Shown: piece after piece, positions 1 to 45,870 of the stretch
Layout: the number at the start of each line of letters is the position of its first letter
Numbering within the stretch: position 1 is the stretch's first letter
Assembly: GCA_028288925.1 (NCBI GenBank)
Contig: JAQGHG010000018.1
Location: 1-45,870, forward strand
Direction of reading: 5' to 3'
From: Patescibacteria group bacterium
Lineage (GTDB): Bacteria > Patescibacteriota > Saccharimonadia > UBA4664
DNA length: 45,870 nt
Translations under genes and position numbers: made by a program
The notes under the pieces: generated by a model
The model's database searches: none
The model's input: only the letters and a program-made list of their open reading frames with translations
What the model was told of the DNA's origin: nothing

Positions 1-17
1 TCTCGAGTGGCTTAGGG

Positions 18-143
18 CCTACGGGTGGCGGGCGTACAATATATCTCCGAACAAGCGGACGCCGGTACTGATACCGGATCCCAAGAAGAGACGGGTAGCG
101 TTCGGACGCGTGAGGAGATATGTTGCATGGCTGACAGGACCCG
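18..143 (-). repeat. Dispersed nested-palindrome element, copy 1
   Basis: This stretch reads, in reverse complement, almost identically to 42191-42316 (two differences noticed) and partly to 19685-19790. Its core is the hairpin CCGGTA-TCAG-TACCGG. Around that sit the pairs CCGAAC/GTTCGG and ATATCTCC/GGAGATAT, so the whole unit can fold into one long stem. Beyond the element the 10-mer CAGGACCCGT occurs twice (about 135-144 and 161-170). Intergenic, in opposite orientation to the other two copies. No ORF is conserved among copies. It could be a MITE-like element or a structured RNA. Confidence 0.8.
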
Positions 144-211
144 TGCGATTCCGTAGCTGCCAGGACCCGTCGGGCCCGGCCGAACTACTCCTGAAACACA
201 AGCGGATTATA

Positions 212-220
212 TGGTATAAT
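212..220 (+). promoter_or_regulatory. Extended -10 promoter of the TraG-type operon
   Basis: TGG-TATAAT (TGn extended -10 followed by a perfect -10) ends 8 nt before the ATG at 229. The transcript would therefore begin at or next to the start codon, giving a leaderless mRNA. No good -35 and no Shine-Dalgarno sequence are seen. Confidence 0.55.
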
Positions 221-228
221 TTCGGGTA

Positions 229-681
229 ATGGACAACCAACCAATGCCCCCTCAATCTCCCTCACCCGGCGGCGAGCGGCCGATAGGCTATAAGCCCGAA
301 GACCTGCAGGCTTCTGTACCGGAGCAACCGGAGCAACCGGCGCGGCCGGAGACGGCTCCTATGCCCGGCGGCACTCCGCTGCCTCAGGCCCAGCCAGCCA
401 GTGGGCCACCGCAGAGACTGTCGCGCGATGACGTGCTGGCGGCGATCGCGGCTGCTCCGGGGCCGTCGGTGCCGTCGGTGCCGACGGTGGCGGCTATACC
501 GGGGAGCGCTGACGACGTGGATGTGATTGAGCCGGGGTGGGTGGATGCGGCTGAGCATGTGATCGCTCAACATCAGGGAGATCCCTACGGTGAAGAAGAG
601 GCGATCGAAGATCTCAACCGGGATTATCTGGAGAAGCGTTATGGCTATCATGTGGCTGATCCGGACGAGGGATCCAAATGA
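229..681 (+). CDS. Pro-rich acidic hypothetical protein upstream of TraG-like ATPase
   Basis: 150 aa, not assigned to a family. The N-terminal two thirds is rich in Pro, Ala, Gln and Glu (roughly residues 1-95) and probably disordered. The C-terminal part (about 98-150) is acidic and probably helical, ending with a Tyr-rich stretch around DYLEKRYGYH. There is no signal peptide or membrane segment, so it is probably cytoplasmic. It lies 48 nt upstream of the TraG-like ATPase on the same strand, suggesting an operon and possibly a partner role; both proteins share the Pro/Ala/Glu-rich composition. The ATG at 229 directly follows a strong -10, so translation is probably leaderless. Function unknown. 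Confidence 0.75.
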   Translation: MDNQPMPPQSPSPGGERPIGYKPEDLQASVPEQPEQPARPETAPMPGGTPLPQAQPASGPPQRLSRDDVLAAIAAAPGPSVPSVPTVAAIPGSADDVDVIEPGWVDAAEHVIAQHQGDPYGEEEAIEDLNRDYLEKRYGYHVADPDEGSK

Positions 682-729
682 CTGGAATAGCAAGCGGAGC
701 AAGTTAATGCCTAAACGGAGAAGCGCGAG

Positions 730-3700
730 GTGAGCGCGGTTGTCCTCATAGTGCTGGTATTCTTTATGCTGGCTTCGGCTTTGGGCGCCGTGGCGTTCTT
801 TACGTACAAGCGGAAGTTGCGGCGGGCCAAGGCGATCGAGCGGGGTCTTAAGATGGTGCCGGTGTTGATCCACTTGCCCCCGCCGTCTTCGGATACGCAG
901 GGCGGGGGCCGGGATATGCGCGAGGTAATGCGGGAGAAGACTTCGCAGGCCGAGGTGCTGTACAACCTGATCGCGGGGACGGCCGTAGAGGGCTTCCGGA
1001 GTAATTTTTATGGCCAGCGGCACATTGCGCTGGAAGTGATCGCCATCAACAACGTGGTGCATTTCTTCGTGGCGGTGCCGGTGGCGATGGTGTCGACGGT
1101 CAAGAAGGCGGTGCAGACGGCCTATCCGGGCGCGCGGCTGGAGGAGGTGGAAGACCACAATATCTTCAACCAGGAGGGGCGTCTGGCCGCGACCTTGGGC
1201 GGTGAGATGGTGCTGCGGTCCGAAAGCGCCTATCCGATCGCGACGTATGATCAGCTGGAGCGCGATCCGATGGAGGCGCTGTTGACGACGATTTCGGCGT
1301 TGGAGAAGCATGATGGTGTGGCGGTGCAGATAATGCTCCGGCCGGCTGACCCAAATTGGGTGAAGCAGTCGATTAACTTGGCCAATGGCAAGCGTAAGGG
1401 GCGGTCTACGAGTTTGAGTTTTACGGCTATGGATCTAGCTAGGGCGGCTGTGAAGTCGCCGGATCAGCAGCGCGAAGAGGAGCGCATGCGGATGGGCGGC
1501 GGGCCTGACATCTCCAACTTGGAGCTGGCGGCGATCGAGAAAGTGGAAGAAAAGACCAAACATCCCGGCTTCGAGGTGCTGATCCGGGTGCTGGTGTCGA
1601 CGGGCTCGGTGGCGCGGAGCCAGCAATTGCTGCGCGATATCGCGACGGCGTTCGCGTTGTTTGAATCGCCGGGCATGAACGGCTTTAAGTTCTTGCCGGC
1701 GCTGGACGTGCAGGGGTTGGTAACGGCCTTTATCTTTCGATTTTTCCCGCCCGAGCTCAAGAGCAACGTGCTCAATAGCGCTGAGTTGGCGACAATCTTC
1801 CATCTGCCGGATTCGCAGTTTACCCCGAGCTCGAGTATCGAACGTCAGCAGAGCAAGGAGGTGGACGGTCCGGTACAGCTATCCTCGAACGGTTTGCTGT
1901 TTGGCTATAACGACTTCCGGGGCGTCAAGAAAGAGATCCGGCTGTCGGTAGAGGACCGGCGGCGGCATACGTACATCTTGGGTCAGACCGGTACCGGTAA
2001 ATCGACGATGCTCGAGAATTTGGCTGTCCAGGACATGATCAACGGCAACGGCTTCGCCTTCATCGATCCGCATGGCGATAGCGCCGAGAAGTTGCTGGCG
2101 CTGGTGCCCAAAGAGCGGGCGGAGGACGTCATTTACTTTAACCCGGCGGATACGGCGTATCCTCTCGGTCTGAACTTGTTTGAGTTTAGCGACCCGATGC
2201 AGAAGGACTTCATCGTCCAAGAGACGATTAATATGCTCTACAAGCTGTATGACCCGGGCCACACCGGTATCATCGGCCCGCGGTATGAGCATTGGTACCG
2301 CAACGCGGCGCTGACCTTGATGAGCGATCCGAACGGATCGACGTTTATCGAGATTCCAAAGGTTTTTACTGATACAGAATATTTGAAGCAGAAGTTTAAA
2401 TATTTGCGCGACCCCACGGTGGTGGATTTCTGGACCAAGGAAATGGCGCAGACGAGTGACTACCACAAGAGCGAGATGCTGGGGTGGTTTGTGAGTAAGT
2501 TTGGGGCGTTCCAGAACAACGAGATGATGCGGTCGATCATCGGGCAGACCAAGAGCTCGTTTAATATCCGTGACGTGATGGACAACAAGAAGATCCTGAT
2601 CGTAAACCTGAGCAAGGGACGGATAGGGGAGTTGAACTCGCAGCTGCTGGGTATGATTTTTGTGATTAAGTTCCAGGCGGCGGCTATGAGCCGGGCGGAC
2701 GTGCCGGAGGAGCAGCGCAACGACTTCTCGCTGTACGTGGATGAATTCCAGAACTTTTCGACGGATAGTTTCGCCAGTATTTTGAGCGAGGCGCGCAAAT
2801 ACCGGCTGAACTTGATCGTGGCGAACCAGTTTATTGGGCAGTTGTCCGATGAGATTCGCGACGCGGTGTTCGGGAACATTGGCACGATTGTGTCGCACCG
2901 GATGGGGCCGGATGACGCTGAGTTTATGGTAAAGCAGTTCGCGCCGGTGTTTGACGTGGGCGATTTGGTGAATATTCCGAACTACCACGCGGCGATGCGG
3001 CTGATGATCGGCGGGCTGCCGAGCCAGCCGTTTAGTTTGCGGGATTCGGCGCCGCTGGGCCGGCCGAACTTGGAGCTGGGGCTGGCGATTAAGCAATTGA
3101 GCGCGGCGAAGTTTGGGCGGAGCAAGGCTCAGGTGGAGTCGGAGATTCTGAACCGCATGAGTGGCCAGCCGGTAGGTGGAGTGTCGACGCCGATGCAGGT
3201 GGCTGGGACAGCGGCGATGGGTGCATTGCCGGGGACGGATAGTGCCGGTCTAGCGGCCGTGGCGGCAGCCGCGCCCGTTGCGCTACCTGGAATGGTTGCG
3301 GCGGCGGCGCCAATCGGGGCACCCCCAACGGTTGCTGTAGCGCCGGTAGCCGTGAGTCCCGCGCCGATGCCGGCTCCGATGGCGGGCGTGCCGGATCTAT
3401 CTCTGTCGCCGGTAGCGGGTATTATCCCGGAGGCCAATCTGGCCGCCGCGGCCGATGAGGTGACACAGGCGGGGGGTTTCGCGCGGATGGGCACGCCGCC
3501 GCCCGTGGCTCCTCCGTTGCCCGGTACACTTTCGATATCGGATATCACGGGTGGCGCGCCCGTGCCGGCGCCTAGCTTGAATGATGTGCCGGTATTGGCG
3601 CCGGGTGCTGCTCCGGTCGCGCCCGTGCCCCAGCCTGTGTCCGCGCCCGAACCGGTGCCCGCTCCGGTGCGGCGGTTTGTGGCGCCTCCGCCGTTGGGCT

Positions 3701-5436
3701 CGGGTTTGCCGAAGGAAGATGATCCTTACGCTAACATTAATATACTTGGCGATCTGACGCCGCCGCCGGTACCCGCTCCTGAGCCAGAGCCCGTAGCGGG
3801 ACCTGTAGCTGGATCGATGCCGCCTCCCCAGGAGCCGGTAGTAAATGTGGAGCTACCCGTGGCCGCGGCGGAGGTCCCGGCCCCGGCTCCCGTGATGGCG
3901 GCGCCGGCTTTGGCCGCCGCTCCCGCGCCTAATGATCCCTACGCGAATGTTGATGTGCTGGCCGCGCCGCCGCCGCAGATGGCTCCAGTAGCGGAGGAGG
4001 AGCAACCGGTACCAGTAGCGGTGCAGCAGCCGGTAGCTCCGGCTGAGGTTGAGGCTGAGGAAGAGGAGTTTATTCACTTTGTAGATCCCGCTGCCAAGGC
4101 GGCATTTGAGCGTCCCGAGATCCCTGAGCCGGAAGCATCGAGTAATGGAACGCCGTCTTTGAGTGGTTTGCCGGAGGGCGTACAGATCCTCGAGCCGGTG
4201 AGGGCGCCGATGGCTCAGCCGGTGGCGGTTCCGGAACCCGCTCCGATCCCGGTCGAGCCCCCCATGGAGGAACCTGTTCTAGCCGTGCCGGCTCCGATTG
4301 GCGCCGCACCGGTGGATGCCGCTCCGGTGGCGTCCGTGGCGTTGGAGCCGGTAGAGACGTTGGTGGCCGCACCGGCTAATGTACCGGTACCGACCTTAAA
4401 CACTCCGGTGGCTGAACCGCCGCTTTCGGTAGAACCGGGCCTAATGGACTCAATCGAGTCGGTAGCCGATATGTTAGATGAAGTTCAGGACAGTGTTCAG
4501 CAGAAAGCCCAGCCGGCCGAACCGCCGGTAGAGGCGGCTCCGAAGGTCGTTGCTGAGCCCGTGGTAGTAGAGCAAGAAAAGGCGCCCGAGCCGGAACCTG
4601 AGGCCGAGAAGCCTTCATCGCAAGAGCAGATCGAGAAGGCTGAACACGAGATCGACGACTTGTTGAGTGTTTCCTTGATTCAATCGGACAACAGCCCTAA
4701 GCATCATCGTTTGCCTGAGCCGGTGGAGGCTGCCAAGAGTGAGCCCGAGACCGTGTCGGGTGCTGTTTCGAAGCCGGCTCCTGCCCATCCGGCCAAGAGA
4801 CTGGTGCCCTCGGCGCATGGTTTGATAGAAGAACGTCATGGGCTCAAAGTAATCCAGCCGTTGGAGCCGATCGTCCCGCCCAAGGAAGAGTTTGCCCGGG
4901 AATTGGCGACGATCGGGAAAGAGGAACTGGCCGCGGCTCCGGAACCGAAGATACCGGCTGAACCGGTGAGGCCAAAGCCGGCGCCGGTCCCACCGCCGAA
5001 GCCGCCAGAGCCTGAACCTGCTGCCGAGCCGGCGATCGTAAAGCACGCCGGGGAGATGCTGCCCGAACCGCCGGAGGTTGTCATGGATGGTGTGGCGCCG
5101 GCCGAAGAGGGTCTGCCTCAGGCTGAGTCGCTAGCCGCTAACGATGTAGCCAAGGCCCGGGCGGAGCGCGAGGCCGAGGAAGTTCTCAAGCCGGCTGCGC
5201 TGGCCGGGAGCGAGCCCGAAGAGGAGCATTCGAGCAAGCGCAAACGCAAGCGTGGCAAGGGTGACAAGAAAGCCGAGTCTGAGCCCCAATCTGATACTTT
5301 GGCAGGCAAGCTGATTATGCCGACGGGTGAGAAGCCGGCCCCCGACCCCGAGCCGGCCAAGAGCGAGAAGCCCAAGAAACTGGCTCCTGGCGAGGTGTAT
5401 GTGGACGACTCCGGCAACGTGATCATCGGCGAGTAA
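730..5436 (+). CDS. TraG/VirD4-like (DUF87-type) membrane ATPase with long disordered tail
   Basis: 1568 aa, starting at GTG with GGAG upstream. A single N-terminal membrane helix (about residues 3-26) is followed by a cytoplasmic region and a P-loop ATPase core. Walker A is GQTGTGKST (about 418-426) and Walker B is LYVDEFQ (about 668-674); an IDPHGDSAE block lies between them. This arrangement matches type IV coupling proteins and HerA/TraG-type ATPases, which pump DNA or protein across membranes. From about residue 810 to the end the protein is Pro/Ala/Val/Glu-rich and low in complexity, with a basic KRKRKRGKG patch near 1505 and two copies of a DPYAN-type motif (about 997 and 1068). The extension nearly doubles the usual family length. 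No other secretion genes are visible here, so the substrate is unknown. The ATPase family is firm; the transport role is inferred. Confidence 0.85.
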   Translation: MSAVVLIVLVFFMLASALGAVAFFTYKRKLRRAKAIERGLKMVPVLIHLPPPSSDTQGGGRDMREVMREKTSQAEVLYNLIAGTAVEGFRSNFYGQRHIALEVIAINNVVHFFVAVPVAMVSTVKKAVQTAYPGARLEEVEDHNIFNQEGRLAATLGGEMVLRSESAYPIATYDQLERDPMEALLTTISALEKHDGVAVQIMLRPADPNWVKQSINLANGKRKGRSTSLSFTAMDLARAAVKSPDQQREEERMRMGGGPDISNLELAAIEKVEEKTKHPGFEVLIRVLVSTGSVARSQQLLRDIATAFALFESPGMNGFKFLPALDVQGLVTAFIFRFFPPELKSNVLNSAELATIFHLPDSQFTPSSSIERQQSKEVDGPVQLSSNGLLFGYNDFRGVKKEIRLSVEDRRRHTYILGQTGTGKSTMLENLAVQDMINGNGFAFIDPHGDSAEKLLALVPKERAEDVIYFNPADTAYPLGLNLFEFSDPMQKDFIVQETINMLYKLYDPGHTGIIGPRYEHWYRNAALTLMSDPNGSTFIEIPKVFTDTEYLKQKFKYLRDPTVVDFWTKEMAQTSDYHKSEMLGWFVSKFGAFQNNEMMRSIIGQTKSSFNIRDVMDNKKILIVNLSKGRIGELNSQLLGMIFVIKFQAAAMSRADVPEEQRNDFSLYVDEFQNFSTDSFASILSEARKYRLNLIVANQFIGQLSDEIRDAVFGNIGTIVSHRMGPDDAEFMVKQFAPVFDVGDLVNIPNYHAAMRLMIGGLPSQPFSLRDSAPLGRPNLELGLAIKQLSAAKFGRSKAQVESEILNRMSGQPVGGVSTPMQVAGTAAMGALPGTDSAGLAAVAAAAPVALPGMVAAAAPIGAPPTVAVAPVAVSPAPMPAPMAGVPDLSLSPVAGIIPEANLAAAADEVTQAGGFARMGTPPPVAPPLPGTLSISDITGGAPVPAPSLNDVPVLAPGAAPVAPVPQPVSAPEPVPAPVRRFVAPPPLGSGLPKEDDPYANINILGDLTPPPVPAPEPEPVAGPVAGSMPPPQEPVVNVELPVAAAEVPAPAPVMAAPALAAAPAPNDPYANVDVLAAPPPQMAPVAEEEQPVPVAVQQPVAPAEVEAEEEEFIHFVDPAAKAAFERPEIPEPEASSNGTPSLSGLPEGVQILEPVRAPMAQPVAVPEPAPIPVEPPMEEPVLAVPAPIGAAPVDAAPVASVALEPVETLVAAPANVPVPTLNTPVAEPPLSVEPGLMDSIESVADMLDEVQDSVQQKAQPAEPPVEAAPKVVAEPVVVEQEKAPEPEPEAEKPSSQEQIEKAEHEIDDLLSVSLIQSDNSPKHHRLPEPVEAAKSEPETVSGAVSKPAPAHPAKRLVPSAHGLIEERHGLKVIQPLEPIVPPKEEFARELATIGKEELAAAPEPKIPAEPVRPKPAPVPPPKPPEPEPAAEPAIVKHAGEMLPEPPEVVMDGVAPAEEGLPQAESLAANDVAKARAEREAEEVLKPAALAGSEPEEEHSSKRKRKRGKGDKKAESEPQSDTLAGKLIMPTGEKPAPDPEPAKSEKPKKLAPGEVYVDDSGNVIIGE

Positions 5437-5499
5437 GAGGCGGCCAGAGGAGCTCGTTTGGTGCGGGTTGGATTTAGGGGTGTTGTCGCATTAGGCTGC

Positions 5500-5520
5500 C
5501 TATTCAATTAAATTGAACAG
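5500..5520. repeat. AT-rich 21-bp imperfect palindrome (site A)
   Basis: Half-site TTCAATT mirrored as AATTGAA around a central A at 5510. The outer bases match except one pair. It shares its half-site with the palindrome at 5575-5595. Both lie in the convergent gap between the TraG-like gene and the minus-strand gene at 5603. They stand out in GC-rich surroundings and lack terminator T-tracts. Confidence 0.7.
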
Positions 5521-5574
5521 AGTAATAATAAATTGCTTTCTTAGAGCCGTTTTTCTGGGCAAGAGGGTCTGTAG

Positions 5575-5595
5575 CTATTCAATTTAATTGAATAG
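5575..5595. repeat. AT-rich 21-bp perfect palindrome (site B)
   Basis: Half-site CTATTCAATT mirrored as AATTGAATAG around a central T at 5585. It lies 75 bp centre to centre from site A. Sequence and pairing suggest a DNA-binding protein site, or cooperating sites, rather than an RNA hairpin; the function is inferred only. Confidence 0.7.
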
Positions 5596-5602
5596 TGACG
5601 GG

Positions 5603-6163
5603 TTAGCGTGCTTTGCGGCGGAAGGAGCGCCAGAGGCCTTCGAGGACCAGGCCTAATATGCCGCCGATGAAAAACGACAGGGTGATCTCCGAGCCGGCTA
5701 GGTTGTAGCCGTAGCGGCGGGCGGTGAAATAGAAGAGAGCACCAACGATAAGAGCGGTCCAGAGCGCGCCGGCCGTGACCGAGGGACGGGCGACGGTTTT
5801 CTCGAGTACTTCGCTGGTTTTCTCGATAGCTGGAGTGTGAATGACCTTACTAAAACTGCGGCTGACTGGCGCAAGTTTGCGCTGTACGCTGGCAAGGGTC
5901 TGGGCGTAGTTGAGCTTGTGATTGAAGAACGGAATGGTAGTTCCAGATTTGGGAGCGGCTTCGGCGACGGCGGCCGGCTCGGGGGCTTGCTCTTGTTTGC
6001 GGATGGCTTCGCGGGCTTTTTCGGCGCGCTGGTCGGCGGGGTGGGTCTCATGGGTCTCGGTATTGGCCTTGAGCTGCTCGAGCCGTTCGTGGGCGGCTTC
6101 ATTGAGCTCGGCTTGGGCCTTTTCGTTTTGCTCGGGAGCAGATGGCTGGTGTTCGACTGACAT
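5603..6163 (-). CDS. Two-helix membrane protein with charged N-terminal domain
   Basis: 186 aa, family not recognised. Residues 1-65 are Glu/Gln/Ala-rich and helical, probably coiled coil. A linker with basic residues follows, then two predicted membrane helices (about 130-148 and 157-176) and a short basic tail FRRKAR. Shine-Dalgarno AGGAGG lies before the ATG. The ATG shares its A with the TAA of the upstream surface-protein gene (TAATG), so translation is probably coupled. Likely an inner-membrane protein with its N-terminal domain in the cytoplasm. Function unknown. Confidence 0.8.
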   Translation of the reverse strand: MSVEHQPSAPEQNEKAQAELNEAAHERLEQLKANTETHETHPADQRAEKAREAIRKQEQAPEPAAVAEAAPKSGTTIPFFNHKLNYAQTLASVQRKLAPVSRSFSKVIHTPAIEKTSEVLEKTVARPSVTAGALWTALIVGALFYFTARRYGYNLAGSEITLSFFIGGILGLVLEGLWRSFRRKAR

Positions 6164-7650
6164 TATTGGATTCCTCCTTGGTAGGCGCCGCGCAGGAGCT
6201 TAACTTCGCTGATGAGCTGGCGGTTGCGGAAGTAGAAGAAGAGGCTGAGGCCGCTCACGATGAGTACTACGAGGGTACTAGTGGCGCCGCCGGTGTTGGG
6301 CAGGCTGGTGGAGGCGCCTTCGACTTGCTTGGCGAAGGGCGGAATGAGGGCGATGTGGACGTCGTTGCCGTAGACATTGTCCATGCGCAGGTCGTAGGAA
6401 AATTTGTCGGACAGGCCGACGGGTGTGGCGGGAATGGGGTCTTTGACCTTGATGGTGAAGGTAGTGGAGAGCACGTCCCCGGCCTTGATGGTCCGCTGGG
6501 GCCAAGTGAGCACGCCGGCCGTGAGGGTAGCGCCGGTGAGGTCGGTGATGTCGGCGTATTCCAGGATATCCTCGCCGTGCTCGACGACGGTGTATTTGTC
6601 GGCGGAGCCGCCGACATTTTTGGTGGTAAGAGTGTAGCGGATCACATCGCCGGCGTGGGCGGGGGCGGTGGTGGCGTCGATGGCCTGGGTGACGTTGAGG
6701 GCCGATTTGGCTTTGGTGAAGGCGGCTGGTGGAGGCGTGACGTTGACGGTAAAAGAGCAAGCTGGGATAGCCGGTGAGACGGTTCCGGTGGAACCTTTGA
6801 CCTTGAGGGTGGCGACGAATTTGCCCGGCGCGGTGTATTGGTGCAGCACCTTGGTGCCGGCTTGGTTGGCGGTTTTGTGGTCGCCGAAGTCGAATTGGTA
6901 CTCGGTGATGGTCTGGCCGGTGGCGGAACCGCGGCCGGTGTAGGTGACAGTGAGGGGGGTTTCGCCGGCATTAACATCGCCGATGAGCTCGACACAGGTG
7001 ACGGTGGGCTTGGTGGGGGTTGGGGTTGGTTTGGGCGTGGGTGTTGGCGTGGGTTTCGGCGGTGGCGGGGGAGTGGGCTTGGGTGGCAAGGTTTTGAAGA
7101 CAATGTTGCCGCAGTGGAACATGACGGCGAAGAAGGCGCCGTCGCTGGAGCGGGTGCCTTTGAGTACTTGATAACTGGAGCCGTTTTGGACATTGGCGCC
7201 GGTGTCCCAGACGTAGAGGCCGCGGCCATAGTAGGTGCGGCTGCCGACATTGATGACGTCGTCGCTAGAGGAGTGGCGGGTGCGGCCGATGGATTTGAGA
7301 CTGTGGTCGCGCGAATTGATGGTGGCCGTGGTGGCTTGCGAAATGTCGGCGCGGGCGATGCCGAAGTGGCTGTAAAGGGCCTTGAGCTCGGCGCTCTCGT
7401 CGTACCTATTGAGGAGGTCGCTCTTGGAGACGAACCCGCCATAGATGATGTCGTTGGGGGAGGCGGCGTTGGTGGGCGCCGGTGGCGCGCTGATGACGGC
7501 GAACTGGAGGCCGACGATGAGCACCGCGGCGATGGCCGAGAAGGTGCGGGTGATATTTTCTTGTTTGAGCCGGCGGGCATAGAAAGTCAACTCCGAGATG
7601 GCCGAAGGCGAGAGGGAAAGCTTGGATACGATCTGCTGGAACATTAGCAT
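6163..7650 (-). CDS. LPXTG-like surface protein with PKD-type and DUF11-like domains
   Basis: 495 aa. A basic N-terminus is followed by a membrane or signal helix (about residues 36-55). An extracellular region of unknown fold comes next, then a Pro/Thr linker (about 190-216), a PKD-like domain with a YQFDFGDHKT core (about 220-305), and a DUF11-like beta domain (about 320-440). The C-terminus has LPNTGG (about 452-457), a hydrophobic helix, and a charged segment, resembling a sortase sorting signal but with a tail longer than usual. The product should be displayed on the cell surface. ATGCTAATG gives two possible starts two codons apart. The stop overlaps the next gene. No sortase gene is visible in this window. 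Confidence 0.8.
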   Translation of the reverse strand: MLMFQQIVSKLSLSPSAISELTFYARRLKQENITRTFSAIAAVLIVGLQFAVISAPPAPTNAASPNDIIYGGFVSKSDLLNRYDESAELKALYSHFGIARADISQATTATINSRDHSLKSIGRTRHSSSDDVINVGSRTYYGRGLYVWDTGANVQNGSSYQVLKGTRSSDGAFFAVMFHCGNIVFKTLPPKPTPPPPPKPTPTPTPKPTPTPTKPTVTCVELIGDVNAGETPLTVTYTGRGSATGQTITEYQFDFGDHKTANQAGTKVLHQYTAPGKFVATLKVKGSTGTVSPAIPACSFTVNVTPPPAAFTKAKSALNVTQAIDATTAPAHAGDVIRYTLTTKNVGGSADKYTVVEHGEDILEYADITDLTGATLTAGVLTWPQRTIKAGDVLSTTFTIKVKDPIPATPVGLSDKFSYDLRMDNVYGNDVHIALIPPFAKQVEGASTSLPNTGGATSTLVVLIVSGLSLFFYFRNRQLISEVKLLRGAYQGGIQ

Positions 7651-7700
7651 TATGATACAACGATTGAGGTGCCGCGACCAGTAGAAGTGGTTGGTGAATG

Positions 7701-8903
7701 TTAGATTCCGCCGGCGATATCGGTGCGGAATCGCATGCCCGGGAAGTGGATGAGTTTGATGGCCGCGTAGGCGCGGTCGCGGGCTTCGGCGACGGTGGAG
7801 CCGGTGGCAGTGATGTTTAGCACGCGCCCACCGGCCGTGATGAGGCGGTCTTGGCCGTCGCGGGCAGTGCCGGCATGGAAGACGGTGATGCCTTCCAGGG
7901 CGCCGGCCTCTTCGACGCCGGTGATGACGCCGCCGGTACGGGGCGCTTCGGGGTAGCCTTCGCAGGCCAAGACGACGCTAACGCAGGCTCCAGCGCTCGT
8001 GGGTTCGGCCGGCGTGGCGCCGGCCGCGGCCCGCACGAGCATGTGCGCGAGGTCGGAGGTGAGGCGCGGCAGCACTACCTGGGCTTCGGGGTCGCCGAGG
8101 CGAATGTTGTACTCTAGCACTTTGGGGCCGTCGGGCGTGAGCATGAGGCCGCCGAAGAGCATGCCCCGGTAGTCGATGCCGCGCCGTTTGAGCTCGGCGA
8201 GGGTCTTGCGGACGATGGTCTTTACCTCGGCCGTATCGAGACCGTCGGGCGCGGGCGAGAACGCGCCCATGCCGCCGGTGTTGGGGCCTTGATCGCCGTC
8301 GCTGACGCGCTTGTGGTCTTGAGCGGTGGGGAGGAGTACGAAGTCCGAGCCGCCGCAGACGGCAAAGAACGAGACTTCCGGGCCGCTGAGAGCTTCCTCG
8401 ATGACGATGCGCCGGCCGGATTCGCCGAAGGCTTCGCCGCTGAGTTTGTGCTTGGCGTCAGCGATGGCCGTGTCGAGATCGCGGGTCACTAGTACGCCCT
8501 TGCCGGCTGCCAGCCCATCGGTCTTGACGATGTAAGGCGGCCTGAGTGTGCGCAAGTAGGCCTCGGCAGGCCCGGGATCACTAAACGGCTTCCAGGCGGC
8601 CGTGGGCACCCCGGCGTCGTCCAAGAGCTGCTTCATCCAGACCTTGGAGCCTTCTAGCTGGGCGCCGTCGGCGCCGGGCCCGAAGACGAGCTTGCCCTGA
8701 GCGCGCAAGGTGTCGGCAAGTCCACCTACGAGCGGTACTTCCGGACCGATGACGAAGAGATCGGCTTCGAGATCTTCGGGTCGAATGTTGGTGGAATTGG
8801 GAATTCCGGGGTTGCCCGGCGTAGTGATGACGTCGGCGGTACGCCCTAATACACTGGCTAGCGCGTGCTCCCGGCCGCCTTGGCCGACTACTACGATTTT
8901 CAT
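7701..8903 (-). CDS. purD: Phosphoribosylamine-glycine ligase (GARS)
   Basis: 400 aa, slightly short for the family (usually about 420-430). PurD is an ATP-grasp enzyme joining glycine to phosphoribosylamine in purine synthesis. Visible family features are the N-terminal glycine motif GQGGREHA, the KTDGLAAGKGV segment of the ATP-grasp region, the GPEVSFFAV strand, and the NIRLGDPEAQ motif that holds metal and phosphate. The ATG overlaps the purN stop (ATGA), so the two are translated as a coupled pair. No other pur genes lie here. Identification is firm; whether a full pathway exists in this genome cannot be told from the window. Confidence 0.95.
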   Translation of the reverse strand: MKIVVVGQGGREHALASVLGRTADVITTPGNPGIPNSTNIRPEDLEADLFVIGPEVPLVGGLADTLRAQGKLVFGPGADGAQLEGSKVWMKQLLDDAGVPTAAWKPFSDPGPAEAYLRTLRPPYIVKTDGLAAGKGVLVTRDLDTAIADAKHKLSGEAFGESGRRIVIEEALSGPEVSFFAVCGGSDFVLLPTAQDHKRVSDGDQGPNTGGMGAFSPAPDGLDTAEVKTIVRKTLAELKRRGIDYRGMLFGGLMLTPDGPKVLEYNIRLGDPEAQVVLPRLTSDLAHMLVRAAAGATPAEPTSAGACVSVVLACEGYPEAPRTGGVITGVEEAGALEGITVFHAGTARDGQDRLITAGGRVLNITATGSTVAEARDRAYAAIKLIHFPGMRFRTDIAGGI

Positions 8904-9508
8904 GACGCTCCTTCCTTTAATTGGGCGAGATTGATGTGGCCGCTGAGGATATCATGGAGGACTTGGGGATAAAGCCGGTGCTCTTTGAGCTTGATCCTTT
9001 CCCATAGTGTAGCAACTGTATCGTCTGGATGGATCGGAACTTTGGCTTGAGCCACAATGTAGCGTTCGTCGTCGAGTGCCGTTGTGACCAGATGAATGGT
9101 GGTGCCGGTTTCGGGCATATTGGCCTGTAGCGCGTCCTCGACGGCATGCGCGCCTTTGAAGGCGGGCAATAGTGAGGGGTGGCTGTTGAGAATGCGGCCT
9201 CCGAATGTCTGGAAGATACCGGCGTGAAGAACGGTGAAGAAGCCGGCCATAGCTATGAGCTCAATGTGGTTAATGGAGAGAGTTTGGGTTACCGCCTGAG
9301 TAAAGCCTTTTCGGTTCCAGGCTTCGCCAACGTTGAGGCGGTAGCCGAAATCGTGGCGATTGAGCAGTGAAGTTGGGATGCCGGCTTTGGCGGCGATTTG
9401 GAGGGCCGGACAGGGCCGGTCGGCCAATACGAGGCCGATGGGGATCCGGCGTTTGATCATCGCCGCGAGGTTGGTTCCGCTTCCCGATACTAGAACGGCA
9501 ATCTTCAT
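8900..9508 (-). CDS. purN: Phosphoribosylglycinamide formyltransferase (GART)
   Basis: 202 aa from the ATG at 9508. PurN formylates the product of PurD (GAR) using 10-formyl-tetrahydrofolate. Visible are the N-terminal VLVSGSGTNL phosphate-binding loop, the catalytic NSHPSLLP (Asn and His), and the later acidic position in TTALDDERY that corresponds to the family's catalytic Asp. An in-frame GTG lies three codons upstream at 9517. However, a TGT-TATAGT extended -10 only 7 nt before the ATG makes a leaderless start at 9508 more likely. It overlaps purD by four bases. Confidence 0.93.
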   Translation of the reverse strand: MKIAVLVSGSGTNLAAMIKRRIPIGLVLADRPCPALQIAAKAGIPTSLLNRHDFGYRLNVGEAWNRKGFTQAVTQTLSINHIELIAMAGFFTVLHAGIFQTFGGRILNSHPSLLPAFKGAHAVEDALQANMPETGTTIHLVTTALDDERYIVAQAKVPIHPDDTVATLWERIKLKEHRLYPQVLHDILSGHINLAQLKEGAS

Positions 9509-9515
9509 ATGATCC

Positions 9516-9524
9516 ACTATAACA
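9516..9524 (-). promoter_or_regulatory. Extended -10 promoter of purN-purD
   Basis: On the minus strand TGT-TATAGT ends 7 nt before the purN ATG. It is a TGn-type extended -10 without an obvious -35. It implies a leaderless purN transcript. Confidence 0.5.
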
Positions 9525-9599
9525 AACGATTGTATGTACGGTTTTTGTATGGTATTTTGAATGTGGCGCGTTGATATACTGGATGAAGAAAGGGGTGAA

Positions 9600-9839
9600 A
9601 TGATGGTGGAATTGACCGAAGAACGAGTGCGGCAGATCGTGCGGGAGGAGATTCGCGAACCGCTGGACCAGCTGGAACGGCGTTTTTACGAACATATAAA
9701 TGATGGATTTGACCGGGTCTTGGAGGTTATTCAGTCCTTAAATGACCAGAAAGATGATGATCTGGCTGGTATGGATGGGAAATTTCGCTCTCATAATCAG
9801 CGGATTGCCCGGCTGGAGCGGTTGAACGATTTGCGCTAA
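9600..9839 (+). CDS. Small coiled-coil protein
   Basis: 79 aa from ATG at 9600 (a second ATG follows directly). The purine-rich AAGGGG Shine-Dalgarno sequence lies just upstream. The protein is highly charged and almost entirely helical, with heptad-like spacing of Leu, Ile and Val, so it is probably a dimeric coiled coil. There is no signal peptide or membrane helix. It lies between divergently oriented purN and the gyrBA operon and has its own ribosome binding site. Function unknown. Confidence 0.7.
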   Translation: MMVELTEERVRQIVREEIREPLDQLERRFYEHINDGFDRVLEVIQSLNDQKDDDLAGMDGKFRSHNQRIARLERLNDLR

Positions 9840-9860
9840 GGTGGTCCAGGTAGGCGTTGG

Positions 9861-9889
9861 TTGCTCCAGATAGGCTAGAACGGTATAAT
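9861..9889 (+). promoter_or_regulatory. Promoter of gyrB-gyrA
   Basis: TTGCTC, a 17-nt spacer, then a perfect TATAAT. It would start transcription near 9896, about 60 nt before the gyrB ATG at 9955. Confidence 0.65.
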
Positions 9890-9936
9890 GGTTGTATAAG
9901 CCGAGCCAAAAGCTCACTTTTTATTGATAAGTGTAG

Positions 9937-12065
<2,129 letters not shown>

Positions 12066-12066
<1 letters not shown>

Positions 12067-14639
12067 TGGACGAACAAGAGCGAGATCAAGAATTGGACAA
12101 CCAAGAGACTCCGGAAGAAGGATCTGATACGGGTGAGCTGGCAGAGCCGGCGGAACTGGTAAAGACCGAGATTGGCTCGGTGAAGCTGCAGACGTTGGAA
12201 AACGAGATGGAAACGAGCTACCTGGCATATGCTATGTCGGTGATTGTGGCGCGGGCCCTGCCGGATGTGCGTGATGGTTTAAAGCCTGTTCACAGGCGAA
12301 TTCTCTACGTAATGAACAATTTAGGTCTTCGGCACACCGCCAAATACCGCAAGAGCGCGGCGGTGGTGGGCGAGGTGATGGGTAACTATCACCCGCACGG
12401 CGACTCGGCGATCTACGACTCGATGGTGCGCATGGCGCAGGACTTCTCGATGCGCTACCCGCTGGTGGATGGCCAGGGTAACTTTGGCTCGATGGACGGC
12501 GATTCCGCGGCGGCCATGCGCTATACCGAAGCGCGTATGGAGCATATCGCCGAAGAAATGCTCTACGACATCGAGAAAGACACCGTGGACTTTGTGCCCA
12601 ACTACGACGGCACCAAGAAGCAGCCGTCGGTGTTGCCGGCTAAGTTGCCCAACTTGTTGCTCAACGGCCAGATGGGTATCGCCGTGGGTATGGCGACCAA
12701 CATTCCGCCGCATAACCTGAGCGAGCTGGTAGACGCGATTGTTGAAATTATCGACAATCCGGAAGTCACGCTCGACGACCTCCTGAAGCACGTGAAGGGT
12801 CCGGATTTCCCGACGGGTGGTATTATCTTCGGCAATGATTCGATTCGCCAGGCTTATGGCACCGGTAAGGGCAGCGTGGTGGTACGGGCACGCGCGGAAA
12901 TCGTGGAGACCAAGAAGGGCCATGAACAAATTGTTATCACAGAGATTCCGTACACGGTAAACCGGGCTACGATGGTGGAGAAAATCGCCGATTTGGTGAA
13001 AGACAAGCGGGTTATTGGGATCGCGGACCTGCGCGACGAGAGTAACCGCCACGGTACACGGATTGTGATCGACCTGAAGAAGGATAGTTATCCGAAGAAG
13101 GTTTTGAACCAGTTGTACAAGATGACGCCTATGCAGACGTCGTTCCACCTAAACATGCTAGCGTTGGTGGATAACGGCCGCCAGCCGCGGGTGCTGAGCC
13201 TAGAAATGATGCTGCGTGAATACCTAAAGCACCGTCAGCAAGTGGTGCGGCGGCGGACGGAGTTTGAGCTTCGCAAAGCCAAAGATCGCGCACACGTGCT
13301 CGAAGGCCTGAAGATCGCGTTGGATCACATTGACGCCGTTATTAAGACGATCCGGGCTTCGCAAACCACCGATGAGGCGCGAACCAATTTGATGAAGCAG
13401 TTCGGCTTGAGTGAGATTCAGGCGCGGGCGATCTTGGCCATGCAGCTGCGGTCGCTGGCCGGCTTGGAGCGTCAGAAGATCGAGGACGAGCTGGCCGAGC
13501 TGAAGAAGCTGATCGCTGAGCTGGAGAAGATTTTGGCCAGCGAGAGCGAGATCCTGCGGGTAATCCGCGAGGAACTGGAAGAGCTGAAGGCGAAGTTTGG
13601 CGACGAGCGGCGAACGCAGATTGTGGGCTCGGAGCTCGGTAAATTCTCGGAAGAGGAATTGGTGCCGAACGAGCAAGTGATCGTGACGCTGACTACCGGT
13701 AATTACATCAAGCGTATCCCGGCTAATACCTACAAGAGCCAGGGCCGTGGCGGCAAGGGCATCATGGGTATGACCACCAAAGAAGAGGATGTCGTAGAGC
13801 ATTTGGTGCTGACGCAGAATCATGACTTTATGCTGTTCTTTACGAATAAAGGCCGGGTTTTCCGCCTGAAGGTCTACGAGATTCCGGCGGCTTCGCGGAC
13901 GGCCAAGGGCCAGCCGGTGGTGAACCTGCTGCAGCTGGGTCAGGGCGAGAAGGTGACATCATTGGTGACGTTTGATGCCAAGGGCGACCAGTCGTATCTG
14001 TTTATGACGACCAAACTGGGCACGGTCAAGAAAACGGCGCTGTCCGACTACGCCAATGTACGGGCCAACGGGCTTATTTCGATCAAGCTGGACGCGGGCG
14101 ATGAGCTCAAATGGGTGAAGCTTACCGGCGGCAAAGACGAGATCATCATCTCGACGGCGCTGGCGCAGGCTATACGCTTCAAAGAAAGCGAAGCGCGGCC
14201 GATGGGGCGGGCGACGCGCGGTGTGCGCGGCATTCGGCTGAGAGCGGGCGATGAGGTGGTCGGCATGGACGTGGTGCGGCCAGGGACCGAGCTGCTGGTG
14301 GTGATGGAGAACGGCTATGGTAAGCGCACGAAGGTCGACCAGTTCTCGACTCACGCGCGCGGCGGCGTAGGCATTAAGGCCGGCGTAGTGACCGGCAAGA
14401 CCGGCAAGACCGTGGACGTGCGGGCGATCGCTGATGCTCGTGACGAGGTCGTGGTGGTGTCGACTCAGGGCCAGGTGATCCGGATGGCGCTAGCGAATAT
14501 TTCGCTGATCGGCCGGGCTACCCAGGGCGTGCGCGTAATGCGGATGGCCGAAGGCGACAAGGTGGCGTCGGTGGCTTTGGTGGGCGAAGCTAGCATCGAA
14601 GGCGAACTGGCCGCCAACCCCGAACCGGCTGAGAAATAG
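12066..14639 (+). CDS. gyrA: DNA gyrase subunit A
   Basis: 857 aa, the breakage-reunion subunit. An acidic N-terminal extension of about 40 residues precedes the conserved core. The region around [10 protein letters not shown] is the quinolone-determining segment, with Ser at the usual position. The catalytic Tyr lies in [11 protein letters not shown] coiled-coil arm (about residues 385-500) is followed by the C-terminal beta-pinwheel. The GyrA box appears as QGRGGKG in [14 protein letters not shown], marking gyrase rather than topoisomerase IV. The ATG overlaps the gyrB stop by one base. Confidence 0.97.
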
Positions 14640-14705
14640 CTCGTACTCGCTTTTGGGCGCTTATGGTTATATTCCTAATAATGACTGGTAAAACTGAAAG
14701 ATCTT

Positions 14706-14777
14706 TTGGGTAAACACCCAATGTTGTCCCCTCTGTCGGAGGGCTAATCTGGAAACTGTTCGCTAGTTATTAGCGAA
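14706..14777 (+). other. Three tandem hairpins between gyrA and the surface block
   Basis: Perfect short stems in a row: TTGGGT/ACCCAA (14706-14721), CCCTC/GAGGG (14729-14743) and TTCGCTA/TAGCGAA (14759-14777). None has a T-tract. They lie just upstream of the gene at 14804 and may form a structured 5' leader or a gyrA 3' end. Confidence 0.5.
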
Positions 14778-14803
14778 GTTAATGATAGCCGGATCGAGGG
14801 TCT

Positions 14804-15778
14804 ATGAGGTTTGCTAGGGTAACAAAATTTGCAATTGAGTTTGCCGTGAGCGGCGGCTTGGTTGTGGTTTTGAGTAGTAGTGCGTCGGCCGCCGATAGCG
14901 GCCTGGGCACGACTCATCAAAAGAATACACCCGCGCAGAATACAGCCGGGCAGGTGGAACAGACTAGCGCTGGTAGTGTGGCTGGTCCGGCCTCCTTGGG
15001 TAGTAATGATTTAATCCCGGCCTCCGACAAACCGGCTCCGGTGGCGCAAAGTACTCCGGGCAAGGCGGTAGGCGTTGATCCGCAGGTCCCAGCTACGAGC
15101 AGCGTGGACTCGTCCAGGTCCACGCTGAGACAAGTGGCGGTCGATGCCGGGCTGGTATCGGGTGGGGCTTCTGTGAGTTCTGACGAAAGCGTTGGCACTG
15201 ATGTGCAACGCGAGGCCTCTGATGGTGTAGCCGCTCCGGATGCGGTAGTGGCGCCGGTGATCGCGGTTGTGACACCTGAGCCACAAAGGGGGGGCGGCGA
15301 GAGCGCCAAGGTGGCTCGCACCACGGTATTGCGGATACAACCAATGATTACTAACCGGGGCGCGGTGTTGGCTGGAGATTTGGCGGCGGCTGTCCCGTCC
15401 GTGACACTGCCGGCACGCGCGCCGCATCCGGCTCAGCCGGACGGTTTGTGGAGCCGGTTGAGGGCTGAGTTGGCCGGTACGGTGGTTCCGCGGCAGTTTT
15501 CGCCTCATGGGGGCACGGTGGTACGGTTCGTATCTGACCTTTCGGTGATAACGACTATGGTGGCTATCGTCGTGATTGGGTTCATGTTTAGTTACGGTTT
15601 GTGGCTGCGGCGGGGCGGTTTTGCTAATGCCGCGCGGAGTGATTCGCCCGTTTTGGCGTTCTCTTCGTTTGCTACGCTCTTTTCTTTGAGTTTTGCCCGG
15701 GCATCAGCGCCCACGCGAAGCTCATTTTTTGATGTCTTTAGTGCCGATTCTGCTTATGTTGATGTTTCATCGCCGTAA
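14804..15778 (+). CDS. Secreted or anchored Ser/Ala-rich protein
   Basis: 324 aa, family not recognised. An N-terminal signal sequence ends near ASA-AD (about residue 30). A long low-complexity Ser/Ala/Val/Pro region follows (about 30-180), then a more ordered stretch. A membrane helix lies at about 247-265 with basic WLRRGG after it, and a Ser/Phe-rich tail ends the protein. GAGGG lies close before the ATG. The protein is probably anchored with most of its mass outside. It is first in a same-strand run of surface genes (14804-22343). Function unknown. Confidence 0.75.
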   Translation: MRFARVTKFAIEFAVSGGLVVVLSSSASAADSGLGTTHQKNTPAQNTAGQVEQTSAGSVAGPASLGSNDLIPASDKPAPVAQSTPGKAVGVDPQVPATSSVDSSRSTLRQVAVDAGLVSGGASVSSDESVGTDVQREASDGVAAPDAVVAPVIAVVTPEPQRGGGESAKVARTTVLRIQPMITNRGAVLAGDLAAAVPSVTLPARAPHPAQPDGLWSRLRAELAGTVVPRQFSPHGGTVVRFVSDLSVITTMVAIVVIGFMFSYGLWLRRGGFANAARSDSPVLAFSSFATLFSLSFARASAPTRSSFFDVFSADSAYVDVSSP

Positions 15779-15842
15779 GCGGGCGGGCCTACGGGCCCGG
15801 AACTAAAGACCCCATAACAAACTTTAAACGAAAGGATTATAG

Positions 15843-16430
15843 ATGAAAGCATCTGTACTTCGCTACGCAGCCATTGGAATGGCTAGCCTGAGCCTGGCCG
15901 GCTTCGCCGCCGCCAGCACCGTAACCGTGACCGGTAGCGGTCCCGAGTCGCACAACAAAGTTAACCTGAGCAACAAGCTCCATGTTAGCAGTACTAACAC
16001 CAATGTCCTTGGCGTGACCAACTTCAGCGGCCAGGGTGCCGCTTCGGGCAGCGTTAAGTCGCACGAGAACACCAACGCCGGCAGCGCCACCTCCGGCGAC
16101 GCGACGAACAACAACACAGCTATTACCGAAGCCACCGTGAGCAACACCGGTGCCGCTAGCGGTCTCGGCGCGTTGGCCGGCATGAGCGGTTCTGACACAA
16201 CGGTTACTTTGACCGGCAGTGGCCCTCACTCCAACAACAAGGTTGATGTTGATAACTCAACCAAGGTCAAATTGACCAACACCAATATTGTGCAAGTGGA
16301 CAATGTAAGTCTGCAGAGTGCTAAGAGCGGCAGCGTTAAGGCTTCCGAAAACACCGGTGCCGGCAACCTGACCTCTGGCGCGGCCAGCAACACGAACACT
16401 ACCACCACCACGGTCGGTATTACCAACTAG
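15843..16430 (+). CDS. Small secreted protein with two Asn/Thr/Ser/Gly repeats
   Basis: 195 aa. A signal peptide ends at about AAAS (residues 1-24). The mature part is two tandem copies of a unit of about 75 residues. Each begins TGSGP, passes through NKV and TNTN, then an SG-SVK-ENT core and a stretch ending in T-rich strands. The first copy spans about 25-105 and the second about 118-195. The regular Asn, Ser and Gly spacing suggests a beta-solenoid or amyloid-like beta stack. There is no C-terminal anchor, so it may be released or assembled. The next gene's product carries related units. Shine-Dalgarno AAAGGA lies 8 nt before the ATG. No known family recognised. Confidence 0.8.
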   Translation: MKASVLRYAAIGMASLSLAGFAAASTVTVTGSGPESHNKVNLSNKLHVSSTNTNVLGVTNFSGQGAASGSVKSHENTNAGSATSGDATNNNTAITEATVSNTGAASGLGALAGMSGSDTTVTLTGSGPHSNNKVDVDNSTKVKLTNTNIVQVDNVSLQSAKSGSVKASENTGAGNLTSGAASNTNTTTTTVGITN

Positions 16431-16445
16431 TTAGTTGGGTTCTTG

Positions 16446-16464
16446 GGCGGGGCGCCGCCCCGCC
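16446..16464 (+). terminator. GC-only palindromic hairpin
   Basis: GGCGGGGC mirrored as GCCCCGCC around a short GCC loop, directly after the gene ending at 16430. It has no T-tract, so it is either a non-canonical terminator or a 3'-end stabiliser. Confidence 0.45.
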
Positions 16465-16480
16465 GCACTTATCAGGCGCG

Positions 16481-16486
16481 TATAAT
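16481..16486 (+). promoter_or_regulatory. -10 element upstream of the large repeat protein
   Basis: Perfect TATAAT, with no recognisable -35 at 17 nt. It would give a leader of about 45 nt carrying the GGGGAGAGG ribosome binding site before the ATG at 16537. Confidence 0.4.
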
Positions 16487-16536
16487 CGTAAGTTCAAGCC
16501 ATATCAAGAGGGACTAAAGGGGAGAGGCAGTTACAG

Positions 16537-18750
16537 ATGCAAAAACAGCGACAATTTTTAAGCCTAATAGTAAGCGTAATGATGGTGGGGCAACTGGGGT
16601 TGGCCGGGATAGCAGCGGCGGACGAGTCGCCCAGCCCTACGCCCAGTGCTACGCCGAGCGAGTCGCCGGCGCCGTCGAATTCTCCGGCTCCTTCGGCCTC
16701 TCCGGAGCCGTCGGCGGCTCCCAGCCCGGAACCTTCCGCGAGTTCCAGGCCGCATCACCGGGATGATTCGGCTTCGAGTCCGTCGCCGTCGGCTTCTCCT
16801 AGCCCCACGCCCGAGGTTAGTTACAGCAAGCCGGGCGTGGATGGCTGCGTAGGCGTCATTCCAAAATGGGTTTTTGATGTCGCGGCTAATGTTTGGGTGA
16901 AGGCTGATCAGGGTTCATTTAGCTGTGACTCGGCGACTCACTATTATCTGTCGCCTAAATATGTTTTTGATAAGCGGAATAACTGGTACGAGATAGTTCC
17001 GGCTTCGGTCTTGGCAACAAGCACGCCCGACTATTTCGTGACGGCTCCCAATGTGGTTCACACGGTGCTTGGCGACCTGGTGGTCGGCTCGAAAGATTAC
17101 GAAATGGCTAGGGCTATGGGGTTGTTGAGCAGTGACGGTGGTATTTTGTTGCTGCCGGGCGGAGGGGTGGCCGGCCCGGCCCCCGCTAATCAGGTTGGGG
17201 TAAGCAATAACAACCAAGGTTATATTGACCTCACCAACCTCGTAAACGTCATTAACACGTTGCAGAGTGTGGCTACCTCGGGTAATGTGGGCGCGGTTTC
17301 GAATACTCAAGTGGGGGGCGCTACATCGGGTACGGCGGCGGTTTTGGCTAACGTGATCAACCTGTTGGCTTCGGCTTGGTCGTGGTCCAACGGCAACCTT
17401 AACTTCTTCATGAGAGATTTTGGTAATTGGGTAGGGGATCTCAACCTCGATCCGTCGCAGAGCGCGGCCGGCGGGGGTGGCCAGCTGGGCACTTCGACGA
17501 CGAATTCGTCTGAGCTTAATGTAAACGCCAAGAGCGGCGCGAATATCGTCAATAATATTGATCTGACGGCTAAGTCGGGCGACGCCTCCGCGACCACGAA
17601 TACCTCGGCCGGCAATGTGACTTCGGGCGACGCGCGGGCGGTGGCCAATATCATCAATATGATCAATTCGTTCATCTACTCCGGGAATTCCTTCTTTGGC
17701 ATTTTGAATATCTTCGGAAATTTCAATGGTGATGTGCTTTTCCCCAAGGGCTTTCTGGATAGTGCTACGGCGTCGGGCGCAGGGCCGGATTCTACGAGTC
17801 AGGCTTCCGTGAACAATACCAACCAGGCGAACATCGCTACCTCGAATACCTACGGTGTTGATAATAATATTCAGACAAACGCGGTGAGCGGGGCGGCCAC
17901 GGCCGGGTCCAACACTTCGGTGGGCGATGTGCAAAGCGGCGCGGCTACGACCAAGCAGAATACCTTTAATCTAGCCAATAGCTCAGTCTTTGGTGACAAC
18001 GCGGTGCTGGTGATTGTCAATGTGCTGGGTCATTGGGTCGGCAAGATTATGACATTGCCGGGGGTGGGTGCGAGCCAGTCGGCACTTTTGACAGGTAATG
18101 CTCAGGTAGGCAGTAATGTGACGGGGCCGGGTTCCAACAATCAGGCTAATTCGTCAACCACGAACACCACCAATATTAATCAGCAGTCGGTGGGTACCAT
18201 TACCAATAATATAAACGTGAACGCGCAATCGGGTGACGCGTCGGCCACCGAGAACACTTCGGTTGGCAATGTGAAATCTGGAAGCGCCCAGGCCGGCTCA
18301 AGCGTGGCCAATATTTTTAACTCGGTGCTGAACGTGAAGCATTGGTTCGGCGTGCTGGTGATCAATGTGTTCGGCGACTGGGTGGGCGATGTGAACAATG
18401 ATACGGTCGCCGGGGGCGTGCCGGGCCAGGGTTCGGGCGAGGGTGCCACGGCTCAGACGGCGGCGACGGCTGTGCCGCGTGTGGGTCTGCTGGCGCTGTT
18501 TGGCGGCGCGACAAGTAGCGGTGGTGGCGTGGCCTCGGGTGGCACCGTAGCCGGCGCCCAGACCAGCGTGAGTGGCGCCGAAGGCGGGGCCAAGGTGTTG
18601 ACCGCCGCGGCCGAGCAGCAGCCGGCGCAGAAGGTGGCCGCGATCGCTAAGAGCAAGGACATGAGTATTTTGTTTGCTTTGTCGGCTGGGGTGATGTTGG
18701 TGGCGGGGGCCTTGGCGAGTATTGAACGGAAGCTCAAGCTCAAGCGGTAA
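16537..18750 (+). CDS. Large surface protein: Ser/Pro linker, four repeats, C-terminal anchor
   Basis: 737 aa. A signal peptide (about 1-27) is followed by a Ser/Pro-rich linker (about 30-90). A small domain with two Cys residues follows (about 95-230). Then come four units of Asn/Thr/Ser/Gly repeat with cores such as SGDASATENTSVGN and SG-A. They alternate with hydrophobic segments having an FGxxxG(N/D)WVGD pattern (GNWVGD, GNFNGD, GHWVGK, GDWVGD). A Gly/Ala-rich stretch leads to a membrane helix (about 710-728) and the basic tail ERKLKLKR. The repeats resemble those of the small secreted protein just upstream, so this may be its anchor or nucleator (inference). No known family recognised. 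Confidence 0.82.
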   Translation: MQKQRQFLSLIVSVMMVGQLGLAGIAAADESPSPTPSATPSESPAPSNSPAPSASPEPSAAPSPEPSASSRPHHRDDSASSPSPSASPSPTPEVSYSKPGVDGCVGVIPKWVFDVAANVWVKADQGSFSCDSATHYYLSPKYVFDKRNNWYEIVPASVLATSTPDYFVTAPNVVHTVLGDLVVGSKDYEMARAMGLLSSDGGILLLPGGGVAGPAPANQVGVSNNNQGYIDLTNLVNVINTLQSVATSGNVGAVSNTQVGGATSGTAAVLANVINLLASAWSWSNGNLNFFMRDFGNWVGDLNLDPSQSAAGGGGQLGTSTTNSSELNVNAKSGANIVNNIDLTAKSGDASATTNTSAGNVTSGDARAVANIINMINSFIYSGNSFFGILNIFGNFNGDVLFPKGFLDSATASGAGPDSTSQASVNNTNQANIATSNTYGVDNNIQTNAVSGAATAGSNTSVGDVQSGAATTKQNTFNLANSSVFGDNAVLVIVNVLGHWVGKIMTLPGVGASQSALLTGNAQVGSNVTGPGSNNQANSSTTNTTNINQQSVGTITNNINVNAQSGDASATENTSVGNVKSGSAQAGSSVANIFNSVLNVKHWFGVLVINVFGDWVGDVNNDTVAGGVPGQGSGEGATAQTAATAVPRVGLLALFGGATSSGGGVASGGTVAGAQTSVSGAEGGAKVLTAAAEQQPAQKVAAIAKSKDMSILFALSAGVMLVAGALASIERKLKLKR

Positions 18751-18826
18751 TACGCGATTTTGGCTCTATCTGGTCGTAGGCGTAAAAACCCGTTACAATG
18801 CGAACCATATTCAGGAGTTTTTGCCG

Positions 18827-19681
18827 GTGGTCTACAATCCATATCTCGTCGTTCCGTTCGCAACTTGGGCGGTCGCTCAAGTCGGTAAGTTCGCGTTGGC
18901 GGCTCTGCGCGGCCGGGTGGATTTCCGCTACTTGTATGCTTCGGGTGGTATGCCCAGCGTGCATTCGGCGGTAGTATGCTCGCTTGCTACCACGGCGTTG
19001 TTGGTGGATGGCGTTGGGGGTCATCTCTTTGGCTTCGCGGCGATTTTCGCCGTTATCGTAATGTATGACTCGTTTGGTGTGCGGCGCTCGACGGGGGAGC
19101 AAGCCGTGGCTATTAACATGCTCATCGAGAGCATGAATCACAGCAAGGTTAAGCTGACCGAGCCGGGTTTGCGGCTGCGGGAGATCTTGGGCCACCAGCC
19201 GCGCGAGGTGTCGGTAGGGGCTGTTTTGGGGGTCGTGCTGGCCTGCCTGTTTAATTATGACCGGCTGGGGAAATTTGGAGAGTTTCTGCAGGCGGTACCG
19301 CAGAAAACCGAGCTGTGGGCGTATCTGGGCGTATTTGGTGTGATGATTGTCGGTGGCCTCGTAGCCCGGTTGGTGCTGCGGGCTCGTTACCGTAAATCGC
19401 AGGTTATGAAAAAGCTGGCGAAGCGCATCTTTACGGCGGCTTGGAGCTGTGGTTGGCTGGGTCTGGTGAGCTTGGTGCTGGTATATGAACACGCGAGTTA
19501 CTTTGCTTGGCGAGTGTGGCCGGTCGCGGTAATAGCGGCAGCGGTGTTGTGGGGCGTGTGGCTAGCGACGGCTTCGTACCGGGCGGTGCCGGCGACGCTG
19601 GCGGCTGAGGCGACCGAGGCGCGGAAGCGCAAATGGCTGACATGGGGCCGGGGTAAGGGCGGCAAGGCGAAGCGGGCTTAA
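18827..19681 (+). CDS. Divergent PAP2 (DUF212) family membrane protein
   Basis: 284 aa from GTG 18827, chosen because CAGGAG lies 9 nt upstream; the reading frame stays open farther upstream. The first half is the DUF212-type core. It has hydrophobic segments, the phosphatase-like motif GGMPSVHSA, and the DSFGVRRSTGEQA segment typical of the family. Two or three further hydrophobic helices and a basic C-terminal tail extend beyond the usual length of about 150 residues. Relatives are distant members of the lipid-phosphate phosphatase superfamily, and the substrate is unknown. A lipid-linked carrier role in envelope assembly would suit the surrounding surface genes but is inferred. Confidence 0.85.
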   Translation: MVYNPYLVVPFATWAVAQVGKFALAALRGRVDFRYLYASGGMPSVHSAVVCSLATTALLVDGVGGHLFGFAAIFAVIVMYDSFGVRRSTGEQAVAINMLIESMNHSKVKLTEPGLRLREILGHQPREVSVGAVLGVVLACLFNYDRLGKFGEFLQAVPQKTELWAYLGVFGVMIVGGLVARLVLRARYRKSQVMKKLAKRIFTAAWSCGWLGLVSLVLVYEHASYFAWRVWPVAVIAAAVLWGVWLATASYRAVPATLAAEATEARKRKWLTWGRGKGGKAKRA

Positions 19682-19684
19682 TCG

Positions 19685-19790
19685 CACGCGTCCGAACGCT
19701 GTCCCTTTCTTCGGTGTAGCCGGTATCAGTACCGGCGTCCGCTTGTCTGGAGATATATTTCACTCCTGCCACCCGTACCTACGGCCCTAG
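19685..19790 (+). repeat. Dispersed nested-palindrome element, copy 2 (shorter)
   Basis: Shares the CGTCCGAACG segment, the CCGGTA-TCAG-TACCGG hairpin and the GGAGATAT and CACCCGTA segments with copies 1 and 3. It lacks the ATATCTCC arm, so the outermost stem cannot form. It shares GGCCCTA at its end with copy 1. It lies between the PAP2-like gene and the FN3 pair, in the same orientation as copy 3. Confidence 0.75.
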
Positions 19791-19839
19791 TATGCGGGGC
19801 GCTGAGGACTCGGGGATGTCGAACACAAGCACTTTGGGG

Positions 19840-19845
19840 TAAACT
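19840..19845 (+). promoter_or_regulatory. -10 element of FN3 protein pair
   Basis: TAAACT ends 6 nt before the ATG at 19852, implying a leaderless transcript. No Shine-Dalgarno and no clear -35 are visible. Confidence 0.4.
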
Positions 19846-19851
19846 GAGAAC

Positions 19852-20796
19852 ATGGGTTACTCTGTGCGATGGCTTGTAGGCCTATTAATTGGAATCATAG
19901 TATGGGCGGGAGCGGTTTCCGGGGGTCCGGTGGTCTTGGCGGCGGAGACTAAGCCGCCAACGGTACCGGGGAATTTCCAGGCCGTCGTAGCCGAGGGGAG
20001 CACTACGCTGACGCTGTCGTGGCAGGCATCGACTGACGAATCGGGTATCGCGGGGTATCGGCTGGACCGGTCGCTGGACCAGCTCACATGGGTGACGCTG
20101 AGCGATTCTATACCCAATATTAACTACGAAGATAAGACGGCTGGTTTTGGCGTCCACTATTATTACCGGTTGTTGGCGATCGACCGGGCGGGCAACGCGT
20201 CGGCTTGGGCGGCTACCGATCTGGAGACGAGCACGTTTCATAGTGGTCAGACGAGCACTGGCGATGCCTATGGTTTCGCGAGCTCGGATAGCTTAGCCTC
20301 GGTGGTGATTCCGAAGGACGCGGTCCGAGGTGATTCGAGCATGGATTGTGTACTGAGTACAGCTGTGCCAAGCACCAAACAAGTCGGTACATCCGCGATG
20401 CCGTTGGTGCTTGGGCCGTACGCCCTGACCTGTAGGACGATTGCCGGTACACCGATCCTTGCCTTCGAGAAGCCCATAACTTGGAGATTTGACGTCAGCG
20501 GTAAGCTTAAGGGGCTGATTAGCCCCAAAGCGTACAAGTTTGATTCGGACGGTAGGACGGCGCCTCTCGCGACGTCGCGCTATAATACCGGCGGGCAAGT
20601 GGTGACGGTCCAGATGGTGACGACTGACCCTATCGTGGTGTTGGCGGAGAAGCCCAAGAATGTTATCTCGGCCAATTTTATTGTTTTCTTGATGGTGATC
20701 GGGTTGCTTGTTTGGGGGCTCATTGTTCTGATGATCCACCGCAAGCGAAAGAACGATCATGAAGCTTATTTGCGTTCGAAGTATTATAATTTGTGA
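19852..20796 (+). CDS. FN3-domain surface protein with C-terminal membrane anchor (paralogue 1)
   Basis: 314 aa. A signal or anchor helix (about 7-30) is followed by one fibronectin type III domain (about 35-125) with the usual PGNFQAVV start and YYYRLLAIDRAGN end. A second beta-type domain with two Cys follows (about 135-265). A membrane helix (about 275-297) and a basic cytoplasmic tail end in EAYLRSKYYNL. The following gene encodes a larger protein with the same domain order and the same last nine residues, so the two arose by tandem duplication. They overlap by four bases (GTGA). The role is probably adhesion or envelope assembly, inferred from FN3 domains and context. Confidence 0.83.
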   Translation: MGYSVRWLVGLLIGIIVWAGAVSGGPVVLAAETKPPTVPGNFQAVVAEGSTTLTLSWQASTDESGIAGYRLDRSLDQLTWVTLSDSIPNINYEDKTAGFGVHYYYRLLAIDRAGNASAWAATDLETSTFHSGQTSTGDAYGFASSDSLASVVIPKDAVRGDSSMDCVLSTAVPSTKQVGTSAMPLVLGPYALTCRTIAGTPILAFEKPITWRFDVSGKLKGLISPKAYKFDSDGRTAPLATSRYNTGGQVVTVQMVTTDPIVVLAEKPKNVISANFIVFLMVIGLLVWGLIVLMIHRKRKNDHEAYLRSKYYNL

Positions 20797-22343
20797 AGAC
20801 AATGCAACATCATCCTCATTTTGAACATCATCGCCGTGAGATCCAGCTGACCCGCCGGCGGTTTCAGGGTGCGCTACTGCTGCTGTTCGTGGGGCTGTCG
20901 GTGGCTATGGGGCTGCAGTTTCGGGGTAGCGAGGCGGCTACGACCGTTACGGTGCAGTCGCTGAGCATTAGCCCCGCTTCCCCGGTGGTCGGCAAGACGG
21001 CTACGGCGACGGTCAAGATTGTGGCATCGGCGTCGTTTACGGCCGAAGAGTTTGTGATCGCCGCCCGTGATTCGGCTCTCGTGAATAATGACTTTCCGAA
21101 AGTCTTTAATTATCCAATCGGCACTACGGCTAAGACGTTTTCGGCGTCCAAAAGTTTTACCGCTACGGGTAATTACACCTATTTCGCGAGTTATAAGCTT
21201 GGTGGGGTTTGGCATCAGCTAGCTCCGACCAAGAGTTTTACGGTGGTGGCGGCTCCTACGCCCGCTCCGACGCCCAAGCCCACACCCAAGCCAACTCCGG
21301 TGCCGACACCACAGCCGACCGTGAATCCAACCCCGGTTCCGACTCCCGGGCCGGGACCGGGTCCGGTGCCAACACCGGATCCAGGTGGCGGTGGTGATCC
21401 GGGTGGGGATCCAGGGTCTGGGGGCTCACCGACCGGCGGTTTTGGCTCCGGTGATCCGGGCGAAGATATAATTGCCGGCGGAGCGTCGCCGGCCGCGCCG
21501 GCCGCGCCCGACACCACGCCTCCGAGCGTGCCAGGTAATCTGGAAGCTCTGGTATCGGGTGATAACGCCATCGTGAACCTGGCCTGGACTGAGTCGACGG
21601 ACAACACCGGCATCAAGGCATATCAGGTGGAGCGGTCGCTTGATCAGACGACCTGGTCGGTTCTTACAAGTGATCAGGCGGGCACGAACTATCGCGACGA
21701 TACGGCGGCGTTTGGGGTCCATTATTACTATCGGGTAAAAGCGACGGATAGCGCGGGCAATTCCTCGGAATATGCCGCGGCTGACGCTACTACGCCTACG
21801 TTTACTCAGACTACGAGCAGCGATAATTCTACTACCTATCAAAGCGATGACGGTCTGGCGAGTGTAACGCTACCCCAGGGCGCCCTGGACGGTGATGCTA
21901 ACTGTAGCGTGGGCAAGGACGACACCAAGGGCGTGGGTTCCACCCAGCATCCGCTGATCGCTGGTCCATACGCGCTTATTTGTAAGGATGCGAGCGGCAC
22001 TGTGACCACGGACTTTAAAAAGCCTTTGGCGTGGACATTTACCCTGAAAGACAAGCTGAAGGGCGTACAGAACCCCCTGGGGTATACGTTGGCAAGCGGA
22101 GCGGCGCCGGTTTTGGTAAAGAATGGCAAATTTGATACCAAGACCAAAGTTTTGAACATGAGTACGGATGGTAAGGGTAGCGTGCTGGTGTTAGCGAGCT
22201 TGCCGCCACAGATTCCCTGGAACTTAATCATCATTCTTCTTGTGGTATTAGTGATATTTGGCGCCATCGCGATGTTCATACTGCGGCGCAAGCAGAAGAC
22301 GAACTACGATGAGTATTTACGGTCAAAATACTACAACTTGTAG
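20793..22343 (+). CDS. FN3-domain surface protein with C-terminal membrane anchor (paralogue 2)
   Basis: 516 aa from GTG 20793; an ATG at 20802 is an alternative. An N-terminal membrane or signal helix (about 27-46) is followed by an Ig-like beta domain (about 50-150). A Pro/Thr/Gly linker comes next (about 152-240), then an FN3 domain (about 245-335), and the same two-Cys beta domain as in paralogue 1 (about 345-470). A membrane helix precedes the basic tail ending in DEYLRSKYYNL. It has the extra N-terminal domain and linker that paralogue 1 lacks. The conserved tail faces the cytoplasm in the predicted topology and could be a recognition or localisation signal. Confidence 0.83.
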   Translation: MKTMQHHPHFEHHRREIQLTRRRFQGALLLLFVGLSVAMGLQFRGSEAATTVTVQSLSISPASPVVGKTATATVKIVASASFTAEEFVIAARDSALVNNDFPKVFNYPIGTTAKTFSASKSFTATGNYTYFASYKLGGVWHQLAPTKSFTVVAAPTPAPTPKPTPKPTPVPTPQPTVNPTPVPTPGPGPGPVPTPDPGGGGDPGGDPGSGGSPTGGFGSGDPGEDIIAGGASPAAPAAPDTTPPSVPGNLEALVSGDNAIVNLAWTESTDNTGIKAYQVERSLDQTTWSVLTSDQAGTNYRDDTAAFGVHYYYRVKATDSAGNSSEYAAADATTPTFTQTTSSDNSTTYQSDDGLASVTLPQGALDGDANCSVGKDDTKGVGSTQHPLIAGPYALICKDASGTVTTDFKKPLAWTFTLKDKLKGVQNPLGYTLASGAAPVLVKNGKFDTKTKVLNMSTDGKGSVLVLASLPPQIPWNLIIILLVVLVIFGAIAMFILRRKQKTNYDEYLRSKYYNL

Positions 22344-22350
22344 GTAGGGG

Positions 22351-22416
22351 GGCCGCCCCACCGCCAATGTCTGTCCAATGTAGGCGCAGAGAATGATGTT
22401 TGGTGGTGGGGCGGCC
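22351..22416. terminator. Long GC-rich hairpin between convergent genes
   Basis: Arms GGCCGCCCCACC (22351-22362) and GGTGGGGCGGCC (22405-22416) pair perfectly over 12 bp, with extra CCA/TGG pairing inside. It lies between the FN3 gene and the lipoprotein gene, which converge, so it could stop transcription from both sides. There is no T-tract. Confidence 0.5.
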
Positions 22417-22427
22417 TTCAGCCGGGC

Positions 22428-22781
22428 CTAGGGGTGGCCGCAGTCTCTGCCGACGCCTCCCTTGAGTCGAATAAACGACGTGAGATCGGTTTCCCCGGTG
22501 TTGGGCCGCTTGCCGTTCGGCTTCTTTTTGTTCAGGCAAGCCTTGAGAACCTCCCTGGTGTAAATGCGGAGTCGGTTTCCTCTTCCGTCGGGACCTTCGA
22601 AGAGGAGCCAGTAGTTCCCGGCGGGGTCCCGGGCAAGGTCGCCGTCGTGCTGCTCAACCGCAGGATTTGCACGAGTGGGCGGCTCGGCGCCAGTGCTTCC
22701 GGGGGCATTCTTGCAGGACGCTAGGGGGCTGGTTGCGAGAACAAAGGCGATGGCAAGGCAGGTGAATCGTGCGATCGACAT
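22428..22781 (-). CDS. Small putative lipoprotein
   Basis: 117 aa, family not recognised. A hydrophobic signal ends in the lipobox-like LASC (Cys at about residue 23), suggesting lipid modification and membrane tethering on the outside. The mature part is hydrophilic, with a central strand region (NYWLLFEGPDG), a lysine-rich stretch, and a second Cys near the C-terminus. TTGGAG lies at normal spacing before the ATG. It is a single gene on the minus strand upstream of the 16S promoter. Confidence 0.75.
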   Translation of the reverse strand: MSIARFTCLAIAFVLATSPLASCKNAPGSTGAEPPTRANPAVEQHDGDLARDPAGNYWLLFEGPDGRGNRLRIYTREVLKACLNKKKPNGKRPNTGETDLTSFIRLKGGVGRDCGHP

Positions 22782-22889
22782 ACGAACTCCAAGGTGCTGC
22801 GGGACGGTTGTCTGGGCGGCTGCCGAGACACCAATTACTGTAACATGTAGAGCGGATAGCGATAATTTAAGATTTTTGGTTCAAACCCG

Positions 22890-22918
22890 TTGACATGCCC
22901 TATCTGATCGAGTAAGAT
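22890..22918 (+). promoter_or_regulatory. 16S rRNA promoter
   Basis: TTGACA, a 17-nt spacer, then TAAGAT: a near-consensus promoter about 265 nt upstream of the 16S 5' end. Confidence 0.85.
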
Positions 22919-22997
22919 ACGGAGGTCTTGAAATGGTTTGGAAGTGAGAAGGCTCTTTGAGGGCTATTATTTTTGACCTAGTGAGATTGTAGTTTGA

Positions 22998-23022
22998 AAT
23001 CTTTAATCGTGCAGTGCAATGA
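22998..23022 (+). other. 16S precursor processing stem, 5' arm
   Basis: The segment pairs with 24773-24796 across the whole 16S gene with one bulged A over about 24 bp. Such stems are the usual RNase III substrates that release pre-16S. Since both arms flank 16S alone, the 16S precursor is a complete unit without 23S. Confidence 0.85.
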
Positions 23023-23023
23023 A

Positions 23024-23150
23024 GGTCTGCTCTTTTCGTCAGTGGAGAGGCAGACCACGGTCCCACGGTGCAAGCCGTGAGGACATCAGTTTTCGGTGGC
23101 GCAAGCCACCAAAGAACCGAAAAATTTTTTTGATTGAGCGCCAAGCTCAA
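23024..23150 (+). promoter_or_regulatory. 16S leader: boxA and attenuator-like hairpin
   Basis: TGCTCTTT (23028-23035) matches the boxA core used by NusB/S10 antitermination. GGTCTGC/GCAGACC (23024-23056) and CACGG/CCGTG (23064-23079) form hairpins. Next, GGTGGC-GCAA-GCCACC (23095-23110) has a GNRA loop. A wider pairing TTTTCGG/CCGAAAA (23090-23123) competes with it and is followed by seven Ts (23125-23131), like an intrinsic terminator. A last TTGAGC/GCTCAA hairpin follows. A terminator-like structure upstream of 16S would need antitermination. Confidence 0.6.
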
Positions 23151-23183
23151 ACAACCCAAGTCACAGGTTAATCTCTGTGCATA

Positions 23184-24644
<1,461 letters not shown>

Positions 24645-24772
24645 CTAGGGAGAAACGACTCAGCAATGAGTTCCGAGTGCTAGACACTCGGTCATACCAA
24701 CCGCTATAGTTTGATCTGCTCGCCGCAAGGTGAGAAGTGATCCTATAAGTTGGGTGAGAACTTCTAGGTCGG

Positions 24773-24796
24773 TCATTGCACTGCACGATTAAGATT
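24773..24796 (+). other. 16S precursor processing stem, 3' arm
   Basis: Complement of 22998-23022 with one bulged base. It lies about 130 nt beyond mature 16S and just before the terminator, closing the precursor stem. Confidence 0.85.
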
Positions 24797-24807
24797 TGAA
24801 GCTATAC

Positions 24808-24837
24808 AAAAACCAGTCCTTTTGGGCTGGTTTTTTG
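24808..24837 (+). terminator. 16S transcript terminator
   Basis: The stem CCAGTCC/GGGCTGG (one G-U pair) has a TTTT loop, is preceded by As and followed by six Ts. This is a classic intrinsic terminator directly after the 16S processing stem. It indicates that 16S transcription ends here. Confidence 0.9.
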
Positions 24838-24854
24838 TGTGGGCGGAAGGTAAT

Positions 24855-25625
24855 TTAGGAGGCGAGCTGAAACAGCTTGGTGAACTCGTCGTATGAGTCG
24901 GCGGCTATGTGTGGCGGTACGGCTAGCGATAGCAATTCTTCGCGCGGGTAGCGGGTGGTAATGGCGCAGGCGTACAGGCCGGCGGCTCGGGCGGCCATGA
25001 TGCCTCTTGGGTCGTCCTCGAAGGCGCAGACGGCTGCCCGGTCGCTTTCCGCGAGGCCGAGTGAGGTGAAGGCGAGGTTGAATACCTCCGGGTTGGGTTT
25101 GGGGTGCGTGATGGATTCTTTGGTTTTGATGCGGCTATCGGGGAAGAGGGGTTTGAGGCCGGTTTTATCCAGGAATATATCGACGTCCTGCCGGAGAGCG
25201 GTACTGGCAATGGCTAGCTTATCGTTAAGCCCGTTTTGTGCGAGCAAAGAGACAAAGTCTGTGGCGCCGGGTACTTCTTCGCCTTCGTTTAAAAGCAGGG
25301 TTTTGTGGAAGGAGTTTTTGAGAGTGGTTATTTCTTGCAGTAAAGGGTTTTTGTGGTCAATAACATCACCGGTAGCTAGCTTTGACATGACCAATATGTT
25401 CCATACGGCAGCTTCTAGGGTGTGCACGGGGGCGTTCAAGAAAGCATCGAGATTGGCCTTTGGGGAGAGATCGCATAATATTTGAAGGCCGCGCCGGCGA
25501 CCGACTTCCTGGACGGCGGCTAGGCGTGAGCGCTCGTGGAGACCTTGCTCCGGCGTGTCCGGAATGTTGTTGAGCAAGGTGTCGTCGACATCGAAGATGG
25601 CGCCTTTGACTTTGAAATTGATCAT
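24855..25625 (-). CDS. HAD-superfamily hydrolase (phosphatase/phosphoglucomutase-like)
   Basis: 256 aa. The four HAD motifs are visible: DVDDT with nucleophile Asp12 and Asp14, AIAST (Thr/Ser of motif II), a Lys in the KPNPEVF region (motif III), and FEDDPRGIMAARAAG with the metal-binding acidic pair (motif IV). A helical cap of about 130 residues lies between motifs I and II, so it belongs to subfamily I. It is likely a cytoplasmic phosphatase or phosphomutase of unknown substrate. The ATG overlaps the stop of the upstream membrane-protein gene (ATGA), so the two are coupled. Confidence 0.88.
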   Translation of the reverse strand: MINFKVKGAIFDVDDTLLNNIPDTPEQGLHERSRLAAVQEVGRRRGLQILCDLSPKANLDAFLNAPVHTLEAAVWNILVMSKLATGDVIDHKNPLLQEITTLKNSFHKTLLLNEGEEVPGATDFVSLLAQNGLNDKLAIASTALRQDVDIFLDKTGLKPLFPDSRIKTKESITHPKPNPEVFNLAFTSLGLAESDRAAVCAFEDDPRGIMAARAAGLYACAITTRYPREELLSLAVPPHIAADSYDEFTKLFQLAS

Positions 25626-25891
25626 TTGGCGTAAGGGCCGAATATGCCGCGAAGGGGGCCGAGCAGAAACGTCATGACGTTGTTGCCGAAGCCGGTAGCT
25701 ACGAAGAGGCCAAGCGCCATCACGATTACGCCGAATATTTTGTAGATGCCGTTGGTGGTGCCGGGTCCGGTGATGTTCTCGAGCCAGTCCTGGGGGCCGG
25801 TCATATTGCTGATCTGGTAGCTGAAACGGACGAAAGCGATGCCGGCGGCCGACATGAGGAGGCCGATGATGACATTGGGGAAGTTAATCAT
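25622..25891 (-). CDS. Small two-helix membrane protein
   Basis: 89 aa, family not recognised. It has two hydrophobic helices (about 5-25 and 48-66) joined by a polar Gly/Pro/Asn loop, and a hydrophobic C-terminal stretch ending GPYAK. It overlaps the HAD hydrolase gene by four bases and is its likely operon leader. TGG-TATACT lies 6 nt before the ATG with no Shine-Dalgarno sequence, suggesting leaderless translation. Confidence 0.75.
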   Translation of the reverse strand: MINFPNVIIGLLMSAAGIAFVRFSYQISNMTGPQDWLENITGPGTTNGIYKIFGVIVMALGLFVATGFGNNVMTFLLGPLRGIFGPYAK

Positions 25892-25897
25892 GGTTTT

Positions 25898-25906
25898 AGT
25901 ATACCA
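25898..25906 (-). promoter_or_regulatory. Extended -10 promoter of membrane protein-HAD operon
   Basis: On the minus strand TGG-TATACT lies 6 nt before the ATG at 25891. It implies a leaderless mRNA. Confidence 0.55.
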
Positions 25907-25951
25907 AAACCCCCGGTTCCGGGTGGCGACGGGACGGGGGATTGATGGTTC

Positions 25952-26149
25952 TTAGCTTTTATTACTGCGACGGACCCGGTTGATGGTTTCGACGAGCTCT
26001 TGCTTGTTCATATCGTGACTGCCCGAGATGTCGTATTCGCTGGCGATTTTGCGCAGGTCATCTACCTTGAAGTCGTCCATCTGAATATCTTCGTTGCCGA
26101 GGCGTTCGCGAAAGGTTTCTGAATTGTTCTTCCTCCGTGCCATGGTCAT
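25952..26149 (-). CDS. Small Rho N-terminal/SAP-like domain protein
   Basis: 65 aa from the ATG at 26149, chosen because AAGGAGGGG stands just upstream; longer in-frame starts lack one. A basic N-terminus (MTMARRKNN) precedes a helix-extended-helix domain (about residues 25-62) with the pattern DDLRKIASEYDISG-NKQELVETI. This pattern is seen in Rho N-terminal and SAP-type nucleic acid-binding domains. It is likely a small cytoplasmic nucleic acid-binding protein. It follows the ICMT-like gene on the same strand with its own ribosome binding site. Confidence 0.75.
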   Translation of the reverse strand: MTMARRKNNSETFRERLGNEDIQMDDFKVDDLRKIASEYDISGSHDMNKQELVETINRVRRSNKS

Positions 26150-26250
26150 ACCCCTCCTTATGGTTGTTGCATGGTAATGCATTGCCATGGCGCGCGTCAT
26201 TGGAACGGGTGTGCAAAATTGGCTGGAAAGCGCGGGTGGTTTTGGGAGGT

Positions 26251-26844
26251 CTACCAGACGCGGGGAATAAGCATTTTGGTTTTGCGCATGTATCTTTTGT
26301 AATCATCGCCGAATTCTCGGATGAGAATGGCTTCTTCTTTTTTGGCTTGCTGGTGGGCAATAATGGGTAGGACCGCTAAGAATAGCAGAAAAACGTAGCT
26401 ACCGGCGACGATTTCGGCGCCGATCATGGAGAGAAAGATCCCAGCGTAGATGGGGTGGCGGATGGAGCTGTAGACGCCGGTGGTGGTGAGGGTATGGCGG
26501 GTTTTGATCTGGTACTCGGCTCCGTGGGCCCAATTGGCGCCGAGGGTGCGGCGGGCGGACATGCTGACGGCAAAGCCAATCACTACGAAGGCGAAACCGA
26601 TGGCTTGAATGGCGAGGTTTTGGTGGAAGGGGAGGATTTGGAGGCCGAAAAGCTGGAGGTAGATCAGGGCCCCCGCTAGCGAGGAGGCGGTACGTCTGAG
26701 ATAGGCGCTGGCCGAAAGGCGCTGCAGCCGGGGCTTTTCAGTTTGGGCTCGGCGGGCCGTAATTACCCAATAGACATAGCGGGTGCTGATGAGCAGGATG
26801 GTGAGGAGCCGTAGGAGGTTGTCGGGAGTGTATAAACCGGTCAT
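26251..26844 (-). CDS. Isoprenylcysteine carboxyl methyltransferase-family membrane protein
   Basis: 197 aa with several membrane helices and the family's C-terminal signature: LGANWAHG, GVYSSIRHPIYAG, and the KEEAILIREFGDDYKRYM tail. These residues bind S-adenosylmethionine in ICMT and related bacterial methyltransferases. Bacterial members usually modify lipids or small molecules rather than prenylated proteins, and the substrate here is unknown. The ATG overlaps the stop of the secreted-protein gene upstream by four bases, so the two are cotranslated. Confidence 0.88.
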   Translation of the reverse strand: MTGLYTPDNLLRLLTILLISTRYVYWVITARRAQTEKPRLQRLSASAYLRRTASSLAGALIYLQLFGLQILPFHQNLAIQAIGFAFVVIGFAVSMSARRTLGANWAHGAEYQIKTRHTLTTTGVYSSIRHPIYAGIFLSMIGAEIVAGSYVFLLFLAVLPIIAHQQAKKEEAILIREFGDDYKRYMRKTKMLIPRVW

Positions 26845-27269
26845 AATCCTAAATTTCCGTGAAGTCGGCGGGGGTGAGCAGAGGCTTGAGCCGCGCCCGT
26901 ATCGATGGCGGCAAACGCACTCCTCACGCCGGCTGATGGAATGCTTGCGAGCAGAACACCACCGACGGTCGATATTGAGCCAGAGATCGTACTGCCGACG
27001 CCCGCGCTCTCCAACCCCAGCACCGTTGTGAGCACAATCGCGGTACCGTTGCTCCCGAATCGGACTTCGAGACCGTTGGGGCCGGCGTAGTAGCGGCCAA
27101 AGTTTGGGTCACCGAACATGTACGTTGAGGCACCGTCGGGTTGGATCGGAACTTGGTGATTCACGATCTGGGTGTACGCGTCGGACGTGTCGGCGTGCGC
27201 GGCGATCGGGATCATCGTGAGCGCGGCCAGTATGACCGCCATGATGACGTTGAGACTTCGTTTGCGCAT
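26841..27269 (-). CDS. Small secreted protein, unknown family
   Basis: 142 aa. A clear signal peptide (basic MRKR, hydrophobic core, AHA-D cleavage at about residue 26) leads an extracellular domain. A Tyr/Gly-rich part (about 45-70) is followed by a Gly/Ser/Val-rich hydrophobic region (about 75-130). AGGAGA lies at good spacing before the ATG. It overlaps the ICMT-like gene by four bases and is its likely operon leader. Confidence 0.72.
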   Translation of the reverse strand: MRKRSLNVIMAVILAALTMIPIAAHADTSDAYTQIVNHQVPIQPDGASTYMFGDPNFGRYYAGPNGLEVRFGSNGTAIVLTTVLGLESAGVGSTISGSISTVGGVLLASIPSAGVRSAFAAIDTGAAQASAHPRRLHGNLGL

Positions 27270-27417
27270 TCCATCTCCTGGATGAAGATATCGAAGAGCT
27301 GCCTAGGCGGACCGCCGAGGCTTGCGCATTATGTGCAATTATTGAAATTAAGTCAAGTCGGGCGATTTGCGCATGTGACTATTGCAATAACTGGGAGCGC
27401 TGAAGGTGTAGCGTGGA

Positions 27418-27747
27418 TTACGACGGCTTGCGTCGATTGCTCATAACGGAGTAGGCAAAATAGAGAATCTTCATAAAGGCAAAGACTTGAAGGATGGTGA
27501 GTATATCGAGCTTTCCGGCGTGTCGGCCGAGGGACCATATGCTTGACGAGACGATAAAGACCGCCGTGGTGGAGATTTCCCACTTGAGGCTCCCAAGGAG
27601 TTGCTTACCCAGCCTATCGATAAGCTTCGCATAGCGATATTCCATAAAGGCATAGACGCTGGCGAGGAGCGCTCCGAGATAGAATATAGATACGAGAGAG
27701 CCAGTCTTGGCGGGGGCGGTAAGACTGGCTTCAATAGCAACAACCAA
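27418..27747 (-). CDS. Membrane protein, AT-rich, start uncertain
   Basis: 109 aa as called from a TTG. The reading frame continues upstream with protein-like sequence (KSIREALLWLILWL) to a stop near 27800, without an ATG or ribosome binding site. The true start may be farther up, non-standard, or lost. The product has three or four hydrophobic helices and ends in NRRKPS. Base composition is clearly more AT-rich than the surrounding genes, as with the next gene upstream. Family unknown. Confidence 0.5.
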   Translation of the reverse strand: MVVAIEASLTAPAKTGSLVSIFYLGALLASVYAFMEYRYAKLIDRLGKQLLGSLKWEISTTAVFIVSSSIWSLGRHAGKLDILTILQVFAFMKILYFAYSVMSNRRKPS

Positions 27748-27833
27748 CCATAGGATCAGCCACAGAAGTGCTTCTCGTATGCTCTTTGGTATGTCATGAT
27801 GTCAAAGTATAGTTGTGCATATATCTTGAGTGT

Positions 27834-28367
27834 CTAATGTGGGCGCCGTGGGCGGAGCAGGTAGATAGCTAAGGCTGTTGCCCAAACGAGCAACATCCAA
27901 GACCATTGAGAAGTCTGCTTAGTTACGCTCCAGATAGTCCAATCTATTATAGGCAATAGAATGCAGATCAGAAGCATACCAAGCCCCAGGCCTTCGGCCG
28001 ATAGGCCAAGATCGCGAGGTCGTGGATTACGATATTCTCGGATTATATTGTATATCTCGTAGAAGATATAAAGAAGGTATAGAATGACAAAATTTGATTC
28101 AAGTAGAGCGGTAGTCTTATGTCCGACAGGTGCTCGGGCAATGTCGTTTATCATGGCGAGCAAGATAACGACCCCCCATCGCCAAACGGCTCGATGGGCT
28201 GGAGCGATAATTTTGCGCAGACTGATTATGGTTTTATTCACGCCGAATTCGAATGCTTTTAGAGTTTTAATTGTAGCTATTATGCCCAGGTTGAAGCTCA
28301 GAGTAAATAGAGAAAATAAATTGGCATATATGAAGTATTCTTTGACCTTACGCCAGGGTAGCCCCAT
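27834..28367 (-). CDS. Multi-helix membrane protein, AT-rich
   Basis: 177 aa with about four membrane helices (near residues 10-35, 58-75, 88-107 and 125-170) and the basic tail LLRPRRPH. Ile, Lys and AT-ending codons are frequent, unlike most of the window, which suggests separate ancestry. No family was recognised and no good Shine-Dalgarno precedes the ATG. It lies downstream of the minus-strand tRNA pair and upstream of another AT-rich membrane gene. Confidence 0.6.
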   Translation of the reverse strand: MGLPWRKVKEYFIYANLFSLFTLSFNLGIIATIKTLKAFEFGVNKTIISLRKIIAPAHRAVWRWGVVILLAMINDIARAPVGHKTTALLESNFVILYLLYIFYEIYNIIREYRNPRPRDLGLSAEGLGLGMLLICILLPIIDWTIWSVTKQTSQWSWMLLVWATALAIYLLRPRRPH

Positions 28368-28472
28368 TTAAAGACCAGCCACGATGCTGATTGCGCGGTA
28401 GTCGCGCCCGTGAGCTTTGCCGCCTCGGTGGGCAGCATCCATTCGCCCTGGTAAATCTGGAAGGCGACGGAG

Positions 28473-28501
28473 AACCACCCCCAACTCAAGGGGGTGGTTT
28501 T
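28473..28501 (+). terminator. Intrinsic terminator
   Basis: AACCACCCCC pairs perfectly with GGGGGTGGTT around a 7-nt loop, followed by a short T run on the plus strand. No clear plus-strand gene ends here, which adds to the impression of a decayed region. Confidence 0.65.
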
Positions 28502-28671
28502 GTCCATCTGCGGGCGGGCGCAAGCTGACCGGAGACGAGCTCAAAGAGCCCTTCGCCCTCCTGTACGACGTGTATGAGATCTACCTGGAGCACCGAGGGT
28601 CGGGACGGGCCGTCACGATACGACTGAGGCGGGGACACCAAGCCGCGACGGCCGCTGACGGGTCCGCAGAC

Positions 28672-28713
28672 ATGATCAAGGGCACCCTCCCGAAGGAAGA
28701 TGCCCTTGATCAT
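28672..28713 (-). other. 19-bp hairpin with UUCG loop downstream of tRNA-Ala
   Basis: On the minus strand the arms of 19 nt pair fully if two G-U wobbles are allowed, closed by a C(UUCG)G tetraloop. On the plus strand those two positions would be A-C mismatches, so the structure fits a minus-strand RNA. It lies about 60 nt after the tRNA-Ala 3' end. No T-tract follows, so it may be a processing or stabilising element. Confidence 0.6.
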
Positions 28714-28774
28714 GAGACCTTGATCCGACTACTAGGCGGGTCCCATGAAGACCACGGTTCTAATAAGCGGGTCA

Positions 28775-28850
28775 TGGTGGAGCATGCCGGGCTCGAACCG
28801 GCCACCTCCTGCTTGCAAAGCAGGCGCTCTACCAAATGAGCTAATGCCCC
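28775..28850 (-). tRNA. tRNA-Ala (anticodon TGC)
   Basis: 76 nt including an encoded CCA. The cloverleaf is visible: acceptor GGGGCAT pairs with ATGCTCC (one G-U), the anticodon loop reads CTTTGCAAG, and the T-arm is GGTTCGAGCC. Alanine identity comes from TGC. It lies 24 nt after tRNA-Ile on the same strand, opposite to both rRNA genes. Confidence 0.95.
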
Positions 28851-28874
28851 GTAGGGTAACAAATGAGGCACATT

Positions 28875-28951
28875 TGGTGGGCTTGGCAGGACTCGAACCT
28901 GCGACCTCGTCATTATCAGTGACGCGCTCTAACCAGCTGAGCTACAAGCCC
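28875..28951 (-). tRNA. tRNA-Ile (anticodon GAT)
   Basis: 77 nt including encoded CCA. Acceptor GGGCTTG pairs with CAAGCCC, the D-arm is AGCTCAGCTGGTTAGAGC, the anticodon loop is CTGATAA, and the T-arm is GGTTCGAGTCC. It is first of the pair on the minus strand. A possible promoter (TTGCTC, 17 nt, TTAAAT) lies at 29001-29029 on the minus strand. Confidence 0.95.
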
Positions 28952-29075
28952 ATCAGATGGGCCTCATATGAGATATGTGAATTGTTAAATTGACCTTGCT
29001 ATTTAAGCATAAACTGTGAGGTTGAGCAAGCTAATGTGGGACGGCAGGATATGCCTCTACCAATATACGACGGGA

Positions 29076-29140
29076 GGCCCGCATCCGTTGACTCCGTTGT
29101 CATCAGATGCGGGCCGGTACTTGGGCGCCTGACGGCGCTC
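29076..29140 (-). terminator. Two hairpins downstream of the gene at 29165-29617
   Basis: GCGCC-GTCA-GGCGC (about 29124-29139) and GGCCCGCATC/GATGCGGGCC (29076-29085 with 29106-29115, and further TGAC/GTCA pairing inside) follow the stop of the minus-strand gene. They probably end or protect its transcript. Neither has a T-tract. Confidence 0.45.
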
Positions 29141-29164
29141 ACATGATCCACAAAAGGAGTGGGC

Positions 29165-29617
29165 CTATCGAATTTCTAGATAGAGGTTCGATAGTGGGTT
29201 GCGTACCCAGGTGTAGAACTTCACCACGCCGTTCTTGTTGGGGGTCGCTCTGTCTGGCAGGCTAGGCTGGTCATTTCTGACTGTTGTGCCATTAGGCAGC
29301 TGCGATGTGGTGCATCGGCCGAGAATTAGTGCTCCGGCCGTTAGGGCGCTGTTGGAGCCAGCGGAGAGGTCTATCTCCAAGACTAGCTCGGTGAGTTTTC
29401 CGTCAAGGGGCTCGCAAGGACGAGATACGGTGACCTCGAGCATTACCGGACGTTTGCATTTCTCGTCGCCGGCTCGGACAAGAAATGTTCTAGCGGTTTT
29501 CATGAGGCGTCCGGCTGCGTTTTCCCGAACCCCCCAATTGGGCGGCGTGGTGAGGTAGAACCGGGACTGACCTTCGTGAACAGGGCCGGCAACATCGACG
29601 GCGATCGTGGTGGTCAC
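29165..29617 (-). CDS. Hypothetical protein, probably beta-rich
   Basis: 150 aa from GTG 29617, supported by AAAGGATA at proper spacing. No signal peptide or membrane helix is seen. The sequence alternates short strands and turns, with Cys residues at about 54, 68 and 102, and ends LYLEIR. No family recognised. It is a single gene upstream of and on the same strand as the tRNA pair, followed by two hairpins. Confidence 0.65.
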   Translation of the reverse strand: MTTTIAVDVAGPVHEGQSRFYLTTPPNWGVRENAAGRLMKTARTFLVRAGDEKCKRPVMLEVTVSRPCEPLDGKLTELVLEIDLSAGSNSALTAGALILGRCTTSQLPNGTTVRNDQPSLPDRATPNKNGVVKFYTWVRNPLSNLYLEIR

Positions 29618-29914
29618 TATGACTATCCTTTGTGAGGGATACAGGGGGCAATGAGCTCGAATCCGTGGGGAATCTCGGAGTACGCATTTTGATAGCGCGC
29701 CCGACTCTCTCTGCCGATTCGAGTTCTATTCTAGTATGCATCTCATTCGCTTTCTTGGCAATTTTACTATGTGCAGAATCACAGTGTGTTTATGTCGGGC
29801 AAGGTGTAGAACAATGCTCGCTTTTGACATATCCCACAAAAGGGGCGGGAGCTCCAGGCGGACCTGGCGACTCTGGCGGTCGCGAGAGCCGACCTGGCCA
29901 AGTGGAAGACCAAC

Positions 29915-30364
29915 TTGGCCCGTGTCACGATGCTTCGGAAGCGTAGGGACGTGGTTCACTTCAGCCGGCTTCTGCGTGAGGCCGAGGCTGTTGTCACGCT
30001 GCTTGCCAGGAGTTGCCCGAGACTCGAGGCGATGATCCATGTACTTGAATGTATGGATCATGTGCAGTTGTATGAACGCCTCGTAGTCGAAGCTGCGGAT
30101 TCTCTTGGTGGTGAAAGGCTGAGGATCGCGCGCACCGAGGAGGAGTGCCATAACGCAGCCGTAGGGCGTTCAATGCCCGTGATCGGTGATCTCTTTGCCG
30201 CGCCGAATGTCTCAAACTACGTTCGTGGTTGCAAGCTTACCGTCAAAATCTACACTAAGCGTGCGAGGGAGGCGATCGACAGCCTCGTTGATGATGGGAC
30301 TCTTGTTCTGCACCGCGGCCTGGTCTGGTACGTCGCGCATGAAGCTCCGGAGCTGCCCATCTGA
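29915..30364 (+). CDS. Hypothetical protein with possible winged-helix end; start uncertain
   Basis: 149 aa from a TTG at 29915. The open frame begins at 29828 and its upstream codons (ELQADLATLAVARADLAKW) also read like a helical protein, so the gene may start earlier or be 5'-truncated. The body is helical and charged. The C-terminal third (about 95-140) has a helix-turn-helix-then-strand pattern (TKRAREAIDSLVDDGTLVLHR) like winged-helix domains. No family recognised. A strong terminator follows at 30389. Confidence 0.55.
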   Translation: MARVTMLRKRRDVVHFSRLLREAEAVVTLLARSCPRLEAMIHVLECMDHVQLYERLVVEAADSLGGERLRIARTEEECHNAAVGRSMPVIGDLFAAPNVSNYVRGCKLTVKIYTKRAREAIDSLVDDGTLVLHRGLVWYVAHEAPELPI

Positions 30365-30388
30365 TCGTCCACCCCCCCTGTCCATCTG

Positions 30389-30436
30389 CCCACCTGAGGA
30401 ACGCAAGTTCTCCTCGGGTGGGCCCTGTTTGTTTTA
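30389..30436 (+). terminator. Intrinsic terminator
   Basis: CCCACCTGAGGA (30389-30400) pairs with TCCTCGGGTGGG (30411-30422), one wobble, around a 10-nt loop. A TGTTTGTTTT tract follows. Confidence 0.75.
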
Positions 30437-30503
30437 AGGGTCTCGTGCTTGCTTGTGAGCGGAGTGCGGGGCAAAATTGATTTGATAAGGGAGTCTGGGA
30501 ATT

Positions 30504-31139
30504 ATGCGGATTACGAAGTATGGACACGCGTGTTTGTTGATCGAAGAGGGGAAAGCGAAGTTTTTGATTGACCCTGGTGCTTTTTCGAAGGGATTTGAGG
30601 GGGTGACGGGGTTGAGCGCGGTGATGATTACTCATCAGCACGCGGATCATTTGGTGGCGGAGAACATTAAAGCGCTACTGGCGGCGAATCCGGAGGCGAA
30701 GGTACTGGCCGATGAGGGATCGGTGATGGTGCTGTCGGAGGCCGGCGTGATGGCGCATGCGATGCATGAGGGTGACGAGCAGACGATCGCGGGGGTGAAG
30801 GTGGCGGTATTTGGCAAGGATCACGCCGAGATCCACCCGGATATCCCGGGTATTCCGGATGTGGGCTATATGATCGCCGAGCGGTTTTTCTATCCCGGCG
30901 ATAGCTATATGGTGCCCGGCCGGCCGGTGGAGGTGCTGGCGGCGCCGGCGGGAGCGCCGTGGCTGAAGGTGAGCGAGGCGGTGGATTATGTGCGCGCGGT
31001 GAAGCCCAAGGTGGCGATTCCGGTGCACGACGCGGTGCTGGCTATGCCGGAGATGAATTATGGCTTGATGAAGCGGTTAACTGCCGATGCAGGGATAGAG
31101 GTAAGAGTCGTGGAGAATGGCCAGACGACGGAGGTTTAA
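30504..31139 (+). CDS. MBL-fold metal-dependent hydrolase (UlaG-like)
   Basis: 211 aa. The metallo-beta-lactamase signature THQHADH (about residues 43-49) gives the metal ligands. GHACLLIE near the N-terminus is typical of UlaG-like and YtkL-like members. Later His and Asp ligands are seen in FGKDHAEIH and FYPGDS, and the final His in AIPVHDAV. It is a cytoplasmic hydrolase of unknown substrate, likely a phosphodiester or lactone. AGGGAG lies upstream of the ATG. Confidence 0.9.
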   Translation: MRITKYGHACLLIEEGKAKFLIDPGAFSKGFEGVTGLSAVMITHQHADHLVAENIKALLAANPEAKVLADEGSVMVLSEAGVMAHAMHEGDEQTIAGVKVAVFGKDHAEIHPDIPGIPDVGYMIAERFFYPGDSYMVPGRPVEVLAAPAGAPWLKVSEAVDYVRAVKPKVAIPVHDAVLAMPEMNYGLMKRLTADAGIEVRVVENGQTTEV

Positions 31140-31199
31140 AAGGATGCTTCGGAAGCGCTTCTGGGGTATGCTGAGAGTAGCATAAGAGTTATAGACATC

Positions 31200-31547
31200 A
31201 TGCCCGGTTGGAAGCGTTTGGCGGGATTAGTACTGGTAGGATCGGCTGCGATGGCCGGTCTGGGGTCATTGGGTATGGCGCGGGCCGACGCTCCGGGCTG
31301 TGGAGTACCGGGCAGCGCTTGCAGTGAGGCCGAGGTGGCTACGCACAATACAGTTCGAAATTGTTGGGTGATGTATAGCGGCGCGTATTACGCGGCGGGG
31401 AGCTTCGTGGGGGCCAATGGTGCGGTAGCGGTGTTGAGTAGCGGCTGGTGCGGGCGCGATGTGACGGTTTATGTGGTTGGTCTGACGTCCGCCAAACCGT
31501 TAGTGAAGGACATTTTGGCTTCATATAGAGTGGGGCCGGTACAGTGA
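31200..31547 (+). CDS. Secreted cytochrome-b5-like domain protein lacking heme ligands
   Basis: 115 aa. A signal peptide ends near ARA-DA (about residue 30). The mature domain follows the cytochrome b5 pattern: AEVATHNTVRNCWVMYSG matches the family's EVxxHN-xxDCWVxxxG, then a strand and an F, and GRDVT matches the later GxDAT. The spacing between them equals that of b5, but the heme-binding HPGG reads NGAV, so the axial His is missing. It would be a heme-free relative outside the membrane. It overlaps the next gene by four bases. Confidence 0.7.
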   Translation: MPGWKRLAGLVLVGSAAMAGLGSLGMARADAPGCGVPGSACSEAEVATHNTVRNCWVMYSGAYYAAGSFVGANGAVAVLSSGWCGRDVTVYVVGLTSAKPLVKDILASYRVGPVQ

Positions 31548-32080
31548 GGCGCCCGGGAATCCTGATGGATGTGGTGCTGGCGGTCGTCGTAGTGGTGGCC
31601 GTGGTGGGTGCGCTGGGAGCGCAAAAAGGCGTGCGGCAACAGGTAGGCAAGACGGTGACGGCGGCTTTGCCCTCGCCGGTGCCGCCCCATATGTACAAGA
31701 CGGGCGAGACGGCCACGATGGGCGTGTACGCGCTGACCGTCAAGCAAACGCGGGTGGATGCTCAGGGTACGCGGCCGTATGTGCCGGGCGCGGGCTACCA
31801 GTATTATGTGGCGGATGTGGTGCTCAAGAATACTGGCAAGGAGGCCCTGGAGGCCGCGCCGGCGGTTCAGATGTATCTGCGCGATGCCACGGGTGCGAAT
31901 TACGCTATGGCGCCGGCGCCGCTGGATGTGCCGTTCGCGGCTGGTCAGCTGGTGGCGGGCGAGGAGCGGGCAGGCCAGGTGAGCTTCGCGGCGCCACAAA
32001 CGGCGGTGGGTTTGCGGTTGATATTTGATCCGGCTCCGGCGGCGGGGGCGGTGGCGGTGTTTGAGATGGCCTCGAACTAG
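31544..32080 (+). CDS. Membrane-anchored DUF4352-like protein
   Basis: 178 aa from GTG 31544, overlapping the stop of the gene before it. An N-terminal membrane helix (about 7-26) is followed by a short linker and one extracellular beta domain (about 50-178). Its features are GVYALTVKQTRV, YYVADVVLKNTGKE and an F-DP strand near the end, as in DUF4352/telokin-like domains that support cell-surface proteins. It is cotranslated with the b5-like protein, so the two may work together on the outer face of the membrane. Confidence 0.7.
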   Translation: MRRPGILMDVVLAVVVVVAVVGALGAQKGVRQQVGKTVTAALPSPVPPHMYKTGETATMGVYALTVKQTRVDAQGTRPYVPGAGYQYYVADVVLKNTGKEALEAAPAVQMYLRDATGANYAMAPAPLDVPFAAGQLVAGEERAGQVSFAAPQTAVGLRLIFDPAPAAGAVAVFEMASN

Positions 32081-32145
32081 GCCTCGGGTCCTGGCGGGGG
32101 CACGCGCCACCCCCTTTGAATTGTAGCGATCTCCCCTAAAAAGTA

Positions 32146-32174
32146 TTGACCGCCCAGATGAGACCTGCTAGTGT
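32146..32174 (+). promoter_or_regulatory. Candidate 23S-5S promoter
   Basis: TTGACC, a 17-nt spacer, then TAGTGT. The -35 is near consensus and the -10 weaker. It lies about 300 nt upstream of 23S and after a GC-rich hairpin behind the gene ending at 32080. Confidence 0.6.
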
Positions 32175-32180
32175 ATGAGA

Positions 32181-32470
32181 GTTACTTCGAGGGCTTGCAT
32201 GAGTAGACAGCTAGGTTTGAGCGGAGAATCCGCCTAAACAATCAGTTGTCTCTTACTATGTAGGCTCTGCCGGACACCCGTTCGCGGAGTTTGTTTTTTT
32301 GAAAACTAAGTAAGAATGGGTACGACACACTGTTTTTCTTACCAGTGTGTCGACAAACAATTTCATCGGATCGAATTCACCGCCGAGGTGGATAAGATCG
32401 GATAAACCTAGCAGTTGCAAACTGCTAGTCAAACAGGTTCGGCAAAATTCCTTAAGTTTTGTCGGACCAA
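32181..32470 (+). promoter_or_regulatory. 23S leader with attenuator-like hairpin
   Basis: The leader holds the hairpin GCGGA-GAA-TCCGC (32221-32233) inside longer AGACA/TGTCT and GTTT/AAAC pairing, then a boxA-like TGTCTCTTAC. CTCTGC/GCGGAG (32265-32289) follows with an 11-nt tract of ten Ts and one G (32290-32300), like an intrinsic terminator. Further perfect hairpins are CGACACACTG/CAGTGTGTCG (32323-32352) and CTAGCAGTT/AACTGCTAG (32408-32428). It either controls 23S by attenuation or makes a small separate RNA of about 120 nt. Confidence 0.55.
32306..32318 (+). other. 23S precursor processing stem, 5' arm
   Basis: CTAAGTAAGAATG pairs perfectly with CATTCTTACTTAG at 35821-35833 across 23S. 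It is the expected RNase III stem and encloses 23S alone. Confidence 0.75.
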
Positions 32471-32471
32471 C

Positions 32472-35746
<3,275 letters not shown>

Positions 35747-35820
35747 ACTTTCTCTTCAGTTACGCAATTGATTGAAGTGAGAGTAATGTTTGACTAGCAG
35801 TTTGTGGCCACTAGGCCTCT

Positions 35821-35833
35821 CATTCTTACTTAG
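35821..35833 (+). other. 23S precursor processing stem, 3' arm
   Basis: Exact complement of 32306-32318, between 23S and 5S. It shows that 5S lies outside the 23S stem but in the same transcript. Confidence 0.75.
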
Positions 35834-35914
35834 ATAGTCCACGCACTCGCAATGTTTAAGAGTGCCGAGACCGTTGACTAATGGCTCATCCTTTATGGGG
35901 TGCGTGTGGTCGAC

Positions 35915-36021
35915 GGTCCCGGTGCTTTTAGCGCGGGGGATACACTGGTTCCCATCCCGAACACCAAAGTTAAGACCCGCTGCGGCGATGATACTCCTAT
36001 GGGGGAAAGTAGCACGGTGCC
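35915..36021 (+). rRNA. 5S ribosomal RNA
   Basis: About 107 nt. The conserved loop region CCCATCCCGAACACCAAAGTTAAG is recognisable in form (CCCATxCCGAAC and AAGTTAAG), as are GGCGATGATA and GGGGGAAAGTAG. The ends pair as GGTCCC with GGTGCC (one mismatch). It is linked to 23S and followed directly by a terminator. Confidence 0.93.
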
Positions 36022-36030
36022 GGATTATTC

Positions 36031-36056
36031 AAAAACCACCCGAAAGGGTGGTTTTT
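36031..36056 (+). terminator. 23S-5S transcript terminator
   Basis: AAAAACCACCC and GGGTGGTTTTT pair around a GAAA loop, ending in a T-tract. This is a strong intrinsic terminator ending the rRNA operon. Confidence 0.92.
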
Positions 36057-36286
36057 GGCGTATAGTCGAAAGATATTTTGGGTGTGGTGTGCGGGATCGT
36101 AGGGAAGAAGACGAGAGCCGGCCGGGGCGATTTCCGATTATTCAGCGGGTGAATAAGGCTTAACCGGCCTTATGCGCGGTGATCGCGGGAAATAGACTGT
36201 GATTGGCGATGTGAGAGCTGAAGCGAACGCGGTTTTGTGGTACGCTACTTAATAATGCTTATGGCTAACTACTAAAGGATGCAAGA

Positions 36287-38347
36287 GTGAAGAGAAAGAA
36301 GCCGACGAAGACAAGCAAGCGCAAAAGCGCCAAATTACTCCAACGGGCTAACCGCCGTTTTGGATGGGCCCTGATGGTGGGGGTGGTTGGCTTGGTAGTG
36401 GTGTTTGGGTACCTGGCGGTCAGGAGTAGCTTTGCCGGTACGAATGTAACGCGTCATTTCATCCAAAATGTGGATGGCGTAGCCAGCCAGCGTAAAACGC
36501 AGGCTCTGGGCTTTAATGTGGTGGACGTGGGACCGGATGCCAAGGCGGTTAACGCTTTGCCGGCCGGGCAACAGGCCATGGTGTGGGTGGGTAACACGAA
36601 ATGTGGGTCGTTTGACGTGCCGTACGCGGCGTTTACCTCGGCGGTGGATAAGCTGGCGCATAATCCAAAGGTGTACGGCTGGTATCTGTCGGATGGGCCG
36701 AGCGCCGGGAGCTGCCCCAAGATTGTGGCGGAGATTAAACGCCGGGCTGATTATATTCACGCGCACGCTCCGGGCCAAAAGTCTTATATCGCGACCGCCA
36801 AAGATGAGTACGCGCCGCTTAAGCCGAGCTTGTCGCATGTAGATGTGTTTGGGCTGGACCCGTATCCTTGCCAGGTGGGCCGGGCCTGTGACTTGGGATT
36901 AATCGATAGCGAAGTGGCCAAGGCCACGGCGGCGGGGATCCCGCGAGAGGCGATAGCGCCGATTTATCAGCTGTTTGGCCAGGCTTGCGCGGCCGACGCG
37001 AAGAACTGGCGTTTGCCCACCGAGGCAGAAGCCAAGGCGATGTTGACGCGCTGGGACAAGGCATTGCCGCACGCGCCGATGGACGTGGCGTATTCGTGGA
37101 ACCGCCAATCGAATTACGCGTGTCAGACACTGGCAGATGCCAACGGCGCCAAGGGTTATCCGGACTTGCAGAGCATTATGAAGGATCATAATGCAACGAA
37201 AAACAGCCAACCCGTGGTGACGGCGCCGCCGGCCACGAAGACTCCTGCCCCGACCCCCACGCTGGCGCCGGTGGCTACCGTGACGCCCAAGAGCGACCGT
37301 CCCGATCCCCGGCCGATATTGACACCTACCCCCACGCCGGCTCCAACCGCCACACCTGTCGTGACTACGCCGCCTCATGTGGGCGACACGGCCGCGCCGA
37401 CCAAGCCGGGCGGTTTTCGGGCGGCTATCGTGATCGACCGGTTCGCGGTGCTCGCGTGGGAGCCGTCACAGGATAATCGTAAGGTTCAAGGATACCGGTT
37501 GTACCGTGACGGCGTGTTGGTCTCGGATCAGCGCAGTACCCTCTACATTGATGTGAAGCTCTCGTCTAATACGAGTTATACCTATGAGGTTGAGGCGTAT
37601 GACGCGGCGAAAAACGTTTCGCAGCGGGCGCAGGTAAAGGTGAAGTCCAAGGTGGCATCGGCGGCGCCAGCAGCGGCCGCCGCGCCTACCCCGGTGCCGT
37701 CTTCGGCTCCCGCGGCTGAGCAACCGTTAGGCATTACGCCGTCGGGAGTCGACCAACCCGTGGAAATTCCGGCGGGCTTGGAGCCGGACGTGAGCGGCAT
37801 CGTGGATGTGATGACACCCGGCCCGGCCGACAGCACGATTACCCCGAACGACGGTGGCGCCGGGCCGGACGAGGTGCTGGCCGACGACACCGGGAGCGCG
37901 GGCGACGGGAACTTGACCGATAGCCAGGTGAACGACGGGCAGGGCGCGATGGAGGGCGATGTGACTGGGGCCGATATTAGCGCCGATGAGGCCACGGCTA
38001 ACACCGAGCTGACCGTAGGAGTGGATGGCGGTACGGCTTCGACTGACGGCCAGCTTGACACTACCTACCTTACTAACGGTGCCCATGAAGTATCGGTGTC
38101 CACCACGAAGGCCAACGGCACCAAGACGCAGTCGACACGAACGGTAAAGGTCCAGAATTCCCTGACGCCCATCGAGACGGTGCGCAATCAGATCTTCGCC
38201 GGCTTCCATGGCAACAAGCAGCTTGTGAACAATACGATGACCGGGCTGGCGGCGCTCTTGGCCCTCCTGCTTATCGGGGTTTCGTCCTGGGCCATTCGGC
38301 GCTGGGTGATGGGCGGTAAGCGGTTTGGTAAGGTTAGTGTGCTGTAA
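36287..38347 (+). CDS. Large anchored surface protein with glycosidase-like, FN3 and Ig-like domains
   Basis: 686 aa from GTG 36287 with AAAGGATG upstream. A very basic N-terminus and a membrane helix (about 27-47) are followed by a TIM-barrel glycoside hydrolase-like domain (about 55-305). A Pro/Thr linker comes next (about 310-365), then an FN3 domain (about 370-455), an Ala/Pro and then acidic linker (about 460-570), an Ig-like repeat (about 575-630), and a C-terminal membrane helix (about 655-675) with a basic tail. In the barrel, GWYLSDGP occupies the place where related proteins carry a D-E-P motif; the Glu is absent, so activity is doubtful. It is likely an envelope or attachment protein. 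Confidence 0.8.
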   Translation: MKRKKPTKTSKRKSAKLLQRANRRFGWALMVGVVGLVVVFGYLAVRSSFAGTNVTRHFIQNVDGVASQRKTQALGFNVVDVGPDAKAVNALPAGQQAMVWVGNTKCGSFDVPYAAFTSAVDKLAHNPKVYGWYLSDGPSAGSCPKIVAEIKRRADYIHAHAPGQKSYIATAKDEYAPLKPSLSHVDVFGLDPYPCQVGRACDLGLIDSEVAKATAAGIPREAIAPIYQLFGQACAADAKNWRLPTEAEAKAMLTRWDKALPHAPMDVAYSWNRQSNYACQTLADANGAKGYPDLQSIMKDHNATKNSQPVVTAPPATKTPAPTPTLAPVATVTPKSDRPDPRPILTPTPTPAPTATPVVTTPPHVGDTAAPTKPGGFRAAIVIDRFAVLAWEPSQDNRKVQGYRLYRDGVLVSDQRSTLYIDVKLSSNTSYTYEVEAYDAAKNVSQRAQVKVKSKVASAAPAAAAAPTPVPSSAPAAEQPLGITPSGVDQPVEIPAGLEPDVSGIVDVMTPGPADSTITPNDGGAGPDEVLADDTGSAGDGNLTDSQVNDGQGAMEGDVTGADISADEATANTELTVGVDGGTASTDGQLDTTYLTNGAHEVSVSTTKANGTKTQSTRTVKVQNSLTPIETVRNQIFAGFHGNKQLVNNTMTGLAALLALLLIGVSSWAIRRWVMGGKRFGKVSVL

Positions 38348-38364
38348 GCAAAGGAGTCTTTGCA

Positions 38365-38613
38365 ATGTTTACCCCCTGGATCAAACGTAAATCACTCAAA
38401 CGCGGCTCTAAAGGCAAACGCCTGGTGGTATCGGGCGAGTCACCTAGCTTAATTATGATACTGTCGTTTTCGGCGGTGTTGGTGCTGGTGGGCGTGTTCG
38501 TGGTACAGCATAGCCTGGCCGATAATGAGCGTGACGCCGTTATGAAGGCGACGCCTACTCCGTCGTTGTCGCCGTCACACACGCCGTCTCCGACCTTGAC
38601 CCCGCAGCCTTAG
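38365..38613 (+). CDS. Small membrane protein with Ser/Thr/Pro tail
   Basis: 82 aa, family not recognised. A basic N-terminus (about 1-25) is followed by one membrane helix (about 29-48) and a short tail rich in Ser, Thr and Pro, similar in composition to the linkers of the surface proteins here. It follows the large surface protein by 17 nt and shares its operon; AAAGGAG lies upstream. The stop overlaps the convergent SpoU gene's stop. It may assist or anchor the upstream protein. Confidence 0.7.
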   Translation: MFTPWIKRKSLKRGSKGKRLVVSGESPSLIMILSFSAVLVLVGVFVVQHSLADNERDAVMKATPTPSLSPSHTPSPTLTPQP

Positions 38614-39125
38614 CGCCGGGACGCGCCGAAGCGTAGCTGATACAAGGCGATGCCGGCCGCGACCGATACATTGAGTGATTCTTTGGCGCCTAGCATGGGT
38701 AGCTCGAGGATGGTGTCGGCTTGGGCTAGCTCAGCGGCGGCGACGCCTGTAACTTCATTGCCTAGGACGAGGGCGGTGGGGCCGGTGGGCTGGTAATGGT
38801 AGAGGTTCAGCGAATCTTCAGCCTGTTCGATTATGCTTATGTTGAAGCCCTCCGAACGGGCTTCGGAGATAGCCGATGCGGTATCCGGGAAGTGCAGGAC
38901 CGGCACCGTACGTTCAGCGCCGAGGGCGGTCTTGGCGATGGCCCGCGTGTTACTGGCAGCGATATGCGCCGGCCGGGTATCGGCTTTGACAATCGGGTAG
39001 GGGGTGTAGCCGCAGGCGTAGACGAGTTCCACGCGGCAGGCATCGGCGGTGCGCAGAATAGCCCCGACGTTTTGGGCGCTGCGGATATCGCTTAGGATAA
39101 GGCGGATTGGTAGATCGTTGGTCAT
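38610..39125 (-). CDS. SpoU/TrmH-family RNA 2'-O-methyltransferase
   Basis: 171 aa from ATG 39125; a GTG at 39131 is an alternative. The three SpoU motifs are visible: NVGAILRTADA near the N-terminus, LVLGNEVTGV, and LPMLGAKESLNVSVAAGI at the C-terminus, which form the knotted SAM site. It methylates ribose 2'-OH in tRNA or rRNA; the target is not readable from sequence. A TAAAAT -10 lies 8 nt before the ATG, so the message is probably leaderless. It is divergent from the KGG-repeat gene. Confidence 0.9.
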   Translation of the reverse strand: MTNDLPIRLILSDIRSAQNVGAILRTADACRVELVYACGYTPYPIVKADTRPAHIAASNTRAIAKTALGAERTVPVLHFPDTASAISEARSEGFNISIIEQAEDSLNLYHYQPTGPTALVLGNEVTGVAAAELAQADTILELPMLGAKESLNVSVAAGIALYQLRFGASRR

Positions 39126-39165
39126 TATCACTTATTTTATCAGAATGCATAAAGCATAATAACTA

Positions 39166-39194
39166 TTGACAGCATAAGTTGTTTATGCTAGTAT
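39166..39194 (+). promoter_or_regulatory. Strong promoter of the KGG-repeat gene
   Basis: TTGACA, 17 nt, TAGTAT: near consensus. It gives a 5' leader of about 125 nt containing several short complementary segments before the AGGAG site. Confidence 0.85.
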
Positions 39195-39324
39195 GTGCTT
39201 CGTAAGCGTTATGTTAGCGCTTTTGCCAGGGTTCTATCGTACATCGGTAAGCTTTTTGGCAGAAAGGCTAAAGCAGCTTTCATCAGATTTTGACACAATA
39301 TTTTAAGTAATGAGGAGTGTAGCT

Positions 39325-39537
39325 ATGGCAGGTACCCGAAATGGTGGTCGTAAGGCCGCCGCAACGAACAAGCAGCGCTACGGTCTGAATTTCTACGAGC
39401 AGATTGGCCGCAAGGGCGGTAAGATTTCTCGTGGTGGTGGGTTCGCGATGAACCGCGATTTAGCGGTCGAAGCCGGCCGCAAGGGTGGCAAGGCATCGCG
39501 CCGGACCAAGAAATCAGACTACGAGATGGCCGCGTAA
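39325..39537 (+). CDS. KGG-repeat stress-type small protein
   Basis: 70 aa from ATG 39325, fixed by GAGGAG 8 nt upstream; an ATG at 39310 lacks a site. It is very basic and Gly-rich. The GRKGGK motif occurs twice (KGGKISRGGG and KGGKASRRT), with the form of the stress-induced KGG repeat (YciG/GsiB type). It is probably disordered and abundant, perhaps nucleic acid-binding. A near-consensus promoter and a terminator flank it, so it is a monocistronic, strongly expressed gene. Confidence 0.82.
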   Translation: MAGTRNGGRKAAATNKQRYGLNFYEQIGRKGGKISRGGGFAMNRDLAVEAGRKGGKASRRTKKSDYEMAA

Positions 39538-39564
39538 TTTCGCGTCACGACCGTTACCAGGATT

Positions 39565-39584
39565 GACCCGAGAGGGTCTTTTTT
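39565..39584 (+). terminator. Intrinsic terminator of KGG-repeat gene
   Basis: GACCC-GAGA-GGGTC followed by six Ts. Confidence 0.9.
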
Positions 39585-39606
39585 GGTGTTGAGGTATACT
39601 CAAGGC

Positions 39607-40134
39607 ATGATTTCTGCCAAAGATATATTCGTTAAATGTGACGAGCTGGACGGTTTGCCTGAACCCAATAGGGAGAACTACCTACGTGAGCTGGAGTTGC
39701 TTCAAGCCGAACTACCACGGGGTAGTCGCGTTTTGCAGGTGGGGAGTATGGACGGGATGCGAATTATCCGGCTTTTGCAGATACGGCCGGATTTGCAGCT
39801 GACCGGGTTGGAGATTGTACCGGAGCTGGTAGATGCGGCTCGCGGGAATATTTCGGGTGCTCATCTGGAGGCTGGGATTGTTTGCGGGGACATTACTGAT
39901 CCGCCTCGTTTGGGGCGGTTTGATTATGTCATTTGTCTTAACCACACGCTCGGGTATATTCCGGATCAAGAGAAGGCGTTGGCGGAGATGCGAAAGCTGG
40001 GGGAGAAGGTGGTCGTGTCGGTGTATGGTGAGAAGTTTGATGATGAGTTGGCCCGGGCTCAGGTTGATGCTTGGGGTGGTAAGGTGGCCGAGACACCAAC
40101 CGGGTATTTTTGCGTGTTGCCCAAAGTGGAATAA
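39607..40134 (+). CDS. Class I SAM-dependent methyltransferase
   Basis: 175 aa from ATG 39607. TATACT lies 6 nt before this ATG, which points to a leaderless start rather than the upstream in-frame one. The Rossmann motif I is seen as VLQVGSMDGMRI (about residues 45-56), motif II ends in LEIVPELVDAA, and a VICLNHTLGYIP segment matches motif IV. It is cytoplasmic and the substrate is unknown. It is a single gene between the KGG terminator and a convergent peptidase gene. Confidence 0.8.
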   Translation: MISAKDIFVKCDELDGLPEPNRENYLRELELLQAELPRGSRVLQVGSMDGMRIIRLLQIRPDLQLTGLEIVPELVDAARGNISGAHLEAGIVCGDITDPPRLGRFDYVICLNHTLGYIPDQEKALAEMRKLGEKVVVSVYGEKFDDELARAQVDAWGGKVAETPTGYFCVLPKVE

Positions 40135-40172
40135 GTATGAGGTTGGGCATAGCCCCGTGCTTGTGGCACGTT

Positions 40173-40772
40173 TTATTGTCTTTCGAAGATCCAGATACCG
40201 CCGGCGTTTTCATCGCCATGGCGCTTAATGGCGTCCAATAATAGGCCGGGTTCGACCAGCCGCCACTTCGGCTGGAGAGGGCTAACGTCTACGAGCCGTA
40301 TTTGACCGCCGATTATTCTATCGAATGCGGCGACATGGCCGGCATGTGGCTTGAACTCTCCGCGGATCACGCCGTGGTTGAAGCAAAGCAACGCATCGAG
40401 GTCGTGGTGTTCGATGCGGCGTAGTTCGCTCAGGAGGTCTTCCTCATCGGCAAACCCGGCCGCTAGCCTCTTGCTGAACTTGAGGGGAATTCCCAGTTTC
40501 TGAAAGATTTTGTTGGGCTCGAACTCTGGTTTGAAGATTTGGGTGCCGTAGCCCGCGGCCGATGGGGGCTCGTTCGCGGTTCTCGCATCGTAAAAGAGAT
40601 GGCTGGCTTTGGGCGATACGGTGAGTCCTAGGTGGTAGCCTAGCTCTTCGGCGGGGATGAGGGGGATATTATTGCGGTACATAATCATTTGAATGCTTGT
40701 GGGAACGCAACAAGAATCTTGCTGCGTAAAAGGGATGTAGCGGGAGTTGTGAGGGGTGACTTCGTGTGGCAT
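40173..40772 (-). CDS. Putative C39/papain-like cysteine peptidase
   Basis: 199 aa from ATG 40772. QQDSCCVPTSIQM (about residues 17-29) has the Gln and Cys arrangement of C39-type cysteine peptidases. HAGHVAAFDR supplies a candidate catalytic His (146) and LVDVSP a candidate Asp (162), all in the right order and spacing. It has no signal peptide or membrane segment, so it is presumably cytoplasmic. It follows the HEXXH protein gene by 13 nt and belongs to the same operon. The peptidase assignment is by motif only; it may instead be a deubiquitinase- or transglutaminase-like relative. Confidence 0.65.
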   Translation of the reverse strand: MPHEVTPHNSRYIPFTQQDSCCVPTSIQMIMYRNNIPLIPAEELGYHLGLTVSPKASHLFYDARTANEPPSAAGYGTQIFKPEFEPNKIFQKLGIPLKFSKRLAAGFADEEDLLSELRRIEHHDLDALLCFNHGVIRGEFKPHAGHVAAFDRIIGGQIRLVDVSPLQPKWRLVEPGLLLDAIKRHGDENAGGIWIFERQ

Positions 40773-40785
40773 GGTTTCCGCGTTC

Positions 40786-41271
40786 CTAGGCGGCCTTAGT
40801 GGAGGTATTGGCCAGGCCGGCGGCGAAGCGCGAGACGATGGTGCGTTTGACGCGGCGGTCCTTGCGCCAGTTGACGACCCATTTGGCGCCGCAGGCAAAG
40901 CAGCCATAGGAGTCGCGGCCGCGCTGGAGCGAGAAATTGTTGCAGTCGGGGCAGGTGGCGCGCTTGGTGAGCCAGTCGTCGTAGGAGGCGATGGTGGAGG
41001 CGATGTGCATCTCGTTGATCTTGACGCCAAACTGGGGCGCGAGGTCGCGGGCGATATCCCAGGCCTCCATCTCCATGCGCAGGAGCTCCATGTCGTACTT
41101 ATAAATGCGGTGGTTCATGCGGGCGTGGCCGAGCTCGTGGAGCAGGGCTAGGCGGCCGTTATTGGTCTTGATGCGGCGGGTATCGAAGGTGATGGTGCGC
41201 GTATTGGGCGACCACATAAAGTACCGGCCGGGGACAAATGTTTGGTCTGTAAAGTTTTGCAGGAATTCCAA
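40786..41271 (-). CDS. HEXXH metallopeptidase-like protein with zinc ribbon
   Basis: 161 aa from TTG 41271, chosen because AGGAGG lies exactly 6 nt upstream; the frame stays open farther up but those starts lack sites. LLHELGHARMNH (HEXXH at about 45-49) is the zinc-metallopeptidase motif in an ImmA/IrrE-like context, with an acidic EMEAWDIA helix after it. A C-terminal zinc ribbon (CPDC and CFAC) follows, then a basic tail. It is a cytoplasmic protein, likely a protease acting on a regulator or nucleic acid-bound substrate. It is the first gene of a two-gene operon with the cysteine peptidase-like gene. Confidence 0.72.
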   Translation of the reverse strand: MEFLQNFTDQTFVPGRYFMWSPNTRTITFDTRRIKTNNGRLALLHELGHARMNHRIYKYDMELLRMEMEAWDIARDLAPQFGVKINEMHIASTIASYDDWLTKRATCPDCNNFSLQRGRDSYGCFACGAKWVVNWRKDRRVKRTIVSRFAAGLANTSTKAA

Positions 41272-41387
41272 GCTCACCCTCCTGTTGCTAACGTAATATT
41301 TACTATAGCGGGGTGGAATGGCGGCGTCGAGCATAAGGGGAATGATGAGTTTTGACGCGTTAATTTGTCTGAAAAAGAGGTTGCACA

Positions 41388-41416
41388 TTGACATTTTTGA
41401 TGCGTTGTGTTAGATT
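41388..41416 (+). promoter_or_regulatory. Strong promoter of candidate RNA
   Basis: TTGACA, 17 nt, TAGATT: near consensus, with no ORF starting in the next 250 nt. Confidence 0.85.
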
Positions 41417-41422
41417 AGACAG

Positions 41423-41622
41423 TAGATCGTGAGGGTGACGAGTGATGTTGGGGCTTTACCGAGCCGGATGTGAGTGCTCACCTCCTTGCAATTTGGTGTA
41501 GGCCAAAGCCCCAACAGCGCTCATATCAAGTGAGTGCCAAATACACAATAAAATAGCTCTGTGTTGCTTGGGTCTCGGCCCCTCCAAGGTGTCCATTCCT
41601 CGGCAACACAGAGCTATTTTTT
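41423..41622 (+). ncRNA. Candidate structured RNA with anti-SD mimic
   Basis: About 200 nt from the promoter's expected start to a T-tract. Hairpin 1 pairs TGTTGGGGCTTT (41446-41457) with AAAGCCCCAACA (41505-41516), a perfect 12-bp stem. Its loop contains TCACCTCCTT (41478-41487), the same 10 nt as the 16S 3' end. Hairpin 2 pairs AATAGCTCTGTGTTGC (41552-41567) with GCAACACAGAGCTATT (41603-41618), 16 bp, followed by Ts: an unusually long intrinsic terminator. No protein is plausible. It may be a free small RNA or a leader of the LPXTG-like gene 70 nt beyond. It matches no RNA family that I recognise (not RNase P, tmRNA or SRP RNA). Confidence 0.7.
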
Positions 41623-41692
41623 GTCGCTTATGCTTGCGATGGAGGACGATAATGGCGTACAAATGGTTACAGATACAGAGAAGGAGTGGCAA

Positions 41693-42169
41693 ATGAAGGG
41701 CGATACAGCAAAAACCTTGGTGGGTTTGGTAATTATTGGTCTGATTGTGGTGGCAACTTTTATATACGGGAATGCCCAGCGCCAAGCGCAGCTACGGCAC
41801 GACCAAGATGTTAAGAAACAGCAAGATGCTAAGGTGACGCAGTCCACGAAGAAGTCGCCGTCGGTACAGCCGAGAGTGTCGAGTACGCCGCCGAAGCAGC
41901 AGGCTAATGGCACGGCTACGGCTCCAGTGCAGACGCCGGCCTCGAATACGCTTCAGGGTAACGGGCAAACGCCGGCGCCAACCTCGACTCCCGTAACGGG
42001 TGGTACCGGTGGCCAGGTGGCCGGAGCGCAGACAGCTAACGGCACGGGCTTGCCGGAGACTGGCTCGCCGCTGACGGGGCTGATTGGCGTTACTGCTATC
42101 GTGGCGATGTTGGTGGCGTTGCGGCGTTCGAAGCGGGCGGTGTTTGCGGCGGCGCGCGGACGGCGCTAA
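41693..42169 (+). CDS. LPXTG-like surface protein, low complexity
   Basis: 158 aa from ATG 41693, set by AAGGAG 6 nt upstream. An N-terminal membrane helix (about 7-25) is followed by a Gln/Lys/Ser/Thr/Pro-rich extracellular region without a folded domain. LPETGSP lies at about 120, then a hydrophobic helix (about 130-145) and the basic end RRSKRAVFAAARGRR: a sortase sorting signal architecture. It follows the candidate structured RNA and precedes a copy of the dispersed element. It is likely a small cell-surface stalk protein. No sortase gene lies in the window. Confidence 0.78.
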   Translation: MKGDTAKTLVGLVIIGLIVVATFIYGNAQRQAQLRHDQDVKKQQDAKVTQSTKKSPSVQPRVSSTPPKQQANGTATAPVQTPASNTLQGNGQTPAPTSTPVTGGTGGQVAGAQTANGTGLPETGSPLTGLIGVTAIVAMLVALRRSKRAVFAAARGRR

Positions 42170-42190
42170 ACGCGGTACCCTCTGATCGGA

Positions 42191-42316
42191 CGGGTCCTGT
42201 CAGCCGTGCAACATATCTCCTCACGCGTCCGAACGCTACCCGTCTCTTCTTGGGATCCGGTATCAGTACCGGCGTCCGCTTGTTCGGAGATATATTGTAC
42301 GCCTGCCACCCGTAGG
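42191..42316 (+). repeat. Dispersed nested-palindrome element, copy 3
   Basis: 126 bp matching copy 1 (reverse orientation) with two differences noticed. From outside in it pairs ATATCTCC with GGAGATAT, CCGAAC with GTTCGG, and CCGGTA with TACCGG around TCAG. It lies between the LPXTG-like gene and the rpsA promoter. Confidence 0.85.
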
Positions 42317-42370
42317 TTCGCAGCAAAAAGCAGAAGGAGAGGGCGCAACATCTGCCCGACTGGATATTCC

Positions 42371-42399
42371 TTTACCTGAGGCTACTTTTAGGGTAAAAT
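42371..42399 (+). promoter_or_regulatory. Promoter of S1-ylxR-infB-rbfA operon
   Basis: TTTACC, 17 nt, TAAAAT. The leader of about 108 nt carries CACTC/GAGTG followed by seven Ts (42409-42448) and a nested hairpin CTCGCC-CGGAA-GGCGAG inside GCGCC/GGCGC (42463-42500), just upstream of the ATG. This could allow feedback control by S1. Confidence 0.7.
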
Positions 42400-42513
42400 T
42401 GTAGTAATCACTCTTATACCCTGCCAAGTGGGAGTGAAATCTTTTTTTGGAAGGAGAAGTACGCGCCTTTCAATAGTCTCGCCCGGAAGGCGAGCGGCGC
42501 GGAAACGAATTTT

Positions 42514-43590
42514 ATGGCAACAACAGAAATGACAATGGAGCAGCTACTGGCCGAGGCGCCGGTAGCAGCGATGGGGACCGGCGACGTGGTCGAGGGGACC
42601 GTGATCGCGGCCGAGAAGCACGAAGTGTGGCTGGACCTGGGTCCGCGCGGCACCGGCCTGGTGGTCGGCCGCGAGATCGAGCACAGCCAGGACATTAAGC
42701 CTGGTGACGTGATCTCGGCGAGCGTGCTCGACCCCGAAGACGACCGAGGTTACGCCATCTTGAGTCTCAAGAAGGTCGCCAAGGAGAAGGGCTGGGAAAG
42801 CCTGGAAGAGCGCTTTGGCAAGGGCGAAGTCTTTGGCGTAAGTGCCTTTGACGCCAACAAGGGCGGTCTCTTGATCGAAGTAGACGGTATCCGTGGCTTC
42901 TTGCCGGTATCGCAGCTGAGCGCCGAGAACTACCCGCGGGTAAGTGGCGCCGACAAGGATGAGATCCTGCACCGGCTGAACGGCCTGGTGGGTAAGAACC
43001 TTGAAGTGCGTGTGCTCGACCTGAACCGCCGCGACAACAAGCTCATCCTGAGCGAAAAGGCCGCCAAGCGTGAAGACACCGAGAGCAAAGTTAGCAAGAT
43101 GAAGGTAGGCGACACCGTAGAAGGTGTAGCAACCGGCGTAGTGGACTTCGGCATTTTCGTAAATGTGAACGGCGTAGAAGGCCTGGTGCACATCTCCGAG
43201 ATCGCTTGGGACCGCGTCGACAACCCTTCGAGCTACGTAAAGGTAGGCGACAAGGTGCAGGCCAAGATCATCTCGATCGACCGCGACAAGCTGAGCCTCT
43301 CCATGAAGCAGCTGCTGGCCGATCCGTGGATCAAGGATGCCGCCAAGTACCAGGTGGGCGACGAAGTAGAAGGCAAAATCACGCGCATTACGCCATTTGG
43401 CGCCTTTGTGCAGGTGACGTCGGCTATCGAAGCGCTGGTGCACATTAGCGAACTGAGCGACAACCACGTGGAAGACCCGAGTACGTTGGTGAAGATGGGC
43501 GAGAGTAAAATGTTCCGCATCATCACCATCGACTCGGAATCACACAAGCTGAGCTTGTCCCTGAAGAGCCGTAAGAAGGACGAAAAGTAA
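42514..43590 (+). CDS. rpsA: Ribosomal protein S1-like, four S1 domains
   Basis: 358 aa. Four S1 RNA-binding domains are seen in order at about residues 22-92, 103-177, 194-262 and 277-352. The third and fourth have the classical FGIFVNVNGVEGLVHISE and FGAFVQVTSAIEALVHISE cores. The protein is shorter than the six-domain E. coli S1 but like the S1 of many other bacteria. It delivers mRNA to the 30S subunit. The start lacks a strong Shine-Dalgarno site and has a stable hairpin just upstream. It heads a cluster with ylxR, infB and rbfA, all acting on translation or ribosome maturation. Confidence 0.93.
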   Translation: MATTEMTMEQLLAEAPVAAMGTGDVVEGTVIAAEKHEVWLDLGPRGTGLVVGREIEHSQDIKPGDVISASVLDPEDDRGYAILSLKKVAKEKGWESLEERFGKGEVFGVSAFDANKGGLLIEVDGIRGFLPVSQLSAENYPRVSGADKDEILHRLNGLVGKNLEVRVLDLNRRDNKLILSEKAAKREDTESKVSKMKVGDTVEGVATGVVDFGIFVNVNGVEGLVHISEIAWDRVDNPSSYVKVGDKVQAKIISIDRDKLSLSMKQLLADPWIKDAAKYQVGDEVEGKITRITPFGAFVQVTSAIEALVHISELSDNHVEDPSTLVKMGESKMFRIITIDSESHKLSLSLKSRKKDEK

Positions 43591-43592
43591 CA

Positions 43593-43805
43593 GTGCCACA
43601 CGTTCCGCTGCGCCGCTGCCGGGTCTGCCGTAAGCAGCTTCCCAAGGCGCGGCTGGAACGGTGGACGGTGCGGGACGGTCAGCTGGCGCGGGACGCCGGC
43701 CAGACCGCTCCCGGCCGGGGGTATTATAGCTGTAGCGAGCGTTGCGCCGAGATTTTACCCAAAACGATGAAACACACGAAGCATAAGAGCAAGCAGAACG
43801 CGTAA
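43593..43805 (+). CDS. ylxR: YlxR/DUF448 family RNA-binding protein
   Basis: 70 aa from GTG 43593, two nt after the S1 stop. RRCRVCRKQLPKARLERW at the N-terminus and GRGYYSCSERC in the middle are the YlxR signature. The tail is Lys- and His-rich. YlxR (RnpM) binds RNA and modulates RNase P in Bacillus, and its gene regularly precedes infB, as here. Identification is firm from sequence and context. Confidence 0.92.
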   Translation: MPHVPLRRCRVCRKQLPKARLERWTVRDGQLARDAGQTAPGRGYYSCSERCAEILPKTMKHTKHKSKQNA

Positions 43806-43816
43806 GGAGCACCCGA

Positions 43817-45583
43817 ATGGCCGAGAAGACCCTAAATACAGAACCAACCCAGATCCCCGAGGTAATCGGGGTGGGTGAGTTCGCGCAGAAGTTGGGTTTG
43901 CCGGTAACGAAGGTGATCGGCGAGCTGATGAAGAACGGCGTGATGGCCACCATTAACGAGCAGATCGACTTCGATACGGCGGCGATTATTGGTTCGGAAC
44001 TGGGCTTCGAGATCGAAGCCGAGGTGGTTGAGGAAGAAGTGCGGCCGGAGAAGGTGAAGATGGCCGAAGGCGAGGGTGAGACCCGGCCGCCGATCGTGGC
44101 GGTGATGGGGCACGTGGACCATGGCAAGACTTCGTTGCTGGACGCGATTCGCTCGAGCCACGTGGCCGACAAAGAGGCCGGCGGCATTACGCAGCACATC
44201 GGGGCGTATCAGATTAAGCGCAATGACCGGTGGATTACGTTTATCGACACACCGGGGCACGCGGCGTTTTCGGCGTTGCGACAGCACGGCGCGCGGATGA
44301 CTGACGTGGCCATCATCGTGGTGGCGGCGGACGACGGAGTGAAGCCGCAGACCAAGGAAGCTGTCCGCCATGCCAAGGAAGCTGGCGTGCAGATTGTGGT
44401 GGCTATCAACAAGACCGACAAAGAAGGAGCCGACCCAAACCGCGTGCGCCAGGAGCTCAGCGAGCTCGAGCTGGTGCCTGAGGAATGGGGCGGTAGCACG
44501 CCGATGGTGGACGTGTCGGCGCGGGCTGGTACCAACATCGACAAGCTGCTCGATGTGGTGCTGCTGGTGGCGGATATCGAAGATCTGCGGGCGCGTCCCG
44601 ACGGCCCGGCCGATGGCGCCGTGATCGAATCGCACCTGGACGCCGGTAAGGGCCCGGTGGCGACGGTGCTGGTGCGCAACGGCGTGCTCAAGACCGGCGA
44701 CTATCTGGTGTCCGGCGCGACCTATGCCAAGGTGCGCAGCTTGGGCGACTTCCGCGGTAAGCGGATTTCCTCGGCGCATCCGGGTATGCCGGCGGTGGTG
44801 ACGGGCTTTAAGGCCGTGCCGTCGTTTGGCGACCTGTGGCGCTCGGAGACGGGCGAGAAGACCGCCCGCGACGCCGCCGCTTCGATGTTGCGGCGCGAGC
44901 AGGCCAAAACGCTGGGCGTCAAGAAGATCGACGCTTCGCAACTCTCGGCGGCGATCTCGGCCGGCAACGTGAAGGAACTGAACGTAGTCCTGAAGGCCGA
45001 CACGCAGGGTTCGCTGGAATCCTTGCAAGAGAGCCTTGATACATTGCGCAACGACGAAGTAGCCGTGAAGGTAGTGAGCTCGGCGGTGGGTGACATTGCC
45101 GAATCCGACATTGCCTTTGCTAAGACGGCCGGAGCGCTGTTGATCGGCTTTGGCGTGGGTTTGGGATCGAGCCTCAAGGCCTTGGCCAACCGCGAGAGCG
45201 TGCACGTGCGTCTGTACAAAGTGATTTATGAATTGACCGATGATTTGCGCGATGCGCTGAGCCAGATGCTGGCGCCCGAGGTGATCGAGACGGTGGCGGC
45301 GGAGCTGGAGATTAAGGGCGTCTTTAAGATCACCAAGGCCAATGTAGTGTGTGGTGGCACGATTACCAGCGGACGGATCGAGCCCAAACTACGGCTGCGC
45401 ATTAAGCGCAAGAACGAAGTGATGGGCGAAGGTACGCTGACAAGCCTGCAAAAAGACAAGCAGGCGGCAAAAGAGGCTTTCGAAGGCGAGACCTGTGGTC
45501 TCAATGTGGCTACTAGCATCGCTATTGAGTTGGGCGATACGCTCGAATTCTTTACGGTCGAGACGAAGGCCCGTACTCTCTAG
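43817..45583 (+). CDS. infB: Translation initiation factor IF-2
   Basis: 588 aa, a short IF-2 lacking most of the long N-terminal region. A brief N-terminal helical domain (about 1-70) is followed by the GTPase: G1 GHVDHGKT (98-105), G3 DTPGH, G4 NKTD. Then come domain II, the helical connector, domain III (VVLKADTQGSLESL) and the C-terminal fMet-tRNA-binding barrel. IF-2 places initiator tRNA on the 30S subunit. AAGGAG lies before the ATG. The 457-aa reading frame on the opposite strand here is only its shadow. Confidence 0.98.
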   Translation: MAEKTLNTEPTQIPEVIGVGEFAQKLGLPVTKVIGELMKNGVMATINEQIDFDTAAIIGSELGFEIEAEVVEEEVRPEKVKMAEGEGETRPPIVAVMGHVDHGKTSLLDAIRSSHVADKEAGGITQHIGAYQIKRNDRWITFIDTPGHAAFSALRQHGARMTDVAIIVVAADDGVKPQTKEAVRHAKEAGVQIVVAINKTDKEGADPNRVRQELSELELVPEEWGGSTPMVDVSARAGTNIDKLLDVVLLVADIEDLRARPDGPADGAVIESHLDAGKGPVATVLVRNGVLKTGDYLVSGATYAKVRSLGDFRGKRISSAHPGMPAVVTGFKAVPSFGDLWRSETGEKTARDAAASMLRREQAKTLGVKKIDASQLSAAISAGNVKELNVVLKADTQGSLESLQESLDTLRNDEVAVKVVSSAVGDIAESDIAFAKTAGALLIGFGVGLGSSLKALANRESVHVRLYKVIYELTDDLRDALSQMLAPEVIETVAAELEIKGVFKITKANVVCGGTITSGRIEPKLRLRIKRKNEVMGEGTLTSLQKDKQAAKEAFEGETCGLNVATSIAIELGDTLEFFTVETKARTL

Positions 45584-45592
45584 GAGATTGAT

Positions 45593-45870
45593 ATGTCGCA
45601 ACGCGCAGCCAAAGTAGAGAGCCTGATCCAGACCGTGGTAGCGACCGCGTTGCGGGGGCTGCTGGAGCGAGACGCGACGAACGTGACGGTGACACGGGTA
45701 GATGCGGCGGCGGACTTGCGTAACGTCACGGTGTGGATCGGCCTACTGGGCGACCAGGCTACGCAGGAGCGGTTGTGGAAGCGGATCGAGGGCGTGCGCG
45801 GTGAGCTGCAATTGAACATTGGCGCGAAGATGACTACCAAATTTGTCCCACGCCTGCACGTAAAGCGCGA
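45593..45870 (+). CDS. rbfA: Ribosome-binding factor A (cut by window end)
   Basis: First 92 residues; the window ends inside the gene. RbfA binds the 30S subunit and helps mature the 16S 5' end. The N-terminus (RAAKVESLIQTVVATAL), the central strand VTVTRVDAAADLRNVTVWIG and the RGELQLNIGAKMTTKFVPRL segment follow the family pattern. TAGGAG precedes the ATG, 9 nt after infB, in the usual infB-rbfA order. Confidence 0.9.
   Translation, partial: MSQRAAKVESLIQTVVATALRGLLERDATNVTVTRVDAAADLRNVTVWIGLLGDQATQERLWKRIEGVRGELQLNIGAKMTTKFVPRLHVKR

Follow-up and report, generated by a model that had tools for sequence, protein, structure and literature searches.

A predicted small RNA of one order of Saccharibacteria that probably targets the major type IV pilin at its ribosome-binding site

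The window analysed here, a stretch of 45,870 nucleotides from a member of the Saccharibacteria, which are ultra-small and mostly uncultured epibionts, contains the sequence TCACCTCCTT at exactly two sites (0.07 expected), namely the 3' end of the 16S rRNA gene (24634-24643) and the loop of a hairpin located at 41478-41487. A preliminary description of the DNA had taken this loop for a copy of the anti-Shine-Dalgarno (SD) end of 16S rRNA, which the two sites bear out, and had suggested that an RNA carrying it could bind SD sequences as a broad translational regulator or compete for S1 or IF factors. The locus raises the question of what such an RNA would act on. Comparison among related genomes indicates that it is in all likelihood an Hfq-independent, trans-acting antisense small RNA (sRNA) that would block the translation of pilin, rather than an anti-SD regulator of broad range; what looks like a 16S mimic can be an antisense regulator of a single gene.

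The features of the locus are collected in Table 1. The near-consensus promoter that had been noted ahead of the region is present, TTGACA and TAGATT being 17 nt apart, and it has an extended -10 TG as well. Of the roughly 200 nt that had been described as non-coding with two long perfect stems, both stems proved to be real but not strictly perfect, since the pairing of helix 1 is interrupted by mismatches and its inner stem is broken, and hairpin 2 contains internal loops. The predicted fold of 41423-41625 has an energy of -87.8 kcal/mol (z = -6.6), and none of 200 shuffled sequences folded equally well. A simple terminator scan detected nothing at the sRNA because the loop of hairpin 2 is long, and the intrinsic terminator was identified by reading the sequence (a hairpin followed by a T run). 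The sequence features are therefore those of a free-standing non-coding gene with its own promoter and intrinsic terminator, from which we infer its transcription. The 5' leader could have a role in pairing, through GGGUGA, with UCACCU of the loop. A reading of the leader as the start of a downstream peptide (GAGGGTGATG) was discarded, since not all genomes keep the ATG (G000 and G004 have GACG).

Table 1 Features of the small RNA locus, with positions in the window
Feature	Position	Strand	Evidence or remark
Sigma-70-type promoter of the small RNA, TTGACA-N17-TAGATT	41388..41416	+	Also kept upstream of homologues
Small RNA, inferred transcript	41423..41625	+	CM R1 match 41423-41626, 210.7 bits; fold z = -6.6
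5' leader TGAGGGTGA	41430..41438	+	Invariant within family f1 (alignment)
Hairpin 1, covarying stem pairs	41441..41522	+	Alignment and covariation
Hairpin-1 loop GAGTGCTCACCTCCTT, predicted seed, antisense of pilin RBS	41472..41487	+	First 14 nt invariant, 8 genomes
Hairpin 2, terminator-type stem, then T run	41551..41622	+	Many compensatory changes
Hairpin-2 apex GCCCCTCCAAGGTG, candidate second seed, antisense of CHAP-domain hydrolase RBS	41578..41591	+	Family f1 only

The class-wide sample comprised 393 genomes, of which 11 belong to the order of the window and 382 do not. Eight of the 11, distributed in four families, are at least 90% complete, and the other three are 71-84% complete. A DNA search rendered homologues in the five members of the window's family (f1) that are at least 90% complete, the window's own genome included, while a covariance model (CM R1) matched in all eight well-assembled genomes of the order (at least 90% complete) and in 0 of the 382 others of the class. 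In an alignment of the five genomes, the promoter hexamers, the leader, the loop GAGTGCTCACCTCCTTG and the apex of hairpin 2 are invariant or nearly so and the stems have diverged; the loop GAGUGCUCACCUCC is constant across the eight genomes of the order. In the stems, 12 base pairs differ on both sides and 94.8% of the cells are paired, a result as high being obtained in 0 of 500 shuffles, and in helix 3, which belongs to hairpin 2, seven pairs have changed on both sides with 100% of the cells paired. Hairpin 1 and its loop are retained in G008 and G010, which are more distant and in which hairpin 2 is either reduced or missing. Both the covariance search in Saccharibacteria and the comparison of the loop, which has stayed fixed while the stems changed instead of drifting freely among relatives, thus speak for the new RNA that had been proposed from the window. 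None of the 4227 families of Rfam 15, which include 6S, SRP, tmRNA and riboswitches, matched at the gathering threshold, and a relaxed threshold (E up to 5) rendered no relevant match to the sRNA. No match was found by blastn in a plasmid collection either, nor did the covariance model match, at E up to 5, any of 28 S1-neighbourhood loci with the same synteny in sister orders. Judged from comparative sequence, largely of metagenome-type assemblies, this is a discrete RNA family, previously undescribed, in one order of Saccharibacteria.

A likely target became apparent from the distribution of the loop sequence. The 14-mer GAGTGCTCACCTCC is absent from 384 of the 393 genomes of the class. It has two sites each in G000, G002, G004, G005, G006, G007 and G010, and one each in G001 (pilin only) and G008 (RNA only), the second site being always the reverse complement, over the SD/start-codon region of a type IV prepilin. 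The central bases of the seed are mostly unpaired in the predicted ensemble and the flanking ones are paired in the stem, so that the sequence and the predicted fold present a seed that is conserved, accessible and complementary to an mRNA of a distant locus in its 5' region. In G000, where the ribosome-binding site (RBS) of the major pilin reads AAGGAGGTGAGCACTC-GTG-TCC, the target protein (145 aa) matches PF07963 and the order of the type IV pilus locus is pilB-pilC-pilA-pilA'-minor pilins-pilM-pilN-pilO. The sRNA of this genome is found on contig C1 and the pilA RBS on contig C25, and from these separate loci it follows that the sRNA would act in trans.

G000 has two major pilin genes in tandem (L127:5588-6578, on C25) that are nearly the same; each is preceded by a leader of its own, and over the first 60 residues the proteins are almost identical. 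The second of them retains GGTGAGCACTC beside its ATG with a degenerate SD, which argues that this sequence has been kept for pairing with the RNA and not for the ribosome. The pilin of G008 carries GGAGGTAAGCACTC, with one mismatch to its own loop, and the pilin RBS of G009 (GGAGGTGAACATTC) shows two changes. In the latter genome, an 84% complete assembly, no sRNA was detectable and a search for the compensatory loop GAATGTTCACC rendered only the pilin itself; an RNA loop GAATGTTCACCTCC would be compensatory to a pilin RBS of this type. Other prepilin-like genes, in loci L063 (G007) and L074 (G008), have RBSs that differ little from the complement of the seed (AAGGAGGTGAGAAC and AAGGAAGTGAGCAT, respectively), and it is possible that they are extra targets.

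The predicted duplexes between the loop and pilA range from -30.6 to -45.7 kcal/mol in the eight genomes. As background, 1337 sequence windows plus 78 windows centred on GGAGG were taken from the host window, and in each of the eight genomes the loop:pilA duplex was better than 1337 of 1337 and 78 of 78 of them. The duplex with the second tandem pilin of G000 (-35.4 kcal/mol) was equalled by 0 of the 1337 background windows, and the anti-SD of 16S rRNA gave -18.3 kcal/mol on the same pilA leader. In the window's genome 16 contiguous nucleotides pair, and in several genomes wobble and flanking pairs reach the start codon. Over the 20 nt flanking the core, likeness to the antisense of the pilin leader also exceeded that of shuffled sequences (0 of 500, summed over genomes), which may reflect extended pairing, or a descent of the sRNA from an inverted copy of the pilin leader. 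The core seed is invariant, with no clean compensatory change between seed and target, and duplexes formed across genomes have about the strength of cognate ones, so that there is no strong signal of coevolution beyond the invariant core.

These computed properties (conservation, covariation, exact complementarity to the RBS of a single orthologous gene, restriction of both to the same order and duplex energies) are consistent with the following mechanism. The sRNA transcribed from 41423-41625 would present 5'-GAGUGCUCACCUCCUU-3' in the loop of hairpin 1, the loop would pair in trans with the SD/start-codon region of the major type IV pilin mRNA, and the duplex would block binding of the 30S subunit, reducing the synthesis of pilin. 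The sRNA would thus probably switch off pilin production for the pili with which the cell clings to its host. A gene for Hfq was found in 0 of the 11 genomes of the order, the controls being positive in E. coli, B. subtilis and others, and an Hfq-dependent sRNA was accordingly discarded; a long stable seed may replace the chaperone. Pairing in the cell, the timing of expression, and repression rather than stabilization are what we infer from the computed properties, and it could also be the case that pairing stabilizes or activates the pilA mRNA, or that the pilA mRNA acts as a sponge of the RNA. Such effects of sRNAs exist, as that of FasX on ska mRNA (PMC4691137), and evidence of pairing alone gives no sign. 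Nevertheless, a duplex that covers the SD and, in several genomes, the start codon ordinarily blocks initiation, which makes translational repression the likeliest outcome and the reverse effect unlikely.

The position of the sRNA might instead suggest a leader or attenuator acting in cis on the downstream gene, that of an LPXTG-type surface protein at 41694 or an S1-domain gene, whose read-through would be controlled by the terminator hairpin. A terminator-like hairpin indeed ends the RNA just upstream of 41694, and an LPXTG-type gene is also found downstream in G008, but in G007 the first gene downstream is a different one (an S1-domain gene), and a role of this kind would leave unexplained why 16 nt are perfectly antisense to a pilin gene located far away. 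We therefore hold this reading to be quite improbable. Pairing with neighbouring genes was likewise rejected, since the RBS of the adjacent divergent ImmA-like gene (GGAGGGTGAGCTTG), though it shares 7 nt, gives a duplex (-25.4 kcal/mol) within the background, and the duplexes with the leaders of the LPXTG-type and S1 genes (-18 kcal/mol) are at background level.

Regarding the broad role that had been proposed at first, in which the loop would mimic the 3' end of 16S rRNA and bind many mRNAs or translation factors, the loop does share 10 nt with that end and is able to pair with any AAGGAGGU. The identity, however, is of exactly 10 nt (GUGAGUGC-UCACCUCCUU-GC in the loop versus GGA-UCACCUCCUU-UC in the 16S), and the invariant loop runs six nucleotides further (GAGUGC), which are unlike the 16S and match the pilin leader. 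Near-matches other than pilin are mostly intragenic or not common to the genomes, and typical GGAGG sites are on average some 13-26 kcal/mol weaker than pilA. The likeness of the loop to 16S rRNA is explained by both pairing with the same perfect SD, and a 16S rRNA fragment or pseudogene was discarded because the identity ends with the 10 nt of the anti-SD and the flanks differ. Thus, pairing with an SD and an action on translation stand as predictions, but not the breadth of that action, the 14-16 nt being complementary to one place per genome, which makes a broad anti-SD regulator very unlikely; competition for S1 or IF factors finds no support, given that the full 14-16 nt loop is complementary to the RBS of the major type IV pilin. 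That the highly conserved 14-mer is a protein-binding motif shared by opposite strands, with no pairing between RNAs, is scarcely credible, since the complementarity continues through wobble and flanking pairs and the motif is located in the loop of a covarying hairpin.

Antisense repression of pilin might be accompanied, in the window's family, by an action on a second mRNA. The apex of hairpin 2 (GCCCCUCCAAGGUG), found only in this family, complements CACCUUGGAGGGG-type RBSs, located just downstream of a conserved TTGACA promoter, of orthologous secreted CHAP-domain peptidoglycan hydrolases. The predicted apex:CHAP duplex was equalled by 0 of 1337 background windows in G000 and G006 and by 1 of 1337 in G004; it is weaker in G005 (13/1337), and in G002 (78/1337) it is not clearly above background. 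A search with the apex pattern showed no excess over a reversed-pattern control in several genomes, so that the argument depends on the sites being orthologous. The CHAP hydrolase RBS is a plausible second target, less secure than pilin, through which both host attachment and wall lysis may come under the control of a single RNA. An order-wide, Hfq-free epibiotic switch with two loops, in which loop 1 would shut off the major pilin or pilins and, in one family, hairpin 2 the CHAP hydrolase, we regard as slightly more doubtful than probable. The start codon of the CHAP hydrolase appears to be near-cognate, AUU in G000, G001, G005 and G006, AUA in G003, AUC in G002 and AUG-ACC-AUU in G004; in the family f1 leaders this apparent start is at normal spacing from a strong SD and yields a regular signal peptide. 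The best-known genes with an AUU start are infC and pcnB.

The closest functional analogue, compared by mechanism from the literature, is FasX of Streptococcus pyogenes, which has two separate pyrimidine-rich pairing regions, the first pairing with the cpa pilus mRNA and lowering ribosome access and the second acting on the mRNA of a secreted factor (PMC4691137). Two pairing regions and a pilus mRNA as target are also what is predicted here, but the FasX target is a sortase-type pilus protein and the predicted target of the sRNA studied here a type IV pilin, the seed here is a 16-nt perfect RBS antisense in a hairpin loop, the host is a Patescibacterium, and no sequence relation between the two RNAs is known. 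Accessible C-rich loops that block initiation at the SD are also found in the pneumococcal csRNAs (CCUCCU), RNAIII (UCCC loops), AbcR1 and LhrC (PMC4691137, PMC6234868). The loop described here is likewise accessible, C-rich and complementary to the SD; whereas those RNAs use short degenerate motifs, often for many mRNAs, its long seed matches, in essence, a single gene in each genome. Long near-perfect complementarity to one mRNA 5' end, with likeness continuing into the flanks, is on the other hand a trait that the sRNA shares with cis-encoded antisense RNAs, from which it differs in that its locus is apart from pilA (C1 and C25 in G000).

In Saccharibacteria, type IV pili serve host binding and twitching, and in TM7x pilin transcripts reached about 1.8% of all transcripts (PMC12206443), which makes pilin output a sensible point of control. 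The sRNA provides, for the regulation of these pili, a concrete predicted RNA, seed and target RBS, a pair that can be tested with a reporter without culturing the organism. In the literature searched no characterised sRNA of Patescibacteria was found, so that, if correct, this would be, as far as that search goes, the first pair of sRNA and target in the group to be backed by evidence of this level. It would also illustrate the way in which a long conserved seed could operate where Hfq is absent and, if the second target holds, attachment to the host would be controlled jointly with wall lysis in the absence of that protein.

Upstream of the sRNA, the divergent ImmA-like protein (40789-41274) has a HELGH motif and zinc-finger-like CxxC pairs, with no Pfam match. 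Its gene is the upstream neighbour of the sRNA in family f1, a ROK-type gene taking this place in G007, G008 and G010. In a genome of a sister order (G021, locus L097), a strong minus-strand promoter and a terminator hairpin lie between ROK and LPXTG-type genes, an element that may encode a short RNA of another kind in the corresponding syntenic position. Elsewhere in the window, the 23S rRNA gene (32474-35746) has 3273 nt as compared to the 2925 positions of the model, which suggests that about 350 nt have been inserted or form an intron. The rRNA genes of the window are in an unlinked arrangement, the 16S and the 23S-5S being about 7.8 kb apart (23182-36025), with tRNA-Ala and tRNA-Ile between them on the opposite strand.
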